64,000 bases of DNA from Candidatus Absconditabacterales bacterium (GTDB lineage Bacteria; Patescibacteriota; Gracilibacteria; Absconditabacterales; Absconditicoccaceae), in assembly GCA_025057375.1 (NCBI GenBank), contig JANWWO010000008.1, forward strand, positions 1-64,000, given 5' to 3'. Both the position numbers and the translations under genes were made by a program. Shown here in pieces: positions 1 to 64,000 of the stretch. Numbering within the stretch: the first letter of the stretch is position 1; the number at the start of each line of letters is the position of its first letter. The notes under the pieces were generated by a model. That model had not been told where the DNA came from and did not search any database. It was given only the letters and a program-made list of their open reading frames with translations.

Positions 1-2128
1 CTCCATAGCGAATATGTGTATACATCACTTGCCCACTTTCCGTTTTTTGATTATTGAGTGACACCATGTCACATGGACAGGTCACACACAGTTTTTCTTT
101 AATTTTTTCTAAAAGCATTTTAGTGTCTTTTCACCAAATACCATCAACATAAAATTTTGATCCCTGTTGTATCCCCACATGTTCTGCAAGAGAAAAAAGA
201 TTTTGTTGACCGATAAGGGCGTGCGTCCTTGGTATTCACAGATTGTGAGAAATCAGCGTTGTGAGTGCAAGATCATCACCATTGATATGTCCCGTATATT
301 CATCACGGAGGTGCTGAGCAAAAATATCTTCCGTCTGTCTCTGAAGTTCGTTGGCAACGAGAAAACTAAATTTATTATTGAGGAGCATATTTTCGATTTC
401 TACTTCTTTATCATCGATTGGTCATGCAAGCAGAGCATCTCGATCAATAGGGTTTCCCCATGCTTTTTCTAGACGTTGTCTATATGCACTGATACGTTGT
501 ATTTCTCTGGCATATCGATTGTGTTGTGCTTGATCTGCTCATGCAGAAAGAGGTTTAGGGAATGTGCATGAGTTGAGAAATGTTTGACGAGAAATTTGAA
601 ACATACCAAACGAGTCTGGTTTACGGTACATGTCGATCATCCTTCTCACAAAACCTCATACCAAATCTCTTCACATCATATGATAGAATCATTTTACTAC
701 TGCTCTTTGCTCCCCTCCCGCATTTTCTTTGAGGTAAATTGCAAGGAGATTGTTGAGTCTTGATGCTGGAATATTTTCTTCTTTTGCATATTGTATGATT
801 TCTGTCATTTTTCATTGAATCTCCGGATTATCTGATTCTGGAACAGTAAATGAATACTGTTGATGAATTGTTGTCTTTGGTGGGACAATAAGATCAACAG
901 AGAGATCTGCTGGACTATATTTGCCTGTGAGTCAGTATCATCACGCAACGAGACGTTGGCAAATATATGATTTGGAAATATGGTAACGATCAGCAAGAAT
1001 TTCTGCAAAAAAAATGCCTGATATCTCTGTTGGTACTTTTTTGTTTGGATATAGGGTTGGATCATTTGCTGTTATTGTTGTTGGTGCGTATTGTTTCAAA
1101 TTTTCAGTTTTGGGCAAAAAAATCCTACTATCTGCATGGATTTTGAATAGTTTCCCGTTTATTGTACAATCTCTCATGCCATCTTTATCAATGTCTCCTA
1201 CAACAATGCTATCAATTGCAACAGTTTGCACTTCCCCATTAAAAAAGTGCTTGAAATTCCCTTTTCCGTCTGAAATAAGAACGTGCGTCACTTGCAGTTC
1301 TTTTGTTCATTCTTTATACTTATAGTGGGAAGTAGGGTTGTGGAGAGTACAAAGTCATCCTTTTATTGTTTTTAGCAACTCTAGTGTTGATTTCTGAATC
1401 GCTGTTCATGTGTCTACATGTTCACCAAAAAACTTTTTGTATTGTTTCCTTTGGAGAACATCTTTAATATCCCATGTTCATCAGATTTTTGCTTTGTTTT
1501 TGTTATCATCCCATGCATCCCCCAGACTTCTGATATTGATATATGAATCAGGAAAGAGGCGATTATATTCTGCAAGAACATACTCTGCACAGATTGCTTG
1601 ACCACTCCATCAGTTTTGTTGATAAATGTTTGCAATGGTATGAAAATTTTCTGGTATTATGTGTTGCATATTGTCATTATTTTCTTTTTTTTTAGCTGTT
1701 CATTGTTCTTTTTCTATCTCAATTTCCATGACTACTTCCCTAATATCATTCCACTGCGTTGGATCTTTCTCCCTTATTACTGTCTCAGCCAAACATGCAA
1801 GATAGAAATTTTTTTCTCATTCAGAGAGTTTTGGATATGCTGATATGTCACGGGTTGTAAAAATTTGTTTTATACGTTGTCAATAGTGTGTTCGTCATTT
1901 GTCAATAATATCTTTAAACATTGTTGTTAGTATTGTATTCTTACGGAACACTTCCCATTTTGTTGGATCCGCAAAAATTTGATGCCACATCTGTTTATTT
2001 AAACTATAGAGTGATTCTTTGTAACTAAAAATTTCTTTTTCAAGAATCTCTTGGTTTATACTAGACTCATTACTGTGTGATGCATTTATTACTTCAACGG
2101 TGCTGCTTTCTACATTTCGCAAGACCAT
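1..2128 (-). CDS. Partial large secreted protein with lysozyme-like domain
   Basis: This frame is open with UGA=Gly from an ATG at 2128 to the window edge, so the C-terminus is missing and at least 709 residues are present. A TAA lies four codons upstream of the ATG, which fixes the start. The middle holds a 'VVGDIDKDGMRD' stretch of FG-GAP or EF-hand style. Farther on comes a helical part with 'LLAIYLKENAGG' and then 'DSFGMFQIS', the arrangement of lysozyme-fold transglycosylases, where the Glu of KENAGG could be catalytic. A 'CVTCPC' cysteine cluster lies near the edge. A cell-wall hydrolase role is inference; the open frame is observed. No signal peptide is evident at this start. Confidence 0.6.
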
Positions 2129-2223
2129 AAGTATTTGATTAACAATAAAAAACCTCTGTACTCAAGTATAATGATTAGCTTGTTTTTGTCAAATTTTCCT
2201 CACCAAAATATACGTCCTTTGTC

Positions 2224-3391
2224 TTATATCTTGACTTTTTTCTTACTCCTTATTCACACAAGTAACACAGCTGCCTTTTCTTCTCCAATATACATTGTTG
2301 CAATTCCACGAAGAGGCTCAAATACGAATTTCTATTCCCATTTGGTATCTCTAAATGCCTCACGATATCGTGATGATGACAAAAGTGTCGTCCACATTTC
2401 ATCATACATCCAGATATAATAATCGTCTGATGGCGTAAGATAGAGAATGAAGTGGTCAAGTTTGCTTATGGGAATATATTTTTTTGCTTTTTTATAACCA
2501 ACGTTCCTCAAATCTGAAGGGAAAGCAACACCATATTTGATTGCTCCGTATCCAATCTCTCTAAAAAATATGCGTCAATACTTTGTTTTTTGTAATAGTG
2601 ATAGAAACGGATAGTATCTTCGATAGGCATCATAATAGCGTAGATGAGTTCATGCATCATGATAGATGATTGAGTATGAGGACAATCAACTTTACCGATA
2701 TGAAACTCAATTCATTGCCCAATATGTTTGGGGTATGATTTACCTGTTCATCGTGACGCAATTTTTGCTTATAAAAAAATCATAACAAAAGAGGGAGGTG
2801 TAGATAATATCGCAAATATTCACTGTTGATTAAAAAATCGTTGTCAATCATTGATAACAAAGTGGTGTTGTTTGTTGAGAATTCATCCAAAAATTTGTGA
2901 AATATTCGTCACACTTTTTCATGCTGGACTTTGTTTGTCAAAAACAAAATGATCGTTTTTTTTTCTCAAAATAATGCACAACCAGTCTCACACAATTCTT
3001 TCATATCTAGTTGCACTTCTTACCCAAAAAGCTTTTTCTCCATATTTCCGTTTTCTTTTTTCATCGCTGTCTTATCCATCATCGTCATTACTGTGACTTT
3101 TTTTAATTCTTGTTTCGCTGATAAGTGTGGGTCAGAATGTTTTTCTTTTACTTGATGTGATTTTTCTGCGATTGATGCTGGTTGTACTTTATCTGGTTTG
3201 ATCGCTTTTAATTCTGGGTTTTGTGATGTTTTTTTTGTATATATACCAAAACTTGTTCCAGTGCTAATAATCAGACTTTTGGAACAGAGTGATAGCTTTT
3301 GCAGCTTTGGTGAGAGTCAAGAACGATAATTTTTTGGTACAAGAGACACATCTAGGATCAAAATATGATGAAATAAAAAACCTATAATCAT
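2224..3391 (-). pseudogene. Decayed metallopeptidase-like gene
   Basis: Coding-like sequence starts at an ATG at 3391 ('MIIGFLFHHILILDV', a membrane anchor) but is broken several times. There is an in-frame TAA at 3020-3022, then the coding signal appears to move between frames near 2940 and 2770. A further frameshift falls inside what looks like an HExTH zinc motif: 'SSIMMHE' in one frame continues as 'THLRYYDAYRRYYP' in another near 2650. A TAG follows 'RDTKWE', with coding-like sequence beyond it to a TAA at 2224. UAA and UAG are not recoded elsewhere in the window, so decay is the simplest reading; assembly error is the alternative. The peptidase assignment is tentative. Confidence 0.5.
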
Positions 3392-3519
3392 TATACGTTT
3401 TTTTTCTCACAAATGTCAAAAAATAATAACTGACCTGTGTCACGAATAGTTGCAAAATCATCGATCGATTCGTACAATAAAGTCAGACGTACATATTTTT
3501 TTATTCCAACAATCAAAAA

Positions 3520-4752
3520 ATGGCTTTGTGGGCTTTGTACCAAACGCAAAGTGCAAGAAATTGAGGACATTATGCACCCGATATTATTCAGCAATGATAT
3601 GAGGCGTTGTGATGAATCAATGCAGTAAAGGCTCTGATTGCAAACAAGATCGCCGATCAACTTATTGAGCCACATTTCCCTGATGAGAAAAATCTTAAAA
3701 AGAATCCAGTACTTCAACAAGAGCTTAAAAGACATAAAGATGCCTTGGTAAAAAAATTACACAATGAAATTATGCCTCAGGTGTATGCGTCAGGGATTGA
3801 TATTTCCCAGTTGCTGGCATGAATACTACCCTGACAAGGGTGACAACCCTCATGATATACTCAATTTGCTCAACTCAAAGCTTTTGCTGACTATGTACAA
3901 AAAACAGTAGAATATAGAAACACAATGCTTGCAACAGTATCGCGCAATCTTTCTGATGAGAAAAAAGCAAAAATGCATCAGCTTTTGGCACAGTTTGACG
4001 CACAGAGCAATGTGGCGCTTCAAAACACTCTCCACATTGAACAACAAAAAACTGCTCTTACCCAACAACAAGAGGAACTCCAATCCCAAATAAACCAATA
4101 CACAACAAGTATAACAGAACATACAAGAATAAGAAACCTTGTCCTCGATACTGCTGGGAAAAATAAAGAGTGAATCATCAATTTTTTCAAAAGAAAATTT
4201 TCTCCAACAAATAGAATGATCTACTATCTCAACAAATACAATCTTGAAAATAAATCATGACAAAATTTTATCAAAAGTTTTCGTTCATTCCTTTTTAATG
4301 CAGTAGCGTCCACAAGGGAATTCCAAGACGAAACATGATCAGGTCGTTCAAAAAATATTGCAATGATAGAGATAGGAATTCGTAAGATGACACAAACACT
4401 ATTTGGTCTTCGTAATGACACAAGCGAACAAAGTATTGCAATGATCCAAGAGTATATTTCCAAACTAACTTCATCACTCGACAATACTATCACCACTTCA
4501 TGAGATCCACTTGCTGTCATGAGAGCTGAGGCAATTAAAGAGTATTTGGCAAAATACGAGGCAAAATATTACCAAGAATTAAAAAATCAAATCCCAACGT
4601 GATCAACAGTGAAAACAGTGTGACAACAACATTGGACCGATGCGCAAGTGCCTTCATCTCAACCATGATCAGCATCATGACAATCCCAACAACCGTGATG
4701 ACGTTGACTATCCCCACATACCTCTCAGTGATCTCGTGCTCCTACATCGTAA
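3520..4752 (+). CDS. Hypothetical coiled-coil protein with Gly/Gln/Ser-rich tail
   Basis: This is a 410-residue frame that stays open only with UGA=Gly. I chose the ATG at 3520 because an in-frame TAA sits at 3478-3480. Coding-like sequence ('SQTYIFFYSNNQK') lies between that stop and the ATG, so the true N-terminus may have been lost with the decayed neighbour, or a T7 homopolymer at 3494-3500 may hide a frameshift. The centre ('QQKTALTQQQEELQSQ') is a predicted coiled coil. The tail is rich in Pro, Gln, Ser and UGA-encoded Gly. No family was recognised. Confidence 0.55.
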
Positions 4753-4763
4753 AGTGAACATAG

Positions 4764-5189
4764 TTGTTTACAATTATTTTTTCCATCCCCATTCAGCAAG
4801 AAACAAAATATTACATCCCTACCAACGGACGAACAATATTCTCCTCTTTACCCCTTTATCCCTCCACGTTCCTCATGTACACCTCTCTCATCACTGCTAC
4901 CAACTATATTGCCCAACAGTTATCTTATTTTTATGACAACGCCCTTATCGATAAATATGCTATCGCAAACATCATCCTTGATGATGTCATCACGGATTTG
5001 ATAGAAAAAAATAGCATAACTGACACAATTGCAGATCAGTGTGAAGCAACGGGCGGCAATCCTGCAAAAATAGATGAGATTTTGCAAACCATCCCTGACT
5101 ATCAATCATCACTTCAATCAGCAGTCAGTAAGTATTGTTCACATATGATTTCTATTGAAGATCTAATTACAACCCACAACACTCCCTAA
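4764..5189 (+). CDS. Hypothetical exported protein
   Basis: The frame encodes 141 residues from a TTG immediately after an in-frame TAG at 4761, 11 bases past the previous stop. The N-terminus is hydrophobic ('FTIIFSIPI') and the C-terminal half contains two cysteines, in 'ADQCEATGGN' and 'SKYCSHM'. Because it follows the coiled-coil gene so closely and lacks an ATG, it may be a second domain separated by a mutation rather than an independent gene. Function unknown. Confidence 0.4.
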   Translation: MFTIIFSIPIQQETKYYIPTNGRTIFSSLPLYPSTFLMYTSLITATNYIAQQLSYFYDNALIDKYAIANIILDDVITDLIEKNSITDTIADQCEATGGNPAKIDEILQTIPDYQSSLQSAVSKYCSHMISIEDLITTHNTP

Positions 5190-5205
5190 CACGACATCAC
5201 CTGAT

Positions 5206-5826
5206 CTAAAAATCTCCTGGACCAATCATCGAATCCAAACGACGCGTATCTCTCATGACCGCATCATTGATCAACACAATAGACTGCACATGATAGAGAG
5301 CAGTCTGCTGGGTCGATCAGGTCAATGCACGAAAAAGCAACACCCTTGCAAATGAGGACGGCTGCAAAGTTATTGTATGTCCCAATGAACGACCGCTACC
5401 CTGAGGATGATCTCTCCAAAAAAGACGGAAAACTTCCCAATCACTGACCAATTCGTGACGATAGGGCATACGAATACCAGCAAGCCCACGAGCAGGATCA
5501 AATGCCAACCCCAATCCATATCACGATAGTGAGGCAAATGTCATCTGACACAAATCGCCCTTATCGAGTCACAACACACGATCAAGACAATCCCATTCTC
5601 TAAATCACACACGATTGGCGTTTCTCATCGCAAATGCAAGCTCAATCCCCTCCTGTGCAAGAAATTGTCAAAAAAGCTGAGATTGAACTTTTGCAGTCAT
5701 CCCAATTGACCATGTCAAGGCATTCATTACACCCAAAACACCAATCGCAAAAACGACAATAGAGATCAACACTTCTATCATCGTCAATCATAGTTTTTTT
5801 GTGCTTGCACTTACTCTCATATCCAT
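5206..5826 (-). CDS. PilV-like type IV prepilin with UGA-encoded cleavage glycine
   Basis: This 206-residue protein begins 'MDMRVSASTKKL', then a UGA codon, then 'LTMIEVLISIVVFAIGVLG'. That is the class III prepilin signature: a short basic leader, Gly at -1, a hydrophobic +1 residue, Glu at +5 and a membrane helix. The -1 glycine that prepilin peptidase (PilD) recognises is encoded by UGA. The rest ('TWSIGMTAKVQSQLF' onward) matches PilV-type minor pilins in layout, with a globular domain of further UGA glycines. It ends the minus-strand run that includes ileS. It probably acts as a minor pilin that primes or decorates type IV pili. Start is at 5826 or the second ATG at 5820. Confidence 0.85.
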
Positions 5827-5883
5827 GACAAAGATAAATATAAGAGTGTAGCGGTATTTTTTTTATTTGCAAGCTAAAGCGAT

Positions 5884-6774
5884 TTATTTGATCAAAAAAT
5901 TCTGCGGTAAACTTTGGGCAATTGTGGTCTCTGGATCCAAACGAAGCGGATGAGTCGCCTGTACAACAAACAATCATCAGGGTAAATCACCCAAAGGAAG
6001 AACCAATGATCATGATCACGAGACTGTTCCTGATGCAATGACAGTCGCATCAGCCATAACACGAAATGAAACATCAATCCCCGTAGCAGAACGCAGTCCC
6101 AAAAGAACATCACGAGCAGAATGAGATAGAGACAACCCATACAATGAGGAAAAAACCTGTGCTCCTGATGATGCAGATACCATGCCATGAGCATATCCCT
6201 GAGACGAAAGTGTCATCTGTCATGAATACGACGACCCTGTTCATGACTGATATCCTGCTTGATAAGGAGCAAGTGGTCATCGCGTCATATGCGGCTGCAC
6301 AGACAATCTTCCTTGCTCAAACGCGATCGTCGTATACAAGGCAGCAAAAAGATTGATCAACGAAGGAGATAATCAGGACGGCAGAGCAGCAAGACGCGTT
6401 TGGTGTTCGACCAATCTTTGTTGTAATTGAGTCAAGAGATACTCAAAATCCTGATGATGACGCAAAGACACAAGACGCTGTGCAAACGTAGCAACTAAGG
6501 CACGGTGTGTCGAAGGAGACAAACACGGTTCTGGGCAGGACTGAGCACGCGTAACCGATGGCACCAACACTAAAGTAAGAGCAAGAACGATCGTCATCGT
6601 AAGAGAAAACATCACAGGAAACCATAAAGTAAAAAATACATCTTTATCAGTATACAAAAAAAAGAGACCACTGACAAATCGTCATAGATCTCTCGCAATC
6701 AAAGAGTTGACTTTTTGATTTTTCTTTCCTAGAAAGATCGGCGAATCGTATCGCGCATACTTCCTCTCGGACAT
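5884..6774 (-). CDS. Hypothetical secreted or anchored protein of the pilin cluster
   Basis: The frame of 296 residues starts at an ATG 11 bases downstream of the ileS stop, so the two are probably cotranscribed. A basic N-terminal part ('SERKYARYDSPIF') is followed by a strong hydrophobic segment ('MTIVLALTLVLV') and an 'AQS' cleavage-like site. Translation could instead begin at an internal ATG just before that segment. Next come a Cys pair in 'SCPEPCLSP', a helical stretch and a beta-rich C-terminus ('SGSLVLPLGDLPGG'). No family recognised. Its position just upstream of a prepilin suggests a pilus or surface role, which is inference only. Confidence 0.65.
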
Positions 6775-6784
6775 ATATTTCTCC

Positions 6785-9700
6785 CTACTCCTTTCCAATT
6801 TTCCACCTCACCACCATGGGACCAAGCACTTCTTCCCCCTCTTGATCATACCTATCCAATTCTCAAAACTCTGACAACGTTTCTTCGCTAATCAATCATC
6901 CAAACATTTCAATCAACTCAACAACATGATTATCTCACTCAATAAAGAGAACAATTCTATCCGTCAATTGATAATCAGCAGTTTTTCTCGCTTCTTGGAT
7001 AATTCTAATCAGGTCACGAGCATATCACTCATATTCCAATTCTTTGGTCAATACTGGATCCATGACAACTACCATTCACTCGACAATCTCTCCATCAAAG
7101 GTCTCATCATGACTACGATACGCTATCTCAAACTCTTCACGTTCTAATATATGTCCATCCACAATCACCGTCCCATCTTTTCCTCGTGTAAATTCACCAT
7201 TTTTTGCTTTAGTCAAAACGTTTTTGAATGCTGATCCAAGTTTTTTACCAAGGATTTTTCCATCCGGTTTGATAATGGTTTGAACGCTCTTCGTAAGAGC
7301 AGGATCGACACTGATTATTTTGACATTGAGTTCATCTTTGACGATCTCGAGCAATTCATCGTCAAGCTTTTCTGAGATTGTTGCTGATGCAAGGGGTTGT
7401 CTTACTCTGAGATTGTGTCTTGCTCTCCGCCCCAATCACGCATTCACCAACTTAGAGACACGATCCATACTTGCCATTACGTCAGTCAAGATTTGTTTCT
7501 CATCAGCAACAGGAAATGATTGATGATGCACGCTTCCTTCACCTCACAAGGCACGATACATATGCTCAGCAAGAAATGGCATAAAAGGAGCAATAATTTT
7601 GGATAAGGTCATCAGCACAGTATACAACGTCTCATAGGCAGAGAGCTTATCCTGATCACTCTCAGATTTCCAAAATCTTCTTCTACTTCTTCTAATATAT
7701 CGATTGGTCAGATTGTCGAGAAATCACACAATCGCACGAGATGCGGTGTGCATTGTGTACTGAGAGAGATTGATATCAACAGTTTGTATCAACGAATGAA
7801 GATGAGATATTATTCGAGAATCGAGAAAACTACCCCCTCACGCCAAAGGTTCAGAACGGATTATTGATTCGTCGCTACGATCAATGGAAGGCTGCCATCC
7901 ATCAATATTTGCGTAGGTGATGAAAAAATTGAAAGCATGTCGCATAGGAAGCATGACAGTTTTGACAACCTCAAGAAATCATTCTTCTTTAACTTCGACA
8001 TCTCAGCCATACACCACAGGAGACAAAAGCGAATGCATCCTGATCGCATCTCATCCATATTGCATCAAGGCTTTTTTGGGATCAGGGAAGTTTCCGTACG
8101 ATTTGGACATTTTGCGTCCGTCATTCCCTTTCATCACTCCGGTACACAACACATTGCGATAACTTGGACGATCAAAAAGGGCAACAGCAAGAACATGCAT
8201 GACATAAAACCAAGCTCTGATCTGTCCCGTATACTCGACAATATAATCAGCAGGAAATTGTGCCTCAAACTTTTCCTTGTTCTCAAACGGATAATGGACT
8301 TGAGCATAGGGCATACTTGCACTATCCATCCACACATCAAGAACTTCTGGAATTCTCTCATATTCGTGCCCCTCAATCATCACTCTGATCTGGTCAATAC
8401 TTGGTCTATGGAGATCAAAACGAGCTTTGCGAGCCACATCAACATACTCGACCACACTTATGTCCATTGTATTTTTATTATGGATATAGTATTTTTTCTT
8501 TTCAGTATTGTAATCAAAATCAGCCAATACTTTTCTCATCATAATCAACGGATCACCATGACTACAAATCACAATTGTCTGCCCTGCATGTTTATCTATT
8601 TTTTCATACAAAAATTCCTTGACTCTTGTATACACATCTTCAATACTCTCACCACTTACTCAGTCAATAGGTTTATTATGACCTCGCTGAATTGTCGAGC
8701 AATCAAAGGGCTTGTCTTGCACAGCAAATGCTTGACATTCGGTCAAACGTTTGTCAATAATGATTTCTTTATGCAATTTGTCAGCAAGATAGCCAATAGT
8801 CTGCTGACAACGGATCAATGGCGAACAATAAATCGCATCAATATCCACCTTGCCATATTTGTCTGCCATTGCCTGAGCCTGCTTGTGACCATAATCAGTC
8901 AATCTTCCTTTTCCTTCTGCATCGCCCCAATGTTTTTCGTTGTAATCCGTACGACCATGACGCATCAAGATAATTTTGGTGAGTTGTTTGTAGGGTTTAT
9001 TTGCACGGAAGATGTCATCACGAGAGGACGCAATTCGATAGGATGGAAAGAGTGACATCGATGTGATAGTGCCCCACTCAGGCATATGAGCAAAGGTTTG
9101 AGTAATTGATCCACCATTGATACAATAGGCAAAACTTTGGATCACTTCACCATGAGAAACAACAAGCGCTGACGGATTGTGGTTTTTTCTGAGATCAGCA
9201 AGTGTCTCTCTATCACGCTCAATACTTGGTCACAACACATCAAGCAACTGTTCTTCATTACAATTTTTGAGTCCCATAGTAGTTAATCCATCCATATTTT
9301 TTATCCCAAACTTATGCATCGTTGCTTTCTTTGCTTGATGGAGTGCCTTTTTGCGTTGAAGAGAACCAAATCTTTCATCAATTCTCATAGGAATATCGAG
9401 AATCTCGCTAACGATTTCTGCTGTTTGAACTGCTCTTTTCATCGATGAGGTCAAAATCTCTGTATAAGGATGTCATTGTGCTTTCATTGTGTGTGCAAGA
9501 TCAGTAATCTGCCTGATTCCCTCTTCTGTGAGGGGACCATCATCTATTGATTTGTCGGCGAGTCCATGACGAAGAAAATGAATTTCCCCCTTTTGTAGGG
9601 ACGTATCACGAATGTTCGCTTTCCTTTTTGGAACATAAATCGGCATGGGGGTTCCCCAAAATCTCGTACGCGAAATACATCGATCAGGTGCTTGTTCAAT

Positions 9701-11062
9701 GGTTTTGGCAAAACGACCATCTTTGAAATGGGATGGATATCGGTTGATTGCTTCATTGGCTTTGAGGAGATTAGGTTTGAGTTTTTGGATATTAATAAAT
9801 CGGCTATCTTGTGCTTTGAAGATCAAGGGTGTATTGGAACGAGGACAAAACGCGACACGATGCGTAATGGATCATTTGTCAAAAAGGAGTCATTTGTCTT
9901 TGAGTTCGGTGCAGATGAGTTCGTTTGCGTCACGATAAAACACTCAGACTTTGTCCGTGATTTGGGAAGTATAACGTCACTCGTCGTCTAATGCTTCGGT
10001 TTGCGTCAATCAGTATGTTTTTCCCAAGTGGAAATCCGATTCACCAAACTCAGGAGCAATGTGCACAATACCCGTTCCATCTTCATCAGACACAAAATCA
10101 GCAGAATAAATACGATGATTGTTATCATTATGTCCGACAAAGTAGTCATATGGCGGTTTGTAGCTCAGTCACACCAATAATGATCCATGATAGGGCGATC
10201 CCACAACACTATACTGCTTCCCAGCAAAGATTTTTTCGACTCTTTTGGTGGCGACAACATAGTAGGCATCATTGTAAGAGATAGTTGAATACAAAACATC
10301 CTCACTGACCGCAAGTCACAGATTTGCCGGGATTGTTCGTGGGGTTGTGGTTCGAGCGAGAGCATACACTGCATTTTCTTTCACTATTCAATCGCCCCAA
10401 AATTTTGGATCAACTATCTCAAACTTAACCGTAATCGCAGGATCATTGATCTCATTGTACGTATCATCCATCGCTACCTCAAAACTCGAAATCGGAGTCG
10501 AAAGCGCAGTCGAAAACATCGAAACGCGCTTCCCTTTGTAGACAAGTCACTTATCCCAGAGTTGTTTGAAGACTCGCATGACTGATTCCATATAGTCATT
10601 GTCCATGGTTTTGTAACAGTTGTCATAATCCACCCAACGACCGATATTTTTGATGTAAAAAGGTCGTTCATGTGACGTTTCTTTGGTATATGTATAACAT
10701 TCGGCAATAAATGTATCCACACCTTTTTTTTCAATCTCTTTGGATGTATTCCATCCAAGTTTTGCTTGGACTTTTTGCTCAATCGGCAACCCGTGACAGT
10801 CTCGTCACCACACACGCTCAACACGTTTCCCTTTCATTGTTTGATACCTTGGAATAACGTCTTTACAAATTGATGACAAAAGTGATCCATAATGAGGTGT
10901 CCCCGTAATAAATGGCGGACCATCATAAAAACGATATGGATTGTCTGCAGGATTTTTTTCTACAGAGACTTCAAAGGCTTTGGTTTGGTGCCAATATTCC
11001 AAAACTGCTTGTTGGATAGCCCAAAAATCTGGTTTGGATGGTTGAGAAGGGAAGAATGACAT
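6785..11062 (-). CDS. ileS: Isoleucyl-tRNA synthetase with two inserted histidine-phosphatase domains
   Basis: This 1425-residue class I synthetase charges tRNA-Ile; family members are usually 900-1100 residues. The signature near residue 40 reads HYGS in 'GTPHYGSLL' (usually HYGH), KMSKS is at about 984-988, and the C-terminal domain is complete. After '[11 protein letters not shown]' (about residue 474) an extra block of roughly 400 residues precedes 'DLHRPSID' (about 883). It contains two phosphoglycerate-mutase-type domains, each with RHG (about 498 and 701), an SxxxRxxQT helix and a second His in SHG (about 635 and 835). Both catalytic sets look intact. All pieces share one frame joined by UGA. 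The upstream leader is pyrimidine-rich without a Shine-Dalgarno site. Confidence 0.95.
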
Positions 11063-11085
11063 GAAGAAAAGAAAAGAAGTAAAAA

Positions 11086-12936
11086 CTAGTGTCTACGTAA
11101 CGACAATAGTCATATAATACAAGCAAAAAAACATCAAATAGAAATAATTTTTCGCGGTATTATATCAAGTCATTGGATGATTGCATACGCATCACCATCT
11201 GGCAAAAAAGAAAACCGTATGTATAACCCAAAAAAAAGAAGAAATGATAAAACCCACCAAAGAGGATATGCACGATGAAGATCTACGCCCCAACTTGGCT
11301 TGACTGGCATAATAGATCGACAACAATCTGCAATGATACCATATACAAGACCAAAAATAAAAATATGTCGCCATCCTGTCAATCATTCAGCAATAACTCG
11401 CAATAGTCATGCAAGAAATAGCATAACAAGTAAGGTTAAACGCATCGATACAAGATGTTTTTCTGAATCAATAATAAGCACATTACCCCAGGTAGGACAA
11501 GGTAAAAGTCATCGTAATTTGAACAATCATCATGATCAAAACAATGAAAGAAATCACAAAGGAAAGATCTGCCATGTAGTTGTGTATCCAAATCTTTTTG
11601 CAATAACTCAATATATGACATCCTTAAGAAATGATACAAAAAAAACTATGATACCAATAAAAAAGCATGATAGTATCCACGATATTCGTGATTGTGTTTC
11701 AGGAAGAAGATCATTTATCCAAAGGAGAAAAAGAAAAAGGAATGGTAGTATTACAGGAAGAACATAAACACGATAACGATTAACTCGCACATGCCAACGA
11801 TGCAAGAATGATCATATACAAGTCAATCAATCAAGATATTCATTGATCAATGACGACCCAAGAAAAAAAAGCATACAAAAAATCCCTGCAAGAACAAATA
11901 CAATAAACTCACTCCACTGTCAATCAAAAAACGAAAGCAATCAAACATATTCTTGTTCTTCAAGATTTGATTGATATGCCTGTCCAACACTTCAAAAAAA
12001 CGTTCTAAAACGAGGGAAACGAGACACAAAATGAGCAAGCTTTTGCATACTCAAATCATCAATCTTGTACTGCACCATAAGTCAGATTTTTTTTATTATT
12101 TGAATTGATTCATATGATGATTTTGGAGGCAAAAAACCATACTGACGTGCTTCTTTTTCCCAAAGATAAGGGTATAAAATATACTCAGAACCATATGTAG
12201 CAACTGTCTGATGAGGAGCGAGAAAAAACAATCTTGCATACGAAAGGAAATCAAGAGTTCATCAGGACAAAGAAAACAATCATTTTCATGACAAGAGTAC
12301 TCATCAAGAAAGCAACTCTTCTCAAACAAATCAAGAAAATACAACAGAATGGTCGTCTCCTTGTACTCATGAGAGTATATAATCTTGCATTGATCACAAA
12401 GTCTGTGTTTGTTCTGATCACTGATATGCTGATCAAGAATTTTTTATTATTTGCGTAAAAGAAGTTTGTGTTTTCTCTTTTCATGTTTTATTAAAAGAAT
12501 TGATCGATTGTCTTGTTTGTATCACATCCTGTGACGATCATGACTGTCTTCAAAAAGGTAATCATGTTTGTTGTTCAGGAAATGTTTGTTGAGAGAGAGA
12601 AGAAGCGGTTCCTGTATTTTCTTTTATTGAATCTGAAGATGGAATATTTGAACTAGAACTATTTCCTGTAGGCATTGATTCTTGCTGATTATCAGAAATG
12701 GTTGTCGAATCAGAAAATTCCTCCATACCCCCCCTCGTCGGATCATCAGGAGATGAAATATGAGTAGGAGAAACATTCCCTGTAGGCATTGATTCTTGCT
12801 GATTATCAGAAATGGTTGTCGAATCAGAAAATTCCTCCATACCCCCCCTCGTCGGATCAGAAGTCTGAGTATATGCAAATGGGGCCAAAAAAGATAAAAA
12901 TAAGAAACAAAAAACATAAAAAAATAATTTTTTCAT
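11086..12936 (-). CDS. Large polytopic membrane protein with signal peptide and internal repeat
   Basis: The 616-residue protein begins with a clear signal peptide ('MKKLFFYVFCFLFLSF'...'AYTQT'). A Ser/Thr/Gln-rich linker follows, holding two copies of 'EEFSDSTTISDNQQES'. Next is a Gly-rich region and then at least six hydrophobic segments, including 'LPVILPFLFLFLLWI' and 'ILSCFFIGIIVFFVSFL'. It stops 23 bases before ileS, so coexpression is likely. The frame is also open upstream to an ATG at 12981, whose 15 codons resemble the start of IleS; I prefer 12936 because it gives a normal signal peptide. No HExxH, ABC or other catalytic motif was seen, and the family is not recognised. Confidence 0.7.
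12665..12862. repeat. Near-perfect 114-bp tandem repeat inside a coding sequence
   Basis: A block of about 80 bases starting at 12665 recurs essentially unchanged at 12779, a period of 114 bases or 38 codons. It encodes the 'EEFSDSTTISDNQQES' segment twice within the linker of the large membrane protein. Identity at DNA level indicates recent duplication and a site of likely copy-number variation. Confidence 0.9.
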
Positions 12937-13022
12937 ATTCCAAAAGTCTAATTTAGATAATTGAAATAGAAAAAATGACATGGAATAGAAAGAAAAAATA
13001 AAAATAAAAACATCTCTACTGA

Positions 13023-13685
13023 CTATACTCCATATGTCTCACCGGGGTGTAGTTCGACAATATTCGTCATATTCGTTTTCATTCCCTTACGAAGATCGTC
13101 AATATGCTGGATAATTTTTGGGAATGTGTTGTAATGCATAGGAATGGCAACAGTGGGTTGGAGAATATCCAAGGCGTATCATGCTTCACGAGGTCACATC
13201 GTATAGCGTCAACCAATCGGAATCATCACAATATCGGGACGATAGACGTCACGAATCATACCAAATTCGCTCATAAAAGCAGTATCTCCCATATGATAGA
13301 TCGTTTTGCCCTCAATACAAAAGATGAATCAAATCGCTTGTCAGGTATCACTCGTATGAAATGCTGGTACAAGAGCAAGTTCAAGATCATCATCGACACG
13401 AAATAATCATCATACACTTGCCTGTTCGGTACGACATCATTGTGCGTGTGCATGTTTCATCATCTCATATCCTGAAAGAAACAGTGCGTCATCACGACGA
13501 GCCAGTTCCATCATTGTTTCAAATCCATGATCACCATGATCGTGCGTACAACAACTATAATCAAGTTTGGGTATATCTGCATGTGTAAGTGGTTTGACAG
13601 GATTAGAGAGCCAAATGTCAATCCCAATTGTTTTGGTTGTGGTCTGGATAAGAAATCACGACTGAGCAAGAAAAGTAATCTTCAT
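13023..13685 (-). CDS. UPF0173-type metal-dependent hydrolase (metallo-beta-lactamase fold)
   Basis: The 220-residue frame shows the MBL metal site '[11 protein letters not shown]' (HxHxDH type) near residue 58. Later it has 'VPAFHTSD', '[13 protein letters not shown]', 'VMIPIGGRYTMGP' and '[10 protein letters not shown]', which are the ordered motifs of the UPF0173/YtkL family. Two metal ions are expected. The physiological substrate of the family is not settled. Several glycines, including those of 'PIGGRYTMGP', are UGA. It lies in a minus-strand run 86 bases upstream of the membrane-protein start. An in-frame ATG nine codons upstream of 13685 is an alternative start. Confidence 0.9.
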
Positions 13686-13823
13686 TGATGGATGTGGGGA
13701 AAATAAAATCATACAACTATCACTTTTTCTTTTATTTCTCAAAAAATCTACACGGTATTGTTATGATAATAACAGTTCATCTGATACATACTTCCCAAAT
13801 AAATGCCCATTTTTTTTGTTACT

Positions 13824-14096
13824 TTATTTCTTTAACGAAATAAAACAGGACATCACAAAGTTAGTAAGCATTTTTACTTCTCAGCCCTTATCATCAACGC
13901 ACATTTCATTGTATAGTTTTCCGCATCATCCTCAAAAACAATCATCCTCCCCAAACGTATACATCTCATAGTTTTGTCTCACTCTCGTGAGCATATTGAG
14001 CGACCTGCCTACTTCTCCTACAATATCAAGCATTTGTCGGACAAATCACTTCCCATATCGGGATCAGTCTGCATAGTGGGGATGAAAAATTATCAT
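13824..14096 (-). CDS. Small Cys-containing hypothetical protein
   Basis: A 90-residue frame with UGA=Gly runs from ATG at 14096 to TAA. The sequence ('MIIFHPHYADGSRYGKGF' onward) has a balanced composition. It carries three cysteines in 'DDCFGGCGKLYNEMC', a spacing that could bind a metal or form disulfides. Its UGA codons fragment it, so a standard-code gene finder would miss it. It lies between two other minus-strand genes in the same direction. No family was recognised. Confidence 0.55.
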
Positions 14097-14170
14097 CAAT
14101 GAGATTAAATAAAAAAACCACTGATTGTATATCAATAGTATAGTTTTTTTACTTACAAATGCAAGGCTTT

Positions 14171-14464
14171 CTATGATAATGGCTTTCTTGCCTCAATCAA
14201 TTCTTTTTCAAAGTTGACAAGACTCATAGTAATTTTGTATGACGCATTAGCATCATGCTCAGTTCTGGAAACAAGTGCACGAGAAAATGTATCTGTCATT
14301 TCTTGGATTCCAAGCCGCATTGTATTTTTTATTGTCGTAGCAAGTGACTCTTTTTTGTGTTGCGTATGAGAAACCAAAGTAGTCGTATCTCCCTGATCAG
14401 GATTGATAATGGAGGCAATTTCTGTCACTGAAGAAGATATTTCTGTTTGTCTTTGATCAGTCAT
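14171..14464 (-). CDS. Small hypothetical helical protein
   Basis: The frame encodes 97 residues without needing UGA readthrough. I chose the ATG at 14464 ('MTDQRQTEISSSV'), because the sequence upstream of it in frame is unusually hydrophobic for this protein. The composition is polar and helix-prone ('KKESLATTIKNTMRLG'), with no transmembrane segment and no known motif. It starts 70 bases after the rnhB stop. Confidence 0.55.
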   Translation of the reverse strand: MTDQRQTEISSSVTEIASIINPDQGDTTTLVSHTQHKKESLATTIKNTMRLGIQEMTDTFSRALVSRTEHDANASYKITMSLVNFEKELIEARKPLS

Positions 14465-14534
14465 AAAAAAACAAAGAAATAAAAACACTCTTGAGTGAGT
14501 ATACACATCCAACAACAAATCTGCAAATTTTTGG

Positions 14535-15116
14535 TTAAGAAGTCACAAACAAAGAAAATGATGCCCTATGCTCAGGACACAAACCATACATCTCTAGTGC
14601 AATACGGTGAAAGCGAGTCCCATATCACTTATGACGAGCAAACCCATACTGAGGATACAACGGATCAAGCTGATCGCACACCCAACTATCTCTAGCAACC
14701 TTCGCAAGAATCGATGCAGCACTCACGACAGGAACCAACGAATCTGCACGCACCATAGGGCGAACAGAGACATAATGAGATCACCTCACTCATCGCACTG
14801 TCGGTCAGTCCATAACACAGTCGACAGATATCGACAATGTAGATAAAAAATCGACAAGAGAAATTAAACAAGTTTTGAGACCATAAGCAAGACCATAACG
14901 ATCAATGTCGGAAGCAGAAAAAAAAACAGTATGACAGACGAGATTGGGGTCGGCGAGTATTTTTTGTGCAAGCAGCTGACGACGAGAAGCAGAAAGTATT
15001 TTGCTATCCTGACACAGATCGAGAACTGGCGAATATCCACGAGCACAGACCACAGCCATCACCAAAGGTCCTGCCCAACATCATCTCCCTGCCTCATCAA
15101 TTCCCGCACATACCAT
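14535..15116 (-). CDS. rnhB: Ribonuclease HII
   Basis: The 193-residue protein cleaves the RNA strand at ribonucleotides embedded in DNA. The N-terminal 'GIDEAGRGCWAGPLV' carries the catalytic Asp-Glu pair, and the second Gly of AGRG is a UGA codon. Downstream are 'CQDSKILS', '[15 protein letters not shown]' and '[14 protein letters not shown]' followed by 'FHR', all typical of RNase HII. Length is normal for the family. It follows a small membrane-protein gene by 21 bases on the same strand and belongs to the same run as ileS. Confidence 0.96.
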
Positions 15117-15137
15117 CTCTACCTACATGACTAAAAG

Positions 15138-15551
15138 CTATCGAAGATACACCCACAACGCAATACCCAACCCACCAAGTGCCACCAAGACCAGCACCCA
15201 AGACAAAAAAGACAGACAATAAAAAACGAGGCGCCATCTTCCCAATGAACGATAAGAACCCCACAGTTGATCAAAAGGCTGATGATAATCGGGAAGTCCA
15301 TAAGGAGACGCCAAAGCCTGCAAAGCATCAAACTGTTTATTGTAATCTGTGTGACGAAGAGAAGCACGCACCATATCTCTCAATGAACCATCATGTGGCA
15401 TCTTTTGATAGAGGACAAAGAGACATGCATCAAGAATCTGGTGAATCTTGCCCAAAACCACAGACTTTTGAGACTCAAGCAATGCTAGGCGTTTGTGAAA
15501 AAAATACAGAGCAAAAAAAAGCAGGACAATCAAAACACCCCATCATCACAT
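15138..15551 (-). CDS. Small membrane protein upstream of rnhB
   Basis: The 137-residue frame begins at ATG 15551 followed by two UGA glycines. It has an N-terminal membrane segment ('VLIVLLFFALYFF') and a C-terminal one ('LSFLSWVLVLVALGG'), with a soluble helical part between them ('QKSVVLGKIHQILDA'). The topology suggests a hairpin with a cytosolic or external loop of about 75 residues. No family was recognised. The 21-base gap to rnhB suggests cotranscription. Confidence 0.65.
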
Positions 15552-15642
15552 AGTGACCAGTGGAGTCAAACCAAAGGCAGATCATGTTGCGTACTGTATC
15601 CCGATATCCATCAATCAAAAAAATGCAAAAAGATAATTATTT

Positions 15643-15984
15643 TTATTTTTTCGCTTTTGCTACGTTAATAAGCTTTTTTCTTACCCATCCTGACTGAGGA
15701 ACTTCGACAATATCTGTTGATCATGAAGGTAAAACAACATATCTATATCCATCAGCATCGACTCTGAGTCTTGTTTCTCGACAGATTTTTCTCCCTTTGA
15801 GAAATCGATGATAGGTTCTCCCCTTGGGATTGGTAACAACACCAACAATATTGAGATCTTTGGCTTCTTGAAGCTCAAGTTTCTTCTTCGGATAATCAAA
15901 CCTCTTCGAGCCAGCAATTCTTTTCGCTTGTTTCTGAGCTGCGGCTTTTTTTGCAGCAATACCTCTTTTGTTTGTTCTTGCCAT
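15643..15984 (-). CDS. Small basic, probably nucleic-acid-binding protein
   Basis: The 113-residue product starts 'MARTNKRGIAAKKAAAQ' and is strongly Lys/Arg-rich throughout, ending 'VRKKLINVAKAKK'. One UGA glycine lies after 'YRYVVLPS'. The unstructured basic N-terminus followed by a compact part ('NIVGVVTNPKGRTYHR') resembles small ribosome-associated or DNA-binding proteins, but I cannot place it in a family. An upstream in-frame start would add a short hydrophobic stretch; I prefer 15984. Confidence 0.65.
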
Positions 15985-16132
15985 CAACCATACAAAAAAA
16001 CTAAAAGTACCCATACAATCACCCAAATTATACAAAAAAATCTCTTATTTGCAAGACATTATATACAAAAATACGGATAAAACAAAAACAGTACAACACC
16101 TGCAGTTACACACATGGGGATCGCATACATAC

Positions 16133-16687
16133 TTATTTCGTCACAGGACGCTTAATACTACACACTCATCATGCACAAACAGGACGGTATCCTGGATCAG
16201 GCAGAATATTCTTTTCTCTGAGTCGATAGTAAATTTTGCATCAGACACATAATCACACACTTGTTTCCAGTCGCATAAAAAGCAAACACGTTCCACAGAT
16301 CGCTAACAACCGTGGTCACTGATAACCCACGACAAAGACAAGAATCATCATGATACTTGCCATCACAAGTCATAGACCCCATGCAAAACGTTTTTGGACA
16401 GCTCAAACATAATCTGGCTTTTGATTTTTGACGAGAAGATCTCCAAGACAAGCAAGAGGAGCAAAACGAGGACTTATAAAAACCCTAATCACAAACTCAC
16501 CAAAAATCAGTGGCAACACAATCATCAAAACAGAAAAATCTTTGGTCAAAAATGTATACATCATCGTCCCAAAACCAATCACAAACATCACTCCCGCTCC
16601 AGAACGAATAGATCTTTCATTCAGTACATCATAAAAAATCTCTTCACCATCGATAACCAATCAAGGAATACGATATCAGTAATGCAT
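16133..16687 (-). CDS. DUF4395 family membrane protein
   Basis: The 184-residue frame matches the DUF4395 pattern. After a short polar N-terminus come hydrophobic segments ('FVIGFGTMMYTFL', 'VLMIVLPLIFG'), then 'SPRFAPLACLGDLLV', a 'KRFAWGLGLVMAS' helix and a final segment ending in the conserved 'GLCVGCKIYYRL' Cys-x2-Cys pair. Members are small integral membrane proteins of unknown function. In some genomes they sit beside thiol-related proteins, suggesting a redox role, which is inference. Five or more glycines are UGA, including both in GLCVGC. Start ATG is at 16687. Confidence 0.8.
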
Positions 16688-17490
16688 AAGATACAAACAA
16701 GAAATAAAAAACAATTTCGGAATATGTTCGGTTATAATAATTTTTGATGATTTTGCAAGAGAAAAGGAGAAAATTGTCTTGCATTGTACAAAAAAAGATC
16801 ACATAACATATGCACAAAAATCTTCACAATCATGAAAAACAAAATAATCATGACATTGCCGCATTGATGTTGCTAAGATCGCAGAGCATTATGATTCAAG
16901 ACGTCGTATTAACGCATAGTATTGGTGATACGACAATAGTAGTAGTAATCAAAACTATAAACCAAAAAATCATTCACGGTTTGGGTGCCATTTGGTCCAA
17001 CAGCGATCTGTTTTAGCAAGTAAGCGTTACAGACTGGTCCTCTAAAGTATTGTTTATTTCTGGGTCTGAAAAACATTCCGACCCATATATCCAAAAACAG
17101 TGGCTTAAAGAAACAAAAAAGCACATGAACCTTCTTATAGCCCCTCTTGGTGAAAAAATTATCAATCCAGAACATTTGTTGTATCAAGGCCGGATGAGTG
17201 ATTATCTACCCACTCGATTGATCCAAGTCGCTTCTCTGATCATGAGAAACCACTCGTACACCGGATGATCGCAGCAACGGAAGCTGCGAGAAACAATTGG
17301 AGGAAAAGGTTAGAAACAGAAAAAAAGCAAAAAGCACAATAACACAGCCTCAAAAAAAGCGACAAAAAAATTATAAAAATTTGAACGTTCCTCACCACCG
17401 TGAACAAAACTAAATCATTATAAAACCACTTAGGTTTGCCTGTAGACCCCTTCCATTTGCATGGAACAGGGAGCTTGTATTGAGAAAACA
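16688..17490. other. Ambiguous stretch with broken small reading frames
   Basis: No confident gene is visible. On the minus strand, 17159-17491 encodes a 110-residue hydrophobic peptide with UGA=Gly. The overlapping 16909-17187 encodes a 92-residue peptide ending in a coding-like 'GPVCNAYLLKQIAVGPNG'; the two could be halves of one gene joined by a frameshift. On the plus strand, 17050-17310 is also open and of natural composition. A short hairpin with a GCAA loop lies near 17450-17470. I could not decide which strand, if any, is expressed. Confidence 0.3.
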
Positions 17491-19527
17491 TTACGCCATA
17501 ATGTTCTTCGCTTCCTCATAGACAAATCTCTTCAATGCAGGAAGTTCTTCCAATCATGGATATCTCTGGATCAGCTCGACAGCTGTATCATGAATCCCTG
17601 CCACAAACTGCGTATCAGCAAGAATCTCAAAGGGGAGATCTGCCTCTCCCGACTGCCTCGTTCCCAAGACTTCTCATGGTCCACGCTGTTGCATATCAAT
17701 TCTGGCAAGAGTAAATCAATCCGTATAATCTTCCATCGCACTCAAACGTACACGAGCGTCAGACGATTTTTTTTTGCAATCAAGAAAACAGTACGACTGC
17801 ATATCGTTTCTCCCAATTCTCCCACGCAGCTGATGTAATTGTGACAATCCAAAACGCTCGGCATTCATAATTATCATCATCGTTGCGTGACGCACATCCA
17901 CACCGACCTCGATCACTGTCGTACTAACCAACATCATCATATCACCGTGTGCAAACTGACGCATCACCTCATCTTTTTCTTTGGGTTTGAGCTTGCCATG
18001 CATCAGACCAATACGATGACGAAACTCGGGGAAATCCTCCTGCATCTGCTCATAAGTCTCGATAACATTCGCGACATTATCCATATGCTCGCTTTCATCT
18101 ACCAAGGGAGCAATCACAAAAACCTTTTCACCCCTCCTCATCCTATCCGTCATCCATGGACGAAGCTGATGTCGTGTTTTGTCAGTGATAACTTTGGTAA
18201 TGATAGGTTTTCTTCCAGCAGGTAATTCATCAATGACAGAAATATCACACTCCCCAAAATATGCCAATGCAAGCGAACGGGGAATTGGCGTTGCTGACAT
18301 TTGGAGAATATGAGGACTACCTTGTGATTTGAGAAAACCACGTTGCTTGACACCAAATTTATGTTGTTCATCAATGATGACCAATCCCAAATTCTTAAAG
18401 ACGACATCATCTTGTACAATCGCATGAGTCCCCACCACCAAATCAACATATCATGCACAAATCTGATCTTTGATATGCTGCTTGACACGAGCAGTAAGAG
18501 ATCCTTGTAACACCTCCACACGTACACCACGAGGGAGCAAAAACTTGGCAATAGTCTGTGCATGTTGTGCTGACAAAACAGCAAGAGGTACCAAAAAAGC
18601 AACTTGTTTACGGAGATAATGAATCACATACCACGCTACTATGATCGCCACAATTGTTTTTCCCGATCCTACATCTCCCTGAACCAATCTCATCATCGGC
18701 GTCGGTCCATGCAAATCCTCTATGATCTGGGTAATAACTTTTTTTTGAGCATTAGTTAGCTCAAAAGGAAGAGTATCCACAAACTCTTTGATAACATCCC
18801 ATCTAATCGACATCCCAATACCATGATACGTCTGAGAATACTGCTGACGGCTGATCAAACCAGCCAATTGCATCCTGAGGATTCTATCAAAAAAAATCCT
18901 TCTCTGACCACGTTCGACGTCTTTCATCGTCGTAGGGAAATGCATCATCGCAATCGTGTCAGGAACTGAAGGAAGATTGTTTTTGGTAATGATATCTTCG
19001 GGAAGATACTCCTGAAAAATCTCTGGAATCAAGGGACGTAGTTTTGCCATTTGTTTGACAAATCGTGCTGGTTTAATCCCCGCCATTTCTGAGTAAATGG
19101 GATAAAGTCATCACGCATATGTACTCGCATCATCAGTACTAACAATCAATTCTGGATGTATACACGATAGCTGTCAGCGAAAATTTTTTATCTTGGCAAT
19201 AATCAGATACCATGTCTCGAGCGTCAATGATTTGGTAGCAAATGCAGAAAAAAATGAAGCAGTCAAGACCATACCTTGATCATCACAAAATTCACACAAC
19301 ACAACCTGCTTACCCCCACGATAGACAGTTTTTTTACTCATCAATTTTCCCCTCGTAACCTGTGTTGTTTTACCATCAGCAACAATAGAGGACAATGGCA
19401 AGAGATGACTCCTATCTTCGTAGGTGCGAGGAAACGTAAGCAAAAACTGTTTGGGAGTGACGATCCCATTGAGAGCAAGGAGCGAAATATATCTTGAGGA
19501 TGTTTTGAGAAGTTTGAGAAGATCCAT
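17491..19527 (-). CDS. recG: ATP-dependent DNA helicase RecG
   Basis: The 678-residue superfamily 2 helicase remodels stalled forks and Holliday junctions. The N-terminal wedge domain contains 'FLLTFPRTYEDRS'. The helicase core has Walker A 'GDVGSGKTIVA', the DExH box as 'IIDEQHKFGV', motif III 'QMSATPIPR' and motif VI 'HQLRGRIGRND'. The TRG-like C-terminal part 'GEVLGTRQSGEADLPF' follows. Length is typical. Seven codons of open frame precede the ATG I chose (19527), which gives the normal 'MDLLKLL' start. Glycines at 'ASTYAGGLYPIY' and 'RGPGEVLG' include UGA. It is divergent from the hydrolase gene at 19714. Confidence 0.96.
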
Positions 19528-19713
19528 AGAACAAAAAAGATGAAACATTCACTCTCTCTATAGAGAAATTTTAATCAAAAACAAGATGAATACTATATCA
19601 CAAGAACCATCATTGGCAAGCAAACTTTCCTCTTCATTATACAGAGAGTTTGCGTATGTGTCTATCAATCATTACACTTGAAGCATCAGATATCTTTAGA
19701 TCCTCTACAAACC

Positions 19714-20520
19714 ATGCCCTCACGACTCCTCATATTGCTTTTTACAACAATACCATGAATCAGTATATGATTTTCTCGAAAAGACCACCTCTTTACTCCT
19801 ATCATTCTAGAAACAGGATCAACTTATCGCCTTATCTCATACTCACAACAAAGAGATTTGTTTGGAAGAGATATCATCCCTGTTCATCGTGCTCACGATC
19901 AGTATGTAGACACAAAGATCAATATATTCGAAACACTCGGGTGGCATAACTGATTATGATATCATGAAATCGGCTTTTGACATGAGTTTGTCGTGATTTT
20001 TATTCATGGATTGGGAGGTCATAGATGACGATGATGGAATGACTGGTCATTTGGAGGAAACTTTAATAGACTAAAAAATCTCGCTGTTCGCTTCAATGGA
20101 AGATACATCTCCCCTGATATTCCTTCCTTTCAGGCAGGAGCATCTCATATTGCGTGAATTATCGCAGAACAACGTCGTGATCATCCAACCAAAAAAGTTA
20201 TCCTCGCATGTGGATCCTCGGGTGGACGCGTCTGCTGGGATCTCTATGCTCGTACGGATATTCCTCTTGATGGATTGATTTTACTTGGAAGTACCTTCCC
20301 CTCTCGTGCTATCCTCAATCGTCGTTCAATTCCTGTCTTTTGGGGACATGGAACCGCAGATACGAGTATTCCTCACTGACCTCTGCAGCGCTTTGTAGCA
20401 TCAATTAATGACCGTCCCGTGATGCTAGACCTCTATGAAACAGGAGTCCATGGAACACCGTTGAGAATGATCGATTGGGCATGGACATTGACATGGATAA
20501 GTAGCCATCGAACACAATAA
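19714..20520 (+). CDS. Alpha/beta-hydrolase, membrane-anchored or exported
   Basis: The 268-residue protein starts with a hydrophobic N-terminus ('MPSRLLILLFTTIPG') that looks like a signal or anchor. An alpha/beta-hydrolase core follows: the oxyanion strand 'VVIFIHGLGGHRG', the nucleophile elbow 'ILACGSSGGRVCW' (GxSxG type), an acidic 'HGTADTSIP' and a late His in 'GVHGTPLR'. This triad order fits serine esterases and carboxylesterases. About ten UGA glycines fragment the frame, so a standard-code scan misses it. Transcription is probably from the 186-base gap shared divergently with recG. The substrate is unknown. Confidence 0.8.
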
Positions 20521-20633
20521 TCACACCCCTCCCATCAAAAAAAATCATACCATACAAAAAAAATAAAATGTACACCCACCAAAAAAAATATCATTATTTG
20601 TCAATCAATAATGCCATGTACAGTGGCGATTTT

Positions 20634-20663
20634 TTGGTGAAAAACAAAACATATCAGTATACT
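20634..20663 (+). promoter_or_regulatory. Candidate promoter for the LytM/lysozyme-like gene
   Basis: TTGGTG and TATACT are separated by 18 bases. The -10 box ends 36 bases before the ATG at 20699. The -35 is weak, so this is a tentative sigma70-type match. Confidence 0.35.
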
Positions 20664-20698
20664 AAAACCAAGAAACTTTATTTTTTTCTTAGATTCCC

Positions 20699-22639
20699 AT
20701 GATCCTTTTTGTTCTGCTGATGTTCGTATCTGGAATGCCATTTTCTGTCTCTGCTAGAGAACAAGCATTCCAAACACTAACATGACCAAGTCGTCAGACC
20801 CTTTTTCTTGATCCATCACTCATCAATATAAGTCAATTATTGCCAGGTGATGAATATATTGACCACGCAGATATTCGTTTTGATACCCAAGCAGGGGAGA
20901 CAATGATCCAAACAATCGAACAAGGCGTTGCCCACCTCCAAAAAAAACTGGTCGACTTGGACAAAGAAATTGGCCCCGGGAATCCATGATATGAACAAAT
21001 TAGAAGAGATGTGGTCGCAGTTATTGACGAAATCATCAATCACAAAAATACACTAAGTGAATCACTCGAGAGAATCAAAAATGTCGAAAGAGTTGTTTTC
21101 CAAGGAGCACAGAGACTAGAAGAAATCAGATCAACTATTGATCAAACCAAAAATGTTATTTCGACCCTCACAACAGCACTATACGAACTATCTCATCGCA
21201 TCTATGATCAACATGGCAATATCGACGATCTCAAACTCTTCATAAACGACGACAAAGAAATCTCCACCACCACACTCGAAGCCAATCAATATCACCATAT
21301 CATCACCCGTCTAGATGAACTGGTCCAAGCAATGAATTCACATCAATCACAACAAGCAAGACGTATCAGAATCAGTAACGAAAACAAAAGAAGACTCCGT
21401 GAAGAAATAGCAAGCTTTGGGGCCAAAGTCCAAAACCTTGAACAAAAAAGAAAACTCTTAATCGAATATCTCGAATTGTATAGAGTCAACAGAGAAAGAA
21501 TGTGAAATCGCGCAATCAACATCTTTGAGACCAGAAGAGATATTCATGATTCTATTGTCGCAACCATTGAAGAAATCAAAACAAGAAAATTTACTGCTCC
21601 TTTTGATGTTGATCAAAAACTCGAAGAATTAAGAAATCTTGAACCATATGCAGAATTTGAAAGATCAGCAGAACTCTCATGGCCTATCATGCCTGTCTCA
21701 CAAATAAGCAGAAAATTCAAAGATCCAGATTTCCAGGCACAATATGGATTTAGTTTCATGGGAATCGAAATTCCCGCCCCCCAACAAACACCTCTCTATG
21801 CTGCTGATGACGGAATCGTATACAGAACAGTAATTGACACATGACTAGGAGTCAGTCGATTCCTTCTTATGCATCGCTGAGGATATCTATCCATTTACCA
21901 ATTCCCTTCTATTGTGCTTGTCAGAGATGGAGATATCGTCAGAAGATGACAACTCATCTGATATAGTGGAGGAGAACCGGGAACTCCTGGTGCATGATTT
22001 ATCAGTAAAAGACCAAATCTGACATTTATGGTGGTCAATAATTTCCAGTTTCAAGACCCTCTCAATGTCCTCGATCTCTCCATTTTCAAACCAGACAACA
22101 ACCTTACTCTCGAATACAAAATTAAATATCTCCAAGACATCTATCGCAGACCAAGAGATTTGTACAAAGTAGAATTTATCCCCTGATCATCACTCAACGA
22201 AAGAAGACAAAATTTCCTTGATTTGTATGCCGTATGAATCTATAGAAGTTTAGCATTTTGGATGGATGCAGCGGCAGGGTCAAATATCGATCTTGATGTG
22301 GGGATTTGTATCTGATTTGCGGAATCAAGCATGGGAAGATTTTTGACTACAGAAAATAATATCGGTAACGTTGGCAACAACGACAGATGAGATAGAATTG
22401 GTTTCAATTCTGCCCTTGAAGGAGCGAGACTGATATATTCAACGCTTAATAACCAATACCTCTGACATTATCATACTATCATCGAACTCAATGGATACGG
22501 AAACAAACGTGGTGCCATTTATGCCTCATCTCCATACAACCGACAAAATAATGTTGTCAAATGTCTCAGTATGATCAAATGATATTATGTCCCTGATGAT
22601 TTCCCTTTTAGAACCTGACCAAATCCTAGAAAACAATAA
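20699..22639 (+). CDS. Cell-wall protein: coiled coil, degenerate LytM (M23) and lysozyme-like domains
   Basis: The 646-residue protein has a signal peptide ('MILFVLLMFVSGMPFSVSA') and long coiled coils from about residue 60 to 330. An M23/LytM-like fold follows ('TPLYAADDGIVYR', 'GGYLSIYQF', 'GDIVRRGQLIGYSGG'). The metal ligands are missing: 'FSFMGIEI' replaces the usual HxGxD and 'LTFMVVN' replaces HLHFE. It should therefore be inactive, as in EnvC- or NlpD-type amidase activators. The C-terminal domain ('GFAESSMGRFL', 'NIGNVGNNDRGDR', 'LNGYGNKRGAIYASSP') resembles lysozyme-fold glycosidases with a candidate catalytic Glu. It probably acts in cell-wall remodelling at division or secretion sites; the fusion itself is notable. 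Confidence 0.82.
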
Positions 22640-22678
22640 AAGAATACAATCTCTTGCACCAGAAAAAAAAGTCTTTAT

Positions 22679-22712
22679 ACTGACCGCACGTGACGCGAGT
22701 CAGTTTTTTTTA
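22679..22712 (+). terminator. Rho-independent terminator after the LytM-like gene
   Basis: The outer arms ACTGAC and GTCAGT pair perfectly around a 14-base interior and are followed by eight T's. It lies 40 bases after the LytM-like stop and just before rfbC, so it separates the two transcription units. Confidence 0.75.
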
Positions 22713-22727
22713 TTTTGTGTGTCATCA

Positions 22728-23294
22728 ATGACGTTTGTCTTTTCTTCTACAGCAATTGCTGATTGCATCCTCATACAACCAACAATTTTTGAAGACAAAA
22801 GATGATTTTTTATGGAAACTTACCATGCTGATAAGTTTGCCCAGTGATGAATCACCACGACCTTTATCCAAGATAATCACAGCAAATCCAAAGCAGGCGT
22901 CCTCAGATGACTCCACTTCCAGACACAACATTCGCAAGCCAAACTCGTCAGAGTCACACGCTGAGCCGTCCTTGATATTGTACTCGACTGTAGAGTATGA
23001 TCACCATCGTATGAACAACACATTATCGTCGAGCTCAATGAAACCAACAAACACCAGCTCTTTATCCCCAAAGGATGCGCACATGGGTTTCTTACCCTCG
23101 TTGATGATACAGAATTTTTGTACAAATGTGATGATGTTTATGCACCACACTTTGATAGTGGCATCCACTATGCAAGCATTGGTGCTGATCGAGAAAACAT
23201 AAAAAAAACATACTGACTGACTGATTTTATCATCTCACCCAAGGATCAAGGATTACAGACATTTGAAGAGTATAAAAAGCATCCTCTCTTTTAG
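22728..23294 (+). CDS. rfbC: dTDP-4-dehydrorhamnose 3,5-epimerase
   Basis: The 188-residue enzyme carries out the third step of dTDP-L-rhamnose synthesis. Family landmarks occur in order: 'IFEDKRGFFMETY', 'FIQDNHSKSKAGVLRGLHFQ' with the catalytic region His, 'KLVRVTRGAVLDIVLDCR', 'QLFIPKGCAHGF' and 'EFLYKCDDVYAP'. UGA encodes the Gly in RGFF, VLRGLH and TRGAV, all conserved glycines. Length is normal. It starts 24 bases past the preceding terminator's stem and ends 13 bases before rfbD, so rfbC-rfbD form an operon. Confidence 0.95.
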
Positions 23295-23307
23295 ATTTTC
23301 TTATTGA

Positions 23308-24183
23308 ATGAATAAAACTATCCTCATCACAGGCAGCAATGGAATGCTTGGAACCACGTTTCGTCAACACCAACTTCTTGAAGATCGCTGATACAAAGTC
23401 ATCTATACAAATCGCAATATGCTGGATATTACTAACCTCAGTGAATGTCATTCGTTTTTTGCATCCAACCATATCCACACAATCATCAACTGTGCTGCGT
23501 ATACTAATGTCGAAAAAGCTGAAGATGAAGAAAAAATACCCAATTATCAAGTCAATACTCTCTGATCGACCAATCTGGCACTATGTGCAGCACAACATAA
23601 CATTCGCCTTATTCATATAAGTACAGATTATGTTTTTGACGGGTCTCGTATCGACGGCAATAATGAAAACGATACCTGCTGACCACTCAACCACTATGGG
23701 CTTGCAAAATGGTTAGGTGAAGAAAACATACTCCGCATCTGTGGTAACCATGGAACAATCGTGAGAACAAGTTGGCTCTATGGAGGATGAAAAGAATTCA
23801 AAAACTTTGTCAATACAATGCTCCTACTCTGACAAACCAAACCTGAACTGCGTGTGATCGATGATCAGCGATGAGCCCCAACGTACACAGGTGATTTGGT
23901 GCATGCTATTACTGAGCTTATCCAAAGGAATACGTTTGATCAACCAACCTATCACTTCTGCAACCATACGCCTGAATGAGGAATCACATGGTATGATTTT
24001 GCACAACAAATATTTTTATTGACGCAGAATTCCATTCCAGTTCATCCAATTCCAAGTTCTGACTACCCGACCAAAGCTATTCGTCCTCGTCATAGCCATC
24101 TGATCAATAATAGTAATATCATCCTTCCTGATCGAAAAAACGGACTCCAGACCTATCTCACATCACTACAAGTAATAACATAA
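23308..24183 (+). CDS. rfbD: dTDP-4-dehydrorhamnose reductase
   Basis: The 291-residue short-chain-type reductase makes dTDP-L-rhamnose using NAD(P)H. The N-terminal 'ILITGSNGMLGTTF' is the Rossmann GxxGxxG loop. 'INCAAYTNVEKAEDE', 'ISTDYVFDG' and 'NHYGLAKWLGE' (the YxxxK pair) follow, then 'IVRTSWLYGG'. UGA glycines occur in SWLYGG and elsewhere. It lies 13 bases after rfbC. The C-terminus 'RPRHSHL' region is typical of RfbD. Product would feed a rhamnosyl glycan on the cell surface or S-layer. Confidence 0.95.
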
Positions 24184-24224
24184 GAAAAACGCAATCGTAT
24201 CATTTTTTATCCTCACGCTGAACG

Positions 24225-24786
24225 ATGCTTCCTCCAATGCGTTATTTGCCTGCTGCAATATCTACAACAGACAATCGACACAAAAGCCTCAAAAATGAGC
24301 CCATCCGATCACACTATCCTATTCGTCTCTTCGGTAAAACACTTATGCACCCAGAACTCGTGAGCTTTGCAGCAGATGCAGGCTATCGCTATACATATTC
24401 ACAAACTACCCTTATATGAACATGACGACCAACTATCCTTCTTCCTCTCAAACAATTCATTCATAGAATATACTCCCTCTCGCCAACTTCTGTTCTCTGC
24501 AATCGATACCGTGATGAAAATGATAGGCATGGGACGACATGCCGATGACGAACCTAAATTATGACCTGATCCCGTGATTGTGTCGATGAGTGTTGGTGAG
24601 AGCAGAACTCTCTGATGCAAACATAAAAAATACCGTGACTGACGCATCGCCTCACCTTACATTAATGGTAACATTGTAAGTATGGAGCAAGGCTGTCAAC
24701 GTGATCTACTGCATTACATCCCCAAAACAAAAAAAACAATCAATGCAAGAATTAATCTCACATGGAGAACACTAATAATGAGATAA
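24225..24786 (+). pseudogene. AlkB-like 2OG-Fe(II) dioxygenase, frameshifted
   Basis: The first frame (ATG 24225) encodes 'MLPPMRYLPAA' through 'SVLCNRYRDENDR', the AlkB nucleotide-binding entry. Near 24520 the family pattern jumps by one base into another frame: 'IGMGRHADDEPKLGP' contains the iron-binding HxD, then 'VSMSVGESRTL', 'LLHYIPKT' with the second His, and 'RINLTWR' with the 2-oxoglutarate Arg. All catalytic residues are present across the two frames. Either a real indel has inactivated the gene or the assembly lacks or adds a base. No slippery heptamer in the right phase was seen. AlkB proteins demethylate nucleic acids or hydroxylate tRNA wobble modifications. It sits inside the rhamnose cluster. 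Confidence 0.75.
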
Positions 24787-24845
24787 AAACATAGCATACA
24801 AATCATCATATTTACAAAAAATACAAAAAAATAGGAACGATTATC

Positions 24846-25148
24846 ATGGCAGATTTTTATTTTTGTACACACATCACCATGTCTCCAGTGAAAAATATGT
24901 ACCAGGCATCATCAATCAAACGAATAATCACCACAATGGACGGGGTCCCAGTCTGTAAAGATGATGGACGTATTCTGTGTTTTCTCGATACTGCCTCTTG
25001 TAGATATAATGCCAAAATACGTACATTCAAATACAAACTAAGACACCACTCACGGGGACTCACCAAACACCAATTCTTTCGTGCCCAAAAAGAACGGCAT
25101 GAGCAGTGATATATCTCAATGGGAACACTAGGACGAAAAGGAGACTAA
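24846..25148 (+). CDS. Small hypothetical basic protein
   Basis: The 100-residue frame starts at ATG 24846 and reads through one UGA ('ERHEQGYISMGTLG') to TAA. It has three cysteines ('GVPVCKDDGRILCF' and 'ASCRYN') and a basic C-terminal part ('KIRTFKYKLRHHSRG'), compatible with RNA or DNA binding. No family was recognised. It lies 60 bases after the alkB-like gene and before the rfbB promoter. Confidence 0.5.
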
Positions 25149-25213
25149 CACAATCAACACGTGCACATTCTCTCCTGACCTACAAGCACGGCTTACAACA
25201 AGTATGATACATC

Positions 25214-25243
25214 TTGCTTTTTTGCAAGACACCACGCTATAAG
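25214..25243 (+). promoter_or_regulatory. Candidate promoter for rfbB
   Basis: TTGCTT and TATAAG are separated by 18 bases, 30 bases upstream of the rfbB ATG. A small TCTTGC/GCAAGA inverted repeat overlaps the -35 box and could be an operator, although this is speculative. Confidence 0.4.
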
Positions 25244-25272
25244 GCGATTCATTTTATTTCCCCTCATTTCCT

Positions 25273-26232
25273 ATGTCACAAACTATCCTTATTACCGGCT
25301 GATGCTGATTTATCGGTTCAAACTTTCTCAATCGTTATGTACCTCGCTATCCAGACATCACCTGGATCAATTTGGACGCTTTGACCTATGCAGGCAAACA
25401 AACAAATATCTTGCCAGACATCCAATTAAGTCAGAATTATATTTTTGTTCAGTGCGATATTCGTGATATTAATGCAGTCCGCAAAGTTTATGAAACATAT
25501 CCAATCACTGATTGTATCCATTTTGCAGCGGAGAGTCATGTCGATAATAGTATCAAAAATCCCACTCTTTTTCTGGAAACAAATATCATCGGAACAGCGA
25601 ACTTGCTTAACTGTCATAGAGATTTTGGATGCAAAAGGTTTCATTATATCTCGACGGATGAAGTCTATGGAGATCTTCCCCTTGATCGTCCTGATATCAA
25701 GTTTCTCTACGATACACCACTCCATCCGCACTCTCCCTACTCGACGTCCAAAGCTGGTGGCGATATGCTCGTACAGGCATATGGCAGAACATACGGCCTT
25801 GATTACACAATTTCTCGCTGTAGCAACAATTATGGTCCCAACCAAGATGTCGAAAAACTTATTCCCCGCTCGATTTCTCTCCTCCAATCTGGCCAACAAA
25901 TTCAAATCTATGGCAAGGGAGAAAATGTCAGAGATTGGATCCATGTCGATGATCACAATGATGGTGTATGGACAATTTTTACCAAAGCACCATCATGATC
26001 GATTTATAACCTAGGTGGAAACAATGAAAAAACCAATAACGAGATAGCACAACTTTTATGTCACCTAATGCAAAAAAATCCCACTGACTGGATCACATAT
26101 GTGACAGATAGACCAGGGCATGATCGCAGATACGCGATTGATTATAGCAAGACAACCCAGGATTTGGGGCGAGAACCAAAAATTGTTTTTGAAAAAGGAT
26201 TGGAAGAGACGGTGAAGTGGTATACAACGTAG
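25273..26232 (+). CDS. rfbB: dTDP-glucose 4,6-dehydratase
   Basis: The 319-residue extended short-chain dehydrogenase makes dTDP-4-keto-6-deoxyglucose, the second step toward dTDP-rhamnose. The start 'TILITGGCGFIGSNF' is the NAD-binding GxxGxxG motif. Its second and third glycines are UGA codons, one of the clearest demonstrations of the code here. 'HFAAESHVDNSI', 'ISTDEVYGDL', 'PYSTSKAGGDML' (catalytic YxxxK) and 'NYGPNQDVEKLIP' follow. It is slightly shorter than many homologues. It lies about 1 kb from rfbC-rfbD, separated by the alkB-like gene and a small protein. Confidence 0.96.
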
Positions 26233-26618
26233 AGTTTTGCATACATGTAACCCTTAGTATTGATTTTTTATTTGTTGGTTTGGAGATAAAGCACAACGAA
26301 TGATTGTTTGCTCGTATTGATAAAATACAATACGCTGATTTTGAAAAATCTTGTCTCTACGAAAAGAAACAATAAAATCATAAATATGTTCTCAAATGCT
26401 AACATTGCATACGTGGAAAAACATTTTGGGAAAAGACCATATCCTTATTGCTCGTTATCGAAAAAACAACAAATATGTAAACAGCAAAATCGTCTCTTGT
26501 GTCAAATACCGTAGAAGGCAAGCAAGTTTGACATCGGTATTGCAATATATTATACTTTAACAAAATTCGTAAATCAGAAGAATGCTTGAAGACGCTATAA
26601 GAAAAGATTTTTGAACAT
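26233..26618. other. Intergenic stretch with a possible decayed zinc-ribbon frame
   Basis: No convincing gene is present. A minus-strand frame (26399-26644) contains 'DKCSK' and 'YRCQTC', which faintly recalls the Cys-pair zinc ribbon at the N-terminus of transposases, but the surroundings are too degraded to support it. Confidence 0.3.
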
Positions 26619-26834
26619 TTATCTATAAAGTGTTGAATATGCATACTCTATGCTCATTCTCAACAAACAAAGCAGTGGCAACGTACCATATAGTGAGTAA
26701 CCAAACGAAAACGTGTTGCTTCTCAATTTTTTGGCAAAAAGAATAAAAAATTCCATAACGAGGATCAAAAAAAGAGAAAGCGGAAAATCCACTATGTGTG
26801 CAACAGTAAATCCTACAGAGACCAAACCAATCAT
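26619..26834 (-). CDS. Hypothetical membrane peptide
   Basis: The frame encodes 71 residues with two hydrophobic segments ('VGFTVAHIVDFPLSLF', 'LILVMEFFILF') and a third weaker one ('GTLPLLCLL'). It directly follows the galE remnant on the same strand. It may be the truncated end of a larger membrane protein in this eroding region. No motif was recognised. Confidence 0.3.
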   Translation of the reverse strand: MIGLVSVGFTVAHIVDFPLSLFLILVMEFFILFAKKLRSNTFSFGYSLYGTLPLLCLLRMSIEYAYSTLYR

Positions 26835-26835
26835 G

Positions 26836-27670
26836 CTATCATAGATAATCCCAAAACATAATTACAGTCAATGCATAATCTTTTTTTTTCGTTGACACAA
26901 AGCGGAGCATCCTCTCGATACTCTCATCCAATGATATACCTGGCTTTCGACCCAATTCATTAAATACTTTGATTGTATCAGCAAAAATGTCTGCAATATC
27001 ATTATCTCTCTACGAGGATACACACACAAAAGAATAGATGTGTCTGAAACACCGAAACACAGCATCAATCATCCTAAAAACGGATATGCCTTGCCCGGGC
27101 CCTACGTTATAGAGATAACATTATAACTAATAATATTTAGTCTAAGCAAAAATTATATCACTGACACAAATCAAAAAACCTCACTATAATCGCTTAATCC
27201 AGAAACATCATAGATGAAATAATCATCATCAAAAACACGAACATGATCATATCGCATGAAACAACACCAAAAATGTAAGGAAAGAGATTATTGGCAATAA
27301 CACGAGGAACTTCTCCGAGCAACCCCAAGGCATGAGCACCTATTAAATTAAAATAACGAAGATAAATTACCGATAATCAAGCATATTTTACATAATCTTC
27401 ACACATACGCTCAACAAAACACTTCGTTATACCATAAGAATTGGTCGTTGCGCCACACGGAGAGTTTTCGTCAAGAAGAAAATACTGAAAGGTCCCAATA
27501 CACAGTACACGATAAAGAAAAAATAATAAATCTGCACTCATACGCAAGTATCTTATTGACTAAAACAACGAATCCATTACTATTGTTCGTACAATAACGA
27601 CTAGGTTCCTGACAGCTTTCTCATACTGCTTTGAGTGCAGCAAAATGAAAAACAGCATCGATAGAATATA
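26836..27670 (-). pseudogene. UDP-glucose 4-epimerase (galE) pseudogene
   Basis: Recognisable GalE segments occur in order on the minus strand but in different frames and interrupted by TAA and TAG. They are 'DAVFHFAALKAVGES' (NAD-domain strand), 'IIFSLSCTVY', 'TNSYGITKCFVERM' (the catalytic YxxxK), '[13 protein letters not shown]', '[16 protein letters not shown]' and the C-terminal 'ADTIKVFNELGRKPG'. The N-terminal glycine-rich loop is missing: the remnant begins right beside the rRNA terminator. The gene is clearly inactivated by truncation plus several indels. Its loss may mean that UDP-galactose conversion is absent or done elsewhere. Confidence 0.8.
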
Positions 27671-27673
27671 AAG

Positions 27674-27706
27674 AAAAAAAATAAAAAACTACCCTAGATA
27701 GGGCAG
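27674..27706 (-). terminator. Rho-independent terminator downstream of 16S rRNA
   Basis: Read on the minus strand, a 9-bp stem (ACTGCCCTA with TAGGGTAGT, one G-U pair) is followed by an unbroken T run and then more T-rich sequence. It lies about 90 bases past the 16S 3' end, so transcription of the rRNA unit probably stops here. Confidence 0.7.
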
Positions 27707-27738
27707 TCTTTTTGGTCAAACTATACTATATATTGTAT

Positions 27739-27758
27739 AAGAGACAATCAATAATTTT
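27739..27758. repeat. 3' arm of the pre-16S processing stem
   Basis: This 20-base segment is the exact inverse complement of 29271-29290 on the other side of 16S. Beyond it the flanks (ACTATACTA-like) also pair partly. The two arms would close a long stem looping out the 16S precursor, the usual RNase III substrate. Confidence 0.85.
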
Positions 27759-27793
27759 GATACAGTATTCAAAGTAGATAAAGAAATATAGAA

Positions 27794-29270
<1,477 letters not shown>

Positions 29271-29290
29271 AAAATTATTGATTGTCTCTT
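29271..29290. repeat. 5' arm of the pre-16S processing stem
   Basis: This segment is the exact 20-base inverse complement of 27739-27758. It lies directly at the 16S 5' end, inside the 5S-16S spacer. Confidence 0.85.
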
Positions 29291-29348
29291 ATAAAAGACA
29301 TAGTATAGTAAAGAACAAACAACATTCTCATAAGGTGACATCAATTTA

Positions 29349-29453
29349 CTTTCCCACCCCTAAAGGGGGCAGTATCATCAACTATTGTACGTTTTACTTC
29401 TGAGTTCGGAATGGGATCAGGTAGGTCCATACAATACATAGATATCACCATAA
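29349..29453 (-). rRNA. 5S ribosomal RNA
   Basis: On the minus strand the segment reads TGGTGATATC at its 5' end, then CCTGATCCCATTCCGAACTCAG and GATGATACTGCCCCC at the expected spacings. The ends CCCTTTAGGGGTGGG form the last helix. It lies between 23S (upstream) and 16S (downstream), not at the end of the operon. Confidence 0.93.
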
Positions 29454-29477
29454 AAGAATGGCATATACCAAAAGAAA

Positions 29478-29491
29478 CATATATATTTTTG
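29478..29491. repeat. 3' arm of the pre-23S processing stem
   Basis: The 14 bases CATATATATTTTTG are exactly inverse-complementary to 32404-32417 before the 23S 5' end, and the neighbouring bases (ACAATAAT against ATTATTGT) extend the pairing. Confidence 0.8.
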
Positions 29492-29499
29492 AACAATAA

Positions 29500-32396
<2,897 letters not shown>

Positions 32397-32403
32397 TTAT
32401 TGT

Positions 32404-32417
32404 CAAAAATATATATG
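32404..32417. repeat. 5' arm of the pre-23S processing stem
   Basis: This segment is the exact inverse complement of 29478-29491, just upstream of the 23S 5' end. Confidence 0.8.
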
Positions 32418-32705
32418 TTTATCTTGGTAAAGAACATAAGAATGCTAGGAAACAAATCCTATCATTCTTTATTATCTGAAAGTATCATATACATACTTTT
32501 CATCAATCTGGGAAAGAGACTATATATTTTTTTTAGAATTGCAAGAGAAAATGACACAAAATGACATTGGTAAGCAAAAACAAAGATATGACCTATTATT
32601 GAAGTCTTACTGTATAGATCAAAAAACATAACCAACGATATACCCATATGCGTCCTTTTTATTAGGAATAATATGGATAAGTAAAAAAACACACAATAAC
32701 ACATA

Positions 32706-33680
32706 TTAAAACGGGAAAATAATCCTCGTAGATAAAAATGTTGAATATTTAGCAAAAGCAGCAAATGGAATAAGACGAGACTCATCAAAAGAAAAATCAT
32801 ATGATCAATAATGTGTCGAATAACGAAAAGGCAAGACATAAGAACAAAACTGCTGCAAACGCGCCTGTAGCACATCAATAAGCATTCTTATACGCACTCA
32901 TCATCAACACAAAACTATATCATACCCGAAACAAATAAATGAATTCATCCACCCAATCCACTGTCATACAATAAATTCTGCAATAGAAAGAAAAATCTCA
33001 GGCCCAGCTCCTGAAAGACGTCAATCAAGGACATCTTCAAAAAGAATTCATTGTTCATCACACATGGTAGCTATATGAGACCATCACAAATTGATACTAT
33101 AGGATTCACGATAAGTAGACTGATGAATAGTAATCAACTGAGCCATATCTTCATAAATACAAAAAACATGAAAATTAGGTTTTCCCAGTAAAGAAGAAAA
33201 AAAATTACTAACAAAAAAACTTTTTGGAAAGAAAGGAAGAGTGCGCCAATGGATGGGAAGTGCAGATAAACGCGAACGTAACTGACTATTTCATGCAAGA
33301 CAAATAATACGAAAAAATCATGAACCAGAATATCCCAAAGGGGACTGACGAAATACTCAATCTACCAATGCTGTATCAATATACCACATTCCACAACCAC
33401 GCAATACGTCAGCATATCATTGATTAAAAAGGGAATCACACACAAATGAACGAACAGATTCTTTATCCCACTGACGTCAAACAGGATCATGACATACCAC
33501 AGGGAAAACATTATAAAACAAATCATCGAACAATAAAAGATCAGGAAGATCTTGTCATTCATACTTAACATAATCCAAAAATCATCAATGGTACAAACGA
33601 TTTCTTGCAAATGTTTCATCAAAATCCCACACATGAATCTCATTATGAAGAAACGATCAATGTTCAACAAGAATACGCAT
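32706..33680 (-). CDS. PilM-like actin-fold pilus assembly protein (tentative)
   Basis: A 324-residue frame appears only with UGA=Gly, and a standard scan shows nothing but wrong-frame shadows here. It starts 'MRILVEHGSFLHNEIHV' and contains 'NFHVFCIYEDMAQLITIH' followed by 'YRESYSINLGWSHI'. That strand-turn-strand pattern resembles the phosphate-2 region of actin-like PilM proteins. A late 'AEFIVGQWIGW' helix follows. It lies 24 bases after a prepilin gene on the same strand, the classical neighbourhood for PilM. The overall similarity is weak, so the coding call is firmer than the name. Confidence 0.65.
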
Positions 33681-33704
33681 AGCGAGGATAAGAAAGATAA
33701 AACA

Positions 33705-34175
33705 TTATTCACACTGATAAAGCCAACATGTTTTTGGCACAATACGAAAACAAAATGAATGAGAAGGATATACAAGATAAAGAAACACCCCAGGACTTAT
33801 AAGAGAACAAGAATGTGTCAGTGGTGATAGTGTTCGTTCTAACTTAGACCCAACCGATCAACTCAATTGAAAATATCATCAATGTGACGAACTCCGAACA
33901 CTCTCATACACTCACGAAGCAAAAAAACGACGACGCATCGATCATCCAGTTCCATCGAGGAGAAATTGTAGTCATGTAAATATATGACCAGACAGAGAAT
34001 TGGTCATACTCGCTTGTCTTGCAGCATCATGATATCGGGAAAGAAAAGAAGAAACATCTTGCCTGACCCTAGTGGCTGCTATTCTTGATCGATCAAGTGA
34101 AACTCAAATTGTCGCAATTGTTGCAATAATAACAATCACAACAACTATCTCAATCAAGGTAAATCCTGCCTTCAT
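33705..34175 (-). CDS. Type IV prepilin / pseudopilin (GspH-like)
   Basis: The 156-residue protein starts 'MKAGFTLIEIVVVIVIIA', the canonical prepilin leader with Gly before FTLIE and Glu at +5. Residues 35-60 ('RVRQDVSSFLSRYHDAA') form the helical spine. The globular domain is rich in UGA glycines ('LDGTGGSMRRR'). Two or more cysteines near the end ('THSCSLI', 'KTCWLYQC') may form disulfides. Short and GspH/FimT-like, it is probably a minor pilin. It precedes the PilM-like gene. Confidence 0.88.
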
Positions 34176-34201
34176 CAAAATGATAAAAATAAAAAATAAT
34201 C

Positions 34202-34474
34202 CTATTCTCTGACATATCAAAAAAACATCGCTCAGCAATACAGACTCACCAAGAAAAACAATAGACCACAATTCTCAATACAACAACTCAGGTTGTACAA
34301 TATCTTATCATGATTGTTGTAATACGCAACTGCAACAAACAACATCATTACTAGTATAGAACAAAAAAAAACTATTGCAAGCATAAATGACCCGATGTCA
34401 GATCCTTGACTATGGGTAAATAATGAGAATACAAAAAAACACAAGACGATGCTTGCGTACCAATCTGTTAACAA
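34202..34474 (-). CDS. Small three-helix membrane protein
   Basis: The 90-residue frame has hydrophobic segments around 'ASIVLCFFVFSLF', 'FMLAIVFFCSILVMMLF' and 'LLFFLVSLYC', and one late UGA pair before TAG. No ATG lies at the start; a TTG at 34474, 5 bases past the stop of the upstream regulator gene, is the best candidate. Function unknown. Confidence 0.45.
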
Positions 34475-34479
34475 AAATG

Positions 34480-35622
34480 TTATTTCTGTGATTGAATATA
34501 GGCCTTGAATTGGGCTTCATCCATTCATTTGATTTCAGATTTGATAACATACACTCATTTTTCTATTCTCTCAAAAACATTTTTATATTTTTGAAGATTA
34601 AGAATGATAGTATTAGGTAAAACAAGCTTATCTTTACTCATTTCCCTTCAAATTTCTTTGACTGTCATCGGTCTTCAAAATGCCTTGAGAATTCTAAACA
34701 ATACCTCTACAACAGTTCATCCTTTATATCACCACTCAGCAAGGCCATAGGTACCTAGTCATAAATTAACAAAAATGGTATTATTCTTGACCAATTCGTT
34801 GTGGACCGTACTAACTTTGATTTTCTTTTTTGGAAAAAATTTCATAACGGCAGCAGGCAATTTCTCAAAATGCATCGGTTCTTTAAGTTTTCTCATTGTA
34901 TACAAAAGCTTCATTTTAATGGTTTTGGGATTCACATCTGTAAATGTATCAAGTCATACTTTCCCATCAAAGACGACAATTCATCTAATAAGCGGCAAAA
35001 AAGAAGTATAAAACTTATCATTTCTCAAAAAATGTACATCAGGATAGGAACGAGTATAGGTAGATTTGAGACTATCAACACATTCATAAATTGACTGAGA
35101 TTCTCCCCTAGACAGAAAAAATGACGAAACATTAACAGCGATATGCGTCAGCAAATCTTCATACAAAGGATCCAAATAGAAAGCAGTATCAATATACTTA
35201 TTTCTCTTCAAATAACTAAGATCAAAATCAGATACGATAATCAATCTTATTTCTTCTTGACTAAAAGATGATATTTTTGCATTATACAGATTCATTATCA
35301 AGGCATCTTCTCCCATAATTCATCACGCTTCCACAACCGTTTTTTTTGCAAGATCAAGCAATCAAGCATATCTATCATTACCCACAAGTAATCTTCTAAA
35401 TCTCATCAAAGCCTGAGCTTCTATCTGCCTCATTCTTTCTCTCGTAAGACCATAATCATACCCAATACGCTGGAGTGGTTCTGGCTTTACGCCACCCAAT
35501 CAAAATTTTCTTACAAGAACAAGTTGTTCTTTGAGCTTACAATACTGCAAAACATCATACACTGCACAAGTTTCTACAGCTTTCATACGCAACACATCTT
35601 TCTCAATGAGCGTAAATGGCAT
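34480..35622 (-). CDS. Sigma-70 region 4-like regulator with HARE-type winged helices
   Basis: The 380-residue protein has an N-terminal helix-turn-helix, 'GYDYGLTRERMRQIEAQ' at about residues 54-70, matching the DNA-binding region 4 of sigma-70 (the -35 recognition helix). The C-terminal 150 residues hold two winged-helix units of the HARE-HTH/RpoE-delta kind ('GTYGLAEWGYKGG' at the wing of the first, 'FGRPMTVKEIGREM' in the second). Sigma regions 2 and 3 are absent, so it cannot act as an ordinary sigma factor. It more likely modulates RNA polymerase. A dozen UGA codons encode the wing glycines. It heads a run with the prepilin and PilM-like genes. Confidence 0.8.
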
Positions 35623-35885
35623 CGTTAAAAATGATTAAAAACTAAAAGAATATATCATCGCCACCACAAAGAAACATCCTTGCTATGGATAAAAAATAAA
35701 AACTTTTATCTCCTCATCGCAAAACATATTTTTTATAGGAATCTATATTTTAATGTCAATAGGAAAGAGGATATGTGATACAAAACGGCTCATGATCAAG
35801 CATCCATCGCATCAAGTGTCAGCAACGATTGTTGACTCAACACAATAAGTCAAGAAAATATATACAGCACATCTCACCGCTATCT
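35623..35885. other. Intergenic region
   Basis: AT-rich spacer between the divergent regulator gene and a small plus-strand frame. It presumably contains the regulator's promoter on the minus strand, but I see no clear consensus. Confidence 0.3.
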
Positions 35886-36008
35886 ATGTCTTTACAACAA
35901 AGATCCAAAAAAAGACGACCATACGAGCATGACAACAAATTAGAACATCACAAAGAAAGATACAACAACATTGGAAAAAGGCTCTACAATGATTGACGCA
36001 AAAGATAG
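35886..36008 (+). CDS. Possible 40-residue basic peptide
   Basis: ATG at 35886 opens 'MSLQQRSKKRRPYEHDN' and continues through one UGA glycine ('RLYNDGRKR') to TAG. It is highly basic and could bind RNA. It is short, so the evidence is composition only. Confidence 0.35.
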
Positions 36009-36062
36009 CACTTAAATCAGTTTTTTTTAAAACAAAACATACGACACAGCGCCTACAATATC

Positions 36063-37115
36063 CTAATCAGTTTGTTCCTCATCATGTGCCTGCAAAACAA
36101 CATTTTCATCATATACCTTTTCCCCCGACCTCATTGCTCTAATTTTTTCTCTAATATGCTTTTCCAACGTATCTCTTCCCTTTGTATCTGATGCCAAAAA
36201 CTCGATAACCTTTTCTTTTCCCTGAAATTTTTGGTCTCCAAAAGAATAGAAAGCACCGGCTCTCGTAATCAAACCCAACAAAAGTCATGCCTCAACGATA
36301 TCAGTTGACTTATCAATACCTTTTGCCCACATAATTCTTACGTCAGCTTTTTTAAAAGGAGCAAAAATTTTATTTTTTTTGGTCGTAATCTTACAGATAA
36401 TTCATGTATCTTCTTTGTTTTCAGAAACAGTTTCTCATTTTCTTGTCTCGATTCTTTGGGATGCAAAAAATCTCAAAGCATTTCACCCCGGCGTTGTTTC
36501 TGGATTACCATACAAAACACCAATCTTCATCCTGATTTGATTAATAAAGATACAAGATGTCCCTGTTTTTGCAAGAACAGATGTCAACTTTCTTAATCAT
36601 TGCGACATCATTCTCGCCTGTAATCCCATAAAACTATCTCCCATATCTCCTTCCACTTCTGCCCTCGGAACCAAAGCAGCAACAGAATCAACAACAATAA
36701 GCTTCACCACTCATGTTTTTGCTAATTCTTCAGCAATCTGCAACGCTTGTTCTCAATCATTTGGTTGAGAAAGAAGAAGATTATCAATATCTACTCACAA
36801 CTTACGAGCATAGACTGGATCAAGCGCATGCTCAGCATCAATCAAGGCAGCAATGCCTCCACTCGCCTGAACAGATGCAATAGCATGTAAAGCTAGAGTA
36901 GTCTTTCCTGACGATTCTGGCCCATAAAGCTCAATCACTCTTCCTTCAGGATATCATCACCCCAGAATCAAGTCAAGAATATATGATCATGAATGGAAAG
37001 TATTGACTTGTCCAATTGTTGCATTATCCCCCATTCTGATCAATGCTCATTTTCAAAATTGTTTTTCAATGTTTTTGAGGGCTTCTTGTAAAAGTTGCTG
37101 TTGAGGAGAGGTCAT
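36063..37115 (-). CDS. recA: Recombinase RecA
   Basis: The 350-residue strand-exchange protein has Walker A '[12 protein letters not shown]', preceded by '[16 protein letters not shown]' in which consecutive UGA codons encode two conserved glycines. '[17 protein letters not shown]' and '[14 protein letters not shown]' (Walker B) follow, then '[15 protein letters not shown]', '[10 protein letters not shown]' with 'GGNAL', and the acidic C-terminus 'HDEEQTD'. Length is typical. It is divergently arranged with the large secreted-protein gene, and its own promoter was not obvious. Confidence 0.98.
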
Positions 37116-37168
37116 ATAAGTCACAAAATAAATAAAACGATAGCGCATGCATTGTACAAATAAAAAAT

Positions 37169-37197
37169 TTGACACAAAACAGATTAATCACTATACT
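37169..37197 (+). promoter_or_regulatory. Near-consensus sigma70 promoter
   Basis: TTGACA and TATACT are separated by exactly 17 bases. Initiation about seven bases later would leave a leader of roughly 34 bases before the ATG at 37238. It is the best promoter match in the window. Confidence 0.75.
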
Positions 37198-37237
37198 ACG
37201 ATGAGTATAGGAATTCATATTTTATTTACAAGACAAA

Positions 37238-39592
37238 ATGAAAAAAATATGTCTGACATGGATCGTAAACAGCGTTATAATAGGGTTTTTTTTACTTAGT
37301 CACACACCCGTCTGAGCACAAAACCCACCATCATGAAACTGACCATCCATTGGTGCAATTGATACAAGCATTGATACAAGCATTATCACGCAAATACAGG
37401 CAATGCATACAGCCCTCAAAATTCCTGATACATGACTCTGAGCACTCAATGGCAACGGACCAAAAGTAGGAGACGGATGCTGAAGTATCATTATAGCACG
37501 AAATAATGATGTTCGTACAAACAAAACGAATCCTCATGCTCAAAAATCAGCATATGAAAACTGTCTTAATGAACTTATTGCACGTCTAGGACAAACAGAT
37601 GATAAAGGACAAACTATTACCTGTTGACGTGCTCAACAATTTTTGCCACTCCAAAAATCGTCATCACCAAACCAAAAACCACTCTGTTGTATCAATGGTA
37701 CAATTGTATGAGCAAACTGACAACCACTCCCCCCTGCAGGAGAAACATGAGATCTTCCTCAAGGAAGATGTCTGGCCACAAGTACGCAAGATCCCTGTCT
37801 TGCCATATCAAATCTTTTGTGATCACTACACAAAGCAGCAAGTACACTTGTTTGCGGTATTCCAAAATCGTTTCTCAACCAAGAGTCTGCACAAAAAAAT
37901 GCAGATGCAAATCAAAAGAAAAAATTTACCGATCTTGTTACGAACGGTAATACATTTGTTACAGCGCAAGCAACACATATACAAGAACAACTCACTGCAC
38001 TCAATTCTTTAGAAGAATTTACACAATGCACATGAGCAGAGAGTCAAAAAAACACTATTGAATCTCTTCTGAAAAAACTTCCATCCGTACGAACACTATT
38101 ATCGAGTAGCGATTTTTCATGATGAAATAAAGCGTATGCCACAACATGTCAAAACATACCAGCTCCATTTAGTTTATCACTAAATAATTGTATACAAGAA
38201 GAAGACAAGCCATGAGATATTATTCTTTTATTTAACGCAGTCACTAATGTTCGTCAGGGACTCACTTCAGATGCGTTTGTCCTTTGATCACCGCTACGAA
38301 TACTCAAAACACCTCTTCCAAATCCTAATAATTTTGTCTCTATTCTCAAATGATCACGACAAGATATGTATAAACAAGCACAAGAAGATGTAATAAAAAC
38401 ACCACAAAACACTCTTGTCCCGATCACACAAGCAGCAAAAATAATCAATACGATTGAACAAGACATTCGTTCATATCCAAGCAATCTTCGTCGCTTTCTC
38501 GAACTCTGAGCAGATATTCATAAAGCATATTGCGACGCACAACTGCAATATAGCGTCGAAGGTAGCGAATGATTTACGAAAGGAGGATGATCATGTCGTG
38601 ATGCAATAGGACAATATTTTGCAAAGACGTCAACAGTAGATGAGACGATTGATTATCGACAAAAAAACCTCGATGATGTAAAAGCTCGTCTTGCGAACAC
38701 AGCTGCTACATACGTTTCAAGAAATCAAAAAAAAGACATAACAATTCCAGAGATCACAACATGCACGATGGAAGAACTAGAAAAACACTTTTGATGAAAA
38801 GATAAAGTCACTGCATCAATCAAAGCAGAACTTGCAGGTCTGATCCAAGAATGTCAAATGTATGAAACCCTTATCAAAATTGCTAAAGAAAAACAAACAG
38901 CAGCAACACAAAAATCATCCAATCAAACTCCTTGAACACAATCTCCTTCACAAACTACAGAAACACAAACATCTCCACAAACATCTCAAACGCAACAAAC
39001 AAACAGTCAACAGACAGGACAAACACCACAACAAAAAACTGATACAGAACTTCTCAGAGAAGTAGAAGATCAAATGATCCAACGATGTCAAGAACAATCA
39101 TGTACAGAAATTACCCCCCTAGGCATGTGCTGTACCGAAGGACAACGCTGAGCAAATAATGGAATATGTTATCCATCAGCTCTGATTGCTCCCAATGGCG
39201 AGTTTTGTGCTGCAGGAGTGACAAAGGAGGGAACATGTGTCGCCAATCACTGGTGAGATATGGGAATCCAATGCTCACCCCAACAACTTCTCATTGGAGC
39301 ATGTTCATTTAAAGCATATGATGCACTACAAATTAGAGCATCTAACAAAGATCCAAGTCCCAAAGTATTTATCCAAGATATCATCCTCTCCCTTACATCA
39401 TTTATTGGTGTCGTCGCAACACTCTCTCTGATGCGATCATGATTCAAAGCAGTGATGTCGTGATATGATAATTGATCAGAATATCAAACAGCTATTAGAA
39501 ATGCCTGATACTCCATTATATGATTATTGCTTGCAGCGTTTTCATATGCAATCGTCAGACTCATCCAATACGTTGCTATGGCATGATGATAA
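37238..39592 (+). CDS. Large Cys-rich secreted protein with two C-terminal membrane helices
   Basis: The 784-residue frame holds about 35 UGA glycines. It has a signal peptide ('MKKICLTWIVNSVIIGFFLL') and a long extracytoplasmic part with many cysteines, including clusters 'CCTEGQRGAN' and 'FCAAGVTKEGTC'. A Gln/Thr/Ser-rich linker ('TETQTSPQTSQTQQTN') separates two halves. The last 75 residues form two membrane helices ('ILSLTSFIGVVATLSLM' and 'LLLAAFSYAIVRLI') joined by a Gly-rich turn, an arrangement like VirB2/TrbC-type pilins. A strong promoter and terminator bracket it, so it is a single-gene unit. Family not recognised; a surface or pilus-associated role is inference. Confidence 0.82.
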
Positions 39593-39622
39593 GCTAGTCT
39601 TGCAAAAGTGAAAAAAAAACAT

Positions 39623-39655
39623 ACACTGACTGTCAGTCGGTGTTTTTTATTTTTG
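39623..39655 (+). terminator. Rho-independent terminator
   Basis: ACACTGACT and AGTCGGTGT form a 9-bp stem with one G-U pair and a three-base loop. TTTTTATTTTT follows. It lies 31 bases after the Cys-rich gene and just before tatD. Confidence 0.85.
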
Positions 39656-39663
39656 TATCATCT

Positions 39664-40479
39664 ATGATTGATTTTCACTGTCACCTCAATCATCCATCTC
39701 TTTTTCTCAGGCGAGAATTCCTAATGGATGAACGAAAAAAAAACTGATGAAGTCATCTGATGATACCATGAGTCAATCCAAACTATAATGCCAACACACT
39801 TGCTATCCTAAACCATCCCCATGCCACATGAATCCGAGCAGCTCTCTGACTTCATCCTGTTTGGATTGCAGAAAACCACGATGACGATTTGTGCACAGTT
39901 CTTTTGACAAATTATGTCAATTACTATACAAGCACAAAAAACAGTCGTCTCTGTGCACGATGAGAATGCGGCATTGATCTCTATCATCCACATCATTCAA
40001 CACTCACAAGACAGCAAAAATTTTTTCGTCTCCAATGCCATATCGCTCGCAACCTCAACCTGCCTCTTATCATTCATTCAAGGAGTGCATTTGAGGAGAC
40101 ACGAGAGATCCTCAAAGACTTCCTTGATCTCAAGCTGTATTTTCACTGTCGAAGCTATGGTATCAAAGAACTTGAAACTATTCTTCAACAGACCGATAGT
40201 ATATGGTTTGGCATTACAGGCCTCATCACATACCCCAAAGCACAAGAACTTAGAGATTGTCTCAAGCATATTCCAGATAATGCGCTTGTGTTGGAAACAG
40301 ACGCACCTTATCTTGCACCACAGCCAATCAGAGGTAAAGAAAACACACCACAAGCAATTGTATATACCTATGATTACGTTGCACGCGAACGTGGCATGAC
40401 AAAAAAGGAACTCATCTCACTGCAAAAAATCAATCGAAATGCTCTCTATGCAACAACACCCTCATGACGAGGTGTATAA
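39664..40479 (+). CDS. tatD: TatD-family metal-dependent deoxyribonuclease
   Basis: The 271-residue TIM-barrel hydrolase begins 'MIDFHCHLNHP', the first metal site (HxH). It continues with 'GLHPVWIAENHDD' near the expected G-[IL]-HP position, 'CGIDLYHPHHSTLTRQ' and 'FRLQCHIARNLNLPLIIHSR', then 'FHCRSYG' and the C-terminal metal site 'ETDAPYLAPQP'. The usual acidic GExGLD residue is 'RGECGIDLY', with UGA for Gly. It overlaps the convergent downstream gene by 34 bases. Family members are 3'-5' exonucleases implicated in DNA repair. Confidence 0.92.
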
Positions 40480-40970
40480 AACTCATCTCGTTCAATACGA
40501 CCTAGAAAGCATGATTGATCTAACGAAGAAATTGTCAACAATCATGTCGTTTTTTCACCAATAAGATAGAACCCCTGATCATCATGACGACGCACAAAAG
40601 AAAAAGGCAGACGAATCACCCTAGGTTTTGACTCAAATATTGGCACAAAAAGTGAAGAAAACTGTTCATAATGATGAATGATAAAAAAAAGTAACTGCCG
40701 ATATATACTATCCTTTTTGATACATCATCTATATAACGCAAAAAAGAGACGACTACCACATGCCAAACGTACTCATCGACGATGATGATCATCATAACGG
40801 TTTTCGAGCAATGATTGTAACCAACATCCTAGTATTGCATGGAGATCATCAACCACATGATAAGAAGAAGGAAAATAACTCGACTGAAGTAAGCTAGCAT
40901 CATATCACGTCGTATGGTTTGCTAAAGGACATCAATACAATACAGTGTATAATGATTCAATAATCGACAT
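40446..40970 (-). CDS. Hypothetical protein overlapping the tatD 3' end
   Basis: The 174-residue frame (UGA=Gly) runs from ATG 40970 to a TAG inside the end of tatD. Contents look natural ('YHVVDDLHAILGCWLQ', 'RLPFSFVRRHDDQGF', 'SLDQSCFLGRIERDE'). It is in the same frame as the gene upstream, and no in-frame stop lies between that gene's TAG and this ATG. The two may once have been one gene. No family was recognised. Confidence 0.6.
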
Positions 40971-41003
40971 AGCAATCAGCAAAACAAAATAAAGACGTCT
41001 TCC

Positions 41004-41507
41004 CTACACAGTCTGCTCATGATAATGGTCCAAATTTATTTTTTCAAAAAAAAGTTTTTTTGCACACTCAACTCATCCAGAACGAATCAACGCAAGATCC
41101 TCAGGTCACAAAACAAGATATGGGACAGTTTGCCCAGGACTTGTTAACGAATACGATGTGCTGATACCAAAGTCCACAATATCAGAAACAATATCTTCTC
41201 GTGGACTTTTTGTCAATCTCTCACATCATGTTGGGCCAAGCTGTGGTCATCAAGAAAATATTGGTGGACGAGATACATACAAATACTCAATAAAGAGATG
41301 ATCATGAGCATCAGAAACTTTGATATCAGACAATCACTCCTGTGCATCCATTTCCCTTTCAGCATCAAGAATATGTTGTTGATATTCAGCATTTTTTTTG
41401 AATACATCCTGAGCATCATGATTGGTCTCAAAAGACGCACGAACATCATGATTATTATTGTGTTGTTCATATGACGAGCGTCATAATACTTCTTCGAACA
41501 GAGCCAT
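41004..41507 (-). CDS. Hypothetical soluble protein
   Basis: The 167-residue product opens 'MALFEEVLGRSSYEQ' and has an Asn/His/Asp-rich helical N-terminal third, a central 'RPPIFSGGPQLGPTGCE' turn rich in UGA glycine, and 'SYSLTSPGQTVPYLVLG'. It ends at TAG 34 bases before the next gene's ATG. No known motif. Confidence 0.6.
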
Positions 41508-42353
41508 ATTTATTGAATTAGATATTAAAAAAAATGCCATAAAAAATTTGGTTGCTTATACATCTATATACAAAAAAATCTACCATTGAAAAAAATATAT
41601 GTAGCATAAAACCAAACACCTTGATCTTTTTTCTTCACTCTCGAATAGACTGAAATAAACAATATAATCTCTCTCATTTTGATGATATAATCAAGCACAT
41701 ATAAAATATAAAAGAAAAATATAGTGCACACAAAAAATAGAGGAAAGGAACTAAAAAAATAAATGACATCACGAAAAAAATAGACATCACTCCAAATCTC
41801 CTTAACTATGGCAGAAAAAAAATTATATCATTATCATCTGTATTTCACTACTATCTCGTCCATCTAAAAAAAGTCATACAATTTCTCTCCACCTGCGTGA
41901 CCACATAGATATACGTATTTAGTACATCACACATACATTTAGTACTAAAAGGACCACGATTTATGAGATTATGCACTTATAAGTGTCAATCTAGAACATA
42001 CTTACATTTACATTACTTTACTATATATGACGGAAGGATACACAAGAATAGAATACAAGGAGCATAGGAAGCTATCCTGCATATGCTTTTCAGTGTATTA
42101 CAATAAGGAGTCATGACAAACGATTATATTCTAGTAATAAATAAAATCAATAATTACTATGATAGACAAAATTGGTAAAAAGGCTAAAATATACCATAAA
42201 ATTATACTTATGATCTCAAACAGAAATACTCCATTTGGATATCCTATTTATAATCAAAAAAAATAATTGTCAATATAAAAAATATTTTTTGTTGTAAAAA
42301 CAAAGAGATAGGCAGAAATATCGATACAGGAACATAGTCATAATGTACATATC
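41508..42353. other. Gene-poor AT-rich stretch
   Basis: About 850 bases with stops in all frames even under UGA=Gly. I see no terminator of good quality, tRNA, or recognisable structured RNA. It may be a decayed gene; the short 'gaggaaagg' at 41741 is not enough to call RNase P RNA. Confidence 0.5.
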
Positions 42354-43061
42354 TTATATCCCAAAAGCAAGACACATATTCCTTGTATTTAGGAAAGTTT
42401 CGTCAAAAAAAGTACGACGATACAATCAATACTGCAAACAACGATCACATAAGATATCGTGATCATGAAGATAATACTCTCTTGGATACGAAACTCATCA
42501 TACACGATAAGGAATAGAGATACAACGCCAGTCATGAATCCCTAAAGTCACGAGAGATCTCAGAACAGACAACATGATTTGTCAGGCATATTTTTTTCTA
42601 AACCATGGACTCATTGACCAATTGACCATACAGACGAGTCATCATGGCTTGAGCACACGTGCAAGATGATACAAGCATACCTGCTGATCTTTCTGGGACA
42701 AAAGATGATGAAAACTTGCAAGAAAAACAACACAATCAAGAGAATGTGCGTCTTGTGAAGATAAATACACAAGCATATCAGTATGATGAATAGAAAGATG
42801 TGGAAGATGAGAACGAGCAAGAGAAACAAATCAGTCAGCAAAATCAACTCATTGCAACAATCGATTCATCGATCATTCCTGAGATACTTTGTCCAACGCA
42901 GCAAGCAATCTTCCATCTCCACATCATAGATCAACAATCGAAGCTCATACAGGACAGAATGAAGCCACAATGCGAACAATTCGATCCATTTCTGGCCAAT
43001 GTTTTTTTCTTGTCTGAGAAAAATGGTGAGCAACAGCAGAATACGTTTTATCCAATGTCAT
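42354..43061 (-). CDS. Trm9/ALKBH8-type SAM-dependent tRNA methyltransferase
   Basis: The 235-residue class I methyltransferase starts 'TLDKTYSAVAHHFSQTRKK' followed by 'HWPEMDRIV', the signature of the Trm9/ALKBH8 methyltransferase family (Y..IA..FS.TR...WP). Motif I is 'SIVDLGCGDGRLLAAL', whose first Gly is UGA. 'ADGFVSLAR', 'VVFLASFHHLLS' and 'LARVLKPGGLVCMVNWS' (motif post-III, UGA pair) follow. Trm9 enzymes methylate the carboxyl of cm5U at tRNA wobble position 34. A standard-code scan misses the gene. The C-terminus contains additional cysteines ('ILCDRCLQYG'). Confidence 0.85.
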
Positions 43062-43351
43062 AAAAAAAACCAGAACTAAAACATTCCTCATAAAAATACG
43101 AACACATGAAAAAAATCAACCACATAAACACGGCGGATTGTACGACATAATAAGATTTTTTGTACAGATTGCAAGAACCTCACAAACAAAATATATAATC
43201 ATCTGACAAAAGATGAGAAAAAAAACGCCATAAGTCAACAAAAAGCAAGAGGAATACCAAAAAAGAGAAAATAATATTTCTCTGATCATCTTGCATTTTT
43301 TTTAAAAAATACTATAGTCCAAGATAATATTTATTTTTCACACCATTTGTG
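43062..43351. other. Intergenic region
   Basis: AT-rich spacer between divergent genes; it should hold promoters for both the methyltransferase and the SLH-like gene. A TATAAT-like box was not clearly resolved. Confidence 0.3.
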
Positions 43352-43990
43352 ATGATATTACTCCTCACACTCATCTTGACACCATTTACATTCATTCATG
43401 CAAACACCAGTGATATCCAACATCTTCTTGACTCTGTAGACTTAACAGTCTGAGAACTTGCTCCTACAAGGATCTTGCTTCCAGCAACTTGATCAACAGA
43501 AAAAACTATTCGTCTAGACGAAACTATTGAACGGATGCACACTCGTTGATTCACGATACACAATACTATTGCATGATACAATCCCGATGGAATAATCACA
43601 AGAGAAGCAATGGCAAGATTTGTGGTCACCTTTATGCTTGGACAAAAAAGACAGCGAAATCATAATGTTAACTGCTGATTTAGTGATATCTATACAGCAA
43701 ATCCTGACCTTATACCATCAATTATTACTGCCTGTTCAATGAATATTATGAGATGAGCAAATGGGAGATTTTCTCCAAAAGCATCTATGACAAAAGCTGA
43801 AGTAGTTGCAACACTTATGAGAATGATCAGGAATGATATTGGCACCAATGTGACCCCTTGGTGGCTCAATTATTATAATACAGCGAGAGCATATTGAATT
43901 ACCACCGACTCTCAAGAAAACATGCATAACCAAGCCACCAGATGAGAAACGGCGATCATGCTGAGAAGAGCATTCCAATTTATTGATTAA
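43352..43990 (+). CDS. SLH-like domain protein, secreted
   Basis: The 212-residue protein has a signal peptide ('MILLLTLILTPFTFIHA') and repeats of SLH character: 'GIITREAMARFVVTFM' and 'ASMTKAEVVATLMRMI' match the [T/S]R.E....L.....G pattern, with 'GFSDIYTANPDLIPSI' between them. The same arrangement ('GITREQLAAFASRYY') occurs in the S-layer protein at 57727. It probably attaches to the cell envelope or co-assembles with the S-layer. Two cysteines could pair. UGA glycines are frequent. Confidence 0.8.
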
Positions 43991-44107
43991 GCAATTTTTT
44001 CATCAAAACATCATACCTCCTATGATGGTATACGTTCCCATACTACCCTTCTCTTCGAAGGGGATTATATATATAAAAAGCAACTATCATTGCGTAGTGT
44101 TTTGGGA

Positions 44108-47100
44108 ATGTTTACCATTTTTTTGTTTATAATGTTTTTTCGATTACAACCATACCAACAACAGAACGTATCACGGCGTTTTCTATGAGTAGTCATAGTG
44201 GCAATAACAATGCGATTACCGATTTTTTCTGACACGCACGCTTCATGATGATTACTCATCAGCGAAATATATGCTGACGGAAATGATGAATGGATAGAAC
44301 TAATCAATACAGGTCCAAACACCTTTTCATGACTTATTTCACTTTCCTGAGCAAAAGCAACACCCGTCATCCTTCCCCTTACGCTTGCACCACACCAAAC
44401 ACTCATCATAGGAGATGCTATTCCATGAATCATCGATCCATCATGCGTATGAACCCTTGGTCTTGCATTGCAAATCAACGACAATAGTGCTTTTACCGTC
44501 CAGCTCCGGAGTTGATCAATACTTCTTGATACATTTATTGCACCAAATACACCAATCAAACGTGCAAGTATCCAACGTCAATGGTCATGAAGCACACTCA
44601 CAACACAAGTGTCTGATCAAACTAATAGCTCCAATACTCACGTTCATATTGATGCATCTCCCTGCCTATCACCACTCACGACCTCAATCACCCCAACTGA
44701 TCGATCATCCTTGCTTCCATCTGATCCTCTCCAATGACTCATATTTTCTGAGTTTTTGTGGGATGGATCAGCAGAATATATCGAAATCCTCAACCAAGGA
44801 CCCACCGATTTCTCATGACCAATCACCATTCTGTGAATCGATATTGACCCTAGAGTCTATACAGTAACAATCCCTGCATTCCAAACCCTGGTTATCGCAC
44901 ATTCATCACTCATGACATGATTTTCTTCCTGATGATACGAATGAATACGCTACCAAAACGACACACTTCGACAACGTATTCGTGACGACCAAAGACTAAC
45001 TGCAATTCTTTATATATGATCAACACCAACGACAGGCACAATACGTGATATGATATCAATTCCCAGATCAACAATGCTAACATTTGACAATCAAACAAGA
45101 TCATGGGAAAAAATTCGTACTGACACAGGATGGATGCGAGATATTGGAAATGACGCAAGAATTACTGGCCGAGTACAAAATCCAGCTCCACACAAAGCAA
45201 ATCCATGATTCGTACGATCAGTAACAGGTCTGATCATTTTCCCTCGCACAACAACCCCTCCTCCACTTCTATGTGATCAAAGTGCAATGATTGAAGAAAT
45301 CCATCGTGACGATAGTTATGTGTCGAACTATGTCGACATTGTCATTACAACATGATTTGTATGATCTCTTAGTCTCTCGGGGTGATGAGTATGGGCGACA
45401 TGGACAGGGACATTTAGTGCAGGACAACATCTCCTTGTTTCTCAGTCATCACTCATCCATCCTTTTATACACAACGTTGCATCAATAGACTTCTCACCAT
45501 GAACAATTCTCTATCTATACCGCAACAATACACTTATTGATAACATTATCATTTGATCATGACAAGGAACTGGACAATCATTGTATGCATGATCACTAGA
45601 ATGTGGAAGAAGCATTGACACATTATGACCTTCAACACCTTTTATGCCCCAATCACTCTTCCCACTCAATCCAAAAACAGAAGTAACTGTTATCACATCA
45701 CACCCATCACCCCCACCAAATAATCCACCAAGTGGCTGATCCTGTCCCCAATGTCCAATATGCCAAACCAATGAAAATACGTGAAAGATAACAGATAGTT
45801 GACCATGTCTTACTGGTGTCAATATCGTGTCTACTTTGTCTACATCTCCGATTTTTATCAATGCAATTTATCAAACAGGAGGTATTCATCGTATAAGTCT
45901 CACCAATGGTTCATCGAACAATCAGACATTGTGATGATATAGTTTATATGTATGATCATTTCCTCTGCATACACGAATGACATGAATACTCACTGCCTCT
46001 CATTCTCTTACCCATGACCTCCCAGCTTCTCCACGCTGATGATGTTATCACCTTTTTTATCTAGGCGTTATGCGTTCGACCTTATGCTTTGATCCACAGA
46101 TTCATGGCAATTGAATTAGCTGTCACGCACCACAACTATCTCATTGATGACAAAATAATACGTGATGAACAATCATCATGTCATGACTTCGTCTCATCCA
46201 TGTTGACTATGCGTATCCTGCGGGTCAACCCCAAGCTATTACTCTCAGCCTTCATGATATGGCAGACGCTGTCCATCTGTGACAATATCGTCTTCGTGTC
46301 AACCAAAACACAACACGTCTCACTATCACTTGAGCAACCATCTCCCCATGATCAACAATGATTATTTGGAAAAATTTTAACTTTCCAAGAGTCAATCCGA
46401 CAACAATCCATCTCCTTCATCTTACAGGAGGAAATGAACTCCTGATTGATTCTTATTTCTATGACCCCTCATCGTCCTCACCACTCCCATCTCTCACAGG
46501 GGCAACCAATCCATCACTTTCATGATCACAACAACCAGCATTATCATGAAACATGCTCTGATCAGGAAATGAATCAACACAACCGCTCAATCCCGATACG
46601 TGGGATATTCGTATTCAAACCATAGACTATGCCTATCCCTCTTGACAACCACAAAGCATTACACTAATACTTCATACAGGTGCTGCAGCACTTCCCCTTT
46701 CACAATTTCGTCTGCGTGTCAATCAAAATCAAACGCGTCTCACGATTACAGGCGCAACACTATTCCTCAACCAACCATTGACCATATGGAGATCTTTTAA
46801 TTTTCCCAGGACAACACCAACAACCGTCCATCTCCTTTACCTATCATGATCACAAGAAATTCCTCTTACGAGCTATTTTTATGATCCAAGTGGCGATATC
46901 AATGAAGAAGAAGATGACAATATTATGACATGAGCAATCATAGATCCAAGACAGTTGATTGTTCGTTTTGAAAACATCATCTGGGATACACCAGCATGAG
47001 AAAACCAACATGTCACTCTCCGTCTTTTTACATGAGCAGATCGTTTATCTTTGTCTCGTTTGCGTCTTCGTGTCAATGACAATAAAACACGTACGACACT

Positions 47101-48631
47101 ATGATCTGATGATCTCATTCTCTGATCATCAATAACTGTGACAAAAAATTTTCGTTTCCCAAAAACACAAGCTACGACAGTTCATCTCCTCTATGTGTCC
47201 TGATCAAATGAAGTACTCCTCGATACATATATGTATCAACCACAAAAAAATGAAGAAACAGAACCAGAACACGAGTCAGTCGATCTGTCTTCTCTCGTAT
47301 TTCGTATCAAAGAGATTGTCTATGATCCGCCTGGTTGAGATACGGGCAACGAAGTCGTCATCATTGAATATCTTCAAGGGCCAAGCCCTCTCCAAACCAA
47401 AAATTTCCGTCTCCGTATCAATTGATCAACCAAAACATTGGAAGGAGATTTTGTGCGTGGGGACAATCGCTTCCAAAAAACATTTGGGTTCCCAAACACA
47501 AAAAAAACCTGTATTGAGCTGATACATACACAATCAGACAAAATCTTTGATACCTTATGTTATGATCCTGAGAAAGATAGTAATGAAGAAATGACAATCT
47601 CATGAACAATTGAGCTTCGTATTACCTCGCTTGTTTATGATGTACCCCCTCGCACTGATCAACGCATTACGATTCTCTACGCTGGATCAAATCCTACATT
47701 ATCTTTGACTCCTTATTCGCTCCTGATCAATGGAAGAAGACGTCTATTGCGCAACTTTTGATCATTACAACAAGGTAAAGAAACAGAACTCATAGGAAAT
47801 TTCTGATTTCTCAAAACCAAAGACACCTGTGTTTCTCTTGCACATGGAGAAACAATATTTGATACACGATGTTACTCACCTGCTGCTGATCAAGAAGAGA
47901 AAAAGAATGCTTCTGACCTCAGTGTCAGTCCTACTGCCCTCTTAACGATCGATGCTGTCATGCCAAATCCTCAAGGTAAAGATGACAATGAGCAGATTCA
48001 TCTTCGTCTACTCTCGTGAACATTGCCCATCAATCTGTTCGACTATTTTCTTCTGACAGATAAGGGCAAAAGAATTACAATTCGCGGTACGATGACAGGA
48101 GAAACAATACATATCATATGATCATTTGGTTTGCCAAATACAGCAAGCTGTCTTACTCTGTTCACAAAAAAAACACCCACCATCCCTATGGCTCGTCTGT
48201 GCTATCCTGACCCAAAAGACACTATCCTGTATGATGGGACACAGGCGATGCTCTTCTCAACAACAAAAACATCTCCCTATCGTCTAACCTATAGCAAAGG
48301 AATAATTTGCTTATACATCAACAACAAAAAAACTGAATGTTTTGATAAACTACTTGAAGATTATCATCGTCTTCGTTTGGCGACACAATACATCAATGAG
48401 CTAGAATCAGAGCTCATCTACACCTTCCCTACACTGCGATTCTATTCACGTTTGCATCCAATGGCAGTCCTCTACCGCGATCATGTCTGATTGATCGACC
48501 AAAAAATATTTACTGTAACGAGAAGATGAGTATCTCTTCCGGTTTCATCGTTTGGTGACCATTATGATGTCCACTATGGACAACGCATGGAAAAAATTAT
48601 CGCCGATGGTATCATGAAATTATTTGAATAG
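44108..48631 (+). CDS. Giant surface protein with tandem lamin-tail domains
   Basis: The 1507-residue frame is continuous only with UGA=Gly, which occurs dozens of times. After an N-terminal hydrophobic segment comes 'LISEIYADGNDEWIELIN', a textbook lamin-tail domain (LTD) start, repeated as 'LIFSEFLWDGSAEYIEILN', then 'MIEEIHRDDSYVSNYVDIV' and further copies to residue ~1350. Several copies share the sub-pattern 'LRVNQNQTRLTITG' and 'FNFPRTTPTTVHLL'. C-terminal to these, a helical part ('EDYHRLRLATQYINELE') ends at TAG 48629-48631. Each LTD folds as an Ig-like beta-sandwich, so the protein is a long rod on the surface, perhaps in attachment. Confidence 0.88.
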
Positions 48632-48770
48632 GAGATTCTTATCAGACTTGCGTGTTACTCTGCTAAAAGACACGAACAACTTGCGTTGGTATAAACTTTG
48701 GTGTAAATGAATCATTCAGGCTTATTGTTGGTGATGTTAAAAAGTTTAGGTTCACCACTTAATCTATATA
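48632..48770. other. Short spacer after the lamin-tail gene
   Basis: No gene or clear terminator was seen between the giant gene and the transposase remnant. Confidence 0.3.
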
Positions 48771-49368
48771 TTATACTTTTCTTTCTTTTTCTTTTATACT
48801 TGACCAAATATCAATAATCTCTAATTTAATATCATCTATTATTTTTGCTTCACATGTCTCATAAAGATCTGTACATCTTCCATTCAATACTTTTTTTGCT
48901 CACTCAGGCTGTTTATAATTCTTTCCATATGGTTTTTGATAAGTAGCACGCTGCCTTCTTCACTAACCACCACGTCTGATGATAATGTAATTTTTGCATC
49001 CCATACTTTTTATTGATACCTTTATTTACATCACGTATATCTATTGTTTTTTTTTCTTTCAGTTTTTTCTCGCATTTCAATTCCCTCAGATTCTCGTCTC
49101 TTTTTTTCATCTGTCAATTGTCTTCATGTATAATGTGCCTTATAACATCACTTTTCATCAGATATCTTTGGTATATGTTCTTCACCAGTTTTTGATAAAA
49201 CGTTAAGTATTTTTTAGTTTCAGCTTTAGTTTCTGCAATATTTTTACCTCACATATACACACACATTATCATTATTCTCGTACGTTCCAAACTGTTCTTC
49301 GCACATGGAAGTATTTTTTTTAGCTCTTGCACTTTTTCATTACGTGCGGGTATGAGTCTTTTTGACAT
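48771..49368 (-). pseudogene. IS630-like transposase N-terminal remnant
   Basis: From ATG 49368 the frame runs 151 residues. It has an N-terminal helix-turn-helix ('RTRIMIMCVYMGGKNIAE') and a winged-helix motif 'VNKGINKKYGMQKLHYHQTW', which is the DNA-binding arrangement of IS630/Tc1-type transposases. TAA at 48913 ends it, yet coding-like sequence ('YKQPEGAKKVLNG') continues in another frame to TAA at 48771. The DDE catalytic domain is absent. The element is therefore truncated and frameshifted. Terminal inverted repeats were not identified. Confidence 0.5.
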
Positions 49369-49905
49369 AGAATAGTATAGTATAAAATAAATTATGAACA
49401 TACGAGACTAGTAATATTCCTATATGCAAGTACAATGTACTATAAACTCTATCACTTGTATACATGACTATGTATTTTTTTTCATACACCCAATCACTTT
49501 TGTATGCTTTTTACGTAATTTTTTTATATTCTACAAAAACATTATCCTACTTTTCTTTTAATTTTACTACTTTTTTCTAGTAGTATTACATCATACAATA
49601 TGATATTACCACAATATAGCCATAAAGTGCATATGTTAATTTGCTCTTACCTTAGCAATTAATCATTTCATTATTACCAAAAAAACTTGTGAAAAACTAT
49701 TTTTCTCAATAGTCCTGTATCAAACACACATTTGATATAAACAAAAAACGAAAATATACTATATAATTACGATCTACGTCGACTGAGGTCATAATCTCTT
49801 TTTTTTTCATATATACTAATAAAAAAACAAGGTATATACTAGTTCATCTCTTCTTTATAATATCATGATGTTTTTCACAGACATATTTTTTTGATATTTT
49901 TTTAA
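49369..49905. other. Very AT-rich gene-less stretch
   Basis: Homopolymer-rich sequence without open frames on either strand. Nothing structured was recognised. Confidence 0.5.
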
Positions 49906-50220
49906 TTATGCATTTTTTTTCACATTCATGATAAAAAACGTCATAATACAAAAATAATAAAATAAGGACAAAAGAAGTGTTTTCATATCTTTTCACAAGA
50001 ATAAAAAAAACACCACTATTATTACTATTTTTTTATACATTATCATATAACCAAAAAAATAAAAAATTATACACAAAAAATCACTAGCAATTTGAAAAAA
50101 AAATACTATAGTGATTATGTATTTGCGTATTGTCTTTTTTTGACAATTATTGTCTATTGTTTGTCTCGATTTATGTTTGTGTTTTGTATGATCACCTTTC
50201 TCATGAGGGGTAGTAGTCAT
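49906..50220 (-). CDS. Possible small membrane protein
   Basis: The 104-residue frame with one UGA starts 'MTTTPHEKGDHTKHKHKS', a polar N-terminus. Three hydrophobic segments follow ('YIITIVFFFQIASDFLC', 'IVIIVVFFLFL', 'LLLSLFYYFCIMTFFIM'). The AT-rich composition makes random hydrophobic frames likely, so this is uncertain. It is divergent from the helicase gene. Confidence 0.3.
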
Positions 50221-50342
50221 ACTATTCCATAGCTCATGAACAATATCATATTCAACAATTCATGAACAATCTTTTTCTTTTATCGTAAAATCAATACACA
50301 AATACGGGTCAGTGACCATTTTTTATTTTGTACCGCCGTATT

Positions 50343-52175
50343 GTGACAACACCTCAAATTACGTTTGCCGACCTATGATTGGCTCCTCATCTTCTTGATG
50401 CTTTGAACAAAAAATGATATAAGCATCCTACTCCTATCCAAGAACTAGTTATTCCTATTCTTATTGCATGAAATCAAGATTGTATCTGACAAGCTCAAAC
50501 AGGAACTGGGAAAACAGCTGCATTTTCTCTTCCTATTTTACATAAAATTACCCCAGGAACAAAAAAAATCCAAGCATTGATCCTTGCTCCGACAAGGGAA
50601 CTTGCTGTACAAGTTGCTGAAGAAATCAAATCATTTGCATCCTCATCGCTTCGTGTTTTGCCGGTGTATGGGGGGACCCCAATTGGTCCACAAGTGCGTT
50701 CACTCAAAGCAGGTGTCGATATTGTTGTTGGGACACCAGGAAGAGTCCTTGATCATCTTGGGAAAGGCGTTCTCCGTCTTGATGATATCCAATTTCTCGT
50801 CTTAGATGAGGCAGATGAAATGCTTGCAATGTGATTTATTGATGATATGAGAGAAGTGATGCGTCATGCAAATCCTTCTGCCCAAAAGCTTTTTTTCTCA
50901 GCAACGATGCCACGTGAAATTCTTTCGCTTGCAAAAGAATTTATGCCCAATTATCAACTTCTCAAAGTTGAAAAACAACAACTAACGACTGGACAAGTCA
51001 AACAACGAATCATTCCTTGTCGTGAATCAGATAAAATTGCTGTTTTGACTAGAGTGATTGATGCTCATCCTGAATTTTATGGTATCGTCTTTTGTGAAAC
51101 AAAACGTGATTGTGATGATTTGCTCAATGCCTTGATGCATCAAGGGTATGATGTCGAAGCTATTCATGGTGATGTTGCTCAAGCTCAAAGAGAAAAGACG
51201 CTTGCAAGATTCAAATCCAGAACAATTACTATTTTGCTGGCAACCGATGTGGCTGCAAGAGGGATAGATGTCAATGACTTGACCCATGTGATCAATTATA
51301 CTCTCCCCAGGGATACAGATAGTTATGTGCATAGAATTGGAAGAACAGGAAGAGCTGGGAAAGAAGGAAATGCTATTTCTCTTGTAACGCCCGCAGATCG
51401 TCGCCGTTTGGATATAATTCGTCGTACAACCAAAGCTGATATTGTGACGATGCCGCTTCCCTCTGCCACTCAGATTGTTGCATGAAAAATTACTCATTTG
51501 ACTGATGCCATAAGTAAATATACGCATGATAGTATTCCTCAACATGTTGTTGACGCTTATACATCGATTGTAACCAGTATTGGCGATGAAGCATTGATCG
51601 CAAAGGCTTTATTGACGATTTATGCTGGACAGTTTGTTGATCCTAAACAATACAAAGATATTGAAATGCCTCGCACTGAATGATTACGCGATGACAGATA
51701 TTGATCTGATGGTGGATGTTGATTTGAACGTCGTGATCGTCGCGGTCGTGATGACTACCCTTCTTTTACCAATGGCTGAAATGATGTGAGATTATTTGTT
51801 GGTTTATGAAGACAGGATGGGTACAATGGGATCCCCGAGATTATTTCATATTTCCAAAATGAAACTAAAATCCCAGGAAATAGAATGAAAAATGTTCGTT
51901 TGTTTGATACTCATACTTTTGTGTCATTGTCTGCAAATGATGCATTTACGTTTATGGAGCATTTCAATATGGGAGTTCAAGGACGCAAATTGGTTCAATA
52001 TGCTATAGACAATCCATGATCTGATAGATGATTAAAAGAAAAAAAATATGGATCAGACCGTAGTGGGCGTTGATCATTTGGTCCGAACGATGGGTGAAAC
52101 CGTCGCTGATGATACGATCGTTGACACAAAAAAGATAATGATATATACCATCGTAGTGGAAGAAGACACGCCTAA
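50343..52175 (+). CDS. DEAD-box ATP-dependent RNA helicase
   Basis: The 610-residue protein has all core motifs: Q motif '[11 protein letters not shown]', motif I 'AQTGTGKT', Ia 'APTRELAVQ', DEAD in '[10 protein letters not shown]', SAT in 'FFSATMPRE', 'ARGIDV' and 'HRIGRTGR'. C-terminal to the core are a helical region and an RNA-binding DbpA-like domain ('VRLFVGLGRQDGYNG'), then an Arg/Gly-rich tail ('[16 protein letters not shown]') whose glycines are mostly UGA. This layout resembles CsdA/DeaD proteins that unwind RNA in ribosome assembly or cold adaptation. The start is a GTG; no in-frame ATG lies close upstream. Confidence 0.94.
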
Positions 52176-52190
52176 GGGTGTGTTTTTTTC
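52166..52190 (+). terminator. Terminator hairpin enclosing the helicase stop codon
   Basis: ACACGCC and GGTGTGT pair (one G-U) around a loop that contains the TAA stop, followed by seven T's. The last codons of the gene therefore form half of the terminator. Confidence 0.75.
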
Positions 52191-52244
52191 TATTGGTGAA
52201 AAGGCGATGATGTCTTTTTTTTTGCCTTGTTTTTTTTTTGAGAA

Positions 52245-53687
52245 ATGTTATATACTGCGTATCGTTTTATTTTTTCTCTTCTTATGTCTCGTGTGCTTGC
52301 CTGGTTTCGTTTGGTTGGTATTCGTCTTTTGGGTGCAATAGCTCGCAAATATTGTGTCAAGCATAGACCCTATATTATAGGCGTCAGTGGAAGTGTTGGT
52401 AAAAGTTCATGTAGGATGATTGTTGCTCAGTTGTGTTCGCAATTGTTGCCTTCTCATTACCCTGTGTGGACTCCTCAATCAAATTTTAACGGTGAAATAG
52501 GTTTTTCTCTTTCTATTCTTGGGATTGATTCCTTTGATCAATCACGATGGTGATATACAGTTCTCTGCTATCGTATCATCAAGGCGTATATTTCACCATG
52601 TCCGTATCGTGTTGCGGTGCTCGAATATGGTGTAGATACCCCCTGAGAAATGGACTTTTTGCTTAGTATTGTTAAACCGCATATTGGTATTTTTACCAAA
52701 AGTGATGCTGTCCATAGTGAACAATTTGGTAATCCTCAACGCATCGCAACGGATGATATCAAAATGGTTACTGCAGCTAAGCGAGCCGTCTTTCTCAATA
52801 TGGACGATACGTATGCAAGACAAGCACAGAATTTGGTCAATGTTGATATTTTTCGTTATAAATCAACAGGGAACGAACAAACCAATGAAACAGTCTATGA
52901 TTGTTCTTGGGATGAATATCGTGTATCACTTGATGATAGTGGACTTCCTCAAGCACATGCTCGTATTTCTGTCAAATCATTTACTTATTATGTTCGTATC
53001 AATCTGCTTGGAAAAGAAACCATGGGTTATGTGTCTGTAGCATTGGCGTGTGCTGATCTTTTGTTATTTCATTGGGAAAAAAAACTTGCTACAGACCCTA
53101 ATGCTGAATATTCATTTCATTTGACTAATTTGCCTTCGAGATTGACGTTTTTTCATGGGAAAAAATCATCGCTTATTCTTGACTCAAGTTACAATGCTTC
53201 ACCATATTCTGTTCGTTCTATTCTTGATACAGCCTATTTTCTCCGTTCTGAGTGTTATCCTGGATACAACATTTTAGTTGTTTTGGGAGATATGAGAGAG
53301 CTTGGGACATTTAGTCAAGCAGAACACAGAAAAATTGCTGCACCCTTGAGCATGATTGCTAACAAGATTATCTTGGTAGGACAAGAAACAAAAAAATATA
53401 CATTGGATGAGTTGATCAAAATCGGATATCCAGAATCATCAATTTTCCATTTTGGTACCAGTGTCTTGGCTCGTGATTTTATTCTTAGTCTTTTGGACCA
53501 AGACGATCATCGTTGGCTGATTGTCGTCAAATGATCCCAAAATACTATCTTTCTTGAAGACATTGTTGTGTGAATCCTTGCTAATCCTCTTGATCAGTCA
53601 TTGGTATGTAGACAGAATATGTCATGGATCAAAAAAAAACAGCAATTTTATGCAGATGCGATGAAAGGATATGATAAGAAGATATAG
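52245..53687 (+). CDS. murF: MurF-like Mur ligase
   Basis: The 480-residue ligase has the ATP-binding loop 'IIGVSGSVGKSSCRMIV' near residue 46, 'TPQSNFNGEIGFSLSIL', 'AVLEYGVDTPGEMDFLL' (the E-x-G region of MurF), 'HIGIFTKSDAVHSEQFG', the D-S-S-Y-N motif 'LILDSSYNASPYSV' and 'LVVLGDMRELG'. These fit UDP-N-acetylmuramoyl-tripeptide:D-Ala-D-Ala ligase, which completes the peptidoglycan stem peptide. An N-terminal hydrophobic helix ('AYRFIFSLLMSRVLAWF') is atypical and may anchor the enzyme to the membrane. Confidence 0.85.
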
Positions 53688-53775
53688 TATATTTCAACAC
53701 ACTAAATTCTAGTCACATTCTGTGCGGTGTTATGAAGAAATAAATAGTTTTGTATACATAATATTTTTATTTGAT

Positions 53776-54207
53776 ATGATGGAGATGACATCGTTTCAAT
53801 TGGTTGCTTTGGTTCTTGCAGTTATCTGATGAGTTGGGATGAATATGATGATGAAATATCTTTCGCATCTTCCCTCTATGCCTATTTATCTTCTAGCGTT
53901 GGTTGTTGCATTACTTAGTGGAAGTGTTTATTTTTTTCTTACTGATGGAGCAATACCAATCATATCATGAGTAGATTGGTGGTTTATTGGTGGGTTAGGT
54001 ATTTCGTTTGTGGTTCTTAATCTTGGGTTTCTCTTTTTGTACCAAAGTGGATTTTCTGTTTCCTTTATTCCTTTGGTCACGACTGGTTTGCAGATTATTT
54101 GTCTTACTGTTTTGGCATTTTTTCTTTTTGGGCAGGCGATATCATGGCAGATGATGATGGGGATGATATTCGTTTTGATGGGCATAGGGTTGATGACGAT
54201 GTCTTAG
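53776..54207 (+). CDS. Small DMT/EamA-like membrane protein
   Basis: The 143-residue protein has four or five hydrophobic segments: 'FQLVALVLAVIGGVGMN', 'IYLLALVVALLSGSVYF', 'ISFVVLNLGFLFLY', 'LQIICLTVLAFFLFG' and 'MMMGMIFVLMGIGLM'. The pattern matches half-length drug/metabolite transporters (SMR/EamA type), which dimerise. Two adjacent UGA glycines lie in the first segment. The transported compound is unknown. It begins 89 bases after murF. Confidence 0.75.
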
Positions 54208-54229
54208 ATTTTTAATTTTTTTGGCTTGT

Positions 54230-55708
54230 ATGCAAACAGTGTATCTCAAATGATATTATGGTTATCGCAACCGATGAGATGAGTTGCTGTTTTTTGGTGT
54301 TGTGGATTGGTTATGGAGAAATTATGAGATTGATCGTTTGTATATTGAAGTATCTGATGTTGCGTGGATGGAAACATGGTGTTCTCGTCATCCTCATCTT
54401 TTGGTACCCGAACGTCGTGCTCGTATTATTTTTGTTGCCAAACATCTTGCATACAAAATAGATACAGAATCGATGCTGATGGTGTTTGGTTGAGGAGAAG
54501 TGTTGACTGATGAAATTAGCTTTGAAGATGATCAGCCATCATCTCCGTCCGGTATTGATGAAAAAAATATTTCTCACAATCACTTGACCCTTGAGACAAT
54601 TCGTCAAGGAGAACCCAAGGCTGTTCGTATAGGAAAATCACTCTTTTCTCGTTTTACCTCAGTTATCAAATCGATCTGAGCATCTCTGTTTCCCCGTGTG
54701 GGATACAATTATTTGTTTCGTTATCGATGACATATTCGTGATGGTCGTTTTGTTTTGATTTGATGAATTACTGCTCCTCATAAGCCAGCGATGTTTGCGT
54801 TATATTCCTATATGTTGCCCAAAGCACAGCGTATTGTTATGAGAGAGCAGACAAGTGTCGATATTGTGTCTAGATATTCAAAAAATGTCGAACTCTATCG
54901 TGATTTTGCCTATGACGTGCTTGATAGTGTTCATATTACTTCTCCTGTTACAGGATTGTATTGTGTTCTTAATATTCATCCCAAGTCATTAACGCCTCAG
55001 ACATTGAGTATGATTCAGGACATTGTTGATCGTTATGCTCACTGTGAGTGGTACTGGTTTGCTGCAGATTATGCTTGTGATATAGAAGTTACTCATACTA
55101 TAATAAGCAAATTTTCATTTCTTCGTATTTGGGATTGGACACAACATACAGTTGAAGAAACGCTTGGATTGATTGCTGGTGCAGAGTATGTCGTAGCGTC
55201 TAGGCTACACATTCTTCTTCCTGCTCAGTATTATAATCGTTCTTTCTATCCTCTTACCTACGCATCCAAAATAACCAAACTTATCATGATTCATCAAGCT
55301 GTGCTTTTTGTTTCGTATGATATTCTCTTTTCTCTTGCCCATACGCAATGGGACCAATGTCTTCTTTCTCTCCGTCTCAATGACAAAGCAAAAATGGTCA
55401 TTTGTCATGGTGATGATGAATCCAAACATCCTGTCTCACCTTTTGTGAATCAATGGTTGATTGCAAAGACAAAAGATGAGTATCAATCCAAATTTTTCTG
55501 ATTGTTAAGACAGTGGGGGGATTGTTGTCAAAAAGTGTCAATTCTTGTCAATGATCGTCATGATGTTTTTCTGCCTCTTGTAACCTATTGTCAGAGTGTA
55601 GGTATCTTGAAGAATGTATGGGTAGCAGGGAGTGATCACGATCGTGATTGGCGACATTCGCAATTCCCGTCAGTTCAAGTACATCGTTGTGAATGGCAAC
55701 GTTCATAA
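54230..55708 (+). CDS. Polysaccharide pyruvyl transferase-like protein
   Basis: The 492-residue protein starts 'YLKGYYGYRNRGDELLFFG', which matches the GyyG..N.GDE N-terminal motif of the pyruvyl transferase family (CsaB, WcaK). Later landmarks are 'LMVFGGGEVLTDE', 'GRFVLIGGITAPHK', 'LNIHPKSLTPQTL', 'GAEYVVASRLHILLPA' (the conserved SxRLH motif) and a C-terminal extension of about 70 residues after a UGA codon. CsaB pyruvylates the wall polymer that anchors SLH domains, which fits the nearby SLH-like S-layer. That link is inference. Confidence 0.82.
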
Positions 55709-55890
55709 TGGTTTAGGTATTCTCTCTATGATGCGATGGAACTTAACTTGTTGGTATGAACAATGATAATGATATGGTGAATAATGGGGCGATAGATTGT
55801 AGCGACACTCCCTCTGTGATGCTATCAAAAAACAAATATTGAGGGAACAAAGAGATACGAAGCATTGTTGAGATTTTTACTTTTTTTTTG

Positions 55891-56550
55891 ATGATGAGAA
55901 CCAAAGCTCGTAAATATGCTGATCTAATCGATCATCCTCGTTTGATCCAACCATGACACCCTCGCTTTGCTTCCATTGCTGGTCAGTGGCGTTCTTCTTT
56001 TTTTTGTCCTGTCGAACGTGTCGTTTTGGAATTGGCGTGTGGGAGGGGAGAGTATAGTCAAACACTTTCAGGTGTTGATCAGAGGACGGGTTGGGTTGGT
56101 GTCGATATTCGTGCGGATAGAATGTGGCATGGCATCCGTTTTGCTGATGAGCATGATCGCCCCAATATGCTTTTTTTGCGTACGATTATTCATCATTTGG
56201 ACCGTTATTTTTTACCTTGAGAGGTTGATGAGATCCGAATTATTCATCCTGATCCTCGCCCAAGGGGTGCAGATGAAAGAAGAAGACTGACATCATTTCG
56301 TTTTCTTCCTCTCTATGAACGTCTCCTTAAGCCTTGAGGCATCGTGAGGATCAAAACTGATCATATTTGATTATATACTTATTCAATGGAGTCTTTTGCA
56401 TCGCATGGGTGGGTTTGTGGTGCTCATACGGATGATGTGGATTCGTCTCCTTTGCTTGCTGATCATCACGGTATCCAAACTCACTATGAAAAAAAAGCAC
56501 GTGCGTCCTGATTGTCGATCTGTTATGCATGGCGAACAAAGCCTCTTTAA
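55891..56550 (+). CDS. trmB: tRNA (guanine-N7-)-methyltransferase
   Basis: The 219-residue class I SAM methyltransferase methylates G46 in tRNAs. 'VVLELACGRGEYSQTL' is motif I, 'GWVGVDIRADRMWHG' is motif II, and 'IRIIHPDPRPRGADERRRL' with 'SFRFLPLYERLLKPGGI' and 'RIKTDH' are the TrmB-specific blocks. The usual PDPW is PDPR. Glycines in LKPGG and elsewhere are UGA. Length is standard. It follows the pyruvyl-transferase gene by 182 bases. Confidence 0.92.
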
Positions 56551-56577
56551 AGACATTTTTTATTTTCTCTCTCTATA

Positions 56578-57177
56578 ATGATCAAACGTGGTGTGACTTT
56601 GCTGGAGTTGTTGGTGGTGATTGTGGTTGTGGGGATTTTGTTCACAATGATGTTTCGTGTGTATGGGACTATTGTAACCAATACCAATCGTGTCAATCAG
56701 ATTGTACTGATGCAAACAGCAAAACAAGATCTTTATCTTCATCTGACGCTTTTTTTGCAAGGGGCGCGTTTTGATCCTGAGCGTCATTCGAAATCACTTG
56801 TTTCATGATATAGTCAGGAACTTTTTTTACGTGATTGACAGGATCGTCGTTTTCAATTGCTTCTTGGTGCAAGACAGTGACTAGATCTTTGACCTTGCGA
56901 ATCAAAAAACTGTCTTGTCTGGTATGATGACGGGTTGAGGATTCCGTTGCTTGATGGGAGTTTAGTTTTTCTGCATCAGCCATCATGGTATATGATTCCT
57001 CAATATCCTCATTTGTCATGAGTGGCTTTGGTAGACGTTGGTCAGTCACAGCGGCCTGATACAGATAGTATTTTTGCTCCATGAGTATGGCTCTTTGCGA
57101 CGATGTATCCTACCAAATCATTAGGTGCTGTTGCGTGAGTCCCATCTATTCCTATTCAGTTTTTTTTCAATTTATAG
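56578..57177 (+). CDS. Type IV prepilin-like protein (PilW/PilJ type)
   Basis: The 199-residue protein starts 'MIKRGVTLLELLVVIVVVGI', a prepilin leader with Gly before VTLLE and Glu at +5 followed by a membrane helix. A long helical and beta region follows ('NRVNQIVLMQTAKQDLYL'), with a Cys pair in 'GPCESKNCLVWYDDG' that may close a disulfide loop. It lies 27 bases after trmB and probably forms part of the type IV pilus tip complex. Several UGA glycines. Confidence 0.85.
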
Positions 57178-57602
57178 ACACCTTTTGTGTGGTGTTTTTT
57201 TGTAATAGGGGGAGAAATTACTTTTATTTGATTGTAGATGTACTCTGTGTGGTATCAGATAGTTGCCAAACAAAAACAATACGTCTGACCTATGATATAA
57301 TAGCTACAACAAAAAAAGTCCAATAATCTTGTCACATAATCGTCCATCAATCGTCATCACTACTGAGGCGACCAATCCATGGCCTCTATACACTGATTCT
57401 TCTGGTTTGTATTGCCTATGATGTTAAGTGTGTGGTTATCTATACGTATACGCTAACAGATATTGTCACAAACAGACAAAAACTGACAATGTTACAATAC
57501 GTGATCTGTCATTTTATGGCTAATTGTATCACAAACATATACATTGTCATTGTCTTTTTGGAAAAAGTATTTATTCCCATAGCACTTCAATATCATTTGG
57601 TC
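57178..57602 (+). other. Decayed prepilin-like coding remnants
   Basis: No intact gene, but coding-like fragments in changing frames: 'NNTSDLGYNSYNKKSP' leading to 'YTDSSGLYCLGC' and 'TKTDNVTIRDLSFYG' farther on. Such patterns occur in pilin globular domains. They suggest a second pilin gene was lost here. Confidence 0.35.
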
Positions 57603-57630
57603 TTGCAAAATCCAAAAATCTTTGTATAGT
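57603..57630 (+). promoter_or_regulatory. Candidate promoter for the S-layer gene
   Basis: TTGCAA and TATAGT are separated by 16 bases, leaving a 5' leader of about 90 bases before the ATG at 57727. A long leader is common for highly expressed S-layer genes, but the box is not perfect. Confidence 0.45.
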
Positions 57631-57726
57631 GTTAGCATCTTGTATGGAGATACAAGCATTTTTCTGCTGACAATCATGGTTTTTGTGTTTGTCCTGCGAT
57701 TTTTTACTTTTCTTTTTTAACGCGCT

Positions 57727-60700
57727 ATGACATGAAACAAACTTCTAAGTCTTATGTCAGTTGTTGTTCTTTTGGCTCCGTCCGTAATGCCTGTCGTGAC
57801 TAATGCACAAGCAGGTGTTGATCCTGAATGGATTAAAGCGTACGAGTTTATGAGAGACAATGGATTGACATCAGCTACTACCTATGAAAGATTTGCTCCT
57901 CTTAATGGTATCACAAGAGAACAACTTGCTGCTTTTGCATCAAGATATTACAAAAATGTTCTCAAAAAAACTGAAAAAGATGGAACTGCTAGATGTTCAT
58001 TTACTGATGCTCAATTATTTGATCCTACATTGGTAACTGCTATTACTGAAGCGTGTGAATTTGGTCTTATGGGTGTAGGTATCACTGCCTTCAATCCAAA
58101 AGGACAAGTAACGAGAGGTGAAGTATTGACAGTTATGTCAAGAATGCTTTTCGGAAACAAACACAATGGTGGAACTCCTTTCTGGGCAAACCATGAAACT
58201 GCGTTGTTTAATGCTGGAATTGTCAATATAAGACATCCACAAGCAAACGCAAATGGTCCTATGAATAGACTCTTCACTGCGTTGATGATGATGAGAGCGG
58301 CTAATGCAGATGTTGGTGAAGATATTGATGAAGACATTGATTGTACAGATCCTATGATGGCACTCTTTTGTGAAGAAGATGAGACAGATACAGGAACTGG
58401 AGGAACTGGGACAGTAGAAACTCCAGGAACAAATACAGGAGCTGTGTATGATGACACAAGTAGACCAGTATCAAATGGAAATGTAACGTTGACTGCTACA
58501 TCAAAACTTCCAAATGGTGCATCAATTCCAAGTAAATGAGTTGTGACATTTGCTAATATGCAACTTGCTGCTCAAGGTGATGATGTTACCGTGTATGGAA
58601 TCAAGGTAGGAAGAATTGGACTTGGTCAAAGATCAGAAATCAGAAGAGTGTTCTTCGAAATCGATGGTAGAAGAATTTCTTCATACTCTGCTCTCAATCC
58701 AGACAATACATCTGAAATCACATTTAATCAACCTATTGTTCTCAAAGCTGGTTCAAATGCTCGCATGGATTTTGTTGTCGAAATAGAATCTAATAATCCT
58801 GGTGGTGAACATGCATTTGAAGTTCTTGCTATTGATACAAATGCAAAAGGTGTTGTATGAGTCGGACTCAAAACTAACACATATAGAACTACTACCTACC
58901 AAACAGTAGAGGTAAAATTTGAACGTCTCTCTACAACTGGATCATATTCAGCTGGAGAAACTACAAATCTCAAATTTGGTCAATTTAGAATGACAAATCA
59001 ATCTTCATCAAATGAAGATAAAGATATCGTGGTCAAAGCCATTACATTTAGAAATGATGGTGATGGTGATGCATCAAGCAATCTTAAGAACATCAAATTG
59101 CTTCAAAATGGTAAAGTTGTTTCAAAAGAAGTTTTCCACGATGGAAGAAATATGACTATCCTTCTTGACAACTACCTCCTCAAAGCAAACCAAACACCAG
59201 TTTTTGAAATCACTGCTGATGTTGCATATGTAGATAATGCAGATGGTGATACATACAGATTTAGAGTCCAAAGAACTCAAGATATTATTGCAAACGAACT
59301 TGCTACTGACTTTAGAGCTTCGATTAAATTTGATGGAACAAATGGGGGTGATCTTTTCCCAGTAAAAGTGAGAGGATGAGACATTATGTTGAGAAACCTT
59401 GAAAACTTCAACAGATCTATCACTGCAGTCTTCGGTGCTAAACAAGTTCCTCTTGCAAGATGAGAAATCCAAGCAAGACAATCAGTTATGCTCGAAAATG
59501 CACAAAATGTCTCTATCAAAGTTACTACATCTACATGACTTGTACTTACTGGTAAAGCACAAATGGAATCTGTTATCCAAAGAATTGAACTCAAAGTCGG
59601 TTCTAGATCAATTGTATGAGTATTGAAAAATGGTGGTCTTGTAGATTTTGATGGTACATTCACTATCCAGGCTCTTCAGCCTATCGAAGTACTTGTTGAT
59701 ATTAGATCTACTGCTGGTTCTGCATTTAGAAACGCTGTTATTGAACTTCCAAATGGTTTCGGATTGTCATCATTCCAAATTGCTGAATATACATCCAATG
59801 GAAATAATGTTGCAACTGCTGGACTCGTAGGTGCTTTGGCTTCTGCTAGAGTGACATTGCAAGATGCTGGTTTGTCTATGGCAAGAACTGATGGATTCCC
59901 AGTTTCAAGAAATGTTGTTGATGGTGCGACAAATGTCGAAATCTTTAGAGCTACTCTTACAAATACATCTGACCTTTCTGTCAATATTACACAATTGGTA
60001 TTTGCTAAATTGTCTTGAAGTACATACAATGGTGATATTGTTGCGACAATTGCTGGTTCTGGATTTTCTAGATCATTGACTGTCAAAAAAGGTGATCAAA
60101 CTCTTGATTTCAATAGTCTCAACATCAATGTTGCAAAAGGATCTCCTGTCACAATCTCTATGAGAGCTGATTTTGAAGCAGGTGTAAGTAATACTGGAAC
60201 TGTAGCATTTAGATTGGCAAACTTCCTCGGACAAGATGTCAATGGTACTGTCTACAATGGAGATAATGCTTCTAATATGCTTTCATTCCAATCTGCTACT
60301 GTCAATGTTATCAATTCTGCTGCTCGTGCATCAGTCAATACACATGCAAACAATAGAGCAAACTTCGTTGCAAATTCTACACAACAAGTAACTCTTGGTG
60401 CATTTGATATTTCCGCATCACAAGGGCAAGTGAGATTGAGAGATTTGGTTGTTATCGGATCTGATGGTAGTGGAACAGTGTATACTGGTTCAAGACTTGA
60501 TGATTTGATTTCTAACGTATCTCTTGTAAGAGCTGATGGAACTGTGGTTGCACAAGGAGCAAGAATTTCTCTTACAGGAAATGCTGCATCTACGATTACA
60601 TGATTCTCTGGTTCTCTTGTTCCATGATTCAGATTTGAAAATCTCCAAAATGTTGCAATTGCTGATGGTACAACTGAAACATTCCAAATCAGAGCTACAG

Positions 60701-61350
60701 TAAATAGCATCAATACTGGTGCCAATACAAATAGAGGTCTCCAAATGCATATTCCTGGTGCTATTATCGTCAACGGTAAAGCAATGACTGGTATTGTTCT
60801 CGAACAATCAAATGGTACAGCGATTCCAGACTTCTCTGCACCATTTACACAAAATCAATTGGCAATTGGTAGAAGAAATACTGTTGTACAAGGATATCCA
60901 GTTGTTGCAAAAGCTACATACACACCAAATGGTGTCGAATCATTGAGAATGAATGTAACTGCAACAAATGGAAGAATTTTGATCCAAGGACTCAATCTTC
61001 AATCAACTATTAGTTCTGGATCTCTTAGTGGTACAATCTATGTGAACTCTATCAATGCTAATAATGTAGTATACACTGGACTTTTGAATGGATCAGTTTC
61101 TTTCACAAGTGGATTTGTTGCGAATACAACACTCGGTTCTGAAGAAGGATATTCACTCAATGCATGAACAACTGCTACATTCATTCTTGTCTTTGATACT
61201 GCGCTTGGTAAAGATCAAACAAGAACTGTCAGAATTACTGACCTTACATACGAAGATGTTATTGGTGGACAACCTTCAAGTGTTAATATTACAATCAATG
61301 GTAAAGAAAACGTTGGAGAACTCCCAGTAACTGAAACATTCACTAACTAG
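57727..61350 (+). CDS. S-layer-type surface protein
   Basis: The 1207-residue protein has a signal peptide ('LLSLMSVVVLLAPSVMP' ending 'TNAQA'), the third codon being UGA. An N-terminal SLH-like pair ('GITREQLAAFASRYYK', 'GQVTRGEVLTVMSRMLFG') is followed by an acidic Cys loop ('DIDCTDPMMALFCEED'). About 950 residues of beta-rich Ig-like repeats come next, very rich in Asn, Thr, Ser, Gly and Val and lacking cysteine. Codon use differs from its neighbours: Arg is almost always AGA and UGA glycine is sparse. This suggests very high expression. It probably forms the outer lattice. Confidence 0.88.
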
Positions 61351-61386
61351 TCGTGTTTCTGTGTGTATGGAATGTTCCAAAAAATT

Positions 61387-61420
61387 CCTCTCTGCTCCTC
61401 GTGAGTAGGGAGGTTTTTTT
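61387..61420 (+). terminator. Rho-independent terminator after the S-layer gene
   Basis: CCTCTCT and AGGGAGG form a 7-bp stem (one G-U) with a 13-base loop and are followed by seven T's, 37 bases after the TAG. Confidence 0.8.
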
Positions 61421-61608
61421 GTTGTGGAAAAGTGCGATTTTGCCTCATCCAATATAGGGGGGAATAGTATGCGGGAACGTGTGGGGTGTCTTTTTTCCGA
61501 TAAGGGGGAGGGTGTGGAAAGGGATTCGTTTTTCGCTTGATTTTTCTCTTCAAAACACTACGATGACGAGAGTGTGCCGTTTTTTTTATTCCTCCGCTGT
61601 GGTGTGTG

Positions 61609-63000
61609 ATGTCTCCTCGTCGTCTCTGGTTTAGTACGATCAATCTTGGCTGTTCAAAAAATATGGTCGATACCCAAAATCTTTTGGGTCGTATGTTGCG
61701 ACTTGGGCAGAATAATCTTACCTGGGATGTTCAGTATTGTGCAGATCCCGATGATGAGGAAGTCACGATCGTGTTTATCAATACGTGTGGTTTTTTGCGT
61801 AGTGGAAGGCAAGAGATGCTGGAGGTCGTAAAAACTTATGTCGATCGTGGGATCATTGTGTATGTGATGGGGTGTGGTGCAGAGTATTTTGAGGCGACGA
61901 GAAGGACCATCGATGAATCGTTGCTTAAGGAAGAGGACGATGATTATCAGGAGCGAAAACGTCTCTTGCAGTCAGGCAAGATGTTTCTTCTTTCGCGGAA
62001 AGATATGGAAAAGGTCAATTTGTACGATATTGCTCGTGGATATTCGAGCGTGCTTTTTGATGGATTTGCATTCGTTGCCAATCCGAGAGCATTTACCAAC
62101 GCGCATCTTGGGTATGAGTATTGTAAGATTGCTGAGTGATGCAATAATTCCTGCTCATTTTGTATCATCCCCAAAATTAGAGGCAAGCAACGTTCTCGTC
62201 CAATTTCTGAGATTATTGATGACATTCGTCAGATGCGTGCAGCCCAGATTCCCGAAATCATTCTTTTGGCCCAAGACACAACGAGATATGGTGTTGATTT
62301 GTTGCATAGGCCCATGCTTTTTGATTTGCTTGATGAGATTGAGGCACTGGATGATGAGTTTCGTTTGAGACTTTTGTATATGTATCCTGATGTGCTCACA
62401 CTCAATCATCTTCGTCAATTGCAGGGTTTTCGTAAACTTCTTCCTTATTTTGATATTCCGCTCCAGCATATCTCGTCTCCTGTGCTCAAACGTATGGGTC
62501 GTTTTTATGATGAAGAGTATTTGTATGCTTTTTTGGATGAAATTGCTCGCTTGTTTCCTACGAGATACATGAGGACCAATTACATTATTTGATTCCCAGG
62601 TGAAACAGAGGCAGATTTTATCAAATTGTGTGATTGGGTTCAGAAGGATGTCTTTGATTCGATTGCGTTGTTTGAGTATCATGATGAGCTTCTTGCACCA
62701 TCGAGTAAACTCGACCAAAAAGTTCCTGATGAGGAGATTCATCGTCGTTTTTTGCATATCAAAGGGATATGGGATAGTTTGGCTACAGCAAGAGAAAAAA
62801 GACGCCACTGACAGCAATGTACGTGAATAGTGACAGATATTGACACGCGTAGACAGATGCTGACAGTTCGTCCCTTACTTCATGCCCCTGATATTGATCC
62901 TGTTGATCACGTTCCTTTTCGTTCTGTTGTGTGATGGAGAGAGAAAAAGGCGAGCATAGAAACAGGTGTTGAGGTTTCGTATGTGGTTGGTTCGTTATAG
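61609..63000 (+). CDS. rimO: Ribosomal protein S12 methylthiotransferase RimO
   Basis: The 463-residue radical-SAM enzyme adds a methylthio group to Asp of ribosomal protein S12. The N-terminal UPF0004 domain has 'NLGCSKNMVDTQNLLG' and 'FINTCGFL' plus 'VMGCGAEYF', giving the three cysteines of the auxiliary [4Fe-4S] cluster. The radical-SAM site is 'EGCNNSCSFCIIPKIRG' (CxxxCxxC; the first Gly is UGA). 'DIPLQHISSPVLKRMGR' and 'NYIIGFPGETEADF' are RimO-typical. A TRAM-like C-terminal part is present. GTG three bases upstream of the ATG is an alternative start. Confidence 0.94.
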
Positions 63001-63205
63001 GAATCTTGTGCGTTAGTGGTATATAGTGTAGGTAAACCCTGTTTATATCTAGCTATGGTGATGGTATTGGTTTGGCACCGCAGATGGTGTGTCATAATAC
63101 AAGAAAATCAAAAAAGTCGTCACAAAATTGCTCCTCAATCGTCTATCTGAGTAGATATCATTGGACCATGATCGTCCTTCTTTATTTTCTTTGATCTCTT
63201 TGTGT
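63001..63205. other. Intergenic region
   Basis: The 205-base spacer before the FecR-like gene. No tRNA or clear promoter was recognised. Confidence 0.3.
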
Positions 63206-64000
63206 ATGAAACGTTCGCTCGCAGACTATCTCAAAAAATATGTCGACCATCCCATTGATCCCACAAAAAAGCGTCATGTTTATCAACGTGTGGTTCGTCA
63301 TATAGCTCGTCATGATGCACGTCGTTTCCGTGTATGACACTTTTTTGCTAAAGCGGTTTTTGTTGCCTCATTAACGGTTGTTTTATTGATTGGTGGTTTT
63401 TTTTCTCGTTGGTTTTTTGGTGGTGAAGATTCTGTGTTGGCACCATGAGTATCTGTGACGTATGCTGATCAGATTGGTGAGATTGTATCTGTCGAGGGAT
63501 ATTTTGATATTTACTCTCAATGACATAAAATAATTTCGGAGGTGGTTCATGTCAATGATGTGCTTTCTTTGCCTCAAGGATCAGAAATTGTAATGACTAT
63601 GGGAGATGATCTAACTGTTGTGATTGCTTGACCTGCTAAGGTACTTGTTCGTATCAATCCTGCGACGGGCAAGTATCGTTTGAGTTTTTTGGAGGGAGAT
63701 AATATTATTATTCGTTCCCAACGCGCCAAATCAGCTGAATCTCTCTGAATAGAGGTGGAGATGAAGGATTGATCATTGGTGGTTTCTGATCCTCTTCCTG
63801 TTCCTTGATCAGAAATTGTTGTTCGTGAAGATAAAGGAACATCTGTCGTGGTCAATCGTTCACAACAAGTGATTCATGTTGTTCGTTCTCGCTCTTCACA
63901 AACGGAGGTTATTCCTCAGAGTGTATCACGTATTCTGCCTAGTACTGATGCAGGTTGACAAGTTGATTTTGAGACCAGAGAAATTTTTATGCAGACCGTT
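63206..64000 (+). CDS. FecR-like single-pass membrane protein, C-terminus beyond window
   Basis: The frame is open to the window end, giving at least 265 residues. The N-terminus is basic and cytosolic ('MKRSLADYLKKYVDHP', then 'RHDARRFRVGHFF') with one membrane helix ('AVFVASLTVVLLIGGFF'). The external part carries the FecR pattern: 'QIGEIVSVEGYFDIYSQ', 'VLSLPQGSEIVMTMGDD' and 'LTVVIAGPAKVLVRI', a beta-rich sensory domain. FecR proteins relay surface signals to sigma factors or scaffold envelope complexes. No partner sigma gene lies nearby in the window. UGA glycines are frequent. Confidence 0.78.

Follow-up and report, generated by a model that had tools for sequence, protein, structure and literature searches.

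According to PMC6085458, Mans et al. 2004 had already remarked on bacterial proteins that carry lamin tail domains (LTDs) in tandem. LTDs also form part of secreted nucleases (PMC6085458, PMC4486849), and DNA-degradation loci encode a nuclease protein with an LTD as well (PMC8289736). Tandem LTDs as well as LTD-nuclease fusions are already known in bacteria. ExeM from Shewanella oneidensis (PMC6085458) is an exported, LTD-bearing protein which is tied to extracellular DNA breakdown. When the LTD of ExeM was absent, the extracellular DNase activity was nearly normal in cells and slower in vitro (PMC6085458). A 1,049-aa protein of Ca. Izemoplasmatales (PMC8289736) is large and combines nucleic-acid-related domains, a nuclease and an LTD within a DNA-use locus.

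The gene described here lies in a window of 64,000 nucleotides, which is the whole stretch of DNA that was analyzed. Its product resembles the known tandem-LTD proteins in its predicted secretion and in carrying several LTDs per chain. However, it belongs to recoded (TGA=Gly) genomes, contains two LTD subtypes in a fixed order and ends in a family-specific domain, termed T. In ExeM a single LTD is combined with OB-like regions and an EEP nuclease, whereas in the SR1 orthologues the nuclease that accompanies the LTD arrays is of the SNase type; the copy in the window has none. Compared by description, the Ca. Izemoplasmatales protein belongs to another lineage and is flanked by transporters and nucleosidases instead of comEC, csaB and SLH genes. 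To the known kinds the SR1 version adds the two LTD subtypes in fixed order, the T domain, the variable nuclease and the comEC/csaB/SLH setting.

Under genetic code table 25 (TGA=Gly) positions 44108-48631 of the forward strand form a single open frame of 1507 aa, in agreement with the first-pass annotation, which had described a 1507-residue rod of repeated LTDs. The gene starts with ATG at 44108, with TTG at 44090 as a possible alternative, and ends at 48631. A reading of the same stretch with table 11 yielded no long frame and 65 in-frame TGA codons and was abandoned for table 25. Table 25 suits the organism, since the relatives obtained in the protein search were SR1/Absconditabacteria and Gracilibacteria records, several of them titled 'candidate division SR1 bacterium'. 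The gene, its parts and its neighbours are as follows.

43349..43990 (+): small exported SLH protein, 213 aa; PF00395 22.3 bits (over cut-off); 118 bp upstream of the LTD gene
44108..48631 (+): tandem-LTD gene; 1507 aa, genetic code 25 (TGA=Gly)
44108..44245 (+): export-signal-like N-terminal segment, ~aa 1-46; RR, then hydrophobic FLGVVIVAITM, then THASG
44237..44641 (+): unit 1, type A, canonical LTD; A profile; PF00932 E 6e-5 alone
44720..45223 (+): unit 2, type A LTD; A profile E 1e-29; PF00932 E 0.07
45269..45667 (+): unit 3, type A LTD; A profile E 7e-11
45839..46111 (+): unit 4 (u4), doubtful, LTD-like; PF00932 E 0.08
46175..46477 (+): unit 5, type B, diverged LTD; B profile
46595..46897 (+): unit 6, type B; B profile; 61% identity to unit 5
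46949..47257 (+): unit 7, type B; B profile; 48% identity to unit 6
47285..47581 (+): unit 8, type B; B profile; lamin-tail fold when modelled alone
47603..47893 (+): unit 9, type B; B profile
47927..48247 (+): unit 10, last type B; B profile; two Cys invariant in 16 orthologues
48248..48628 (+): T, C-terminal domain; Cys-bearing beta hairpin, then helices (low-confidence model); two invariant Cys
54221..55708 (+): csaB-like polysaccharide pyruvyl transferase; PF04230 E 5e-13; in relatives commonly adjoins the LTD gene
57727..61350 (+): surface-layer-like protein, 1207 aa; N-terminus resembles the SLH protein, SLH below cut-off

The strongest hydrophobic window of the 1507-aa protein lies at aa 25. 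Iterated profiles over the orthologues placed the type A units at aa 49-185, 211-367 and 395-485, and the type B units at aa 695-787, 834-927, 953-1045, 1066-1154, 1170-1258 and 1279-1366. Unit 2 shares 43% identity with unit 1 over 54 aa. The weakly LTD-like unit 4 (aa ~578-668) matched the family B profile with an E value of ~2e-4 in a three-sequence test, in which the reversed control gave 0.2. In total, three A and six B units are secure, and with the doubtful unit 4 there are perhaps ten. The repetition of LTD units is thereby borne out, and their number is higher than the 'several' given earlier. The start of the first unit, LLISEIYADGNDEWIELIN, is present as reported before. The shared sub-patterns N...TRLTITG and FNFPR..PTTVHLL were likewise found, in unit 5 as NQNTTRLTITG...FNFPRVNPTTIHLL and in unit 6 as NQNQTRLTITG...FNFPRTTPTTVHLL, while unit 7 carries a looser form. 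Units 5, 6 and 7 show a protein identity of 41-61% (E 2e-27 to 2e-43) and form a well-supported clade (0.99) within the family's B units; at the DNA level unit 5 still matches unit 6 with 70% identity over 217 bp. These units reflect a duplication in the lineage of the window. The six B units are the highest number seen, tied with the orthologue L040.

The whole protein matched PF00932 with an E value of 2.1e-16 and 60.7 bits and passed the curated Pfam cut-off of 34.3 bits. Unit 1 alone reached 23.8 bits, which is below this cut-off. Units 3 and 6-10 of the window, searched singly against Pfam, gave no LTD match, as would be expected if the later repeats had an unrelated fold and the LTDs were limited to the first units. 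Such a restriction is nevertheless very improbable. In the orthologues L028, L037, L034, L029, L050, L051, L021, L048, L040 and L024 the best PF00932 stretches fall directly on B units, for example at aa 772-864 of L050 (74 bits for the whole protein). The A and B profiles aligned with each other at an E value of 1.5e-5 in a single-pair test and a probability of 80%. A structural model comprising three units and T had a mean pLDDT of 65, with T at about 40 (unreliable), and its fold search listed FnIII/Ig matches of a generic kind but no lamin. Following these generic matches a single B unit, unit 8, was modelled alone with AlphaFold, with 17 other B units (pLDDT 89, pTM 0.80). In the comparison of this model with the PDB, ranks 1-6 were all occupied by the tails of lamin A/C, B1 and B2 with Z scores of 7.8-8.1; the next unrelated chain had a Z score of 7.7, so that the lamin scores lie close to background and their margin is narrow. 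The structural result is nevertheless in line with that from the sequences. The superposition covered 82-90 residues with an rmsd of 2.7-3.1 and 6-10% identity. The B units thus share their fold with the Ig-like tail domains of nuclear lamins; in contrast to these, the SR1 protein has no coiled-coil rod and occurs in an unrelated setting. Because of the Pfam matches of the orthologues, the A-B profile alignment and the structural matches of unit 8, the B units were counted as LTDs. The diverged B units are LTD homologues. Profile scan and structure prediction had been proposed as checks by the first-pass annotation; in the Pfam scan of the orthologues and in the model of unit 8 the later units come out as LTDs, and the case of first units being LTDs followed by an unrelated fold failed on the orthologue Pfam matches and the model.

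In the protein search 38 of the 99 genomes gave matches, and 37 of these belong to the same GTDB family as the window. From 33 loci 34 frames were collected, mostly of 800-1610 aa. The LTD gene is a single-copy orthologue in most genomes of this family, whose records are named candidate division SR1. As judged from the iterated profiles, the order of the domains is fixed as two to three A units, one to six B units and T. Orthologues exist and their unit number varies between lineages; the first-pass annotation had proposed to check related genomes for both. T comprises about 130-160 aa with two invariant Cys. It occurs once per genome in 32 of the 49 family genomes, the window genome included; in genome G006 the match is split in two. 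Outside this family, the T profile had no match in the 50 genomes of the class that were searched. T was thus found only in the GTDB family of the window among the genomes searched. The T and A profiles gave nothing significant against PDB sequences, NCBIfam offered no family for the 1507-aa protein, and the viral contigs searched contained no relatives. LTDs themselves are widespread in the class, whose other families also commonly have frames of 500-2000 aa with several LTDs. In a tree of the last B unit plus T the window sits on a long branch, and its placement is unsure.

A staphylococcal-nuclease (SNase)-like domain is placed between B units in 12 orthologues. The motifs DGDT, R..G.DAPE and a later D.Y.R-like motif (second Arg region) are conserved in almost all copies, L028 carrying a GTDAPE variant. 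Since these active-site motifs are conserved, the domain is likely an active enzyme in the orthologues. The window protein showed neither a PF00565 match nor a DGD[TS] or G.DAPE motif, and no SNase was found in the window genome, which is 97% complete. Close pairs of orthologues differ in this respect: L045 possesses the domain and L036 does not, and the same holds for L043 compared with L031 and L032. On the tree of the last B unit plus T the distribution requires about six changes, at least four of which are forced by well-supported branches. The presence of the SNase module is consequently patchy, and it was gained or lost several times. HHH_3 was found in one of 29 orthologues. An SNase domain and several LTDs were also observed in one long frame, with no TGA recoding, in other families of the class (for example G053 C18:86159-89320 and G065 C3:743374-747405).

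Across the loci the LTD gene is flanked by a murG-like glycosyltransferase gene at 20 loci, by a csaB-like pyruvyl transferase gene at 17, by SLH-group genes at 17 and by comEC at 15, these counts being lower bounds because of contig ends. The T/LTD gene lies less than 10 kb from comEC in 14 of the 17 genomes which have both on contigs long enough to judge; these genomes share inherited synteny and are not independent. The comEC-csaB-SLH block stays beside the LTD gene also in cases of an inverted LTD gene. The three genomes in which comEC is not this close include the window genome, with comEC on another contig (C19). The window genome possesses both a ComEC gene and an HHH_3 (ComEA-type) gene; of the common neighbours it keeps only csaB and SLH genes near the LTD gene, with csaB and an SLH-group gene downstream; the protein encoded at 57727..61350 belongs to the same SLH neighbour group as in the relatives. 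The small upstream SLH gene (43349-43990) is not a neighbour common to the relatives. This gene bears out the earlier remark that an SLH-like protein is encoded beside the LTD gene. The remark had been extended to surface anchoring. An envelope connection is plausible because an SLH gene is next door and genomes of the family commonly have csaB and SLH genes close to the LTD gene. The anchoring itself is circumstantial, as the LTD protein contains no SLH domain, LPXTG motif or C-terminal membrane segment and Pfam finds LTDs only.

We tentatively favour, somewhat below even odds, an envelope-associated platform that would handle DNA at the cell surface and that would be nuclease-less in the window. 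The SNase domain of the orthologues with its active-site motifs supports this proposal, as does comEC within 10 kb in most of the genomes judged. The csaB, murG and SLH neighbours, the ComEC and HHH_3 genes of the window genome and the published LTDs of extracellular nucleases and DNA-degradation loci speak for it too. The net charge per 100 aa is -6.3 for the A units and -1.8 for the B units, and only T is basic; a positively charged DNA-binding array was thus not seen. Acidic to neutral LTD units are not expected of a DNA-binding array and count against the proposal. The dispensability of the LTD of ExeM in cells is a further point against it. The window genome itself has no SNase and no nearby comEC, so the link to DNA rests on the relatives. 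A shared neighbourhood can also persist without shared function.

The first-pass annotation had suggested a long extracellular stalk, perhaps for contact with host bacteria. As such a stalk or adhesin, the tandem beta-sandwich domains would form a rod which reaches or grips the host bacterium. Nine to ten Ig-like units in a rod behind an export-signal-like N-terminus would suit this role, and unit copy number differs between lineages as in surface fibres. Among the Foldseek matches of the three-unit model were FnIII arrays as well as SiiE and other bacterial adhesins, which share the fold only, and in Vampirococcus a part in host attachment was proposed for very large surface proteins (PMC8080830). 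However, an adhesive tip or anchoring motif was not found in the LTD protein, and an adhesin calls neither for a nuclease inside the rod nor for comEC beside the gene, as they occur in orthologues. A host-contact stalk is less probable than the DNA-handling platform, and the SNase in 12 orthologues together with the closeness of comEC points to DNA handling at least as much as to such a stalk. Slightly less probable again is a structural or assembly part of the SLH/S-layer envelope, which would bind wall polymer or the S-layer and stiffen or organize it with no specific tie to DNA. In Gram-positive bacteria, SLH domains bind a pyruvylated polymer that CsaB-type enzymes produce (PMC6030368, PMC10435577), which agrees with the recurrent csaB, murG, glycosyltransferase and SLH genes, and it is the SLH and csaB neighbours, not comEC, that the window genome retains. 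This role leaves both the SNase of the orthologues and their comEC neighbour unexplained.

For the surface platform that handles DNA we infer export, a surface location, and attachment via T or the SLH/pyruvylated-polymer envelope. The protein would be exported through Sec and would sit in or on this envelope, where the LTD array would serve as a beta-sandwich platform and T would be a putative attachment or assembly module. The platform may bind or position extracellular DNA, which the built-in nuclease of many relatives would also cut. DNA or its fragments could then enter the ComEC route, which would plausibly supply a host-dependent cell with nucleotides; ComEC was proposed for the import of host DNA in Vampirococcus, which belongs to the same wider group (PMC8080830). 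In the lineage of the window, which lacks the nuclease and has amplified B units, a binding or scaffold role only would be left. A complete SR1-specific surface machine, in which the LTD array and T capture host or environmental DNA, an optional nuclease cuts it and ComEC receives it through the pyruvylated-polymer/SLH envelope, is doubtful. If it existed, it would be a nucleotide-scavenging device of host-dependent bacteria, and the window would represent its nuclease-less, array-expanded form. For the way in which host-dependent CPR bacteria acquire nucleotides, this single-copy putative surface protein with its LTD arrays, optional nuclease and comEC/csaB/SLH neighbourhood is a concrete candidate. 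The patchy nuclease and the varying LTD number within one orthologous gene offer a natural comparison for the function of bacterial LTDs.

Further features were observed elsewhere in the window. Pseudopilin-like N-termini (GFTLIE and GVTLLE) are encoded at 33705-34286 (-) and 56578-57177 (+), suggesting putative type IV pilus parts near the LTD region. A 784-aa exported protein (37238-39592, +) has a C-terminus like a TrbC/VirB2-type pilin, below cut-off. The sign of the GC skew flips near 49-50 kb (region ~48000-50000), between the LTD gene and a DEAD-box helicase gene, which could mark an origin, a terminus or an assembly join. At 6785-11062 (-) an unusual isoleucyl-tRNA synthetase (TIGR00392, 730 bits) is split by a histidine-phosphatase domain; this insert is a complete PF00300 (E 3e-47) at aa 697-853, between two synthetase stretches. 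A complete rRNA operon (16S, 5S, 23S) was found at 27789-32397 (-). Since the 5S gene falls between 23S and 16S by coordinates, the transcription order is 23S-5S-16S.
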